Origin: Scatophagus argus
Taxonomy: Eukaryota; Chordata; Actinopteri; Scatophagidae
Direction: 5' to 3'
Assembly (NCBI RefSeq): GCF_020382885.2
Contig: NC_058508.1
Span: 7,866,055 to 7,930,054, forward strand
DNA length: 64,000 nt
A program made the position numbers and the translations under genes. Under the pieces are notes generated by a model that was given only the letters and a program-made list of their open reading frames with translations, had not been told where the DNA came from and searched no databases. How positions within the stretch are numbered: position 1 is the first letter of the stretch; each line of letters begins with the position of its first letter. This document shows, in pieces, positions 1 to 64,000 of this stretch.

Positions 1-212
1 GAAAGGAGGAACAGAGAGAGCATTTGTGGGCATATCCACAAGAGACGCTTTGATCTTTGAATGCAAAGACCTGTTTTACAATCCACCACTTCCGGTAAAC
101 TAATGATTTCTAGATTGTTTTTTTACATATTTAATGTAAGATCTATTTGGAGCGTTTCGGCCTGGTGTTGTCTTGCAGAGAAGTGAGGCTAAGCGGCTGC
201 AGCTGACCAACA
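1..212 (+). other. Upstream region / 5' UTR of the SP140-like gene
   Basis: No coding signal is seen. A pyrimidine-rich stretch ending in TTGCAG near 178 could be a splice acceptor for an exon carrying the start codon at 213, which would place a non-coding first exon outside the window. A transcription start within this stretch is equally possible. Confidence 0.3.
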
Positions 213-3200
213 ATGGACCCGCTGGATTTCCTGGAGCCTGACGAACTGCTTCGCTTTTTCCATTGCAATAAGACAGAAATGTCTTGCATGGAGAAGCCGC
301 ACACCTTTATCACCCAGCTCAGGGACCACAACCTGATTCCAGAGGACAGATTCAAGGTGAGACACTGGACACTCGCTTGGTGTTACCTCCTCCTCCTCCT
401 CAGGTGCTGTGTGGATGAAATGCGCGCTGCTGCGGGAGCGGAAATGCGTAGACAACAACATAGATTTCATTACAGGCGTGTCTCTCTGCAGCGTTTGCTA
501 TAACTGCACTGGTTCGTGAAACAAACAAACAAACTGTAAGTGAATATGTTATTATTTAGACGCAAAGTAGTCATTTAAGAAGTCTCTATTAAGAGCTATT
601 GGGAGGGAAGCCTTGGTTAGTAAAATACTAAACCCGGAATAACTGATTCGTTTGGCTGCTTGGGGGCATCATAAACAAACTGTTCTGATTTAGCAACGAG
701 GGCTAAAATAATGAAGTTTGGGGATAGAAAACAAAAGTGATGAAACCTTTTAAAGTTCTGCAAAGATGACGAGCTGCAGCATCTGTTGATATTTTCTTTG
801 CCACTCCTTTCACATGACATGCAGTCATCTTAATCAGTCAATCACACAGTGCAGTGTTCAAGAGGTGAGCAAGCAGGAAACTGAACTGATGAAACTGATG
901 TCTTTGAAACATACTGTTGCACACACACATCACTGTTGAACTAATCATGACGCAGTTTATTGTGCTGTAGATTTTATTCCATACTTTTGTGCGTGTGCAG
1001 AAGATCAGTCGCATGAAGAGTAAAGAGAACCTGAAGAAGGCTCTGTATGAGCTTCTGGACTGGTTTGAGACGCAGCGAGCAGAGCACATCAAAGTGTTCT
1101 GGGGGTCTGTCTTCAAGGAGACCATCTTGAGCCATTACTCTACCCTGCGGCTGCTGCGCAACAGCCTCATGGACGGTCAGAGTCTCTTTTTTTATGGTCA
1201 TCGGTGTGTTAACGGTTGTGATTCTGCTTTCTGTCTTAAGGTTCTCTGTTCTTATGATTCATGTTTTATTCATGCTTCACGATTAATGTTTGTAATGCAT
1301 GCTCTAGGACAAAATTAATGGAAACAGAAAGAATATGAAAAACTAATAAAGTATTCCAAAGTGATTCAGTTTAATAAATCCTTGCAAGCAAAGTCTCATA
1401 TTCTCAACTTTTAAAATCAGCAGCACTGCAAAACAGCGTGGCTGTTCGCAAGTCAGCTCTCACATTAGTCGTGAAGAAATGATGGTTGACCCCAATCAGT
1501 ATGGAGTACGTTGCATTCAGACTAAATTTGCAAGGCCAAACGAAAAAAGAAATGCAGCGACCCCGCAGCAAAAAGTCAAAACAGAAGCAGCTTTTGCAGA
1601 AACACAACCCACAGCCTTAGAGCCTCGCCTTAGAGCTTTGGTCACGTCAGGTGTCCAAGTCTGGGAGCTCTTTGGGTCCTTCTTTCTCTGCGGCTGTGCA
1701 GCTGGCATGACATGCAGTAGCACAGTCAGTGGTTGTCCTGTAGAAATTTAGCAGCAGTTTCAATGTGCGCTGGGCCTCTTTCAGCTTCCTGAAGAAGAAG
1801 AGGTTTAGGTCCAGCTGTTTTGACTGCTGTTTTATTAATGCAACTGCAGGGTCTTTCCATTTTCGCTCACAACTGCCCGAAAAAGTGGACGAGGAAGAGA
1901 CAGACAAAGGGAAAAGGAAGGAGCTTTCAGAGGAGGAGGGTGAAGAGCAGAAGAAAGGAAAATGGGTGAAAAAGAAGAAAAACCAGAGAAGCAGAAGTGT
2001 GTGTGATGATGACGAGGAGCAGGCCGATCCTGGTCCAGCTCCGAGGAAAAAGTCAAAGAAATTATGCTTCTGTAAGTCACTTCCTACTGATGTTCTACTG
2101 TTGTAAACATGACTGTATATTACATGACTGTATACACAACACATTCACTGGTGTGGCCTTGTGCGATGCCTCAATCAGAAAAAGATTTTTTTCATTTTGC
2201 AGCTTCTCCCCTGAAGAAGGGAGAGAAGGGCGACATTTGGACCTGGCCCATCTACAAGTACCAGCTGCCGGTGACCTGTGGACAGCAGGAGGGGATACTG
2301 AAGAGAGACAAACTGGCTAAAGGTCGGTAAGACTTAAAAACTTAAATTTAACAATGCAAAATGAACCAAAGCCACAAGTTTTTGCATGCAAACTATTTCC
2401 TAATAATGATCTTGGACGTTTACGTATCCTTAACCTTCTGAATGTTTCAGGGGAGAAGTGCATTGTGGTCAAGAAGCAGTGGTTTACTCCCACTCAATTT
2501 GAGAGGTTTGCTGGTAAGCAGAGCTACAAGAACTGGAAGTTGAGCATTCGATGTAGGGACACGCCGCTGGGAAAACTTATCCAGGTTTGTTGAAACGGGA
2601 TTTCAGTTTTGGAATATGCACCAAACATAAGTGTGTGACTGAGCAGCTTTTTTTAGCATTTGCCATGTCGGCGTTCCTTGTTAGATTACGTAAGGCACAG
2701 TTTGTGGTGGAAGTCATTGTTCAGTTGTTTTTTTAATTTCACTGCAGGGAGGCCACCTGAAATCTGGGAGGTACAAAAGAGAGTTTCATAAGGTAAGAAC
2801 AAAAAAACTGTGAAAATACATCAATAAATCAGTTCTGACCTTGTGCATCTTCTTGTTTTCAGTGATTCACATCTGAACAATGTCCTTGTTTTCTTTCTTC
2901 TAGGCCAAGAAGTCACTGTTCTCATCGAATCCTGGAAGCACAGGTTTGTTGTGTTAGGGAAGAACAGTTGTTGTATACAACTGCAGAGCTCTTTTGTATT
3001 TTTGATGGCTTATGAGAGAGCAGTGCATCCCCACAAGCTCTTACCAGAACATTTATTACCTCACATAAAATATTAAAACATTAAAATCTTCAGAGCCATA
3101 TCTATCTAGCGTCCATGAAATGTAGAGGCAGTCAGCTTCTTAATTTATAATGTCGGAGAGCTGGTGTACTACTTACCTTCTCCTTTTCTTAGTGCTTGAG

Positions 3201-6200
3201 GGAGAAGAAGAAGATGAGGGTGAAATTGAGGAAAGGGAAGATCGGGCTTCATCAAGCAGCCAAGAAAGTTCCGCAGATGTCACAGGTGCTCATATGCAAG
3301 GTTTAAATGCATGTATGCTAACACACACAGTATTAAAGCAAATTACAGTATCGTGCTCATCATTAATGTTAGTCGTACTCTTCACCCTGACAGATGAAGA
3401 GGGAGAGGCAGAGGAACAGACTGAGCAGCAGTCAGAAGGCAGCCATGACAGTAGCAAGAAGGTGTTCAAAGTTACATGTGGAGCTTTGGCTGCAACCTTA
3501 CACGTACACCGATTTGCATCAGGTAACTGTATCTCTCATACATAAAAAAAGGTGAATATGCTTATCTGTATGTCCTGTTTAATGTCCAACCTGTCACTCT
3601 GGTGAATGGTGTGATAAAATGTGTACTAACCAGCTACACCCAGAAATATATATCTCCTCTAACCTCGTTTTCCCCACCAGGGACTTGTGGGAAGAGTATT
3701 CGTACTGAGACGAGGTGGATGACCCCAATGGAGTTTGTGGAGGAGGCCTCGTGTTCAGGCTCCTGGAGGAAATACATTGAATGGGAAGGAAAACCCCTCA
3801 GTGTGCTAAAAGAGGTGATCATGGTTAGGGTGGTGTTAGAATGTGTGTGTTTGCCATTCCAGTCCACCGAGAGCATCTTGAATCATTAACTGTGTATCTT
3901 TGTGTGTTTGTGTGATGCATTCTGAAAGTTGCAGTCCTTAATGTTGCTCTCTGTGTTTTTCTTGTAAGCAAAGTTTCTGTTTGCAGTGTTTTTCACCAAA
4001 ACACACTGTATGCAATCTTGAGGTTTCCTGAAAATTTTGTTCACCTGCTAGCGGTCTTCTTCTTTCTTGCATTTGCTGGCGTATCGCAGAATCAGTAGAA
4101 TCGTGTCAAACCATTTGCTGTACTGTGTGTGTGTGGTGTCACCAACATGCTCGAGTCCCCTCTTGTAAAAGCTCTGCTCCACAGGTCTACTGTTGATCAA
4201 AAACTCCACAGGTTACCTTTAAGATTTTAGTCCTGGTTGATTTGGCAACACCCATGTGTACAGTGGGAATAACAAGTGTATTTCATTTCAAGTGGAGCGG
4301 GAGATTGATAGGTGGGTCTGCTGTGATGCGGGTGCTGTACTTCCCTGTTGTGGTGCCTGATTTACCAGTCGATCTACGTTCCAACTCCCACCTGTGGTCA
4401 CGAGCTGTGGGACTTTCCTCCGCAGGGTGGCAGGGCTCAGCCTTAGAGATAGATGAGGAGCTCAGACATCCAGGAGAGGCTCAGAGTAGAGCTGCTGCTC
4501 TTCTGCAACGAGAGGAGCCACATTAGGTGCTTTGGGCACCTGGTTAGGATGCCTCCCGAACGCCTCCCTGGGGAGTTGTTTCGCACATGTCCCTCTAAGA
4601 GGAGGTCCCGGGGCAGACTCAGGACACAATAGAGGGACTATGTCTCTCGCCTTGCTGACAGAACGCCTTGGTGTCCTCCCAGAAGGGCCAGTGGAAGTAG
4701 CCGGGAAGAGGACAGTCTGGGCTTCCCTGCTGGGACTGTTGCCCCTGCGACCCGGACTCGGATAAGCTGTAGAAACCGAGACAAGACGAGATTCATTTAA
4801 GGGTGCTTCGGTCAGGAAGCAGTATCAGTCAGTACCCATCACCAGTCACTAATCATCGACCTCAGTGTTGTTATTAGTGGCACAGTAAAAATGGCAGTCG
4901 GAAATGTTGTGTTTGCATTAGCCGGAACAGCTCTGTTAGAGCGCAAAGAGAGCAGACGGTGAGCAGCGAGCCTGTCATTAATGTAAAATTGTACTGGATT
5001 GCATGTATGCTGAATCCAACACAGGGATGACGGACTCCACCACTACCAGTCTGAAAGAGTAAGAATGTTAATCTTATAAATGTAATAAGTTGATCTTCAG
5101 TTTGGCTCATGACAGTAGACAGCAGATGGAAACTCCATCCTGGACTCAAATTAGCATAAACTGGTTTACGGAACAATAATAATAATCATGTTATTCAATT
5201 TACAGAGAGTGGAAATACCAGCATCTAAATGGTATTAGTGATGCTGTGTCGTGACGTTGTCAGCTCTAAAAATCACACTGTGACCAGGAGAGAGCGACAG
5301 GTTATGTCGTGCCAAACGAAGAGGAAGTCACTGCTAATTTGTCTAATTTCAGGCAGGTATCTTGAAGATCCACTCACTGCTGTGCCGTTGCACACTGTGC
5401 AAACCAGAGTGTGAAGACGCGGTAAGTTTGTTGATCAGTTTCAGACAAGCAGCATTTTCTGATCACGTGCAGAAAGATGCGACGTGTAATTGTACTGCGT
5501 GTAAATAGATTTGCTGTCATGTCTGTCTTGCCAGGAGAATCAGAAAAACGATGACGAGTGCTGCATCTGTAGAAGTGATGCTGAAAGTTTGGTGGTATGT
5601 GATCACTGTCCTCGCTCCTTCCACCAAAAATGTCACCTGCCTCATATTGAAGACACCATTGTGGGGTGAGTTGGTTATAAAATAATTACATTTGTTGTTG
5701 ATGATATGTCATATCAGTTGTTTTTTTGGCGTGGTTTAAGCTTTAACCATTTTTTTAGACTGAAAGAATTTTTTTAATCCTGTGTTAAAATGCAGTTTGT
5801 CTTGAATCTTTCTGTCCATCTATGAGTTGACAGTTAAGCACAGAGGCTGTACCTCTGGGTCTTTCTGTTTTTCTTGCGGTTGGTTTGTAAAACAAACAGA
5901 TTCAGAGTTTTTAATGCCCATACAAAATATTTAGTTATCAACCACCCAAACCTGTCCCCAACAAAATCACCAGAAGTGATTAAAGAGACATGGGCAGAGA
6001 CAAGATGGAGTGCCAGTGACTCTGCAAAGTGCTGATCCAGCGGCTGGGGTCAGTCCAAAGTGCTCTCTGTCTCTTTTCTCATTGTCCCCGCCCACAGTGG
6101 TGGGAAGATCTCAGCTAAATAAACAGACAGATTGTCCCTTATTTTAGTTCTTTCTTGGTGAATAACAGCAAAACAAATAGCTGTTCATTAAAGACATGAA

Positions 6201-7766
6201 CTCTGTCAGTCTCTGACCCGAACCTGCCTGACTGCAACGTGCAGGATTCAGAAGTCAAGAGGGTTCTTAAAGTCATTTCAGCTGTTTACAGTAACACTGA
6301 ACAGGGAAACGAGACAGCGTTGCTCCAGGGACCAGGTCCTACACTAGAATTTATAAATACACCTTTAACAGCTGAACAAAGTGCAAAAGGACTGAAGACT
6401 ATATATACTGCACAAAGACTATAGATAAAACAACAAGGAGCAGCAGCGACCAGAACATGGCCCTGTTAGGGAATGTTTGAGACAGCCATAAAGTGGTGGG
6501 AGGGACAGTATTGTACGCAGTGTCAGCGGTATAAAGTGCAGGTGGAACAGTGGCTGTAAATATTGCGAGGTATAAGGTGACAGTGTGCATGTTGTGTTGT
6601 GCAGTGAACTCAGTTCAGCTTCTGAGAACTGTGGAGTCTTGTGGCTTGGGGGAAGAAGCTGTTGCACAGTCTGGTTGCAAGAGCCTGAATGCTTTGGTAT
6701 CTTTACTCAGATGGTACAAGAGTGCTGTTTGGGAAAGAGACGGCACTCAAAGTGCAAAGAGTGCCAGAATGCAAAATGCATAAAGTCCATTGATAAGACC
6801 AGTGTGTCCCTGTCCTCCCTGGTTAGTCTTGTCTCTGTGCTCGCTTGTGCTGCTACTGCTTATATATATGTGTATGGATATATGTGTATGGATATATGTG
6901 TATGGATACATGTGTATGTTTATTTATGTGTGTGTGTGTGTAAACAGGGACAGTCGTCTGTGGATGTGTACGTTCTGTGTATTCAAAAGCAACCAAGAAT
7001 ACTATTACCGGGATGAGCTGAAAATGGAAGCAGCCTTGTCCCGCCAAATATCACAACACATGCTGGTGAGCACACTGTGTGACTCTGTCTGTCTCTCTGC
7101 CTTTAGGTCTTCACTTCTTAATGCCTGTCTCTCTCTGTTTCACTGCTGTCGCTCTTCTTTCCTTCTGTTGTACATCACCAGGAATGCGAGTATCTCCTCC
7201 TTTATCTGTGCAGTGCTGACGAGGAACAAACATTTGCTACGAACCCAAGTCTCTATGTGAGTCTTTTTCTTTTCCATAGCGATGATCTGGCTGCAGGAGG
7301 AATCACACTATCATCAGGTCTTTGCTTATGAAATTGATGTAAAAAAAACACAAAGGTGTTACTGAGTCTACTACTTTCATCATTTGTGCTTTGCACCTGC
7401 AGTTGCAAGACTACTCCACTGTGATCGAGACTCCGACGTGGCTGGGCAGCGTAGCAGACAAACTGCAGAAGCAGCTCTACCAGACTGTTGGAGAGTTTGT
7501 GTCCGACGTCCAGCTCATTTTCACCAACTGTGCTTCATACAACAGAGTGAGAAACAGCCATTAACAACCTCTAGAGTTGTCAGCATCTTCACATGTGGTA
7601 CTAAGATGTTTAAATATCAATTAAACATCGAAAATGAAGATCTTTTTTTTTTGACAGTGACTGTTATGTTCTTTTGCAGGACAATTCTGAATTCCTTGCC
7701 GAGGGAGACAGACTGAAGAAGTTGTTTGAAGATGAATTTAAGAATGTTTTTAATATCCGTGAATAG
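213..7766 (+). CDS. SP100/SP140-family nuclear body protein (HSR, 2x SAND, PHD, bromodomain)
   Basis: Sixteen exons with continuous phase give 619 aa: 213-356, 1001-1175, 1850-2071, 2203-2322, 2451-2584, 2748-2792, 2904-2943, 3193-3285, 3394-3522, 3681-3814, 5353-5421, 5535-5665, 6948-7065, 7182-7256, 7403-7546, 7680-7766. Residues 1-106 form an HSR/Sp100 dimerisation domain (MDPLDFLEPDELLRFF; LYELLDWFETQRAEHIKVFW). A lysine- and glutamate-rich linker follows. SAND1 (about 194-280) has a KNWK motif. An acidic linker leads to SAND2 (about 345-430). A C4HC3 PHD finger (about 440-495, CCICRSDAESLVVCDHC) and a bromodomain (about 510-615, WLGSVADKLQ, IFTNCASYN) finish the protein. This order matches SP140/SP140L rather than AIRE, which has two PHDs and no bromodomain. 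Family members are chromatin readers of nuclear bodies, often interferon-induced in mammals; that role is inferred here. Orthology within SP100/SP110/SP140 cannot be settled by eye. Confidence 0.92.
3815..5352 (+). other. Large intron between SAND2 core exon and its last exon
   Basis: At 1.5 kb this is the longest intron but one in the SP140-like gene. It holds the LINE fragment at about 4270-4790. No other exon-like segment with matching phase was found in it. Confidence 0.6.
4270..4790 (+). mobile_element. Degenerate 3' end of a LINE (reverse transcriptase C-terminal tail)
   Basis: Broken reading frames on the plus strand still encode phrases typical of the C-terminal end of a common fish non-LTR retrotransposon: FGHLVRMPPERLPGELF near 4528-4580, RDYVSRLA near 4637-4660 and a proline/arginine-rich end near 4735-4760. 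Upstream, REIDRW and SAVMRVLY fit the same protein in another frame. Frameshifts and stops make it inactive. The clade was not determined. Confidence 0.75.
5666..6947 (+). other. Intron splitting the PHD finger
   Basis: The intron separates the first part of the PHD finger from its last Cys pair (WMCTFC). Apart from a short tandem repeat near its 3' end I see no recognisable element in it. Confidence 0.6.
6867..6917. repeat. 14-bp minisatellite, about 3.7 copies
   Basis: The unit TATGTGTATGGATA is repeated head to tail three times, then once in degenerate form. It sits just upstream of the splice acceptor at 6946-6947. Confidence 0.85.
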
Positions 7767-7932
7767 ACTCTTGAAAAGGTTAAAAATGTGTAACTGTTAG
7801 GAATTACAGTGTTGTGGTAAGCCTTTTTTTTGACATATCCCTTACATGTGGATCAAATATTCCAAAGGAAGTAATTGCTAATCAGGGGACTTTCACTTGA
7901 ATGTCAGACAAGTTATCCAGTTTCACTTAATG

Positions 7933-7938
7933 AATAAA
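7933..7938 (+). terminator. Polyadenylation signal of the SP140-like gene
   Basis: AATAAA lies 167 nt after the stop codon. It is the first canonical signal downstream. Confidence 0.6.
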
Positions 7939-7950
7939 CTTGAGATATTT

Positions 7951-8016
7951 AAGTGTTAATATATATTAACACTTACACTTTTCATTGAGTATATAACAGC
8001 TGCTATATACTCAATG
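7951..8016. repeat. Two adjacent strong palindromes
   Basis: 7951-7974 is a perfect 24-bp palindrome (half-site AAGTGTTAATAT). At 7983-8016, 13-bp arms CATTGAGTATATA are perfectly inverted around an 8-nt spacer. Both lie directly after the polyadenylation signal. Confidence 0.9.
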
Positions 8017-8681
8017 GAAATGTTCGATTTTTCTTTTTTTTTTTGGACAAACACAAAGTTGGGACGCTGTTTAACAACAGTTTTCCAAAGTGTTCCTGAG
8101 CTCATGTAGTAACATTCTTTATACAATCACGTGTATAACGAAACGACTGACCCTTTCAAGGACGCCCTGTTCATACCCAGTCATGATGCTATCACCTGCT
8201 AACAATGCATGTGTTTACCTGTAGAATGTTCCAAAGCGGGTTTTTTTTCTTCTAACCATTGAACATCTTTCCCAATTTAACTGTTCAGTTTAACTGTTCA
8301 ATTTAACAGATAATTCTGTAAGTCAGGAAAGTCGCAGTTTGTCATAAAAAGTACCCTGTGGGGTGGGTAGTTCCTCTAGTCGTGTATTTTCAGTTTTTCG
8401 GTCTTGAACTTCAAGAACTGTGACTTTATTGAGTTACAAAATGATCTTTTAAACTGGTAAATGTCATGTTAAATCACATAAATGTACATCATAAACTTTT
8501 TTAAAAGATTTTTTTTTCACTGAATGAAATTCCCAGTTTTTGATATGTTAGTGTTCAGTACAAGATTTTTTTTAGAGACAAAGAATTTTTTTGTACTTTT
8601 TTTATATGAATATTTTAAAGTTAAAGAAAAATGCTTTCCCATATGTTGCTGCCAATATTTTTTTATTGCCATTAGTATGTC

Positions 8682-8689
8682 TGACGTCA
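8682..8689. promoter_or_regulatory. Palindromic CRE (TGACGTCA), distal
   Basis: Exact match to the CREB/ATF full-site consensus, about 690 bp upstream of the Myb/SANT start codon. Sequence match only. Confidence 0.4.
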
Positions 8690-9044
8690 CACCCATCTTC
8701 TCAGGAGGATTTCAAAGTGTCTGTATTATGAATATGTATTGCGAAAGTCAGAGTGTTTAAAGCATTTGCTTCATGCAAATTTCACTTCCTCCTTGCATCC
8801 TGCACGAATCATCTCCATGCCACTACACGGTGTTCGAATTGTGCCTCTGTGCCAGGCTCTCTCACATCTGTTGGTTGTGTACGTCTGATCTCAAGATAAA
8901 GTGTTTGTCTACGTCTTTAATGGCGCATTTTGTGATTTTGATGAAGGTACAGACTGAATATTGTTATGAGATTAGCTATGACCTGATCACAGTCTCATCT
9001 GAAGCCTCAGCGGGTCGTGAGCGCGTGCTGGATGTGCGGTCCTC

Positions 9045-9052
9045 TGACGTCA
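9045..9052. promoter_or_regulatory. Palindromic CRE (TGACGTCA), proximal
   Basis: Second exact full CRE, 316 bp upstream of the start codon and within the CpG-richer stretch that looks like the promoter. Confidence 0.5.
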
Positions 9053-9367
9053 CTGGTACAGTTGCCAGCAGCAAATCTGTGCTGAGAGCTGCGCAGCCGC
9101 CCTGCGCATCCGTCGTCGGAGGTGGACAGCGCAGCCATTTCTCTGCCCCTCATGAAAAACATGGAGAGGGGGCGACGTTTGTCCACCACGCGCTAACCTG
9201 ACGTTAGGGAGTCATGACTTTAGCAGCACACACCGAGGCGGAACTCCCCGTTTGAGATCCGCGATCTCCAAACTTTCTCCCAATTCAACGCCTGCGCAGA
9301 CAAAACAGGCTCTATCTTTCTCTCTCTGCCCCTGCATTTGGCTTATGTGCCTGTTTGTGTCTGAGCC

Positions 9368-12300
9368 ATGGAAGGAAATCTGCAAGGAGGCAGCAGCGAC
9401 GTCGCAGTAATGCATCTGAAGACTGAAGCGGTCGATGAGAACGCATCTGCGCTGGTTTTGGGCAGTCAGGAGTCGTCTGCGCCCTGCGGAGACACCGCAT
9501 GCAGAGAAGGAGGAGGAGGAGGAGGAGGGGATCAGACTGCAGAGGAGCTGCAAACAGTCACTACAACCACTCCTGTGCTGCTGTGTGAGTGCACATTTGA
9601 TTTATAGTCATGTTTCATCTTTTGTCTTCATAGTGCAAGATCAAATAAAGACTTTGGTGGTTTTAACTTAGCCACGCAAATCTGTTGCTCTGCTAAGATG
9701 ACATAAATGTGTCTTTTCTCTGTCTCACAATTAGATTCAGTGAGTACAGACCGTTTCTATACCACATCAGGGGATGGAAAAACTTACCTGAAGATTGCTC
9801 CAGGTGAGTGTTTCAGTGTGACAGAATCAGAATGCTTTTGCTACCTTGGTTGTAGTCAATGTGTCGCCATTCCATTTGTAAGATTTTAAACACATACTTC
9901 ATGCAGTTTATGCGCTTCATGTAAGTTAAAGGATGATTATGCAACATTTTCTTGGGTTTGAGCCTATTTTCAGGTCCCTAAATGTCATCCATTGCTTTCA
10001 GCGGACTTGAGCGATTTCCATGTAGAATTTACATAAAAATGATGATATATTTTCAGCCTATTTCATCTTAAAGCAGCTGGAAACTTGGGTTCAAATGTTA
10101 GTATTTCATTAAACTTCTAATAAACATGACTGGATAAGGTAAATTCATCTTTAGGTATTATTTGTCATATTAATTATTATGTGGGTGTATTTGATCAGAC
10201 TGGATTGACAGCAACCAGACAACCCAGCACCTGTCAGCAGATCCTGATTCAAAGCCCCGCCCAGTTCAAACCAGTGAGAAGAGTACAGAGAAAAAACAGA
10301 TATGCAGAATGTGCAACAACCAAAACATCATGCACATGTAGGATCCATTTGCTCATAGTAAGGAGCAGGTTGAGACAGACAGACGTTTCCAGGGCCTTTA
10401 AAACATATCACTCCAACCCTAACCCTGCATACTTTTATTTTTCACCCGTGTCTGTAACCAGCTTCAGCGATGCCACCCGCTTCGTCAGAGAAGATGCTTC
10501 CTTCCAGCTCCGACTTTTCCTCCAAAGCTGTTTTGTGTCTGATTGAGGCCGTTGGGCGCCGCTGGGGCCTGTATGAGACTCGGGAACGCTCACAGCTCTT
10601 CCAGAGCGTTCAGGAGGAAATGGCTTCCAAGGGGCACGTGCTTCCTGTCGAAAAGATCCGCCGCAAGTGGAACAACCTTATTGTCACATACAAGAGGGTT
10701 AAAGACCGCAGCCGGGAGACGGGACATGCGAAAACATCCTGGGAGTTCTTTGATGTAAGTCCAATAGCAGGAAAAGATTTGTGTCTTTTCTGCACTCTAA
10801 TCCAAAGGCTGGATTAAATATAAAAATATCAGCCATTTCTTATAGTTTATAAATAACTTTGGGTCTAATTTGGACTGAAAATTGACTTGGGAAATGGAAC
10901 TGGATCAAGTTCTAACCCAGAAACTAAGCTCTAACACCAGAGCATGTTTACCCCTCGCTGTCAGTGAAATGAATGACTTGAACACTGTGTTTCCTCCTCT
11001 TTGTGAACACGTGATTATGTCTCTGAGCTCTGCAATTTCGCCTGAAAGACGAATGGAATTGACGGTTCGCTAAACTCTGCCGTCGAATGGAGAACCAATC
11101 AACATTTTGCTGCATGCTGACACAATAAGTAAGAATAATAGTCAGCAAGTCTGGAGGACTATGATATTTTTTTGCCCTTTCCTAACAAAAAGCAAGAAGA
11201 AGAAGAAGTGGTACACTGCTAACTACGTGTGCCATGCGATATGACGGAAAGCTTCTTGACACAGGTATAAGGACTTTTAGCTTCGGGTTTATGTCTGCTC
11301 TTGGGTGAGTCCTATGCATGTGTAATATGACTCAGTACAGAAAGGGCAGGTCAGTTAATAGCAGTAAGCAGCAAGAGCATGCAGAGCCTAGTGAATGCAT
11401 GGGCTGCTCTTTCATTTTCAACGGCTGTGTTTCACATGCTGACAGACAAACTCACCTCACCTGGTTGCTACAAATAATTTGGGTTGCTTATTTCTGTTCT
11501 CTGTCTTTTTGTGCCTGCCTTTTCTCACTCTAGTTGATGGATGCCACGCTCTGTGACACCGTCGGCACTCAGATCAGCAACAACAAAAGAAACAAAACAG
11601 GAAACACTGTTACTGCACTGCCCGGTCCTTTGGCAAAGATTGCTGCAAAACCGCAGGTTCCACAGCCCCCCACCATCATACGGCCTAATTGTGACTTTTC
11701 TTCGACTGGTGTTGTGGAGTCAGCAAGTCAGGGAAGCATCAGCAGCACTGCTGCCATAACCTCAATAACTACAGCAACCATTAGCCCAACAAATGCTTCA
11801 GAGCTCAAGCCCATGATAGTCGTCAACAGTGACGTGGTTACAAGCAGTATTCATCCAGCCACCGTTGTGCCATCTTCGTCCTTTATCTCCTCGCCTTGTT
11901 TTACAGAGACAGCTTCTACTTCGCCTTCCCTTGGCTCGTCCAGTAGCACAGACCTCAACGCATCACGCTACGTGAGCCGCAAAGCTCCGTCGTTCTCACC
12001 AGGTGTCATACCCTTTCGCCTTAGCAATACACCACTTGGTAACAGTCAGAATCTCCTTAGTGTCTCTTCGTCTTTCCCCACTACATCGTCCTGTTTCTCC
12101 TCTTCTATTTCCACCTCATTGTCTGCAACGGCCTTGCCAGGAGCTGAAGGACTGAGCCAGAAAAGAAACGAGCAGCAAACCAGCACCGCATTGTTCCAGG
12201 AGATTCTGAAACGACAGGAGGAGCAGGCCTACCTGGATCGGGTGGCTCGTCGCCGGGTGGAAGCCAGGGAGAAGAGGCGCGAGAGAAGGGAGGTACGGAT

Positions 12301-12400
12301 GGCGGACTACCTCGGCAGGATAGCCACAGCGCTGGAGCTGCTCTCCTCCAAACAGGACACAGTCATTGCCCTTCTGCAGAGACTGGCTGATCGGAAGTGA
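9368..12400 (+). CDS. Myb/SANT-like DNA-binding domain protein
   Basis: Five exons keep one frame and give 506 aa: 9368-9584, 9735-9803, 10199-10273, 10462-10754, 11534-12400. The ATG is the first in-frame one in exon 1. Residues about 138-218 form a trihelix/Myb-SANT-like domain: a helix with GRRWGLYETRERSQLF, then KIRRKWNNLIVTYKRVKDR, and a final aromatic helix (SWEFFD). The last exon encodes a long Ser/Thr/Pro-rich low-complexity region and ends in a basic coiled coil (about 437-506: LKRQEEQAYLDRVARRRVEA, then a leucine-rich segment). This layout fits a transcription regulator or a domesticated-transposon type Myb/SANT protein; the target is unknown. The donor of exon 3 (GTGAGA at 10274) was chosen because it restores frame. 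A donor at 10338 would break the frame, and initiation at 10470 is an alternative. Confidence 0.82.
10755..11533 (+). other. Intron before the last Myb/SANT exon
   Basis: 779-bp intron. It contains a short AAG-rich run near 11200 and no recognisable exon or element. Confidence 0.6.
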
Positions 12401-12573
12401 TGGAGGGTCAAAGGATCCCAAAGCAGGAGCTCCCATCCTTCATGAAGTTTTTCTCTCCCAAACTTCATAGAGATATTTCTAAAATCACATGAACTGCTCA
12501 CTTTTCTAAACTAAGCGTACATGAAATGTTATTGTTACATTACATTATAGTGCATTACAGCCTGTTGCACTTA

Positions 12574-12579
12574 AATAAA
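12574..12579 (+). terminator. Polyadenylation signal of the Myb/SANT gene
   Basis: AATAAA 174 nt downstream of the stop. A second AATAAA occurs near 12622. Confidence 0.6.
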
Positions 12580-12996
12580 ATTCATTCTCCTTGAACCTTC
12601 AGTTTGTATGTGGTGGTTTCTAATAAAATGAATTTCTCTGACGTGACCTTACCGATCTCTTCAAGCCTCACGCTCACAAATCAGAGAGGTATCTCTTCAG
12701 GTCAGCACAGACACAAGGAAGAATTAGAGCAACCAATGTAGAAAGAAAGTCACCCACCAAGTCAGAAATGTAAATACAAATCATCATGACACTAGTGAAA
12801 CTTTCAACTACTTAGCAAGTGGCCTGACCTAAATAGATTTCCTTTGCATGCTTTCACCTTCATTGTATTCATCACGTGTTGATCAGAGTTGACATGTTTC
12901 CCAGAAACTGAATGACAATATACAGACACTGACATTATACACGTGTGGTCCCAGAAGCTGGATCTGTTTCTGCCATGATTCCTGACAGCATGCCCG

Positions 12997-14869
12997 ATGC
13001 AAGACGAGAGGATCGGAGATGGGGTGAGTATGAAGGTGAACTCTTAATGCTGAAGTCTTTTGGTTAGTTTTTCTGTGTTTAACTGCCTATAAAGACAAAT
13101 TCCAAATGATTTAAAATAAGTTTAATATTATTTGGAAGGCTTTTGCTTTAATGTTATGGGACATTTCATCACAGGAGTTGTCTCACTTTGTCAGGACGTT
13201 AAGTAGCAACACATCACGAGTCCACCTTAAAGACAAATTCAAAGGCAAACTAACTAAAAGACAGCACAAAGCAAAGGTTTTCACTGCTCACCTCACGTCC
13301 TGTTTTTCTCCCCGCATGTGTATGTACATGAAGGTCATTGTTAGACTTTGTAAGTGGGTCAGTGTTGGCCCTTATTAGAATCAGCTATTTTGTAATAAAT
13401 AAAAAAAACAATCTTTGTTTTTGCACCAAATAACTATTTTAATTTTACACAGTTTGGTAAAGATTTGTCATGTTTATTTGTTTTACACATTTTAAAATAT
13501 GAGAAGTAAGTGTTTTAAAAGATCTGTCTAACTACTAATATTGCATTTCATTCAACTGCACATTGTGAGTGAGTATAAGAAAACCTTGGAGCTGTATTTG
13601 TGGCAATAGGGAATATACCACTGGCAGCAGAAAAGGTTTTTTGTTTCAAATGAGAAAGGTTGCTTCTGTTACCCACTGCAGTAGGCTAACGGGGTTTAAC
13701 GGGGATCACACACACACATATTATGGCTTCTACATCATCAATATAACGCATTATTTGTCCACAGAGTGTGCTATCAAGTTGATATTAAATCAAAAAAAAT
13801 CAAAAACAAAAAACAAGTAAAGGAAAAAGTTCAGCATATATTTTGCTCACCATTAAGGCATTCAAGATTATTTGTCTTAGGTGCTTATGGTTAAAAACAC
13901 TGTTATCATCTGATATCGCACATTTTCCTCAAATATTGATGTAAGCATCAGCCTCTATAAATCCAGTGTCAGCTCTGATGTTGTAGAATGTAACCATCAA
14001 ACCTAGAAAATATTCCATCCTCAGGAAAATGTGTTTAAATCACACATGAGGCTGAATAGAGTCACAAGATGCTGTGGAAAGGAGACTGGGACAGTTGTGG
14101 GTGTGCCTGTTGACATGACTAAGAAAGTTAAACATGCGCATGTTGCTGTGATTGACACGTCTGGGTCTTTTGAGACAGAACAAAACAAGGATGTCAATGT
14201 GTGAGAGATTCTTCAGTGTGTCGGACTCACTGAAGTAAGAAAGCATACCTTTGTGCTTGTAGTTCCAATAGAGAGGATGACTCAGTAAGATCAACATACC
14301 CACATACTGATCCAAGCAAAGTTTGGCCCTAAAGTGTGGGACTATCATTGTGCCAATCACCCAGGGAGATTGTCTGGATAACAAAACAATAATAACAGTG
14401 ACATCGGTGAGAGTGACAACAACCTCTGCAACTTCATATCCATGTGTAGCAGCAGCTTCCATGTCTTCAACTTTCATGTCTTCCTGCAGGATGAAGTTCA
14501 GGTCACCAGCTTCATAGCAAAGATCCAGACCCTGGCGGCCCTGAATGGAGGGGATCATGACTGCTACCGCTATGACTTACAAGGTGATGGAGCTGGAGTT
14601 AACTATAAACTAAAGTAAGTTACTGTCACCTGTGAGGCTGTCACACCTGATGCTCTTGCACACTGTGTGGAGTGAAACAACGCAGCTGTAGTCTGTGTAG
14701 CCTCTTCAGTGCCTCCTCGCAGTGAATGTGATTTTCACATTACAGAGTCCTCTGGTGGCAACAGACAAAATGTTCATCTGAAGCTCACTATGGTGATACA
14801 GTCATTTGGTGGGAGTGTCTCTCTCTGTCAGACTTTAAGTTTCATTTCCTCTGTTGTGGGGCAGCAGAG
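12997..14869 (+). CDS. Candidate unrecognised gene, four phase-compatible exons (3' end unresolved)
   Basis: Four open segments with good splice sites join in frame: 12997-13023 (donor GTGAGT), 13175-13276, 14490-14614 (acceptor TTCCTGCAG, donor GTAAGT) and 14746-14869 (acceptor ATTACAG, donor GTAAGA). Together they give 126 codons without a stop. Phrases include ELSHFVRTLSSNTSRVHLKD, VTSFIAKIQTLAALNGGDHD and VLWWQQTK. No family is recognised. A final exon at 15680 would add only Glu-Asp and a stop; this is uncertain. The start is weak because two upstream ATGs (12975, 12990) are in another frame. The donor after 13276 (GTTTTC) is poor. It could be a fast-evolving gene, part of a larger gene or a decaying remnant. 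Confidence 0.3.
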
Positions 14870-16435
14870 GTAAGACGCTGCTTTGTGATTATATTTATTA
14901 ATCTGCAGATTTTTTCAATCAAATTCAACCATTTGAGGGTTTTATGTAGCTCTTTGAAATATGTAGATGGACATAACAGACAGACATGATTGCATAGTGC
15001 TCTGCTTGTTCGCTGGACGTTGTTTGCTTTAGGCCACTGGATTACAATGCAATAAGTGCTGAGTAGTGCACCAGTCGTCAGCGAGAAATGCCTCATTCAT
15101 TGCATAAATTCATTATTATTGAACAATGCAAAGGCACATGAAACATAAAGCCCTGATTATAGTGTTTTCACAGTCATACCATGGCATGTGAGATCACATC
15201 TACTAATTTTAAGTCAATAAAAGATATCAAGAAGTCCACCAGACAGCATTTATTTGTGACACACATTTACAGGGTGGCTTTTCAAAGTGAATGAGGTGAG
15301 CTCAGGTGGTTTTATCTGCCTCTTTATCCTTTCAGTGGGACACTTCAGGTCAGTGAAAAACCATCTTATTGCCACCTTCCTCCCCCCTGCGAGGGCATTT
15401 CCGCCACCAAACGGAGCAGTCTTGCTCGATACTGAGTACATGCAGTGTTGGTATCTTCGGTCATTTGAAGTGTAGTTTGGTGCCCGCCCAAAAGCCAGCG
15501 CGTGTCGCGGGAGGCGCGCGCCAAAACAGCGAAAAAAAATTTTAATTTCTAAGAGTCATCTAAAACCGATCATCTTCATTGTGGGATTTATCAGCAACGA
15601 CCTGTTTTTTTTTCTCTCTTGGATGGAAAACAGATCGAGTGCATTTTATTTTGAACTAACGCTTTCTTGCTATTTACAGGAAGATTGAAGCTGTAGAAAC
15701 CACATCCTCAAATCATAAAATGTGTAAAGTTACCGTCGTGTGTTTATTTACCCTCCTCTCAAAAACAGAAATGAGAAGAAGCAAACTGTTTCCCGCTGGG
15801 TGCAATCAGAGTCTGTTAACTGAAAATATCTCTTTGTATAACAGGAAGTTAATGTTTATGTCTTGAACATTTAAAACACGAAAATCTACAGTTTAAATGT
15901 ACAGTAATAATGTTAAATATTAAACACAGAAGGAGGCCATGGCATGTTGATGAGACTGTATGTACCACCAGGCTACAGGGCAGCTTCTGTCCTCAGACTC
16001 CTCACTTCATCTACTCAGGGATTAGAATTAGTGTTGTAATTAAATGAACCTTGTATATTATATTATATTATATGTGTATTATCGATAAATATGAATGTAT
16101 ACAATATGAGTATTGCATCTTGAATATGTTAGATAAGCAGTTTTTTCTGAATTTACACAGAAATTTGCATTGTTTGAGTATAAGGCTGTGTGTGTAGTAG
16201 ATTTGATTTTCTCTGAGAATGTATAGACCATACATAACAACAACAACAACAACAATGATATGATTTAACAACGTTCAGCATTTTTAGTGTCCTGTGGAAA
16301 CACTATGTGCTTGCAGCGTGTTTTCTAAATGCTGGTCTTAATTTGCCTGTGTTTTGTCTATTTGAATGTGTTTTCTGAAATTGCATTTCCAAATTGCAGT
16401 TTTGTTTTGTTTTTTTCGTGTGGAAAGAAGACTAA
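14870..16435. other. Intergenic region upstream of the single-SAND gene
   Basis: Mostly AT-rich sequence with short repeats (TATAT near 16059, AAC near 16237). A compact CpG-rich block at about 15480-15530 is the only promoter-like signal. No gene is supported. Confidence 0.5.
15481..15530. promoter_or_regulatory. CpG-rich block with an E2F-like site
   Basis: A cluster of CpGs in AT-rich surroundings contains GGCGCGCGCCAAAA at 15513-15526, close to the E2F consensus on the minus strand (TTTTGGCGCG). It is a plausible promoter for the SAND gene whose coding start is 0.9 kb downstream, or for an unseen minus-strand transcript. Confidence 0.35.
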
Positions 16436-18328
16436 ATGGAGAGGAAAAGAACATCATCGAGATTCAAGTGCGAAGAAGAACAATATACGGACAGGAGAAT
16501 TAATCCAAGGGGTGGAAAGAGAGTCAGATATACTGAAGATTACAGTGATTATGATGATGAGGTGGAGCTGGACGATGAGTATGAGGATGAGGACGAGGAC
16601 GAGTACGAGGAAGACAATGAGCAACCAGGTACTTCCACCCAGAACACCCACAACCAGAGAAGACAAGAAACTAGTAAGTCTTTAGAGCCATGTGATAGCA
16701 CCCACATGGTGTTTTTTTTTCTCTTCTTCACTGAACTGCAGCTAATGAATATGCTGGAAGTTAACTGCACAACTCTTCTGTGGCAATTTTTACACAATGT
16801 AGGACTCTTGACTGTAACCTGTGGAAACAAAAAGGGCATCCTGGATATAGAGAAGCTGGGCAGGGGTAAATAATAGCATCTAATTGATCAATTTACTTCA
16901 TAATTCATAAATAAGTAAGTATAAGTATCCCTTGTCCCTTTCCTTTATTGTGTCTAATCTGTGTTGCTGTACGGGGATGCTCTGTTTAGGAGAGGAGTGT
17001 ATCCAATGTCAGGACTGCTGGTTTTCTCCCCCTGCCTTCGAGGAATTTGGAGGGAAAGGCTCTTCTAAAAAATGGAAAACCAGCATTTTCTATGACAATA
17101 AGCCTCTGCAGTTTTTGTTTGAGGTATGACTATTTGGTCCCTTATACAGAATGTACTTGTCTTATTGTCTTGTCTTATTAAATATATTCAGAACAAACAC
17201 TGAATTAACTACCTAACTACCATGTCACTGTTATCACAGCAAGGTTCTTTAACCACCAAGGGATTTAAAAGGAGGAGCACTACAAAGGTGAATGAATGTT
17301 AAAGTACAATATGATACTGATTTTGGAAAACAAATCCATGCAGCTTTCATAGTAATGATGAGTCTTTTTTGTCTTTATTCTCCCACCAAAAGAAAACCAC
17401 GTCATCACGCGGCACATCAGAGAGCTCCTCTGAAGGTTAGTCTGCACTTTCCTCTAACTGCAACTTCAACCAGGATTAAAACAACAATAAGCACAGTGCA
17501 TGCCAAATTAATATTAGTCAGTTGAGATGACTTACTGCTTGGTAATTAATGATTTGCTGAAGAGTACATATTATTATATCCCTGTCAAAGTGTCAGAAAT
17601 ACAGTCTGCAGAGGAAAATGAGGACGATGATGTTAAAGATGAAGACTGGCTTCCAGGCAGTGAAGAATTGGTACTGGAGACAGAGGAAGAAGGGGTAGGG
17701 ACTGCACATGGAGGAGAGGTTGTAGACTCAGGAGTTGACACGAGTAAAGAAGAGGAAGATCAAATGGAGGAGGGAGAAATGGAAGATGAGGATAACGGCA
17801 GCAATGTTTTTGAAGGTGATGGAATCGTCACCTGTAGGAATACTGCTATTGAAATGAATGTTAGCATGTTAGGTTAGCATTTCTTTGTGGATGTATGAAC
17901 ATCATTCTTCTTCTTTCAGAAAGGGAGACCAAACTGATCATTTCAACACCTGAGAAAAGTGCTTTGCAGAAGCAAGTAAAAATCGTCATCAAAAGGCTTC
18001 CAGAGGTAAGACTTCTAGTCAAGTCAAATTCATCTATATAGCCTAAAATTACAGATCAACGTCTGAGTGAGTTGTCAGCTTGGCTTTGGCTTCAAAGATT
18101 TGGTACCAGTGAAGTTGGAGAATTTTATGTGTAAACCTTGGATTTGGATTAGAGGACATCACCTGACATGCTACGGCCTGACAAATTACAGTTTAAACAT
18201 AGTCAATCTAAGTAGACTGCAGAGGGCCCAATATTTTTAATATTTAGGGCCAAATTAAACAGGGTAGAGGTTAGGCACTTGGGTCACTTATTCTTCTCTG
18301 GACTGGGTTCCACACTGATGGATGGATG

Positions 18329-18394
<66 letters not shown>

Positions 18395-20078
18395 CTTAAG
18401 ATATAAAAGGTCAGGCTGTCCAGCTCTGTGCCCACAACAGAGCCCGCTTTACTCACCAGTTTGTCCAGACGTGAGGCGTCCTTCTTTTTGATGCTGCCTC
18501 CCCAGCACACCGCCGCATAGAAGAGGGCGCTCGCCACAACAGTCTGATAGAGCATCTGCAGCAGCTTTGTGCAGATGTTGAAGGACTGGACTTTTAAATG
18601 TACATAAGGTAGAAAAGAGGAAAAGAGAAACTTTTCTTTTTTTTTTGCATTTGATCCATTAGAATTTTATACAGATTTTGGTAGCACATCACAATTGTGA
18701 CTTATTATGCAGGAAGTCATTGCTGTCATTCATTCATTCATTCATTCAGGTGACCTGTAGTTCTTATGAATTTTTCATTCTCTTAATTGTTGTTTCAGGA
18801 AAAGACTGATTTTTGGTCCAACTGCAGCAAACATAATACACAAGGTTTGTACATGTACAATTACAGAGTAGTCGCACTACTTAAGCAAACAGAAGTTTAT
18901 TAGTGTGTTTAATGAGGGGTGATGCTCGCACCACATCCTTTACTGCCTTTATGCTTGTTAATCTACAGATGTGAGAATGTGAAAGACCAAAGTCAAGAAA
19001 TCTAATTCCACAATATTATTTTGTTTTGTAAGAAGTGATTCTTTTCTGTAACCTCAGTTTTATTTGTGAACAGACAGCTGGTGTAAACCATTGGATGCGG
19101 ATGCACTAAATGAAGAGAAAAGCCAACACAGTGTCTGTGCAACAGATGACTCCTCCATCACAGCGTCCACAAACACTGATCCTTCATGGGTGTCAGAACA
19201 GCCTACTGTTGGAGGTGCTGAGGAAGAAAATAGAGAGGAGTTCACACAAAGTGATGACAGAAAAGAAGATAGACAGAAAGAAATTAAAACTAAAACAGAG
19301 AAGTCTCTAACACTTCCATTTGCACCAGAAATAACCTCATCCCCTGAAATCAAACCTGAAACTAAGGATATTGGACCAACCAGCAAGCACACCGCCTGCC
19401 TCACTTCCTCCTCTGCTCTACAGAAAACACAGAGTCAGCAGATTATAGATTCCAAAGACTATGAAAATGCGAATGATGAGCATGCTGACATGTCAATATC
19501 TGAAGCCAGTGGACCAGTTTCAGAAAATGGAAATATCAGCGCTGCCACATCACCCATACAGAGAAGTATTAAGGAGGAAAGCATAGAGGCAATGTGTAAG
19601 CTGCTCAGAAACCATAAGAGAGGGAAGTTCATGTTTTCTTTGTAGACTCCAAAAACACATTTGAAATTTAAATACATGTGTTTTCTACTAATTGTACAGA
19701 TGGTGGTGCTGCCAAGAAATCCCTGAGTGGGCTGGTTGACTGTGAGAACACAGATGCCTCCAACTTTGGCCATGATGTAGCAGGATTAAAAGCAGTGAAG
19801 CTAGTGGTGAGGTGCGTTCTAACTATCACGTTATTTAAATAAACAAAGATGCCCAGTTTGCATGCAAGCTCTTTAAGGGATGTACTCTCTACAGGGTTCT
19901 CGAAGCAAGCCAAGCCTCTGACGCGGTGGAGGCTCCATCCTTTGGGCCCTCCACTAGCTGTGATCTGGACACAATGGACCTTGATCAGCTGAGGAGAGAG
20001 AAACTAAAGATGCAGATAAAAGTCTTGAAGTTACAAGAGGAATACTACACTCAGAAAATAAAGGATAATAAAAAATGA
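16436..20078 (+). CDS. Single SAND-domain protein with acidic linkers and C-terminal coiled coil
   Basis: Eleven exons in one frame give 566 aa: 16436-16673, 16803-16865, 16990-17123, 17240-17287, 17393-17435, 17591-17815, 17920-18005, 18799-18844, 19074-19595, 19700-19811, 19895-20078. An in-frame TAA directly precedes the ATG. The N-terminus is basic, then very acidic (about residues 40-64). The SAND domain spans about 82-155: VTCGNKKGIL, then EECIQCQDCWFSP and a KKWK motif in place of KDWK. Its core exon is 134 nt, as in both SAND domains of the SP140-like gene. Exon 6 encodes another acidic linker. The C-terminal exon ends in a charged coiled coil (DLDQLRREKLKMQIKVLKLQ). No HSR, PHD or bromodomain is present. 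A nuclear DNA- or chromatin-binding role is inferred from SAND. The exon-2 acceptor (AATGTAG) is the least certain junction. Exons 9-11 are duplicated at 25.9-27.8 kb. Confidence 0.82.
18319..18394. repeat. (GATA)n microsatellite
   Basis: GATG units followed by about 16 GATA units in intron 7 of the SAND gene. They abut the LINE fragment that follows. Confidence 0.95.
18410..18590 (-). mobile_element. LINE reverse transcriptase C-terminal fragment
   Basis: Read on the minus strand the segment encodes SFNICTKLLQMLYQTVVASA followed by LFYAAVCWGGS and DKLVSKAGSVVGT. This is the recognisable C-terminal part of a widespread fish non-LTR reverse transcriptase. It is truncated at both ends and lies inside an intron. 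The piece at 25947-26241 carries the next part of what looks like the same family. Confidence 0.8.
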
Positions 20079-20117
20079 AACTTCTTTGGAGTCTGATTGT
20101 AAAGCTGATGATTGCAG
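19492..20117 (+). repeat. Duplicated segment, copy A (SAND gene exons 9-11)
   Basis: Homologous to 25902-27812 in direct orientation, apart from insertions in the other copy. The last-exon part (19895-20078) differs at 2 of 184 positions; the intron before exon 10 is about 93% identical; exon 10 is clearly more diverged. Confidence 0.9.
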
Positions 20118-21635
20118 CAGGACAATACAGTCAGTCGGGGATCACTGAGGGTGTCAACTGGTGTACCAGAATACTCCAGTCAGAGCACTTCCAGCTGCCG
20201 GCTTCATCATCATCATCATCATCATCATTGCTTCAACCTACATCAGACTCTTCCTCAGTGGAAAGCAGAGGGATTTCACTTCCTAAAAACTTGAAAGAAG
20301 AAAAACAGGGCACAGGTAATGCAGAAATAATATCATACAGTATCTATGAAATGCCTTGCCTCAAACTGAGTGTAGTAGTGATGAATTCAGGAGGACAGGA
20401 AAGCTCAGAGCAGAACAGAAGCTGAATCATAGGCACAATATCAATGGGTACGTTCCTCAATACTTTCTGAGATGACAATGGCATATACAGTGTGCATTCA
20501 GAAGCTGCTTTAATTACACTGGTGACATGTTATGAACAGCCTTCAGCCTGTTTTCAAACATGACTCGGCCTTCTAGAAGTCAGATTAGGACTGGCACAGA
20601 TTTATAATGAAATATGCAATGACATTACTAGTTGTCCATGTTTATTTTAAATGTGAGAGTTAATTTGAAATTGTGGTGCTGAGTTTTTGCATTGTGTTGT
20701 TTTTGTTTTCATGTTGAATGTATTCTCTTTTGTTCTCTTCTCACATCTTGGAACATTGTTTGAAATAACATGTTTTCTTGTGGATGTCGCTTTCTACCAT
20801 GTTCCCAAACAAAACTGATCAATCAAAACTTGAATCTAATTTTCCTGCAAAATTTAAAATAACTTTGATAGTGGCATCATTTTCAACCTCCTGTTTTTCC
20901 TTTTGTTGTTGTCAGCAGTCCCAGTACACTGAAATGTGGTCATTGCATGTCTTTGTGCATTAGCCACAGACTCCATATAAAGATGATCAAAGATGTTCAG
21001 TAGTTTGCCTAATGGCACATTCTTTTCTGTTGCCAAGTGTGGGCATGGATATTAGTGCTTTAGGGTGCAACCGCCATGAAACAGTGAGAAAAAAAATGTC
21101 TTTGTTTTCGCTTGAGACACTCAATCTCTGCTCCTCTCCGTTGAGCTGGGCAGGAGGGGCCAAATTTGAATGTTACCAACAAGATTCAACAAATCCTGCA
21201 CTACTGCTCATACTTGGATGTCTGCAAGCTTGTAGTAATTGATAATTCTAACACTGTAATATTATTAATGGACTGGGCTTTAATTTGTATTATAAGACTC
21301 AGCCCTAATAGTAATAGTGTTGGTAAAAAATTTTAAGTAATGGTCTATACTACATCTTTGGAATTTGAACAGACAGTCAGATGTGATTCTTTTGATTTGG
21401 CACAACACATAAAGAATTAGATGAAAGCAAAACACACAATCAAAGGTCTCACACCCGATGATTCGTGAGGTGATTTATCTGATACATTTCCATGTCCACA
21501 CTCCACTGCATGCATTCACATGATAAAAAATACCAATGCTGAAAATGCTGAAATTTTTTTTTTGTTTGTTTGTTTGTTTTTTTGGATGTTTTGCAATTTA
21601 GTTTCTCTTCTAATTCATTGATTTTACATGTATTT

Positions 21636-21975
21636 CAAGTAAAAAGTGTTTTCAGCTTTTGGGGAGGAAATTAACAAAGAAGGTCTCATGAGCAGTAATA
21701 TACCAACAATATCTTTGCTCTATGTCCAGCTTATATTGACATCTATAAATTGAAACAGAAATTTATTTGGGCAGGCCAAGATGAATTGAAAACTGCAGTC
21801 AGTAATCTGGTTACTAAAGGGTGCAAACATAGAGCCCCACTGATTAACTGATGTGCTTTGGAAACACAGTAATTAACAGTAAAGCAGGTCACCTCAGGCA
21901 CTACAATCAGGGAGAGCCTGATATTCTGGGCAGGGCGCTACAAGTCAGTTTTGCCCCCAGGATCTGAAGTAAACT
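21636..21975 (+). repeat. Downstream part of the duplication, copy A
   Basis: Patches such as TTTTGGGGAGGAAA, AAAACTGCAGTCAGT and ACACAGTAATTA recur in the same order at about 27890-28245. The tandem duplication therefore extended past the coding exons. Confidence 0.7.
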
Positions 21976-22035
21976 AGGAGGGATGTGGCAGAATTACACT
22001 CTTAATCCAGCTGCTGATCAACATAGGTGTGCAAA

Positions 22036-22036
<1 letters not shown>

Positions 22037-22077
<41 letters not shown>
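22037..22077. repeat. (TG)n(GA)n microsatellite
   Basis: About 16 TG units followed by four GA units. Confidence 0.95.
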
Positions 22078-22367
22078 TGTACTCCCGCCAATCAAGTTTT
22101 CTAAATAAATAAAAAATAGTTAATGAACTAATGTAAACATTAAATATAGCTATGGTGTAAATAAACATCATTCCATTTTCCATTTATTTTTTTATTGGAA
22201 AACCACAGGTATTTCTAGATTTGTTTCAATGAAACCTAAATGCATGTAAAAATATAAAAACTATATTTCCGATCACAATGATTGTGAAGTTTTGAAAATC
22301 CACATATATTTTTTTATATCATTAAATTTTATTCAGAAAAACAAAAGGTTGTTTCGGCGGACAATGA

Positions 22368-22379
22368 CCACTAGAGGGC
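22368..22379 (+). promoter_or_regulatory. CTCF-like motif
   Basis: CCACTAGAGGGC fits the vertebrate CTCF core. It lies between the SAND gene and its partial duplicate. Motif match only. Confidence 0.4.
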
Positions 22380-22858
22380 CAAGGAAATGGCCCAAAAGAA
22401 TGCAAAGTAGTGAAGAAAAAAAAGTGGGCTTTGTACCCCACAAGCCAATCAGAATTGAAAGTGGTCGTTCTATGGTTCACCATAAGCCAATCACAACAGT
22501 CGGTGTTTCTGCGCTGTAGGCGCTACGTCCGCTGCTTAGAGCTGTGAACCACCGTCCCATCGTCCTGCTGAGGGGGACTGGACAGCAACCAACCATATCT
22601 TTGTCTCTCATTACAAACATTCGAATGAAAGGTGTGGTTCGTTTGTCGTGCACAAAACTATCTTGATATGCAGAAAATATGACTTTATTAACAACGTACG
22701 CATCGATTAAGATCCACAATCTCCTACTTTCTCATTTTTAAGTCTACCATCAAAACAGGCTTGCTCTATACCATATGTGTCAAACTCACGGCATTTCATA
22801 TAGATCTATTATTATTGTTACTAATGGCCCGGCAATATGAAGCGCTGATAACACACAA

Positions 22859-22878
22859 ACTACAGATCCCATAATGCA
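22859..22878 (+). promoter_or_regulatory. ZNF143/STAF-binding-type motif
   Basis: ACTACAGATCCCATAATGCA fits the long ZNF143 promoter consensus (ACTACAnnTCCCAnnATGC), which normally marks active promoters. A shorter inverted copy of its CCCATAATGCA half lies at 23166-23176. A transcription start nearby is likely. Candidate targets are the THAP-like exon at 23266 or the gene starting in the 24-kb region. Confidence 0.6.
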
Positions 22879-22938
22879 GCGCAACTGCCGCCTTGCCTTA
22901 CTATTGGCTACCTGGGAACATTCCCGCTGTATATGCCC

Positions 22939-22987
22939 GTTGTATATGGCAACAGGGCTCAAGTCGCGCTCTGTTGCCATATACAAC
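22939..22987. repeat. 20-bp inverted repeat with 9-nt loop
   Basis: GTTGTATATGGCAACAGGGC at 22939-22958 is inverted at 22968-22987 with one difference, which would be a G-U pair in RNA. The spacer is 9 nt. The strand could form a 20-bp hairpin. Confidence 0.9.
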
Positions 22988-23165
22988 TGAGGCTGTTGAT
23001 TTTGTTGGTCTAGCTTGCTCTTTTATTATTATTTTCATTACAACAACAACATCTCTATTTGCGCAATTAGCGCACTGCTCCCTCCTGTCGGAAAGCGGTC
23101 ACGAAACGCCCATCTGTGCTGCCCCGGACTCGAAAGGGTGATGCAACGGGGTGGGAAAATCGCAA

Positions 23166-23176
23166 TGCATTATGGG
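23166..23176 (-). promoter_or_regulatory. Inverted half of the ZNF143-type motif
   Basis: TGCATTATGGG is the exact reverse complement of the 3' part of the motif at 22859-22878, and lies 100 bp upstream of the THAP-like start codon. The ACTACA half is not conserved, so binding is less likely than at the first site. Confidence 0.3.
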
Positions 23177-23265
23177 CTTTGCGGGTAACTGAAAAGTGTG
23201 CTTACGCCAGCTGTATGCATGATGCTGCTTTTGTGTACTGTTGTTTTGTTTCAACAAGTTAAAAC

Positions 23266-23327
23266 ATGGTGCCAGCGTGCTGTGTCGTTAACTGCCACAT
23301 GATCGCTTCGGTAAAACAAACCATCGG
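23266..23327 (+). CDS. Orphan THAP-like first exon
   Basis: ATG opens a 62-nt segment ending in GG|GTGAGT. It encodes MVPACCVVNCH and ten more residues, resembling the N-terminus of THAP zinc-finger proteins (C-x2-4-C start of the C2CH finger). No continuing THAP exon with the second Cys-His pair was found before 24.8 kb, and joining it to the exon at 24845 gives an early stop. It may be the remnant of a lost THAP gene or an upstream exon with unknown partners. Confidence 0.3.
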
Positions 23328-23820
23328 GTGAGTTTTTTTTTCTCATTTCCTACGCGCAAACAAAGCCAAGTAGCTCGGATCTGTGAGCTAACGAGGAGAC
23401 GCCTAATGGCCTGAGTAGCAGCCGTGGGACGACCAGACATCACTTTGTGTTGGTTGGCATATGTTGGTGTGTTCACGACTGGTGTTGTGAAAATAAAATG
23501 AATGGCTGTTGATCTTCCTCTGCTTATTTCTGTTTATCCGTAACATGTCATTGATATGTCAGGCACAGGAAAATCTCCTCATCTGCTACTTGCTAATATG
23601 GCGACATACACCAGGCCTGCACTTTACAAAGAAAGTTAATAAAACTATGCCTGATGGTGATAATAAATATTGTAGTTCACTAGCAGTATATGAAACTATA
23701 TCCCAACTACTTTAATTGAGCCATAAGAAGTCCTCTGTGAGACCATGCCATTTACTCAAGCAATAATGTCTTCTTGTTTCAAAGTTTTGAGTTCAGTTTA
23801 TTACAAACATTCTTGTGAGA

Positions 23821-23861
23821 AAAGCACACTTTAGATCGGCCCGCCATCTAAAGTGTGCTTT
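23821..23861. repeat. Perfect 16-bp inverted repeat with GC-only 9-nt loop
   Basis: AAAGCACACTTTAGAT (23821-23836) is perfectly inverted at 23846-23861. The spacer is CGGCCCGCC. It lies about 130 bp upstream of the putative untranslated exon end of the next gene. Confidence 0.95.
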
Positions 23862-23889
23862 GAGTTTTGGCCCCCTGCACTAGAGGATA

Positions 23890-23995
23890 CCTACACACAC
23901 GTGTGAAGGTACGGCGCAAGCCGGCGGCGTTAATTTGACAGCTCCCACTTGCCAAAGAGAAGCATAGGCTGTAGTTCAGGATTGTTTTTAACAAG
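23890..23995 (+). other. Possible untranslated first exon of the third gene
   Basis: A CpG-containing stretch (GGCGCAAGCCGGCGGCG near 23912) is followed by a consensus donor at 23996. Splicing to the acceptor at 24843-24844 would place two nucleotides before the ATG at 24847. The start of the exon is not defined by the sequence. Confidence 0.3.
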
Positions 23996-24846
23996 GTAAG
24001 ATGAAGGTGCGTAGTTGACATATATTTCTCATAGTGGCTTTTGTGTTTTACGTTGTCTGGAAGTGCTGTCATGTTGATTACATTTTCATTTGGAGAGCCG
24101 AAGGATGAAGTGCGATACAGTTAGCCCTTTTAGCATTTAGCTTGGCAGCTGGCTCACAGGCTAGCTTAAGATTAATGTTTGCAAGAGTTGAGTAGACTAA
24201 GCCTTGGCTGATGTTAAGTCTGACCCGTGCAGTAGCAGCATGAACGCAACACGGACAGGTCAGTGGTGGACTGTGGACTCTACATTTAGTGGTGCTGCTG
24301 TTTTTGTAGTAGTTTTATGCATTACTACAACAGCACTCACAAGCCTGCAGAAACGAGAGATTTACTGTATACTGCTGGCTAAACCATGAATTGCATTTTT
24401 TCCAGTGTATTCAGCTCAGGGCTCACTTCTTTATAGTCCAAAAGGTGTCTGCTGCCCTTTATTTGGCTGATATTCATGCAGTTTACATGTTGAATAGGAC
24501 TAAATACGGATCATTCACTCTTTCAGATCACAAGTTGTTTTCATTATGCAATAAGTGCATCACAGTTACAGTCTTAATTTTGTTACAATTCTGCATTGAT
24601 GAGAAGGGTTTCTACAAGAGAAATAACCATGTTTGTTTTCCTTTGTCCAAAAGCTCCTGTTATTACCCACCATCGTTATCCCTGTTACTTCTTGCCATAC
24701 CTCTTTTATTAAAAACCCAGCAGCTCAAGTAAGTATTGCTTTTATATTGTTCAAATCTCATTGTCTCACTGATCAGTGTTTGTTTAAATTAAAGAAGTAC
24801 TTCTGTCTCTCTGTCTCTGTCTTGTCTTACTACATCTCGGATAGAT

Positions 24847-27771
24847 ATGCCGAGCAATGGGTCAACAACTAAAAAGTGTGTGTTTTGCCACACACGACTA
24901 AGCGTAGCCTGCAAGACCTGCAAGACAGAGCAGCCAGGTAAGCTGAGGCTCAAAAGAAAAATGAACATGTTCGATCAGCAGCGGGAGAACTGAGTCCATA
25001 CCCACCAAAAAAATCGGACCACCTCTCATATCCGGGATGAGGCTTATATGCAATTACTTTTGTCTTTTTTATGCTGTTCGGTATGCAAATGTTGCTGTAT
25101 ACATTTTCATATTAATATCTTCTGCTCTCATTTTTTTGTGTGTTCCCTGTTTTTTAGCATTAAAAATTGCAGGCCCTGAGAGTAAAGACTATCTTGCTCA
25201 AGTCAACGCCTGGAAGAAAGCATCAAGTACATGTCTACAGAGAATGAAGGACGTCTATGATATTGTTGTTTATGGTAAGAAAAAGCTTTTGATTGGAAGG
25301 CTCTCACCCCTGTTACAGATAAGGGTGTTGTTTCCTTCTCTCATCTAATGGAGAGGACACATTAACATTGGTGCATTTAGTGTTCAGCTAACTGGGACAG
25401 GTAAAAAGTTCACCGGCTGGCTGTTTAGCTGCTTATGTTGTTCAAGTATTATAAAAATAACTGTGTAGTAATTGCATCTGCTTGGTCTGGAGAAGTGACA
25501 CAACAAACCATGCAGTCCTTTTTGTGCCTGCTAAACAGTTAAAGGGCAGTTGTAAAGAACTGGCTGGTGCAAGACTGGCTAAATGCTAGACCTTTGCTAA
25601 TGTAAGTTAAAGCTGCAATTTGTGTGTCATAGTTTCCCATCTGTGCTGCTAGTCACAGTGACAGATACAAGTTTTGTTGGCAACATGAAAGGTTGGTATC
25701 AAATCAAGATGTAATAGCTCCTTCAGTAGATCTCAAGCAAGATTTCAAGCATTTGTTTTAAATATTTGTATTTATTTGACATTTTATCCTCTGTAAAGAC
25801 AACCAGGAGGAGAGACAAGAAACAGGATGCTGTGGAGAGAAAGAAAAAGAAACGAGGAGAAGAGAGATGGAGACTGAAATACAGAGACAGCTTTCCATGT
25901 CAAGATCTGAAGTCAGAGGTCAGTCCTTTGCAACTGGAAATATCAGAATCAGAATCAGAATTCCTTTGTTTATGCCCGAAGGGAAATTCTTTCGTACAGA
26001 CATTGCACTTGCAGTTTTCTTGAACAAGAAAGAAAAGTGAAAGATATAAAAATACAATGAACAAAAACAAGATAAGTATAAATCTAAAAATACAGGTATT
26101 TACATGTGTGAAACAATATATACATTGTATATATAAAAGTGTGTCCGTCACAGTGCAGAGTTTAGCAGTTTGATGGCGACAGGCAGGAATGATTTCCTGT
26201 GTCGCTCTGTGGTGCATCGTGTCTGTCATCGAGTCTGTCTGTATCAGTGATGACAACTCAAAGACATCACCCATACGGAGAAGTATTAAGGAGGAAAGCA
26301 TAGAGGCAATGTGTACGCTGCTCACAAACCATAGGAGAAGGAAGTTCATGTTTTCTTTGTAGACTCTGAAAATGCATTTGAAATTTAAATACATGTGTTC
26401 TACTAACTGTACAGATGGTGGCCCATCCTTGAGTGGGCTGGATGAGTGGAAGAGCACAGATGTCACCACCTTTAGCCACGATGCACCAGAATTACTCCAG
26501 ATGAGGTTAGAGACAAGGTAAGGTCAAACAGTTATGGCTGAATAAACCGAGATGCTTAAAATCTATGACTAACATATATTTAGTATATTAAGGAAAAAAC
26601 CCTCATATCATATATATGTATATTGGGGTGGGACTATAACGCGTTAATTACTATTAATTAATTACAAAGGGTAGCAGTTAAAAATGTAATCGCAGTTTCC
26701 ATTCCAGACAACGCGGAACGTTTGTCAGTGCACGATTTCCTGGTACACCGATTACACTGATGTGCACGGCACGGCACGGCTAACGGCTACAGAAATGGAG
26801 GAATCTGATGAAAGTGCGCTGCTAGGACTGATGGAAGGCAAATTTTATTTCAAAAAACTACCTGATGGAATCCTTGATAAAAGCGTGGTTTTGTGCAAAT
26901 TTTGCAAAAAAGAGTTTGCATACCACCGAAGCACTTCAACTCTACGGTACCATCTAAACGCAAAGCATGTTGCAGCGAGCACAGAAACCGCTGGAGCTGT
27001 TAGCGCTACAAGTCCCGATCCGAGAACAAAAAAAAGGTGTAAGAGGTAAAAAAAAAAAATAAATAAAAAATGTTGCTTTTGGGGCAAATATTGTTATGCG
27101 ATTAAGTGAGATTAATTAATTACAAAGCCTCTAGTTAATTAGATTATTTTTTTAAGTCCCACCACTAATATATAAATATATACAGAGTGATCCAAAATAA
27201 TGTATACACGTGTACACCATTGTGTACAGACTGATGTGTGTATACGTTATTTTGGCTCACTCTGTATACACACACACACATTTATCATGCCATAACTGAT
27301 AAACAAAATTGGTTTTCTTTTAAATAATAAGTTTAACACTCATATGACCCCCTAAATATCTGATTTGCACTGGCACAAAGTACGTTATTGATAGAATTAA
27401 TATTGCTTTGAATGTAGTGGTACAGGCGTTTATGTATCATGTTGTATTTAGACATGTTGTTGTTGTTATTATTGTGCCTACTAATCACCACAATCAATGA
27501 GTCTTTAAAGCTGTAAAGGAAGTGCTAACATTCCACATCAATAGGTTCATTTGCACGCAAGCTCTTTAAGGGATGTACTCTCTACAGGGTTCTCCAAGCA
27601 AGCCAAGCCTCTGACGCGGTGGAGGCTCCATCCTCTGGGCCCTCCACTAGCTGTGATCTGGACACAATGGACCTTGATCAGCTGAGGAGAGAGAAACTAA
27701 AGATGCAGATAAAAGTCTTGAAGTTACAAGAGGAATACTACACTCAGAAAATAAAGGATAATAAAAAATGA
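24847..27771 (+). CDS. Chimeric gene: Cys-pair N-terminus joined to duplicated SAND-gene tail
   Basis: Exons 24847-24937, 25158-25274, 25799-25918, 26415-26517 and 27588-27771 join in frame to 204 aa. The N-terminus has paired cysteines (KKCVFCHTRLSVACKTCK), a small zinc-ribbon-like pattern; exon 2 encodes ALKIAGPESKDYLAQVNAWK. From about 25902 onward the DNA is homologous to exons 9-11 of the SAND gene, but the SAND domain itself was not copied. A LINE at 25947-26241 interrupts the exon that begins at 25799. Reading through gives a TGA at 26038-26040 and a 149-aa product. A GTCAGT donor at 25919 allows splicing to 26415 in frame and bypasses the LINE; the other copy lacks this GT. Function is unknown. 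It may be a functional chimera or a gene now decaying. Confidence 0.45.
25947..26241 (-). mobile_element. 5'-truncated LINE 3' end, antisense, with target-site duplication
   Basis: On the minus strand it encodes the reverse transcriptase C-terminus (RCTTERHRKSFLPVAIKLLN, then a stop), followed by about 200 bp of 3' UTR and a (TCTGAT)n-type tail at 25947-25960. TATCAG at 25941-25946 and 26242-26247 is the likely target-site duplication. The insertion lies in sequence that is coding exon in copy A of the duplication. Confidence 0.8.
26625..27165. mobile_element. Non-autonomous hAT-type element fragment (ZBED family)
   Basis: The ends carry GGTGGGACT (left) and AGTCCCACC (right) as short terminal inverted repeats, with TTAATTAATTACAAAG repeats just inside both ends. 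Only an N-terminal BED-finger region is retained, and no transposase catalytic part follows. An 8-bp target duplication could not be fixed because the flanks are TATA-rich. Confidence 0.75.
26762..27049 (+). pseudogene. BED zinc-finger fragment of a hAT transposase
   Basis: A 95-codon frame encodes KFYFKKLPDGILDKSVVLCK followed by FCKKEFAYHRSTSTLRYHLN and AKH. This is a BED finger with C-x2-C and H-x4-H, as in ZBED1-like fish hAT transposases. It stops soon after the finger, so the catalytic domain is absent. Confidence 0.75.
27179..27268. mobile_element. Small foldback/MITE-like element
   Basis: 31-bp arms (left 27179-27209, right 27238-27268) match at 29 of 31 positions in inverted orientation around a 28-bp spacer, flanked by TA. 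The arms begin TACAGAGTGA(T/G)CCAAAATAA. This suggests a miniature Tc1/mariner-type derivative. It sits in the last intron of the chimeric gene. Confidence 0.55.
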
Positions 27772-27869
27772 AACTTCTTTGGAGTCTGATTGTACAGCTG
27801 ATGATTGCAGTAGGAGGATGAGGGTGTTTACAGGTGTACAAGAGTACTGCTGTCAAAGCGCTGCCAGTC

Positions 27870-28245
27870 CTCCGAAGTAAAAATGCTTTCGGCTTTTGGG
27901 GAGGAAAGGAAATCACTTGAAAATGTCACACATAAACCTAAAACATATCCTTGTTCTGTCTTTGACTCATATTGGTATTTGTTGATGGAAGCAGGTTTTT
28001 TTTATTTGTGCAGAACATAAACAAGCTTATGTAAAACTGCAGTCAGTCATCTTGTAACTCAAGTGCACAAATACAGTATAGAGTCCTTTAGTTAGAAGGG
28101 AACAAACTGATTTACTTACCCAACACAGTAATTATGGTAAGAAACAGTATAGCAGGTTACCCCAGCTCCACGTGTTTACAGTTCGGTAGTGCCTTATTTT
28201 CTAAGAAAGATACCATATCTCCAGGATCAGAAGAAAACCAAGTCA
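27870..28245 (+). repeat. Downstream part of the duplication, copy B
   Basis: Collinear with 21636-21975 through several conserved patches. It marks the 3' end of the duplicated block before ccdc97. Confidence 0.65.
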
Positions 28246-28374
28246 GCAGCTCAGCTGAGTCAATTCCTCTAATCGTTCATGTCTGGTGAAGTTCTCCTGT
28301 CAGTGATGAACTATAAGAACCATATAGCTTAGTGGTATCATTTCAGTACAGATGGAGGGGAAAAAAGAGGCCTA

Positions 28375-28380
28375 TTTATT
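28375..28380 (-). terminator. Polyadenylation signal of ccdc97
   Basis: AATAAA on the minus strand, about 110 nt beyond the stop codon. Confidence 0.6.
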
Positions 28381-28489
28381 TACTACCAGCTACATTTGCA
28401 TTTGTGTATTGAAAACATTGAAAAATAGAATACATACCATTATTTTGCACATTTGTATTTACAGTTCATTCAGAGTGCCATTACACAGT

Positions 28490-31290
28490 TTATTCTGTCA
28501 TGTTTTCTTCCTCTTCATCCTCTACCTCCTCTTCATCATCTTCATCAAAGTATTTATCCTCCGCATCTCTGCTGACTATGTCCAAGTTGTCATAGTCTGG
28601 GTTCTCATCCACCTCACTGTAATGGACACACACACACCCTTTTAAAAGCAGCACAATAAGTTTGGCTACATATGTTTGAACTGATGTCTTCTTAACTTTA
28701 AAACCGTCTTTGTTCTTTTCGAAAAGCCTGCTCAATTAAAGTAATTTAATTTAAATTACTTTAAATCCCCAAATATCCATCACAGTTCACTCTATGATGT
28801 TTATTACACTGTTCAATGTAAGGGTAATACAAATACAGCCTTTATATGCAATAAAAGCCTATTGGGTGGTGTTGTCCCTGACCTGTAGTTGAAATCTTTG
28901 TCTTTGCCATCGAGGAAGCGCTGGTGCATCTGGCTGATGAACTCCTCCCTGAGCAGAGCCTTCTCCTCTGCGGTGGGCTCCTCCTGCTGCTGCTGGACAT
29001 AATTAGCTACAGCAAGGACACAGAGAGATGTGGTGACTGACAGAGCGGAGAGGGAAGCAGTCAGAGCACAGACACTTTATACTTTATTCATTTTGTTGCT
29101 TGGCCCACTCTTACCATCGTCTTCTTCATCCTCGTCCTCCTCCTGTGCTCCCTCCTCTCTCTCCTGCTCCTCCTGCAGACGATTCTGGATGAGATGCTCC
29201 TGGTAGGAGTTGAGGAGGAGGTGGGCGAGCCCTCCTGTACCTCCCTCTGGTGCCCCCTGTGCGTTATCTTGCATGGCCTCCTGGGAACGCTCCAGGACCT
29301 ACATTAGTCATTCAGAAATTACTAAAAAAACAAAAATTAAAAAAACTGAACTGTTAATTATGAAATAAATCTAATACAAATCGAAGTATAACAGCACTAC
29401 ATCATGCCCTCACCTCCTCATCAGTCAGATACTGGCCAATGTACTGTTCATACAGCAGCGGCTGCCTCATTCGCATCTGTTCCTCACTGAAATAGTGACC
29501 TTCTGCAAGAGGAATTAAGGCAGTTCATATACTTCATCAGTTATCCAGTACAAACTACAAGATTACCAGAGATGGTGGTGTAGACTGTAAGAGGAGCTGC
29601 AAATATCTCAGCCATAGATACACATAACCTCACCAAGTAAAACCAAAACTATCTGCCTGGTACCATTGGTGGCAAGTGGAAAACGTAATATAATATAATT
29701 TGTGTAAACTAACCCTTTATCAAAAAAGCCTGTTCTAGTACTGGAATCATGTTGCTTTGCAGCACCATGTAAGAAGGTGATTTACAGTCATTTTAACACA
29801 GCTATGGTCAAATAAGCAAGGATTATTCAAAGCAGAGCCTGGCTTATACTAAGAGTTTGGACAATTCTTTTACTTAAGCTATTGCATTTTGGGGAAAATG
29901 TCTCTACCCTTCTGCAGGGCCCTGAGGGCGGCATAGCGCTGGTTTCGAACCCTGGTCTTGTTGGTACATGCTGCAGCTCTCCTCTGGATCACTTTGCTGT
30001 AGTGCTGAGCCCGCGGATCAGAGTGGACATGGGCAAATGCTTGCAGGTCCTGGGGTTTGAGCCAGGCCTACAGGGTACAGCAGATAACATAAGGAAATAT
30101 AGGTTAGCGCAAAAAAACTATTTATAATGTGATTATGTTGCAGCTGGGGTAAATCCCTTTCCCATTTGACTGTGCTTTCACATTTATAGCAGTAAGCAAT
30201 TTTCCTAACACAGAAAGACTAACAACTGTCACTACAGCTGTCTCCAGCTTGACTGGTCTGGTTCTGAGAGGGTTGCTACTGAGATGCAGTTCAGTGTGCA
30301 AGAATTAAGTTTTGTCCTTGTATGCAGCCAACAGCTCGTCTTCATTTTAATCTGGGAACTGCCTTTGTGTGATGGTGGGGCATAAAGGGCAGCTTGTGGA
30401 ATAAAAACAACTAAACATATACGTAAGTATTAATAACACCTCACACTGAACTTAACTGACTGTTAAAGCTGAATAGTACAGCAGTATCCAAAGATGGATC
30501 CTTGGGACATTTCACTGAATAATCACACCTGTATAAGGGCCCCTTTCAGCCACTGACCAGAACACAAATCCGTGTGCAAATAAACGTATAGACATATTGA
30601 GCTGTATACACATACATGGTACCTCTCCAGGAACACCAGCGGTCTGCTCCTGTACTGATGCAGTAGCTCCTCTCTGCGCTCCTTCAGGGTCAGTTCAGGC
30701 TCTCCTATCTGCTGGCTCTTCACTGGACTCCCACTCTTGGCAATGGCTTCTACCATGTCACTCACACAAGCGGACTCTGCCTGGCTCTGGTCCTGTATGA
30801 TAGAAGACGGATAGTAGACAGAAGCACATTAAGGCGGAACGATAGCTGGAAGTTACCAACAGCAGAGCTTAGTGGGCACATATGTTAATTATAATTACAC
30901 AGCTAATGCTGCTGGTGCTGCAGATCTCACCTGGGGTTCTTGCTGTGGCTTCTGAGTATCAGCGGATCCTTTTGAGTCATATCGCCGGAACCGTATCACC
31001 GGTTCTTCTTGTAATTTACTCCAGTCTTCACTCTCACACGAACTTGGTTGTGTTTGAACGGGAGGGTCAATTTCGCCCCACATAATTTCTGTGTTAGCCA
31101 ACGTACTGACGCGTTTCAGTGTAAGATAAGCCTTAACGTTTTCTGTACAGGCTGTATTTTCACAGACACCAAAAAAGAGCTCGTCTTGATTTGGTGTGAA
31201 CGTTCTTACATCAAAAATGTAACTTTAACCAACCTTAATTTTACACATCCGTTCCACCTTTAACTGCTTTGCAGAATGTTTGGCCGCCAT
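28490..31290 (-). CDS. ccdc97: Coiled-coil domain-containing protein 97
   Basis: Eight exons, listed 5' to 3' on the minus strand: 31290-31230, 31088-30931, 30792-30616, 30067-29908, 29502-29414, 29298-29115, 29006-28883, 28616-28490. They give 359 aa, close to the mammalian length. Diagnostic phrases shared with vertebrate CCDC97 include [49 protein letters not shown] and [10 protein letters not shown]. Two glutamate/aspartate-rich runs lie near residues 240 and at the C-terminus. CCDC97 is reported to associate with the SF3B part of the spliceosome; that is outside knowledge, not visible here. Exon 1 uses donor G|GTTAAA at 31229, needed for frame. A downstream ATG at about 31082 is a possible alternative start. 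The ATG sits inside a YY1-type motif. Confidence 0.95.
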
Positions 31291-31295
31291 GTTGG
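31282..31295 (-). promoter_or_regulatory. YY1-type motif overlapping the ccdc97 start codon
   Basis: The minus strand reads CCAACATGGCGGCC, matching the YY1 core (AAnATGGCGGC). The start codon is part of the motif, as in many housekeeping promoters with translation starts close to the transcription start. Confidence 0.5.
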
Positions 31296-31739
31296 TCCGT
31301 CATTAATATTACCCTCCTTTTCTGCGAACGAAACATTGGTTCCGCCTGTTCGCCGACAGATCTGTTCTGTTGATGTTGTCGCTCTCTGGTGGTCAATTTT
31401 GACCAAAGAAAGCACGCAAGACTGTTACAGGACACAGTAATCAAAACAGAGCTGCAACAGAAAGTTGTTTCGTTGACCCTGGTAACACAGGTTTTCTTAG
31501 ATTTTTTTCTTAAATTGTTGCTATAAAATTGTACCACTAGCCTTTCTTAATTAGTATTACTTATTTTATTTCATTTCAAGGGCCCACAAACTGACACAAA
31601 TTAGACCACATTCCAGATGAGTTTAACATAACTTTGCACCGTCGAGGTCGCATGTACAGTATATGATCGAGCCATAAGCAGCGCAGCAGTAGGGAGGAGC
31701 CACTCCCACAGAAATAAACTGGGCTAATGCCTCATATCA

Positions 31740-31870
31740 GGGTGTGCACTTCTCTCTCACTGTGAGATTTAAGCCACTGGACTCGGACAAACAACATGAC
31801 TCTTTCGCGACGTGATTGCCTGTCTGGGTGAAGAGCTGGAAGAAGATGCTACCTTACACTCACACACACA

Positions 31871-31908
<38 letters not shown>

Positions 31909-32078
31909 CAACAGCACCGGACGCACAGCTATCTTCCTCTCAAAACAGTTGTCTAACACCTCCATGATATGATTGCAGTTGTATTTTCAAAGTTTTAAAG
32001 GAAATATTTTTCCCATGATTGACTTCTGATTGCATGTATCGCACATCCCTCCGCACTCTCTTGGTTGTATTACTTGAG
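31740..32078 (+). other. Possible untranslated exon of mrtfa
   Basis: The stretch ends at a consensus donor (TTGAG|GTAAGC) and faces away from ccdc97, so the two genes would be head to head about 0.5 kb apart. The first mrtfa coding exon has an acceptor 28 nt before its ATG, so at least one upstream exon must exist. The start of this one is arbitrary. Confidence 0.25.
31859..31907. repeat. (CA)n(GA)n microsatellite
   Basis: Short CA run followed by about 17 GA units, within the candidate mrtfa untranslated exon. Confidence 0.95.
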
Positions 32079-32867
32079 GTAAGCAGTCATGGATACATGG
32101 ATCCTACAGGAATAAAGATTATACCAAGGTACGTATTTACAACTGCGGCTCCACTTCACTTCATGCTCTTCTTGTGTGACCACATTGTTTACAAGCGGAC
32201 CATCAAGCCTATAGTGACAGCTGTTTCTGGACTGACAGTCAGTTAATTCAGCCGGTCGTTATTAACAAGATTGCGTCCCCAAGAAAATGTTACATTTTCA
32301 GTTTCAGCACTTTGTTGTTGTTTACTCTTAGACAAATATTTCCCAAATAAATATGCGCAGGTGTTTATTGCATTGGCACTCATGTACCACAGTAGTTTCA
32401 TTTAGTTGTTATTTTTTCATTTGATTTAAGTTTTCTTATGAAGAACGTCTTTCACCAGATGTCATCAGTTTTGTCAAGTTTAATCAACATAAAGCCAAAA
32501 AGACTCACAATTCTTTGTGAATATCCCAAGCTGAGCTTTGAATTTAGATAACCTCGCTGTCTTTCTTGCTCACATGCCCAACTAATGCAAACATCTGATG
32601 TTTTAAAAACATTTCAAACACTGTATAGACCAGGCACAGCTGGAGGGTTTTATCTTCCACAGTCCATCTATCTGTAAACTTTGAGTTGACAGTGTTATCT
32701 GTAATAACAGCTCAATTCTACAGCCCCACATGAAAGACAGCTATAAAGAGAGAACATTTATTTGAAAAATTTTTATGGACTTCTTGTTTTAGGGGACAAT
32801 TTAAATTGTCCAGCTAAACTGAGCTTCATGTCTTTGGAGTGCAGAGGGGATGTGAAGCAGTTGGAAT

Positions 32868-32993
32868 AAACCAACACAGACTTGTGGAGGAACATTCAGA
32901 CTTCACACAGAAGGAAACCCAGCTGTGAGGCCCGGGTCTGTCTGTGAGGCCGCAGTGCTAACCACCGAGCCACCATGTCGCCCTGCGTCCTGT
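32868..32993 (-). mobile_element. SINE-like fragment, head end
   Basis: On the minus strand it contains GGTGGCTCGGTGGTTAGCAC, resembling a tRNA-type A box region, then a segment ending with the TTTCCTTCTGTGTGAAGTCT type body typical of a repeat common in fish genomes. It belongs to the same family as 41055-41331. Confidence 0.6.
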
Positions 32994-33019
32994 TCCAGCT
33001 GCTGAGAGGGGGACAACGC

Positions 33020-33404
33020 TGAGGTTGGACGTGGACCCTCGCTTCACCTTCTTTTTGTCCTCAAACTGAGGAAACGGATTCATTTCTTTTCTGAGCCCCC
33101 CCTCATTTTCTGTGGGACCATCTCCTTAGAGACCTTCTCCTCTGGTACGAACAAGAGCCTCCTCCTGTTCTCAGTTTCTTGGCCCTTCGTTTCTGGAGCA
33201 TTTTTGTTAAGTACTCCACCTGTTTTCACAGAGACTTGCTTCATTTGTCCCCGCTGCAGAGCTCCTTAACCTCTTACTCCACACTTTGGAGGTGAGCTTT
33301 CAGCACTTCTATCTCAGTACTTAGAGCTTTGTTGTCTGTCAGTTGTACAGATTCCTGGCCCACTCGTCGAAGTCCTGAGTTGATGGAGTCTCCCTTGAAG
33401 TCAT
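33020..33404 (-). pseudogene. Degraded coiled-coil coding remnant
   Basis: Minus-strand frames from an ATG at 33404 read MTSRETPSTQDFDEWARNLY, then, after a frame change, LTDNKALSTEIEVLKAHLQS and further on KQVEYLTKMLQKRRAKK, with several stops. The pattern of charged heptad-like sequence broken by frameshifts suggests an old pseudogene or a transposon ORF1. The parent is not recognised. Confidence 0.35.
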
Positions 33405-33978
33405 GTTATTGTTACAGTATATCATGTTAAACCTTTGTGCATGCTGTAAATTTCAGGATTAGAATTGTCAAAATCCAAACTGATGTATTAAATCTTTTGT
33501 TTCTCCGTTGCACATTGAAACATGTGTTTATGCAGGTTGAACATCTGTTTCACACGTCATCTATCCCATTTATTTCCTCTGACTTTATTTGTAGTGTAAG
33601 AGCATCCAATGAGATGGAAATCCCCCAGGTGCTTGTTTAACAGGAAGTAAAGACCAGGTATGTGCATCAGTATTCTTCGAGTCAGTCTTCATATTTTCTT
33701 TACGAATCTGACAAAGGTTCCTATTTTCGTGTGAATTATGATTTTTATGTAGCCAAAATCTCGATGATCTTCCAGTTTCATCCACTCAACAGTAATTCAC
33801 AGTTGAAATAAACATACAAGATAGCTGCTGAGTATTTGCTTTGCTACTGACAAAGCTGTGAAAAGCCAAATTAAGTTCTCTGTCTTTCAGTTGACACATT
33901 GACAACACTTTGAATAGTCTGCAGTCAGTACATTGTTTACATTCCAGCATAAACACACAGGGATATTCTAGAGCTAAT

Positions 33979-34260
33979 TTAAACAAGTGTTGCCTCTCCT
34001 GTCTCCATATTTACTTGAGCACAATGGACAAGTCTTTCTAATGAGTCCCTGTCTATGTCAGTGAGGACATCTATGATATAATCCGACACGTGGCCCAGCT
34101 GTGGCCAAGTTTGCATTGATGTGGGTAAGGACCTGAAATGAGTCATAGACCTGATGAAAGCAGCAGCTGCGTTGATGATACTGTCTCTTGAAGCATTTGT
34201 CATCTGGCAGACAACTGGAGCTAAATTTTGAAGCAATGTTTCAGGCAGACATGAATTCCC
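33979..34260 (-). CDS. Candidate terminal exon of unknown gene
   Basis: A 94-codon open segment runs from a possible acceptor (TTACCCCAG|GGG) at 34260 down to TAA. It reads like a real protein (ETLLQNLAPVVCQMTNASRD, then DYIIDVLTDIDRDSLERLVH). No family is recognised and no partner exon upstream was found, so it may be chance or a remnant. Confidence 0.2.
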   Translation of the reverse strand, partial: GNSCLPETLLQNLAPVVCQMTNASRDSIINAAAAFIRSMTHFRSLPTSMQTWPQLGHVSDYIIDVLTDIDRDSLERLVHCAQVNMETGEATLV

Positions 34261-35070
34261 CTGGGGTAATGAGCAGAGACCTGCTCTCCCAGTTCAAATC
34301 CTAACTTTAACTTCAGGCCAGAAAATTAAAAAAGTGACACATGGATGTCTCTGTACATACCTTACATTTATGATCGCTTCTCTAAAGCGCAAAAAAATAG
34401 ATTTTTTATGGGCAGTTTGCAGTAAATGCCAGAGTGCCAGACTTGTGTGTAATGTCACAGATTCAGACTTGTTTTCAGTTAATTTCAGATATGAAAAACA
34501 GTCTGCTATTTCAAACATTTTAGGATTTTCTTCTCCATTCTGCAGTTATTTAATAATTTAACACAGCAAATTATCAGTCACTAAATCATCCCCCAAACAA
34601 TGATTGTCCAATCATAGCTTGGACTCTATGATAAAGAGGGGGCGTAGCACCGTGACCTCAGCCATTGTTTTGTGGACTGCCATTTTGAGGTCTCGAGTTT
34701 GGCATTATGACCATTGCTATCATGATTTTTTGGAGCCAGAAGTAAACATATTTTGTTGAGTTGTTGAAGATTGCTATTGCATTGCCACATTGCTATCCAG
34801 ATAAGATCTGACTGAGATCCAGGGGACACGCTGTAGTAGTGACTTGCCAATCACAAGGTAACCAACCCTTAAGATATACCCTGTTTAATTTTTAATTTAA
34901 TTCTAAATGGGACCATAACTTACAAAATGAACATCATGTGGTATAGAAGACTTGAAACTACACCATAAACTAATTAGTAAACAGTTTACTGAGGTAATAA
35001 AGTTAAAAGTAAGGTAATTTATTTCAAAAGCTTGCATGCAGTCAGACTTCTTTTTGCAACCAGTGGCATT

Positions 35071-35084
35071 GCCCCCTGCTGGCC
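35071..35084 (-). promoter_or_regulatory. CTCF-like motif
   Basis: GCCCCCTGCTGGCC is the reverse complement of a strong CTCF core (CCAGCAGGGGGC). It lies in the ccdc97-mrtfa intergenic region. Confidence 0.45.
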
Positions 35085-35460
35085 ATAAGAAAGAATGCAG
35101 GTTTATGCTCTTTGCACTGGCCTCACTTTTCAGTCCTGGAAGCTGAAAGTTAAGAGTAATGACAGCTGCTCTTTCCTCTTCCAGCTACTCAAGTCAAACT
35201 CACATTTGCATGTATCTGTTAGTGCATTTGTTTTCCTCAAACACTTTAGTCTTTATTGTTTTTCTAAGCTTTTAAACCATCTTATGGTTATGACAGAATG
35301 AATAACATATTATTATTTTTTTATTTCTAACAAGATTAACTAGCTTTAGCCTGCAATGCAAGGCATGTCTTGTAAGTGGCTCAACAGCTGGTAGGGATGC
35401 TGACTTTATACTTGGACCCAGGAGAAAAGTAAGGGCCTCAGATCTGTTGTTATCTTAGCA

Positions 35461-35580
35461 ATTCAATTCAGTTCAGTTCAGTTTAGTTCAGTTCAGTTCA
35501 GTTCAGTTCAGTTCAGTTCAGTTCAGTTTAGTTCAGTTCAGTTCAATTCAATTCGATTCAATTCGATTCAATTCGATTCA
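35461..35580. repeat. (TTCAG)n satellite-like array
   Basis: About 24 units of TTCAG/TTCAA/TTCGA leading into TTTATTTATATAG. Such an array plus tail is a frequent fish interspersed-repeat terminus. Confidence 0.9.
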
Positions 35581-38272
35581 GTTTATTTATATAGTGAGCA
35601 GATGTCACCATATATATGGTATAGGCTGCTTCAGGACTGCTGCCTGCAGTTTTTAGTACAGAAATTAGTTACTGGAGTATGCCATTTTACACTGCCATGT
35701 TTCTACAGTAGCCTGGAATGGCCAAACCAAACACTGGCTCAAAAGAGGGCTTTTTGTCATAATGAAATGTGCTAGATGTCAGTAAATCCTACACACTGGA
35801 CCTCTAACAGTGCTTTGCAGCCATTATCTGAAGGTCGGCGTTTCCCTAAATCACTGGAAAAAGGATAAAGTTCTAAGCTTCTTTGTTCTAACTGTGATGT
35901 AAGTGCGATGGGAATGTTGTCTTGGCATTTAAGGTTTGAAATACAATATGCACTCAGATGAGAGGTGTTAACATAGCTAGTACAAAAGCACAGCAAATAT
36001 CATGACATTGTTTCCCATAAATCAGCTGCAGCTAAGGTTGTTAGAGGTTGTTTATAATGTTGTGGTGGCTGAGTGTTGCCCTCAGACAACTAAATTGCAT
36101 TTTGGTTGCTGATTGAGTCTTTTGTTATGTTGTAGGTGTGCCATTAGTGTGGCTTATCACTGTTTTGGGTGCTTCAGAGTTTCACAAACCAAACCCTGTT
36201 CAGAGGAAGTGGAGGACTGCACAAAACAGATCCCATGTGTACAACAGACTATGTAAATGTTAGGCAGTACTTTATTTGACAAAATACATGTGATCATGTC
36301 TCTTTTCTTAGATAAATAGAGTTTAAGAAAGCTGATGAGTGAACACTTACACAAGCTGGGTAAACAAGCTGATCAAACAGTACTGCATCTACTGGTGAAC
36401 ACAAAAAAAGCGCATTGTGCACAGCTTGTAACTGTCAATGTAGTATTATATTATTAGATTTCACAAATATCAAAATAATAGTAATACTTTCATACAAAAG
36501 TAAACAAACAAACTGCTTAGAGACTGTTGGCATATATCTAATAAAAGGGATGTTTGTTTTGGCCCCTTCTTCCTGTTATTTAGTCTCTGTTCATCAGAGA
36601 GAGAAAAAGAGTGTGGAAGAAGGATTTGAGACAATAACTGACCATTTTTACACAGAGTGTATTGTGGTATTTCTGCTAATATAATATCAGTGCGTTAGAG
36701 TTAATGTGTTTATGATTTTTGATGTTCTAATGGACGGCAAGCACACTGTTGTTACACATAGCATTTTGTAGGCCACTAACATGAGGATCCGGCTTGATAT
36801 CTAATGACCGTCTCGCACATTGTTAGAAACTCAAAGAGGGATGTAGGAATACTTTAACTCAGATACTGCTTTACATCTACACCCTGAACAATACTGGATT
36901 TTGAAAGCTGATACTGACAGTTGAGAATTACAAAAATATGAAATATGTTAATATGATTTTACTGTTATATTTTTTATAGAAAAAAATATTTTGAAAAGGG
37001 TCTGTCTCTTAATTTAAAAATGTCAGCAAGATATCTCCTGTGCAGGGACACAAAGAAATAAAGTTGTCAGTGCTCTCTGGTGGACAAACATAGACACTGT
37101 CCAGATTACTTTAAACCTGTCTTTTGCATTTCTGTGCTACAATGTCTCATCACCTATTGGCTGCCATATATACTAATTTTAAAAAAGAAAGAGGCATTTG
37201 AACACACACAGTTTCTGTTACTGCATAGCCTGCATAAAATTCAGAAACATATTTTAGTGTACTGTTTAAATATACTACCAGAAAGTTCCTTCATCAGGCA
37301 TCTGTTTTAAAATGGACGTGGTGAGGACAGAGAAGGTCTCAAATTCACAAGCATACACGCGAGACCAGCTTGCCTTCCAAAACAAAGCCTGAACAAGCTC
37401 AGATTACACGCATACAACATATGCTATATGTCACTTCTAGGAGAGTCGGAGAGTGAGGAAAGAAGTCAGGGAACGTACCTAAATGCAGCGTGGATCAAAC
37501 TTTGACCTCATCCATGAGCATTTCTGCCTGACTCAGATAGATTTTTGTCAGCAATGGTGGCTGTTTAACAGTAAAGACAACAACTCCCATGATCTCATGT
37601 GCTTTTGTTTTGATCGAGAGACCTCAATTGGTAAAAAGTGCATGCTGTGCGTTTGCTTCTAACAGCAAAGTGTTAAATATTAAAGGTATGCTGGGTTTGC
37701 ATAAAAATACAGGATATCCTGGAATGAGCTTAGGTCTGTTTAATTGTGTCAGTGATATAAATTAGAGCTGTCCTCAGTAATGTCCAATACATAATGTTCA
37801 GTATCAACAAATGGAAATGTGTTACAGTGTGAGATACACTGAGTGTAAAGAATCTTAAAATATGGGCTGCAACACATTAATGGATGAATATGTGAGGCCT
37901 GTGATGGTTTTCCAGTTTTAAATACAAATTAGTATCACTGGTTTCGCCACGAATATCTGGTCAATTGCATCAGTTTCATTGTGATACCTGAGTGTCTTTA
38001 AATCCATGTTCCCATGAGTGTACTTCTGGTTGTGCATTTGGTCTTAGAGGGTTGCCATTTTTCCTAGAGGCTCATTATGTAATGTGTTGTGGTGTTTTTT
38101 TGTTGTGGTGCATCTCACTAGCCCTACTGTTCCAGTTTATGGTGAGTAAAGAGGATACAGAAAGAGCAATAAGATAAAGAGAGGCAGAGCTTCAAGCCGT
38201 CACATAACACTAGCAAACGTTTTGTGAATGTTGGTGATGCTTTTGCCCCTGAAAGTTAGGTTTGCACTGCTC

Positions 38273-38294
38273 TGTGTGTGTGTGTGTGTGTGTG
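38273..38294. repeat. (TG)n microsatellite next to a splice acceptor
   Basis: About 11 TG units end 16 nt upstream of the mrtfa acceptor at 38309-38310. Confidence 0.9.
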
Positions 38295-38310
38295 TTTTCT
38301 CACTTCCCAG

Positions 38311-41300
38311 GTCTGTCTACTCCGAATCCCTCGTAACCATGGAGACCGAGTTTGGGGAGAGACCAAATGCAGAGGCCTCCATCCCCAGCCCTCAGAGTGA
38401 AGCTGTGGTCAGTGAGCTGCAAGAGTTGTCCCTGAAGCCAGTCCCCAACCTGCTGCCGGTCAGAGAGAGGAAGAATGGTAAGTGGCAGATTTTGCACTTC
38501 AACCAAATTAAACTACTTTTACTTACATTGAGACATATTTGAAATATGTGTTCAGATGTAAAATGACTGAAACAGAAGTTTAAAGAAAAACCCAGGCATG
38601 TACTTAGATGTATATTTGCAAATAAAACCACATTATGGTCCCATTTGATTGAATTTGTTTATTGAACGTGAGTGTGGGCTGTTTTCGTTGTAATCTGTTT
38701 GTTAAACAGTTCAATTGTACCTCTCAACCTTACCTCTACTGCTATTTATTTATCTGAATTGTTTTGCCTTCTTCCGAATATAATGCAACTAGAAGGCATT
38801 TTGCTTGCGGTGGTCAGAGCGTCAATTATTTGAAAAACTCAGCAGCAATGTCTCTTTCCAGAAACCAAGACCCTGAGTGAGCTGTCCCTTTCGCGATGTA
38901 AAGAGGCGAAGTTTCCTAGAGGGAGGGTGGGTTTTGGTGCGCCACGGTTTTTCCAGTATCTGTAGAGCTGTTAGCTGCAGCTGGAGTTTACATTTCGGAC
39001 ATACTATGTCTTCCTTCGCATTACCTCATTATAAACAGCAAGTGCAAATACACGCACACTCAGGCTTGAGCTTGCTTACACAGAGAGAGTGAGAGACACT
39101 CAAACCAGTGAAAAATATTGTATACACACCATGTCTCAGCTTATTTGAAATGAGGGTAACTTGACCCAAACACGCACACTTGTGTGTTAGTTTGTCTGTA
39201 AGTAAAAATACACCAGTTATGAGGGGAGGTTCTTAAAGGTACACGTCATGATACTTTTACTCTTTCAAAGGTCAGCCTGGTTTGGAAAACTTTTTTTTTT
39301 TTTCATTTTGGAATTGTGTTTGGATTTAAGAATTATTTAAGGCCCATTTACACCTGGTATTAAAGTTTTCCTGTGATTTTTAGTGATACAATGGAGCATA
39401 TGTTTTCATGCCCCCATTTTCCTTTTTTTTCATGTGCTGGCAGGAAGCAACAGAGTTAGGTTTCAGCCTGCTCAGTCGATTTTTTTCTTATGATTGTGTT
39501 TATGTTGTGCACTTTACATTTACACCTGGCTGACATCTGATCACCTGTGTTTGTGATCCATAGAATGCAAATGCTTTCTGATCACGTGGCATTCTGAGTG
39601 TATTTACACATGGCATAAACATATGCTTTTCTTTATATGTACAGATAGAGAGTGCATGTTAATGACAGGTGTGAGAAAGGTGTGAGTGAACCCACAGCTT
39701 TTCTCTTCCTGGGATCTCAGCCATCATCCTCAACCTGCATCCCATCTGCTTCACTGTATTTTTAGTGAGCACAATAAAGAGAAAGGCAATGGGAGCTGAC
39801 AGTTGAAGCCATCAGCTAGTTTTTGTGCCCTGGTTTCCCACATGTCAACCAAAACCAAGTCACAACATTCTTGTTGTAATCTGTGGTAATCTGATATTTT
39901 ATGTGCAGCTCACATACAGTTAGAATATGAATGTCATCAAAATATATTGTGAATCTGTCAATGTTTTTTGCTTCTATACAAGAAGCATTTAAGTTTAACC
40001 TAAGATCGACATTAACCGTAATCTCTGGAGCAGAAATGAATATTATGTTAGGTGATGCGATCCAGATAAATGACAATAAAAAGACTAAGGACACAAAGCA
40101 TTAAAGTGTGAATGAATAAAGTTTTATGCACAAGTTTTATCCCCCCAGAAGGACATAGCACAGGAGTCTTACGTTTTGTTTTTGTGTTTTAGAAGTACAA
40201 TGTGAATATATCTGCTCCAGTAAGTAAACTTCTGCCACCATAATCTGAAACGTGTGGCAAACGACTGTTCTCGATGGGATCTTATTTTTTAAAATCGTGC
40301 ATGTCTCCACCTTCTGGAAAGTACAGGTACTACAACCAGACAAGAAAATGTGAATCCATAGTGTCTGGTATAACAGTTCATGAACAGAATATCATTTCAG
40401 GGACTGAAGATGAGTTTTAGTCCCCTTCAAATCCCCGTAACCAGCCTTGAATAGCCCCTCTGTATGTGGCTGTGTATGTAGCTCTAGTGAGCACAGATAA
40501 ATAGGTTGTGGATAAGGTGATATGGCCAGCTGGTCCTGCTATTTAAACCAGTTGGAGAAAGTACAGAGGAGAAGAGGAAGGAGAGATGTAATATCAGAGG
40601 AGGGTTGGTCATTTGGACATGTGTGATTTTAATGTGATTTTAATCCAGGGAAAATGTATTGGCTGAAGAAATGGGGAAACGTGTGCGGCTAGGAGTACTC
40701 AGGAGGAGCGAAATAGAATATTAAGGTCAAAGGAAGAGTTCATCTCAAATTCACTCCCAAATTAATCCCAACACCAATACAGTGCTAAAGAAAAGCTGGA
40801 AATTAGTTTAAAATAACTTTGGCTGTTTCATCCCACAGTGCAGTTTTATGGCTGTCAGAATACAGCATTCACCCATTTTTTTTTAATAGTTTGCAAGAGA
40901 AGAGATGAGATGATCCAAACTCATTCTGTCTTTTGGTTCTCACACAGACCAAAGACCACAGACCTGGATCAACAGTTAATAACTACATTTTCATCTCGGG
41001 GTGAATTATTCCTTAGTGGCCTTCTTTGGTAAAGGCAGGTGATGGAGAACGGATGGGGCTGCACGGTGGTGCAGTGGTTAACACTGCACTTTTCTCCGGG
41101 TACTCCGGCTTCCCCCCACAATACCAAAAACATGCACATTAGGTTAATTAATCTACATTGTCCCTAGGAGTGAGCGTGAGAGTGTGTGGTTGTCTGTCTT
41201 TGTGTGTTGGCCCTGTGATTGACTGGCGACCAGTCCAGGGTGTACCCTGCCTCTCGCCCGTAGTCAGCTGGGATAGGCTCCAGCTCCCCCGCGACCCTGA

Positions 41301-43856
41301 CGGATAAGCAGTATAGAAAATGGATGGATAGAGAATGGATAGTAGGAAATAAAGTTGGTTGGACAAAGGTTATCTCTCGCAGAGGGTTGATGCATGTGCT
41401 CCACATGCTGACACACATTAGTTTACAGTAACTACTTTTGGCAGTGACCTCTCACTAATCCTTTTAACAGATCCACGGACCACCTGCTCAGAGATGACAG
41501 TGAGACTTTGATGATCACATAGACAGACCTTCTGTAGGGTGAACACGTCAAGCTCAGAGGTCAGCAGAAAACACTTCTGAATTGAACTTTTTTAAATAGG
41601 ATCTGGTTTGTTGGCGGTTCATTGACCGAGAGGAGTCCAGACTAAAATATTTAACCAATTACTGGTTTGCCGTGAAACTTTGTACAGACATCAATGGGCA
41701 ACAAATACCTGACAACAGACGGCAGCGCGAGCAGTGGTAACCTTGACTAATCCTTTTTGATTTGAAGGGTTTGGGAAACTTTGCATCTTCATACCACCAC
41801 TTTGTGATCTCTTCCTGTTTATTAATCAGCAGAGATAAAGATCTGCCTCTGCTCAGCGCGACTGAGCTCTTTGTGTGGGACGGAAAGATAGCGAGACAGA
41901 GATTTACAGTCCACTTGGAGCCCTGAGCGATTTGTTGGCTTTTATCTCAGCATTTCTGAGTGATATGAGCACACACTTTGTAGAGACTTAACTGAGTACA
42001 AACAAGATGTGCAGACACTTATTTAGATGCATTTATGCTCTCGCTGTTACATAAATTATACACATATATTAGTGATTCGCAGAGTTGAACACATTGTCAG
42101 ACACACTGTTTCTGAGAATAAACACCTACACTCATGCACACAAACACACCCAGCAAAGTGGGATTATCCCCGCCAGCGTTTTGGTCGGGTCCTTATCTGA
42201 AGTAATGGCGGATCAGAGTCCTGATTCGTTTTCCCTTCTCTTGTCAGACTGAGGAGTTCTTTGCCTGGGGACAGCACATTTTGCATATTAACACCGTCTG
42301 ATACAGAAATGCACCCACCAACACAACATCCTGCATATTTAACACACAAACACAGAGGCTGTTATTTGTATGCTTCAGCTCACACACCAATCCCTCATGT
42401 CTGTAATAGAGCCACTGATAACCAAATCAGTTACAAAATCACACACTATACCATGCGTTCACCATTTCTTTGGTTTTGAAGCTCTGCTTTTTGAACATAA
42501 TGTGAACGTGACAAGGGCCATCGGTTCGACATAATGCTAACCGACAGATGAGAGGAAAGCACTTAGTTGTTTCACCTTGAGAGGGCCCTCTCTCACCTTT
42601 TAGTGTCATGTCAAATTATCTGATGTCACCTGGGACAGAGCCTTAATAATGAAGATGAATGAAACTGTCAGTGGATGGGAACAGGTGTTTTATACTGACA
42701 TGCAGGCAGAGAGAGGAGAAGACTGTCGAGCTGAAAGGAGGAGATAAAGGCAGTTTAAAGGTGTACGGGCAGGTTTATTGACCTGCTGAAAGAGAACAGA
42801 TCAGCTGATAGTTGCTTTATGGATTTTTTTTCATGTCCTTTTTTCATCTCAAGTCAAAATCACAATGGCTAAATGTCGGCCTGTTTGCGCTAGATGCTGG
42901 CTTCAAGGTAAAGGCTTTTTTTTTTACAAAAAGCTCTTGATCCTGGATTTCATTTCTTCTCATGTGTGTCCTTCTGTGAAAATCATTGTACTATTAAAGT
43001 ATGAAGGCTTAAAAAAGGGTACTTTATATTCAAGGGCATGTTTGCTTGATTTGCACTCATATTTTCTGATTTCCTGATTGACTCCATTTTACAGTGTCTT
43101 TCTAGAAAACTGTGGGTGATCGAAAGTTATAGGTGATGGGGTGAAATTTAGATTTGTAAGATTTGTATGAACAAGACCATTCACGTCCTTTGCTAGTGAG
43201 CTTGCTTGCATGTGCCAAATTAAATGGAAGACTTGTGAGAAAGCTGCTTCTGCTATTTCTCAAGATGCAGAACTTGTGTTTACTACAAGTGTCCCTGTTT
43301 TCTTTGCGTTCAGTTGGCAATATAAAGTAGATCTGTAATTTGAAAGACTGGGCTTTGAAGCAGTTGTTGTACTTCCAGTGGATGTGATGCTCCATGTTTG
43401 TGGCTCACTTTCAACCTCAGCAAGGGGTCCACAATTTACTTTTCAGGTGAATTGCAGCAAATGAGAAACTTTCTAGATTAAAAATTTCTTCTTTTGTCCT
43501 TTTTTTTGCTGATTACACTTACATTGGGACTTCAAATGAACCACAGCACAGTTTGCTTGACAGAGGGTCAAGCTCTGTCATCTCCTGTACATAACTGCAA
43601 TAGAGAAGTTATGTTCCTGAGTTTGAATTACACAAATTGTAACAATGATTTTAGGCCTGAGGGCATATCAGCTGAGAGGTGCTCACACATTGACCTCACA
43701 GTGGGCTCAGAAGTGCTAAGTGAGAGGAATTTGGTGACAAGGACCTTCGCCCTGAACCCGTGTGTGTGTGTGTGTGTGTGTCCTCGTGCGCACCTGTAAG
43801 TGTCTGTCAGCAGCTGAATGAGAGAGCACAGCAACAGCTGTGACAGGCTGCTTGCA

Positions 43857-43891
<35 letters not shown>

Positions 43892-46800
43892 CTTAGTCCT
43901 GTAGCTGCAGCAAGTACAGCAGAAGCTTGTCTGAAGCTGTGCAGCAGCTCTGACACAGTAGCTTCGTACTGCTTTATTCCACTGCTATGACTCATTTAAA
44001 GAGCACTTTGTCATAGACGACACTGGAGTTTTTTCCCTTGAAGTGATGGGAGATGGCTGTTATAATGAGGAGACGTATATTTTCATGTTACTTTGCTTTA
44101 AAAAATGTTCTTGCTTTTCACTCTTAACAATTGTATCCAGCAACTTTTTCGAAGAGGATTGCGTTGTTCTCTTTTGTGGATGTACAGAATTCAAGTTCGA
44201 CACCTGGGGTAAACTGCAGCCGACCTCCTGCTCCTCCTGTTTTCTCTGAGTCTAATTCAAAGTAATTTCTCCGTTCGATCGCACTCACCATGTTGGAACA
44301 CCTGCCCTGTGCCCGCATTGACCCTGCCCCTCTCAGGCGTCCGCCAATCAGCAGGAACATGGATGAGTCAGCCATACGGTTTGAGTTAGAGCGCCAGGCC
44401 TGTCAGAGTCTCAGACAAGGTGGGATACCTGTTCTGTGTCATGCTTCCATTGCACGTGCAGAAGTACATGAAGACAATGCTTTTAATTAATGCTTTGATT
44501 TCATTGGTAGCAGAGAAAAAAGTGCAGCTATTGTATACACTCAGACGATATTTGCAGGTTTCTGTCAATTTAAAAATCATATTCCAAACTGCATTAACTG
44601 TTTTAAGGGTGTAGGCCTTCCTCAGAGTGTCATCCAGGTTTATTTTCTGGGCTCAGGTGCTAAGAGGATCAAATACTCTACAAGTGGCTGGGTTACAGTT
44701 GGTGCTCAGCCAGCCCGAGCACAGCACACTTTGACTTGAGCACATGAACTCAGCAACCTGTTGGCTGTAGTGGCATGGGCCTCAGACCAAAGTAGCAGGA
44801 CTGAGAGCAGTTTGAACTGGTGTAGGAAAGGACAAACTCTGTGAACTCCAAGAAGTCCAAATTGTAGTGACATGCACTCAGACAACCTCTAAAAATAAGA
44901 CTCAATTTTCTTCTCATTTTTTTTTTTTTTTTAAAACAAGATTATACTTGAAAGTCTAATACAGCTGTTGGTTTGTTATGTGCAAGTTACTGGAAATGAA
45001 ACAGCTGATATTGACAGCTACAGATGAGTATACCGAACCATGAACCATGAGATTTTCTCTATAGACACAGAGATTCATCGGCCTCATTAGCATTAGTGGG
45101 AATAATGAGATAAATTGGCATAATGTCAGAACTTTCAGTCTTATTTGAACTCCTTTGATCTGCCCGTCTGTCTGGTATGATTCTCATTCTGTCCCCCACC
45201 TTCTTATCTGAAACCATATAAATCCTTTGTATACTGGCATCCTTTGTGTGTTGATATGTTACAGTACAATATGTTTCAGTTCAGCTGTCTGTCCAGAGAT
45301 TGGGTTGCAAGCAGTTACAACATGGTCACAAATAAAAAAATTGTAGGAAGTACGATATTTGCCCCTGAGACGTAGCTGAGTAAAAGTATACAGTGGTATA
45401 AAATGGAACGTACAAGTACCTTGAAATTGAACTTAAGTACTATATTTGTAAAAACACTCAGATACATTCCTAAAATGGTATTGAAACAGGTAGCTAAGAA
45501 AATAACTTTTACTCAGTGATGATTTTAAAAGTGGGATTGTGGAAAAATGTTTACAATGTGTATATTTTTCAGTATGTTACTAGTTCCTTGTTTATAGTCG
45601 GTTGCAGTATTTTGAAAGATGACATTGCTGTTGCTAGGCTTGGTTCCTCATGTCTCTTCCCGGAAAATGAAGAGAAACAGCAGTCACAGAGCAAAGATTG
45701 AAAAGACGGTGACTGAGCATGATGAAATGAAAATACTGTCTCAGGTAGAATATTTTTAGCAATTCATGAGAGGTTTTGAGTTGACTAAACCTCATGTGCA
45801 AACCCTTATGCCTCAGATGCGTGATGTGACATTGCGTAGCATTCAAGTCAGCCCATGTTGTATCTGCTAACATAGAGGTAAAGGGAGTTATGACCTGTAG
45901 GCCAACACCAGGGAGCCATTGAGATGTTTTGGGGAGCTCTCATGTCGTCCATCTTTATATTTAGTCAATGAGTAAGCTGGTTAACTCCTCGGTGTCTCCC
46001 TCCTTGTACAGTCCAATGAACATTGCTTCAACACACAGAGCATTACAAAGCACAGGCCTGTCGTGTGTGGTTACGATTGCTTTTTAAGGCAGATTTTTTT
46101 TGCGTTGAGAAAAGCAACTGTCGATAGATAATTTGGTCTAAGAAGCTGTATTTCCAGTTGTTTTGAAATCTTAAAATTGACAAATAAATATTGGCGTCAC
46201 CTTTGAGTTTACATACGTTGCATAATGTGTTTACATTGTTTTGTTTTTCCTCTCTACAAGCAATGCAAGATTCCCCTTGGTTTGTATGTAGCACACCCAT
46301 GCTCCTGTATGACTGTTAGAATTGCTCTTGTGTGCATTAAACTGTTGTTGAGTGAAGGTACACTTGCAGTTATGTGATGGCATTTGAGCAATGAGCATAC
46401 TTTCCCGGAATAGATTCTGTATCAGCACATTGCATCACTCGCCTGTCATCTCTTGGCACAAATCATCTGCCTCGAAATAAGTGTTTTGTGTGTGTCTGTG
46501 TGTGTTAGTGTGAGTGGGCAAGTTTAGTGATTGTGCACGTATATTCACACCATGCAGCCATGGAGGTATCAAAATATGTGTGTTTATTTGTGGCCTTTAA
46601 TGGTACACCACTGTGTATGTTTGTGTTAGTCTGACCATGTTCGCCCGCAGCAGTCAGGTAAAGCTCTCCTGCTGCCAAGGGAAGACACTGCACCATCCTG
46701 CATCAGCCACGTCCTCATCACAGAAATCACAGGGATATGAATGTTTTTTTTATCTCAGGCTACTTGTAGGACATGTAAAGGGACAGTCTGCTGATTCTGC

Positions 46801-47094
46801 TTGCAACAGAGCTTGCTCTCAATATTACACTGTTTATGCAAGCCGTGCTGAAACGTCGGAACAAACAGATAAACATCTGTTTGAAAAAGAAGAAGGTAGA
46901 GTTTAACTGAAGAAAAAACAAAAAAATCAGGAACAAGACGTGCAAACGCATGACATGAAATATGTGTTCCACCCACTGTTGTCTCAGTAAGTGAGATTAA
47001 AGGGTAGGGAGAAATTAATGATAGAAGAGGCTACCTTTCTTTTTGTTGAATTGAACAGCAGAAAAGAAGAAAGTAATATTTGAGTAAAAAAAAA

Positions 47095-47131
<37 letters not shown>

Positions 47132-47936
47132 CATTAGGTAAGGGGTATGGGTAAATGGGTAATTAGCTTTCCTTCTTCTGTAATGTGGAAAATAAATTGC
47201 AATTAAGAACTGAACTGAACATAGTGGAGAATTTAGCAGCTAAAGCTTCAGGTATTTGCATCAGGAATAGCTGGAGATCATAACAGAGCTAACAGGTGAG
47301 TGAATATTGGCAGGTGGTTAGAAAAACATTTCATAATTATTGACACCTGGAAATGTCCCGAACACAGTAAACTAATGAGAAAATAAGGAAAATACAGGCT
47401 GAGGGTCACAGCAGAATCATAACACAGTAGTGGGTCATATGATGAGCATTTTTTTTTTTTTTTTAGAAAGCTCTCACATTTTATACCCATAAGTTAACCA
47501 TTTTTGGCCCAATGAGTGGGGTCTCAACCAATGGGCTAAGATCAAAGTTTGAATGTCACTGACTTAAGCCTAGAAAGACCAAACTTTTTGATCGACAGTT
47601 TTCTTGTACTTTTCGTCGGTTCACTTAATGTGAGGCTTAAAAACTGTTTGCCCCTTACATCAGTGGAGAGAGATAATTGGTTAATTGTTCACGTTTGTAA
47701 AATTAGGAACTGTTACTGAATATTACCAGCTAAAAACAAACACAGCAAGTGTGTGTGTGCAGCATACAAGTTACACTCAAGACCATCAAAGGTCATTAGA
47801 TTATTTTCTAGTGCCTCTCTTGTACTTCTAGTAGTCTTATTACTGGTAGTTGTCACAGCATATAACCCACTGTGCAACACCTCAGCCACAGCTCTGCAGT
47901 GCAAAGGTGTGAGCTAATACTTAAACTGTGGATGGT

Positions 47937-47972
<36 letters not shown>

Positions 47973-50900
47973 AAGGGCTCTCTGTCAAAAATACACATTT
48001 TGTTTCACTTCACTACTGATTTTCATGACCCAGATACAGAGAAGCTGTTGATCTGCAGAAGATCATTTCTTGGCAAGTCATAATTTTGTTTTGGAGGTTC
48101 AGGCCTCAAACTTTTTGTAGATGACATTTTCGTCTGAGAAAATGTGTAAAGTTTGGTCTGGACATGGTCTCACCAAGTTCAGTAGTTTTTCTGAACATGA
48201 AGACTTGCAGATATCAGTTACATTCAGGAGTGTGATGATAGTTTTGTTTAACCTTGTTGGAATCCACAGCCTCCATACTCCTGAATAGGGAGGCTGAACC
48301 ATACATGTGAATAACTGAGAATAACTGATATCACGATGAGTGTAGTTACATTAAACACATGCATGTAAATCGCCTTCCTTTATCTCTCTTTGTCACACTG
48401 CTCTGTGGTGATGAGATGTGACAAATGCAGCGGCGGTAAAGCGTGTGTGCTGCTGTTTAATCAAGCGCCTGAAACAGGAAACTGTTGGTGCGTGTGTTTC
48501 TATGTGCACATGCACGTTCATGTTGCTGTGTTTCTCTTCCCTTTGTAGTGTGTAACTTAACATTTGTACGTCTTCTCACAGAGGACAGCAGAGAACCAGT
48601 TTTGATCACCAGCAGCTAACAGGGTAGATATAAACCTTTGTAAAGCACCTTAGAGTACATACAGACAGCAAACTTTTTTTATTTCATGTTTTTCTAACTT
48701 GCAAGTCATGAGTAATGTCAGAACCTCTGTGGCTTTCTCTGTCTGGGAACTGAGGTAGACAAGGTGTATTGACGGTTAGACAATGCTCTTCATTCATTCT
48801 GAAGTGACTGACTTTGTTTCCTTCTTGTTTTCTGTCTTTTTTGTGTCCAGTTCTCCAACTGAAGCTGCAACAGAGACGTACTAGAGAGGAGTTGGTCAAG
48901 CAGGGAATCATGCCACGTAAGTAGACTGTAACATTTTATTTAGGACAAAATGTTGGTCTGTGCTCTGAAAAAGTCATTGCTTCCAGTTTTGTGCGTTCAG
49001 GCTATAACTTGTTCACAGTATAAGCCTTAGTCATGTAAAATTGCTTGACGCGGAAATTGACGGAATATAAAACATACATTGCAAGCCTGTCTGTGAACGT
49101 TACCGTAACTCTGACTTGGAAGGTGCAGCTGAGGGTTAAAGTGGTTTACCCCATTTTGAAATGCAGCCTCAGAAGTTACACTTGTTCAGCACATTCATTT
49201 CACATATAAAAAGTTGGCTTTTCCAAATGTTCACTACATGAATACTTCTGCCACTAACAACTATTTTCATTGCTCATTAATCTGCTGAGTATTTTTTCAA
49301 GTAACCGTTTCAACATTTTGTCTATAAAATGTCAGTAAATAGTTTTTAAAAAAAGCCTGTAATTTCCAACATACTGAGGTGATGTATTGTAATCGTTTAT
49401 TTTATTCAACTAATGATCCAGTTCCCAGGGATGACCGTCAGGTGTTCACATTTACCAATCATCAACAAGAGTATTTGACATTTTTTGCTTCAAAAACGAC
49501 ATAATTATCTCAATAATTGCCATTTAATTTTGTATTGATGGGCTAATTAATTAGAATAGAAGAACTGGAGTGTCTTCGGCTGACCAACACATAAAACACA
49601 AGAACATTTAAAGATACAAGACCAAATTAATGAGGCCAGACTAAATATTAGAGGGACCTCTCAATAAAATTAAACACATTAAACATTGTTTATAATGACA
49701 AATAGGTTGAATCAACACCTCCATTAAAAGTCTCAATAAAGGCTGAACCTTCTTGAAGGCAGAAATTATTGCTGGGCTGCATTGTTTGACGAGGCGTGGC
49801 TAAAAAACTAGCAACTGTCTTTAATTTTTGACTTCATTCATTCACCTGTGAAAATCAGTCCTGTCGCTTTAGTTATAGCCTCATTACATGCTACACTGCA
49901 GCGCTCTGAAGTGATTTGGATTGTGGTTTAGACGGTGCCCTATTCTCCTGACAGATGGCACTTTCAGTCTTCAAAGTGAGGTGAATCAAGGTCATACTCT
50001 ACATCCGTTTGCTGCTTTCTATCTGATAAAGAGACTGCACCGTGCATCATCTGACTCACAATGTTCAGATGCTTTCAATTACAACTTGTTAGTGCTGCTT
50101 ACATTCTTATTGCTCTTTTTCTAAACGTATGTATTAATAGAAGCACATTCAGTTGTTACATTCAGTTGTTATCACTAGCAATGCTAGTCCCATTTCATGT
50201 AATACACACGGACTACACTACTAGAGCTTATTTTCAGCCATCCATCCATCCATTTTCTATACCGCTTATCCGTCAGGGTCGCGGGGGGCTGGAGTCTATC
50301 CCAGTACTTCAAGTCCTCATTGATCTTTTCCTATTCCTCTTCTCACCCTCCCACCCTCCTTCTCTACATTAGACTCCCTTTTCATTCTCCTAACTCACTC
50401 AGTTTCCACCTTGTAGCCCTTTTTACTACTAACCTTTCTCAACAGAATGCCCTCATCTCTCAGCTCCTTCCTTCTGTTCAATTCATAAAACATCAGAATG
50501 GACCTCAGACGAAGTCTTTCTCTTGTCTTACAGGTCGATAATTTCACACACAGCCACCTCTCGTAGCAACAGTGGTGATTCTCTCTCGTTCTCTCTCTGC
50601 CCCCACTTTCTGTCCATCTGCTGTGCTTGATATCTTTTTTTATCACTCACTAGCTCCCCTCTCCATTCTTCTTCCCACTATTCTAACATCAAAAATAACT
50701 GTCAAATACCTGCTTTGTGTACAAATAACTTCTTTTTTTTTTATATCTGCTTGCATGCTTGCTAGAGTTTCTGGGAAATATAATGAGCCCCAGAATACTC
50801 CTTGTTTGACTATACTGTGGCATGACAGTGTCTGAAAGTGTTTTGTTCATTTGTTATTTTCCATTATAATCTTCCATCATGAAAATGGCCTCATTACAGG

Positions 50901-53800
50901 CATTACATATAGGTGGAGGTGAGGGCTGTTACTTTTTATTCAAATATGAGCTTTTTGTTTGAATGTGGAAAAAAAATGAAATATTTTAATGGTAAATATT
51001 TGAAACTTTACAGTTTTTAAACACAATAGACCATTAGAAGCAATTTGTCTCATGGCCAGCAGAGGGTGCTCATGACATTGATTGGATAATCACAGCACAG
51101 ACACATCTGATTAGTGGCTTGTGGAAGGATTTTGGGTTCTACAGTGCAGATGGCAAAATTATCATCAAAGATATGTTTTTTTTAAAGCAGGTGCCTTCAT
51201 CTTCGTCATCGTCTGACAAAAAAACAGATATGAGGACTGACCTGCTAGCTTGTCACCCAAGCGAGGCAATGGAACCACTGCACACATCTGATGGCCTACT
51301 TTTTGCCATTGTCATCCTCACCAGAAACTTGGCTCATGTTAAGGACATCAATGAGATATCAAGATTTTTGTGTAACTCTTTGGCACTGGTTGAGATCTAA
51401 TGACGGAACTGGATGTGTGATATGAAATTCTGAGTTGCAACAGTCTCAACACACTGCATGACTCCACATGGCACGATAAAGGCTATACTGAAGGTTGAGA
51501 CCCCCTCCAGATTAATTGATTTCAAAGAGTTAGGTGTCAGTTTGTATTTGTTTAAACTTGACTTTTCTGGAAAGGTGACTGCCCGTGTTGGTGCATGTGT
51601 CTGTAGCTGAGACCCTGGTGTGTGGCGTGTTCATTTGACACAGTACTATTATAAACCCAGTCTCACAGCCTCGGTCTGCATGTAGCACTTTATTTATACA
51701 CTTCTCAGATGTGTGAAAACATTTTTAAGTTCATGCTCATTCACATATGGTTTTCAGCTTTGATGAAGTAATCCTTAATACACTGGTGGAGTTTTTTCCT
51801 AGCAGAAGCATTGATTTGAGTTTCTGTATTTGTACTGAGTCAGTGTATTTGAAGTAAAGAATGAAACTAAGTCTTAGTCGAATATTTGTTGAATTTTCAT
51901 TAGGGTAGGCAATCATAAGGGCAGGTTTACTGCTAGTTCTAAGTGGTATGAGGACACTTCAGCTATGCATTGTATAATGACTGATATGTCTGCCACAGTA
52001 AGTGTGGCATACATGAGCTCTCCATACATGTAAGTATCACATGTAACATTTCACATTTGCAACGGCTGACCTGTTGGTCTCGGTATGTGTGACAATAACA
52101 ACGGTTTGAAATCTTCGTGGAAATGACATTTTAGTAATTTTGTGGCTACTGAAGTTATTTTATGAGCCAGACAAACATATCACAGAGTTGAACCAGCTGA
52201 TCTGTCATGCAATCAAGTTACATATGGAGGACGGCTTCTTAAGCACAAGCCTGTTAACTCTCAAGAAAAAACAAAGCACAAGTCAGCAGCTGACTGAACA
52301 TAAAAAGACAGCCACTGTCAGAGGAAGTGATGCTGCTTGATGTTCTTAAAGGCTGGGAATACTGGTTAGCTTTAGCTGGGTGGCAAGAAGCCATGATACA
52401 GCCACTCATGCACATAATGGAGTCTTTTCTCTCTGACCTCATCCCACCATCTCTATTTCCTCCTCTTCATTTGCCCTTTGGTCTGTTGTTCCATTTTTCT
52501 TCCAGCTGCCTCTCTCCATTTATCTGCTCTTGCCATCTTCCCTCCATCCATTTTCTGATCCTCCATCTTCTTCCTGTCTATTTCCATCCCTTTCACTTTC
52601 ATCCAGCTTCCAAAACCTTATTTTGTGCTCATCCATCCATCCTTCCCTCCACCCCACCACTCATTTTCCATGTAGCTGACTGACAGGCAGGTTCATGCAC
52701 CCTGAAGGAGGCCACATAGCCCCCTCATGGATGGGTGAGAGGTCTAAGAGGGGTGATGTCCCCAGGGTGTGCACGAGTGAACGTGTACGAGCAGTGTGAC
52801 AGTGCTCAGTGACGTGAACTGAAGCTTGAGCAGGTACCAGCAGTCTTACCCCAGGGTTGCTAATCTAGTAACACCGTGTGTGTGTGTCCAGTGCAGTCAG
52901 AAAATATTAATAGAATGACACATTTTCTGTTATATTAGCTCCAGCACATCAAAATTAAAGTGTGACTTTGAAATTAAAGTGCTCACTCTCAGCTTGAATT
53001 TGAGGGTGCTTCTGGGTTCACTTTACTTTGCCTGGGTATGCAGCCTACTGAATCTGTGCAGTAGTGTTTCTCCATTTGGCCCAGTCTGTGAGTTCCCGCT
53101 TCTCCAATGGACTTTACATTGTGAAAACGTGTGTGATTCTCAACATTTTTCATCTTCCGCAGTTTGTGAACATTGTTACTCAGTAACCTGCCCACATATG
53201 TATTCTTATATGTAATACAACATTATTTAGGATTGTGAGGTTTAGATTCTTGTTTTAGAAGCAAAACGTCTGTACTGATGCACCGCATTTAACTCATTTG
53301 GGTGTCATCACAGCCCTTTAGGCTTTTAGGTTTCTAGCACCGCTAATCCTTTGGTTTTTGCATAATCACAGGCCTACAGGAAGTCTTGCTTGAGTCATTT
53401 GTGAATGCTGAACAGATTCCATAAATTCCACTGCCGTAAAGATACTCTTTTGGACTGTAACCTTCAGAGTTCATCACATTACATTGTTCCTTTTACCTTG
53501 AGATTTTTGGCCTTTTACAAATCCTGTTAATGGGACTTCCAAGGCTATTATGCATTTTGTTCTGTCATGGCTTATAAACATGTGAGCCTGTGCAGTGAGG
53601 GCAGCCATTTACAACACTGACATGGCCATCAAAATGTGAGAAATGTAAAGCTTCAGCAATACAAGAGAAATAATCCTCACCATCAGTAAACTTATTCAAA
53701 CTGAACTGGAACTGATCTGAAGAAGCGAAGAGTCATTCAAAACCATTTTGCTCTCCATTTCCCTTCAGTGGTATGAATGTACACACTGCCGTGTTAACAC

Positions 53801-53832
<32 letters not shown>

Positions 53833-55825
53833 CATTTTTGCTCTGCTCTCATTCTTTGTTCTCTCAGCACTGAAAGGTTCAGCTGCCTTCCACGAACAGA
53901 GACGGAGTTTGGAACGAGCTCGGGTGAGTATGTCATTCTCAAATCAATCACTGGAGTCAAAACTGTCCTGTTTCAAGCAGATTTTCCCTCTTCCTCTCTA
54001 ACCTTTGTAGCATAATTTCATTACAGCAAAATCATGTAATACAGAGAGGCTGGAAATTACATATTAGAGCTGAGAGAAGGCCATCTTCTCACAAAATGAA
54101 TATTCTGCAAGGTGAAGTGTATCTAAAATATCCGCTGAATCGGTGATATCCAACCCTGGTGCCCCAGGGTATGCGCTACTTGGAGTTATGTAAAAAGATT
54201 GTCGACAAGCTCAACTAATTTGAAAACAAGTAATATTGTATATTACTCTACTACCCTCCAGTTCAGCTGTTAAACGGTTAATATATTTGTCAAAATCATT
54301 GTAAATACAATATCCATATATTGAGTGTGGCACACACAAAGCAAAGTTAAGTAGTGAATATACTTTGCTGAAAGTAATGAATACAATGAAAAAGCCAAAA
54401 AAAAATGGATATATGGTAATTGTAAATGGTTAATGGATATCTAAAATGGCTGGACACTACATAAACTGCTGAAAGTTAGCTAAAAGTAATTAATAAGATG
54501 AAATAAATAGCAGTGTGGATGAAGAAGTATTCAAGTTTATCTGACAGAGCTGTAGAAGGTGAATCTGAAAAAACAAAAAAACAAAAAACAGAAATACGTC
54601 GAGGACCACTGCACCAAATGGTGGTACAGATGATGAGCAGAGCAGAAAACTAGATGTGAACTTGGCAACTTGCCCAAACTTGCAACTTTGCAAATGAAAT
54701 CTTAGAGAAAAAAAGTTATGGAAAAATTGAGCATGTTTCCCTCCTTCTCCAGACTGAGGACTATCTGAAAAGGAAGATCAGGAGTAGACCGGAGCGCTCT
54801 GAACTGATCAGGATGCACATCCTGGAAGGTGAGTGCCACATAGACCCTCCAGTTTGCCTGGAGTCCAGGCAAGGCAAGGCAACTTCTGAGAATCGTAGCA
54901 CACTGGCATAAAATGTCCATTTATTGGTTTCTGCCTACTTCCAGAGACAACAACAGAGCCGTCATTTCAGGCCAAACAGCTGCAGCTGAAGAGAACTCGC
55001 CTTGCCGATGATTTGAACGATAAGATCTCCCACCGGCCAGGGCCCATGGAGCTGATCCACAAAAACATCCTGCCTATCCCCTCCAGCATTAAACAGGCCA
55101 TCATAGGTAAGCCAGACTAGGTTTTGGATCCTTTGGTTGGTGGTTTTGGTTCCTACAATATTTTTCCACCAAATGAATGTCTTGGACTTTTTCCATCTTC
55201 AGCTGGACTATAATGAACACCTCTCACTATTTATTCTGACCTTTGGAGACAAGAATGAGGCGGTGACATGCTGCAGTAGATGCTGATTTCAGGCTCTGTC
55301 TGTTTTGATACACTACCTCTTCCCGCAGGTCATCTGAGAAAAGTGGTAACCTGCATTGTAGGACTTCTGTGCATACTTTTATTCATTGTGCACAAATTAA
55401 ACCAAATAAATACTTAAACCTGATCAATATTTTTGTTGATGAGGTGTTTCTAAATCAGGTTATTGCAATGAGCTCAAACAGTGCTGGAGAAAGAGTGAAT
55501 GTTACACTCATCAAGTGGCCATTAAAATGACTTGGACTGAATATTACTGTTGCTCTGAATAGCCTGGCTGTGTAACTAGGCAAAGGTTTCTCAGACATGT
55601 TCATTAGAACAACTTAAGATGTCATGGTGTCATACTGGTTTCACATCTGTTTGCTTGTAGGTTTTTTTGCCCCCTAGTGGCCAAGAAATATTGAATACAC
55701 CTTTAAATAATCTATGCCCTGCACTCATAATTGCACAAAGGTTTCTTACATGAGGTCCCTCTTGGCCTCTTTTTCAGGTATCATGCACATACTGATACCC
55801 CACTAACATGCCTCAGCTGTGCTTG

Positions 55826-55865
<40 letters not shown>

Positions 55866-58800
55866 GCAATTGCCCGGAAACACAAAATTAGAACAAATGC
55901 ACTTTTACATCCAATTTACTAATCACATCACACACAAACCCCCAGTAGTATATTCAAGCTTTAAACATAGGTTTAGATTTGTTAAACAAGGACATAGTGA
56001 ATCTTTACAGACCCATTATTTTTTATTAGGAGAATTATGTATGAAATGAAGAATTAGGACTCTAAATGCATGAATGTGATTTCTCATAATTGCAATTTGG
56101 GTCTTTTGACAGATATACTGACCCAAATTTGACCCTTTTTCATTACAACATCCATAATAAAAGAAACAAAAGAGCAATACTATCTTTTATTGTATATTTT
56201 AATCTATTGTCAGTTCTGTTATGCTTTAGATGATGACATCAGAAACACTGGGTCCAGCTGCTTGATTGATGTGTGGTGGGAAGAATGCTGAGATTCAATA
56301 ACATGCACTGTCAGTTGATTATCTATCTCTGTCATCGCCGCACAATAAACACAATTGCATTACCTCCACTTACGGTAGGAGCACTGGGAACACAAGATCT
56401 ACACAGCGTTGACATGCAAAGACGCAGACATACAAAGTACAGTACTGAGACACACACTGGCACAGCGCAGCACTAGGAAACGCATCACATTATTGGATCA
56501 GAGGGTTCTTAATCAGCCCCATGTTGTCTTTTCATCATTGCCTGCTGATGGTGAATTAATGGCTAGCGGTTTATTTTGTTTCGCTGTCCGCTCCAGCCCA
56601 CAGCAGCTCCTATAATTAAATAACACACATCTACCAGCGAAAGAAGGTCTCTAATCTAGTCCACGGGATCTAAGCAGGTAACCATATTCCTTAAATCCCT
56701 GCAAGGACTCAAAAGTCTGCATAATAATGAAATGATTATCTGATATCCCTGAGGGAAAAATTAGCTGGAGGAATACAGTTTCATTCCTGCGCTGAAGGAC
56801 ATTTCAGTCTGATGTAACACTTGTCCTTTGGTTGACAATGTCTTATGCTGGCGGTTGTCACATACTTTCCCAGATTTACAGGCCCATTATTCAGGCATGC
56901 TTGTTTGTTGCCCAGAAAACATTTTGAAAATGAAAGTCACAAGTAACGTAAAAAGCTGGCATAAACAGGTGAGGCCCTCACAGTTAATGCATGCATAGCA
57001 TAAATTACACAGTGGATCCTCTAGAATTCTCTTCATTAACATGATCCCTTAGAGAGAAGCCATCTGTCACATAAAAAACTGTGTGAATGACGTGGTCAGT
57101 CTTAATTGGCTGCACTGTAAGTGAACTTAGATGAATGAAAATTATCACTAGGAAAAAGTTTTATTTTTTCTGGCCACAGTTTTTTGTAAAGATATCTTCT
57201 AAAAGTGGCTTTCATGGGCACGTTGTACAGACAGATAGGACAAGTATTTAGGTTACTCTGCAGCAGCCTCTACATGAATGCACTAGTTGACAGTTCTGGA
57301 GCAGACATTGGTGAGGACGTGTTGGCTGATTTTAGGGAGGCTTATAGGGTCTTAGTTCATTGGCACAGTGCAATATGCTTGGATGGTAGCAAGGAATCCA
57401 CTGGGTCAGCACCTATACATACAGACGATAAGACTTGCTGCTGACCTGTCAGTGTGGGGATGTACACACTGACACTGGCAAAGAGGGTAGATTTAGTAGC
57501 TTGTTCTGTGTCACTGGGAAAAACCAAGTGCTCTTTTTGAAGTTGCATTTATGTTTTCATCGACTTTGACATCAGGCCTTCCATCTCTCCCTCTGCCCAC
57601 AACCCCTCCTGTCCCTCTCAGAGACACAGTTTCCTAAGGCTTCAGGTGATAACTCATCATGCGATGAGGACAGTAATTACAGCCTGTCCCCAGAAGAGCC
57701 GGAGAACCAGGAGTCTCCTCTGGGCCTGCTACCTCTACCCTCTCCACCAGAGACGCTGACTGGGAGCAGCATCTCATCTCCCACACAGGTAGGATCCCTC
57801 CAGAGAGGGTGACACAGTCCTGACATGTTGTTTGACATGGATCCAAGACCGTGACACATCAGAGGAAGTTATATAGCAAGAATTTGCATCTTTTAGTGTT
57901 TTTTTTTTCTTCATTTTATACTTGATAATGCATTTGGAACAATAGCAATAGCTTTTACATAAACACATAGCAAACATTTTAGGATACTAATATCTTCGAT
58001 TTGTTTGTTTTTTTAAAGAACTCTAACCAACATACATACTTTGCTCTCTGGTGCACATATCTATAATAAATTATGTAATGGTAACACTGTTTCTAAATTC
58101 TCAAAACCTTGTCTGGCATCACTTTTCTGCAATTTTTTGTTACTTATCAACCAACATACACACCAACACATCCACAATGAGCTGGTATCGGGCAATGTGT
58201 TGGCCTTACTGATTTATTAGTTCAGCTCTAGGTAAGGCAATGGAGTAGCTGTCTGTGATTAGTGTTGCTTATTTAAAGTGTTTTTATCTTGATTAATCAG
58301 GTCCTTCTTCCTGTTCCTCATTTCCCACCAATCTCTGGATCCTCCCCTTCATTTAAGCTGACCAATGGGACGACAGCTCCGTCTACCCAGAGGATGGGTG
58401 CAATCTCACAGGTTAGGGTAAGTAACATCTGTCAAGGCCAACCAAGTAATAAAATCTATAAGGGTCTTATAATCTGTGAAAGATTACATGTGAACTGGAC
58501 TTGACTTCATGAATGTTTTCACTGTTGATGCTCTAATTTAAAAATACTCAATAATCAACATTTTTATATTTAAAATGAACCAAATGACTATGTAACAAGT
58601 CCAGGCTCACACTGAACTTTAATCATAGAGTTCCAATAGAAAACATGAACAAAAATGTATGTGTTTACACGATAAACTCAGCGGCACCCTCCTCTTTTTT
58701 CCAGCCCAAACCTAACTCTGCCCAGAGACACAAGAAACCTAAGGATAACAAGCCAAAGGTATTTTTTTCTTTTCCTTAGTCATGCAGACTAAACTGTTGC

Positions 58801-61800
58801 TAATACCAGAAGAGGTAGTAAATACTAATGGTAGCACTTCAGTGAACCAGCTTGGTTCACCAGTTCCTATGAGGGAGCAAACTAACACTGCTATGGTTTT
58901 GCAAAGATTATTTGTTGTATTTTGATGTTGAAATGTGTTGCTTTCTAGATTAAGAAGTTTAAGTACCATCAGTACATCCCTCCTGACCAGAAGGGAGATA
59001 AAGAACCTCCTGCCCGTCTGGACTCATCTTATGCTAAAGTCCTCCAGCAGCAGCAACTCTTCTTGCAGCTCCAGATCCTCAATCAGCAGCAGCAGCACTA
59101 CCAAGCCATCCTGCCTGCACCTGCCAAGTTAGTTTTCTTAGTGCATAGTAACACTTGACGAAAAGAGGCGTTTTGTTGCATGGGATAGAGGGGGGTTTGT
59201 CTGGGAGCATGTATCAAGCATCCATAATCTAAAGAGCCAGACAAATTGTCAGTTGGTGATGTTGATCCAATCTAGTGGAGGTTTAGGTGGAAACATGGGT
59301 CAGAATTTGAGGAAGCACCTAGAGTGTAGAAATGACTATCTCTTCTCCCCCTCTTACTCTCTCTTCAACAGACCTGAGTCAGATCACCAGCTACCTACCT
59401 CTTGCTCCTCCAATTCCACCACCTCCTCCCCACCCCGACCTGTCACTTCCTCTTTAACAGCGTCCTCTAACCAGGACAGTCACAGCCATCACACTTCTGC
59501 TCCTTTAGGTGGGACTAAACCAGCATCTCTACCTCCAAATCTGGATGAAATGAAGGTTAGCTGCACAACAATATACAAATACAAGTTAAGAAAAACTGTA
59601 TGGTGAGTTCATAACTCATAGGTTATGTCTCATTCTCAAGATGAGGCAGCACTAGGCAGCACTGGACCAGCACTCAGCTCTCCCTGCTGTCAACAAGCTA
59701 TGAATTTTGCAAAATTTTGGCACTGAAGTGTGAGATGCCAACTCCAAACTGACAAAGAAAGGGACAGTGATGGATTAGTCTGCCTCTTTGTTTTCGCTCT
59801 TCTTTTTCTTTGATCCTTTTCAATTTTTCTCTGACATTTATTCTCATCTCTTTGCTTTCTCTCACTCATATCTCTCAAACTCAATCTCTCTTTTAATCTG
59901 TCTTCTGTCAGGTTGCGGAGCTGAAGTCTGAGTTGAAGCTGCGCAGCCTGCCGGTCTCCGGCACCAAAAACGACCTGATTGAGAGGCTGAAGACATACCA
60001 GGAACTTAATGGAGGCAGTGACACTGCCTCCTCTCCAACAGCAGGGGGTACCACAGGGCCAGGGGCTGAAGGTGCAGGAAAATCCTCTGAAATTGCTGTA
60101 TCCACCACAACCACCAACAACAATACATCACATACCCAGCAGTTTCAGTTTCATTGCCATCAGACATCTTCTCTGACCGGTCAGTGGGATAAACAGAAAA
60201 TGTACTTGTTGTTGGTTTTCCAGTGTTTGAAGATAAGGAAGAAAACAGTGCAGATAATGTATTCTCTTTGTACTTCCTGCCTAATACCATATCACCTTCT
60301 CTTTATATCTGTTGCAGGCAGCAGTGCCAATCCTCAGCAGTCCATGACCTGTGGGGTCACTGTGCCCCCTGCAACTGTCTCGTTCCCCCCCTCTGCCCGC
60401 TTGCCAGTTGCCATGAGCCCAGAAGATACCAGCTTTAATTGCGACTCCTTGGCCGAAACGGTCTGAATTATTTTGTTGTTGTTGTAATCAATAGACTTGA
60501 AACTTGACCCTCATCTTAAAAACATGGTATTTTAATGTACCCTTGAAAAAAAAGTACGAAATGTCGGATGTCGGTTCGATGTAGGTTCTCAGTCATACGG
60601 GTCATGGTAGTTGTGCTAGAGTTGTTGTCCCACTCCATCATGTGAGTTGTTGGGGTCACATGAGGGATGATGCAAATGGGGGTTAAACTGTGTGTGTGTG
60701 TGTAGGGGGGGGCATATTGGGATTTGTCCAAGTATTTAATGCTAATTCGCAAATGTTAGCATGTGAACAGTCTAAACTATGGTGGTGATGGTGAACATGG
60801 TAAACATTATTGCCTGGCCAACATTGCCATTGTGAGTGAGTCAGCATACAAACATTGGCATGTAGCTCTTGTTTACTTCGTAAGAAAGGTGATAGTTGTT
60901 TGTAGTCTCGAGCTCTTGCTTTTCTTTTCATGTCAAGGTTTCCTGCTGAATGTTAACTTTTTTAAAAAAAAATTTACTTTCTAGATTAGTCCACCTCCCA
61001 CCCAGCTGAACCTTCAGCCGTGTTCTGCTGCTCAACTTCCGATCAACATTAAAGAAGAGCCCAAGCGCTCCACCCCAGTAAGCTGTCAGTTCTCTTTAAA
61101 AACAGCCTCTCTGCAGAAGCATCATCTGGTTTCATCAGCTGCCCCCGTCACTACAACCATAGCTCCAGTAGTAACTATGGACAAAGACAAGATGCTGCAG
61201 GAGAAAGACAAGCAGATAGAGGAGTTGACCAGGATGCTGAGGCAGAAACAGAGGTTGGTGGAGATGCTGAGGATGCAGCTGGAGCATGGGAGGAGTGGAG
61301 GACGAGCTTCAGAGCCACTGGTTCTTGTAAGAGTTAAACAAGAACCTTCTGATAAGTCCAGTGTCCCTCTCTCATTTGGCTATCCACCATTACCCCGTCC
61401 ACAGTCATCTGTTTCATGTGAGATGGATGTTAGCAAAGTAAGTGTCAAAAAAGAGGTCACTGAGGCAGAGGAAGTTACATCTGAGAGAACTATGCAATTA
61501 CCAGACACTCATGGATTACTGAAGTCTTCAACCCAAACTCAGGACGTGCAAATCAAGGCAGAGCAGAAGAGCACACAGACAAAACAACAGCAACATATAT
61601 GTCTCCAGCAAACCACCCTGCAGTTTGCCCATCAACAGGCCATACAGAAACTTTTGCTGCACCAACAGTGCAACATTCAGAACCAGCAGAGGACAATTCA
61701 TAACCATAGTCAGACGCTGGAGAATCAGCAGAGCCTGCAGAAACTGTCTCAGCAGAGAAAGAAGAAAACTCACAAACAGCATCTCAAACAACAACAACAT

Positions 61801-64000
61801 CAGCGTCAGCATTCAAAACAGTGTCAACATCCGATGCAGGTGAAGCAACAGATTTTACTGAAGGAACAAAAGTTGGTTTTAGAGCGGCAAGTTAAGCAGA
61901 AGCCTCAGACTAAACAAGAGCAACAAATCCAGATTCAGACCAAGATACAGCTGAAGCAACAGCAAGTGTTAATACAGCAGAAACACCAGGCGCAACAGCA
62001 GTCACCACAGGTCAGGAATGGCATTTAACTTCTTACATATTTGTCTTATAGTTTTCTTGTCTTTTGTGAAGCATGCTGCTCTGCTGCCAGTAGATGTGTT
62101 CATTTTTGCAATTGTTCATATGCTGCAAACACCTCCTATTTCATGTGAATGTGCTCAGAAATATATGGTATGTTGAACTGGCTTCATAGTACAGGCCACT
62201 GGTCTATGTGATTCATAAGAAGAGCTGGATTTTTGTGTTGCTGGTGAAATATAAAGAAAAGTGTATACAAATTAAGAATTAAGAAAAAAAACCTTCCTCT
62301 AAAGGTTGTTGTCTGTGTTGTCTAGGTGTCTCAAACGTCCCTCAACCAGCAGTCAGGTTCAGCAACATCTTTGGCACTGGATCTCATTAAAAGTAACTCC
62401 AACCCGACTCTGGTAACTGACAGCAATGGTAACCACTTCCTAATTGCACTGACTGGTCACATCACTGAGAACCTAAAAACCGAAGCGCCTGAGAGCAGAG
62501 CAACTAATCAAATCACCCTGCAGGTACATGATTCACTTTTAGCAGTCCATTTGTTTGTCAATCAGGACTGTAGAGAGGGTGAAAAAAGGTATTTTCCAAT
62601 GCATGCATTGTTTTTATTAATATATTCAGAACTTAACAAGACTAATATTGCTTCCATTATTCATTTTCCACCAATGCTTACAGTCCACTCCAGCCAAGAT
62701 CCCTGGCCACAACCCTGCTCAGCTGCCTAAAATTGATAGTCAAAACAAAGAGAGCATGCATTTGGGATTTTGCACACAACAAAAGACAAAGGTGAGTTTT
62801 AAACAAAGTATACTAAATTGATGGTCTCTCCACTACAAACATAGTAGCTGGAGCAGCATTGCACAACACAAAAAATTTAAAAAAGAAAGAACATGAGGTA
62901 TTTATACAGTATATACTGGAAATACAAGTATCTCCTGTTCCCTGACAAAGAGCCAGAGATCCTCTTTTTCCCATCATGGAACAATAACAGAACAGTCTGT
63001 TAATGCTCCATGAAGAGAGAGCAAAACACAGGGGTGAAAGAGAACTGCTCCAGTGAGTCCAATAGCAGCAGAAGTTAATGATGTATGCTGTTTGAGACAA
63101 TGACAGCGGTCTTTGATAAGAGTGTCTGACACTATTACGATGCTGATTACTATTGCTTTGCTAATTACTCTAATGACATCCTCCATTACTATGATTCATG
63201 TTGTTAACAAAGGAGGTATGAAGACTCCATCACATCTTAGCTAATTGAGATGTACAGAATCTCTTGCTGAGTGCAGGTGTGCTGGAACAAAGCCTGCCCT
63301 GAAAAATGTCAAGATTCAGTGGAACACACTGTGCTGATTTCACATATTGCTGTTGTCTGCAGTCTTTCCTGATCTTTTTACACCTCCTATGACACTCTTA
63401 TTACAGGAGTGGCAATAGGCTAAAGGTTATATTAGGTGGTAGGTGATATTCGTGAAATGAATACTGTTCCCCTGTAAACAACACTTCTCTGTCCACTCTA
63501 TGTAATGATTTGCAGCCACAGAATGTGGGACTTCAGATATGTGCAGACCAGTCTCAGAAGGAGGTTTCTCAGTGTTTGTCAGGACCTCCCAATCTGCAGT
63601 CTTTCTTCAAGTACCAGGAGACTGCTCCCTCAGGGAAAAATACCTCACCGCCTTCCACTCAAATCGTAAGTAATCTCCAGATGACACGGATAATCTTTGA
63701 AGGTGAATTGTATCATCCTGCCATATTGATTTCTTGATACCCTCGGATGCACAAAAATCTAACTTCTTCCCATATCCGTTGTTGTTGTTGTTGCTTCTAT
63801 CAATCCTTTCCTCCAGGAGGTTTGCCCTGGTCTGAATGTCTTGTTTGGACCACTGTCTCCAGCTTCCATTAAGACCACAGCCTCATCACCTGATAATAAA
63901 GTATGATGGACTGTATGTCTGATTGTGTCATTGTGCAAAATGAATGGATGGTTTATTATCCAAAATGTTTTACTGCCTTGTTTCTTGAGTTTATTTAACC
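38311..64000 (+). CDS. mrtfa: Myocardin-related transcription factor A (SRF coactivator), 3' end outside window
   Basis: ATG at 38339. Coding exons: 38339-38477, 48851-48916, 53868-53923, 54753-54828, 54945-55106, 57622-57788, 58301-58417, 58705-58758, 58949-59127, 59372-59555, 59912-60179, 60318-60460, 60985-62010, 62326-62523, 62684-62791, 63516-63665, 63817-63900, then beyond the window; 1059 codons so far. The N-terminus SPQSEAVVSELQELSL matches the long MRTFA isoform. Three RPEL actin-binding motifs lie at about 47-72, 88-115 (IRSRPERSELIRMHILE) and 132-160 (RPGPMELI). Then come a basic region with KYHQYIPPDQK, a Gln-rich segment, a SAP domain (about 401-435, LRSLPVSGTKNDLIERL) and a leucine zipper (about 602-644, MLQEKDKQIEELTRMLRQKQ). 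G-actin binding holds MRTFs in the cytoplasm; released protein activates SRF target genes (established for the family). A long Q/H/K-rich insert follows the zipper. The transactivation domain is not in the window. Confidence 0.96.
41055..41331 (+). mobile_element. SINE-like interspersed repeat with internal deletion
   Basis: Starts with GGGCTGCACGGTGGTGCAGT, a tRNA A-box-like head. It then jumps directly into the body (CCGGGTACTCCGGCTTCC, GGCGACCAGTCCAGGGTGTA) and ends in GGATAAGCAGTATAGAAAA and a GGAT tail. The B-box-like part expected after the head is missing. The class is inferred from memory of common fish repeats. Confidence 0.65.
43760..43889. repeat. (TG)n and (CA)n microsatellite pair
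   Basis: About 10 TG units at 43760-43779 and about 16 CA units at 43858-43889, in opposite orientation 80 bp apart. The two could pair as a loose hairpin. Confidence 0.9.
44290..44419 (+). CDS. mrtfa: Alternative first coding exon of mrtfa
   Basis: CACCATG opens 130 nt ending CAAG|GTGGGA in phase 1, the same phase as the usual first exon, so it joins correctly to the exon at 48851 (VLQLKLQQRR). It encodes 43 residues including MLEHLPCARIDPAPLRRPPI and ESAIRFELERQACQSLRQ. The result would be an MRTFA isoform with a different N-terminus and intact RPEL motifs. Mammalian MRTFA also uses alternative first exons. A promoter between 43.9 and 44.3 kb is implied. Confidence 0.6.
47097..47127. repeat. 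(TA)n microsatellite
   Basis: About 15 TA units in the mrtfa intron. Confidence 0.9.
47940..47968. repeat. (GT)n microsatellite
   Basis: About 14 GT units in the mrtfa intron. Confidence 0.9.
50239..50305 (-). mobile_element. Tail fragment of the SINE-like repeat
   Basis: The minus strand ends in TCTATACCGCTTATCCGTCA-complementary sequence and an ATCC tail, matching the 3' end of the element at 41055-41331. Confidence 0.65.
51054..51070 (+). promoter_or_regulatory. CTCF-like motif in an mrtfa intron
   Basis: GGCCAGCAGAGGGTGCT is close to the CTCF core (CCAGCAGGGGGCGCT). Motif match only. Confidence 0.4.
53801..53827. repeat. (TC)n run near the mrtfa exon 3 acceptor
   Basis: About 13 TC units, 40 nt upstream of the acceptor, extending the pyrimidine tract. 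Confidence 0.9.
55669..55682 (-). promoter_or_regulatory. CTCF-like motif in an mrtfa intron
   Basis: GCCCCCTAGTGGCC, reverse complement of CCACTAGGGGGC. It points toward the plus-strand motif at 51054. Confidence 0.4.
55829..55862. repeat. (CA)n microsatellite
   Basis: About 17 CA units. Confidence 0.95.
62792..63515 (+). other. mrtfa intron near the window end
   Basis: 724-bp intron without recognisable elements. Confidence 0.6.

Follow-up and report, generated by a model that had tools for sequence, protein, structure and literature searches.

The window analysed here is a stretch of 64,000 nucleotides of the Scatophagus argus genome, in which two related genes lie in tandem. The upstream one, gene 1, is a SAND-domain paralogue; its neighbour, referred to below as the LINE locus, is a "CVFC" gene, intact versions of which are found in butterflyfishes and sea breams. 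A first-pass annotation of the window had proposed for the LINE locus a five-exon model encoding 204 aa, in which a possibly new splice donor would bypass a LINE inserted into a coding exon. The main features are as follows:

16436-20078, plus strand: gene 1, SAND-domain paralogue, LOC124073275 (isoform X5, P0009), whose predicted proteins match the queried tail
24847-24937, plus strand: exon 1 of the 204-aa model, with a CVFC-type N-terminus, ending at the donor CAG/GTAAGC (24938)
25158-25274, plus strand: exon 2, the first part of which is read outside the conserved frame in the 204-aa model
25799-26312, plus strand: cassette exon in its ancestral extent, now with the LINE inside, running from the acceptor at 25799 to the homologous donor GTACGC at 26313
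25919-25924, plus strand: GTCAGT, the putative phase-1 donor of the first-pass annotation
26415-26517, plus strand: exon 4, with a phase-1 acceptor, homologous to the gene 1 exon 19700-19811
27588-27771, plus strand: last exon, which is also the end of the predicted S. argus isoform X2 (P0010)

The insertion of a LINE was confirmed, and its anatomy can be read directly from three adjoining segments:

25941-25946, no strand: TATCAG target-site duplication, left copy
25947-26241, minus strand: LINE 3' end, 295 bp, 5'-truncated and antisense to the gene, reading RCTTERHRKSFLPVAIKLLNSAL up to a stop, followed by 3' UTR sequence and a short tail repeat
26242-26247, no strand: TATCAG target-site duplication, right copy

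The insert is 295 bp long and flanked by two TATCAG copies, as had been described, and the exon of gene 1 carries the homologous site uninterrupted, with a single TATCAG against two at the LINE locus; the LINE does, as proposed, break into sequence that is exonic in the paralogue. A target-site duplication is thus present at both ends of the LINE, although it is only 6 bp long and its ATCAG resembles the LINE tail repeat. On the minus strand, we read an unbroken 23-codon end of an ORF, a 3' UTR and, as a tail, a short repeat of the GATTCT type, i.e., a 5' truncation with an intact 3' end, and we take the segment to be the 3' end of a fish LINE. With 24500-28500 as the query, no second copy of the LINE was found in the window. 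Two further claims held when recomputed: reading through exon 3 meets a TGA at 26038, and leaving out the insert together with one duplication returns an open exon. From the LINE to the FMFSL stop, 5 of 32 codons differ between the two paralogues, all of them by replacement and none synonymously.

To appreciate the state of the rest of the locus, one has to look at its relatives. The CVFC proteins P0024, P0025, P0029, P0031, P0032, P0033 and P0035, as well as the isoform P0030, have in common an N-terminus of the form MPS(Q/N)GSTTK(K/R)CV(V/F)C and a stretch rich in proline; their tail is the one found in the locus. Their genes, among them those of Chelmon rostratus (LOC121621303), Chaetodon auriga (LOC143334409), Sparus aurata (LOC115575732) and Acanthopagrus latus (LOC119013649), have the N-terminal module and C-terminal tail seen in S. 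argus, to which the butterflyfish genes add the shared cassette exon; they are, however, open across modules that are broken or lost in the S. argus locus. Two features of the 5' half come to light in this comparison:

24991-24993, plus strand: TGA that interrupts the conserved reading frame of exon 1
25633-25688, plus strand: remnant of the relatives' next exon (SFPSVLLVTVTDTSFVGNMK), the 5' part of which was not found, unused in the first-pass model

All exons on both sides of the LINE had been described as open. This is true only if exon 1 ends at a new donor and exon 2 is read partly out of frame; the conserved frame is interrupted by the TGA at 24991 and a TAA at 25161 and suffers a loss of 52 nt. 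All 16 relative rows that cover the TGA site have Trp there, and all 19 that cover the TAA site have Glu, while the net 52-nt deletion, a frameshifting one located after the residues GRK and just before 25223, concerns an 18-residue block kept in 20/20 aligned relatives; these rows, which represent 20 of the 22 matching relatives (the two not aligned, P0041 and P0052, also have Trp at the 24991 site), are not independent, several being isoforms of one gene. As for the proline-rich exon, residues 130-283 of P0025 gave no match in 23001-28500 at E values up to 1; from residue 284 onward, P0025 matches the remnant at 25643. Set against intact relatives, these disabling lesions are such as a unitary pseudogene or decaying duplicate would show. 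They also weigh against the idea that the LINE is a young polymorphic insertion and that a single damaged allele was sequenced of a gene that is intact on other haplotypes. The identical 6-bp duplications and the unbroken 23-codon LINE end speak for youth, but one and the same allele would have to combine two nonsense codons, a frameshift and the loss of an exon, which makes this scenario extremely unlikely.

The 204-aa chain itself (24847-24937, 25158-25274, 25799-25918, 26415-26517 and 27588-27771) is open, and GTCAGT at 25919 is in phase 1 and joins 26415 in frame, as the first-pass annotation had it. It owes its openness to the strong donor at 24938, which bypasses the first nonsense codon, and to an out-of-frame reading of exon 2 that ends where the deletion restores the conserved frame. 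About 22 exon 2 residues lie outside the conserved frame in this model, and the relatives' exon 1 coding sequence extends beyond the equivalent of 24938, as far as DEAYML. The chain was rejected as a unique solution: when donors from 1.44 bits upwards were admitted, we counted 13 open chains, 7 of them without exon 3, and at a cut-off of 3.0 there were 4, of which 2 did without it. When the locus was shuffled, a five-exon open chain appeared in 0 of 400 shuffles and any open chain in 18 (cut-off 1.44) or 6 (cut-off 3.0), a whole-chain test that overstates the surprise because shuffling ignores and erases the inherited exons and their phases.

With 3.62 bits, the donor at 25919 scores higher than any other GT in exon 3 and falls within the range of the gene 1 donors (-0.16 to 6.24 bits, nine of ten scored), the natural gene 1 donor at 19596 having -0.16 and, in the LINE locus, 26313 having -3.5 and 24938 having 7.16; all of these scores depend on the matrix used. 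The GT found here against GA in the paralogue was borne out in codon register (GGT CAG versus GGA CCA in gene 1), a gapped nucleotide alignment placing the comparison at another position. Several relatives have Gly at this codon, as seen at the protein level, where the third base is hidden. When the 148 nt preceding the LINE were shuffled 2000 times, a phase-1 donor scoring at least as well as 25919 turned up in 110 cases; for the 242 nt that reach to the TGA, the count was 117 out of 2000. Judged on its sequence, 25919 is a plausible cryptic site, and not one that would be improbable by chance.

No protein returned by our searches carries exons 1-4 of the 204-aa model (0/54), although the collections searched may miss S. 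argus products. Among these 54 proteins, 12-residue words of the S. argus exons 1-4 are limited to short conserved ones in P0032 and P0041, and the two S. argus proteins among them share such words with the 204-aa model in the last exon only. The 204-aa product gave no Pfam match and thus no SAND domain, versus PF01342 in P0010; the Pfam search of gene 1 pieces returned nothing useful. A live gene in which 25918 is spliced to 26415, omitting the LINE part and yielding the 204-aa protein, and in which another new donor, 24938, bypasses the exon 1 nonsense codon, would account for the open five-exon chain, for its absence from all 400 shuffles and for two donors that score well under the matrix used, 25919 above both 19596 and 26313. 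We, nevertheless, deem it unlikely, as the out-of-frame residues of exon 2, the lack of a returned protein with this product, the avoidance of exon 3 by 7 of the 13 open chains and the occurrence of an equally good phase-1 donor in about 6% of shuffles all count against it. A serial rescue, in which splicing at the new donors 24938 and 25919 would have made a reframed 204-aa gene out of a copy already hit by the LINE, a frameshift and two nonsense mutations, and the 52-nt deletion would have restored the exon 2 frame, strikes us as very unlikely.

The exon that received the LINE is, moreover, one that some relatives do without. In C. auriga, the predicted SAND isoform X2 (P0023) equals X1 (P0019) minus exactly the homologue of the LINE-bearing exon, the stretch from DDREGREETGHCG to SIEAMC being replaced by G; this exon is, therefore, a phase 1-1 cassette. 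It is absent from the sea-bream CVFC proteins P0031, P0032, P0033 and P0035 (all four seen) and retained in a shortened form in the butterflyfish CVFC proteins P0024, P0025, P0029 and P0030. Since the cassette can be skipped in a relative, no new donor is required in S. argus, where the junction from 25274 to 26415 is in frame and open, with phase 1 on both sides. The LINE might then be tolerated by skipping of the whole exon in a gene still translated in some form, a possibility with the C. auriga isoform and the sea-bream proteins in its favour; we find it improbable, as the lesions of exons 1 and 2 would persist unless the 24938 donor were used and no such S. argus protein was among those returned.

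Gene 1 has the cassette exon, exon 4 and the last exon in common with the LINE locus, from which it differs by its SAND N-terminus, by the lack of a LINE in the exon and by the existence of predicted proteins; over the queried tail, P0009 and P0010 match at 100% and 99%, respectively, and the SAND domain (PF01342) was found in P0010, its isoform X2. Its cassette homologue ends at the GTAAGC donor at 19596, and both predicted isoforms read EAMYGGAAKK. An alternative in which the paralogue's exon ends at the FMFSL stop was ruled out, EAMYGG in both S. argus isoforms and EAMSDML in P0001 fitting the donor at 19596. The two isoforms end differently: X5 (P0009) uses gene 1's own last exon, while X2 (P0010) joins the gene 1 exon 19700-19811 to 27588-27771, so that, in this predicted model, an intron of about 7.8 kb takes in the LINE together with exons 1-4 of the LINE locus. 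The terminal exon of the locus may, thus, serve the neighbouring gene 1.

The last exons of gene 1 and the LINE locus are the same at 182 of 184 nt (98.9%), both differences being protein-changing. Upstream, exon 4 (26415-26517) and its gene 1 counterpart (19700-19811) are 76.5% identical, gaps left out, and the short intron preceding them 90.4%; this patchwork of identity suggests either gene conversion around exon 4 or fast change within it. We also compared, over 42 residues of the last exon, the SAND and CVFC versions of each species: they agree at 41 residues in S. argus (X5 versus the X2 exon), Chelmon and Pagrus, at 37 in A. latus and at 36 in A. schlegelii, C. auriga being omitted as its SAND model is without the first part of the exon. 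Between species, the CVFC version of Pagrus agrees with that of either Acanthopagrus at 41 residues and the two Acanthopagrus versions with each other at 42. The likeness within a species clearly exceeds that between species in only two of the five pairs, and gene conversion is therefore no general rule; for the last exon of S. argus, these sequence comparisons make it likely.

Taken together, we regard the LINE locus as probably a decaying tandem copy. Its terminal exon would still work for gene 1, with the LINE intronic there and 25919 being a plausible cryptic site. The ancestral gene would have resembled those of the relatives, with a CVFC-type N-terminus, a proline-rich exon, the cassette exon still seen in butterflyfishes and a coiled-coil-like C-terminus. 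The S. argus copy would then have come to its present state, with exons 1 and 2 each interrupted by a nonsense codon, the frame shifted by a deletion, the proline-rich exon undetectable and the cassette exon holding an antisense LINE with a truncated 5' end. The insertion was presumably of little cost to the locus, either because it struck a gene that may already have been failing or because it landed in a skippable exon. The surviving terminal exon would be spliced from the gene 1 exon 19700-19811 across some 7.8 kb, the LINE being intronic in that transcript. The first-pass alternative of a recent insertion or a rescue by a new donor, thus, stands as regards a LINE in sequence that is exonic in the paralogue; its second half loses its point, as the exon is a cassette that a relative skips and the 5' half carries lesions of its own in addition to the LINE. 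On the sequence, a rescue by a new donor at 25919 would be possible, and it is not needed. A locus that resembles a rescued gene when a single sequence is considered turns into a decaying tandem copy once relatives are compared and, if the predicted X2 is real, the last exon of a dying gene would have been kept as an alternative 3' end of its neighbour.

The nearest parallel we can point to is the mouse Atp7a Mo-ca allele, for which an 81-bp L1 in exon 10, aberrant splicing and an in-frame loss of 10 amino acids are reported (PMC6466679). As in the S. argus locus, an antisense LINE fragment lies in a coding exon with an in-frame splicing bypass; unlike it, the altered splicing was reported in the mouse (PMC6466679), whereas here the bypass is possible only on paper. 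In the portions of the literature available to us, no matching case was found for a teleost precedent or for the gene family.

Other features of the window are worth recording. The intron before the last exon of the LINE locus contains a BED zinc-finger ORF at 26795-27046 (Pfam zf-BED, E 3.9e-10), probably from a DNA transposon; GAG/GTAAAA at 27046 is a putative phase-2 donor in frame to 27588, and its use would give a BED plus coiled-coil protein. The C-terminal tail MDLDQL..EKIKMQ.KVL.LQEEYY is found behind varied N-termini in fish, namely SAND, BED finger, Tc5/CENP-B-type helix-turn-helix and CVFC, as in P0002, P0006, P0007, P0010 and P0025, with P0006 and P0007 being isoforms of one Sphaeramia gene. 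Finally, an intron of gene 1 (about 18400-18620) holds an antisense stretch, LLQMLYQTVVASALFYAAVCWGGSIKKKDASRLDKL, beside a GATA repeat; this stretch resembles part of another LINE reverse transcriptase.
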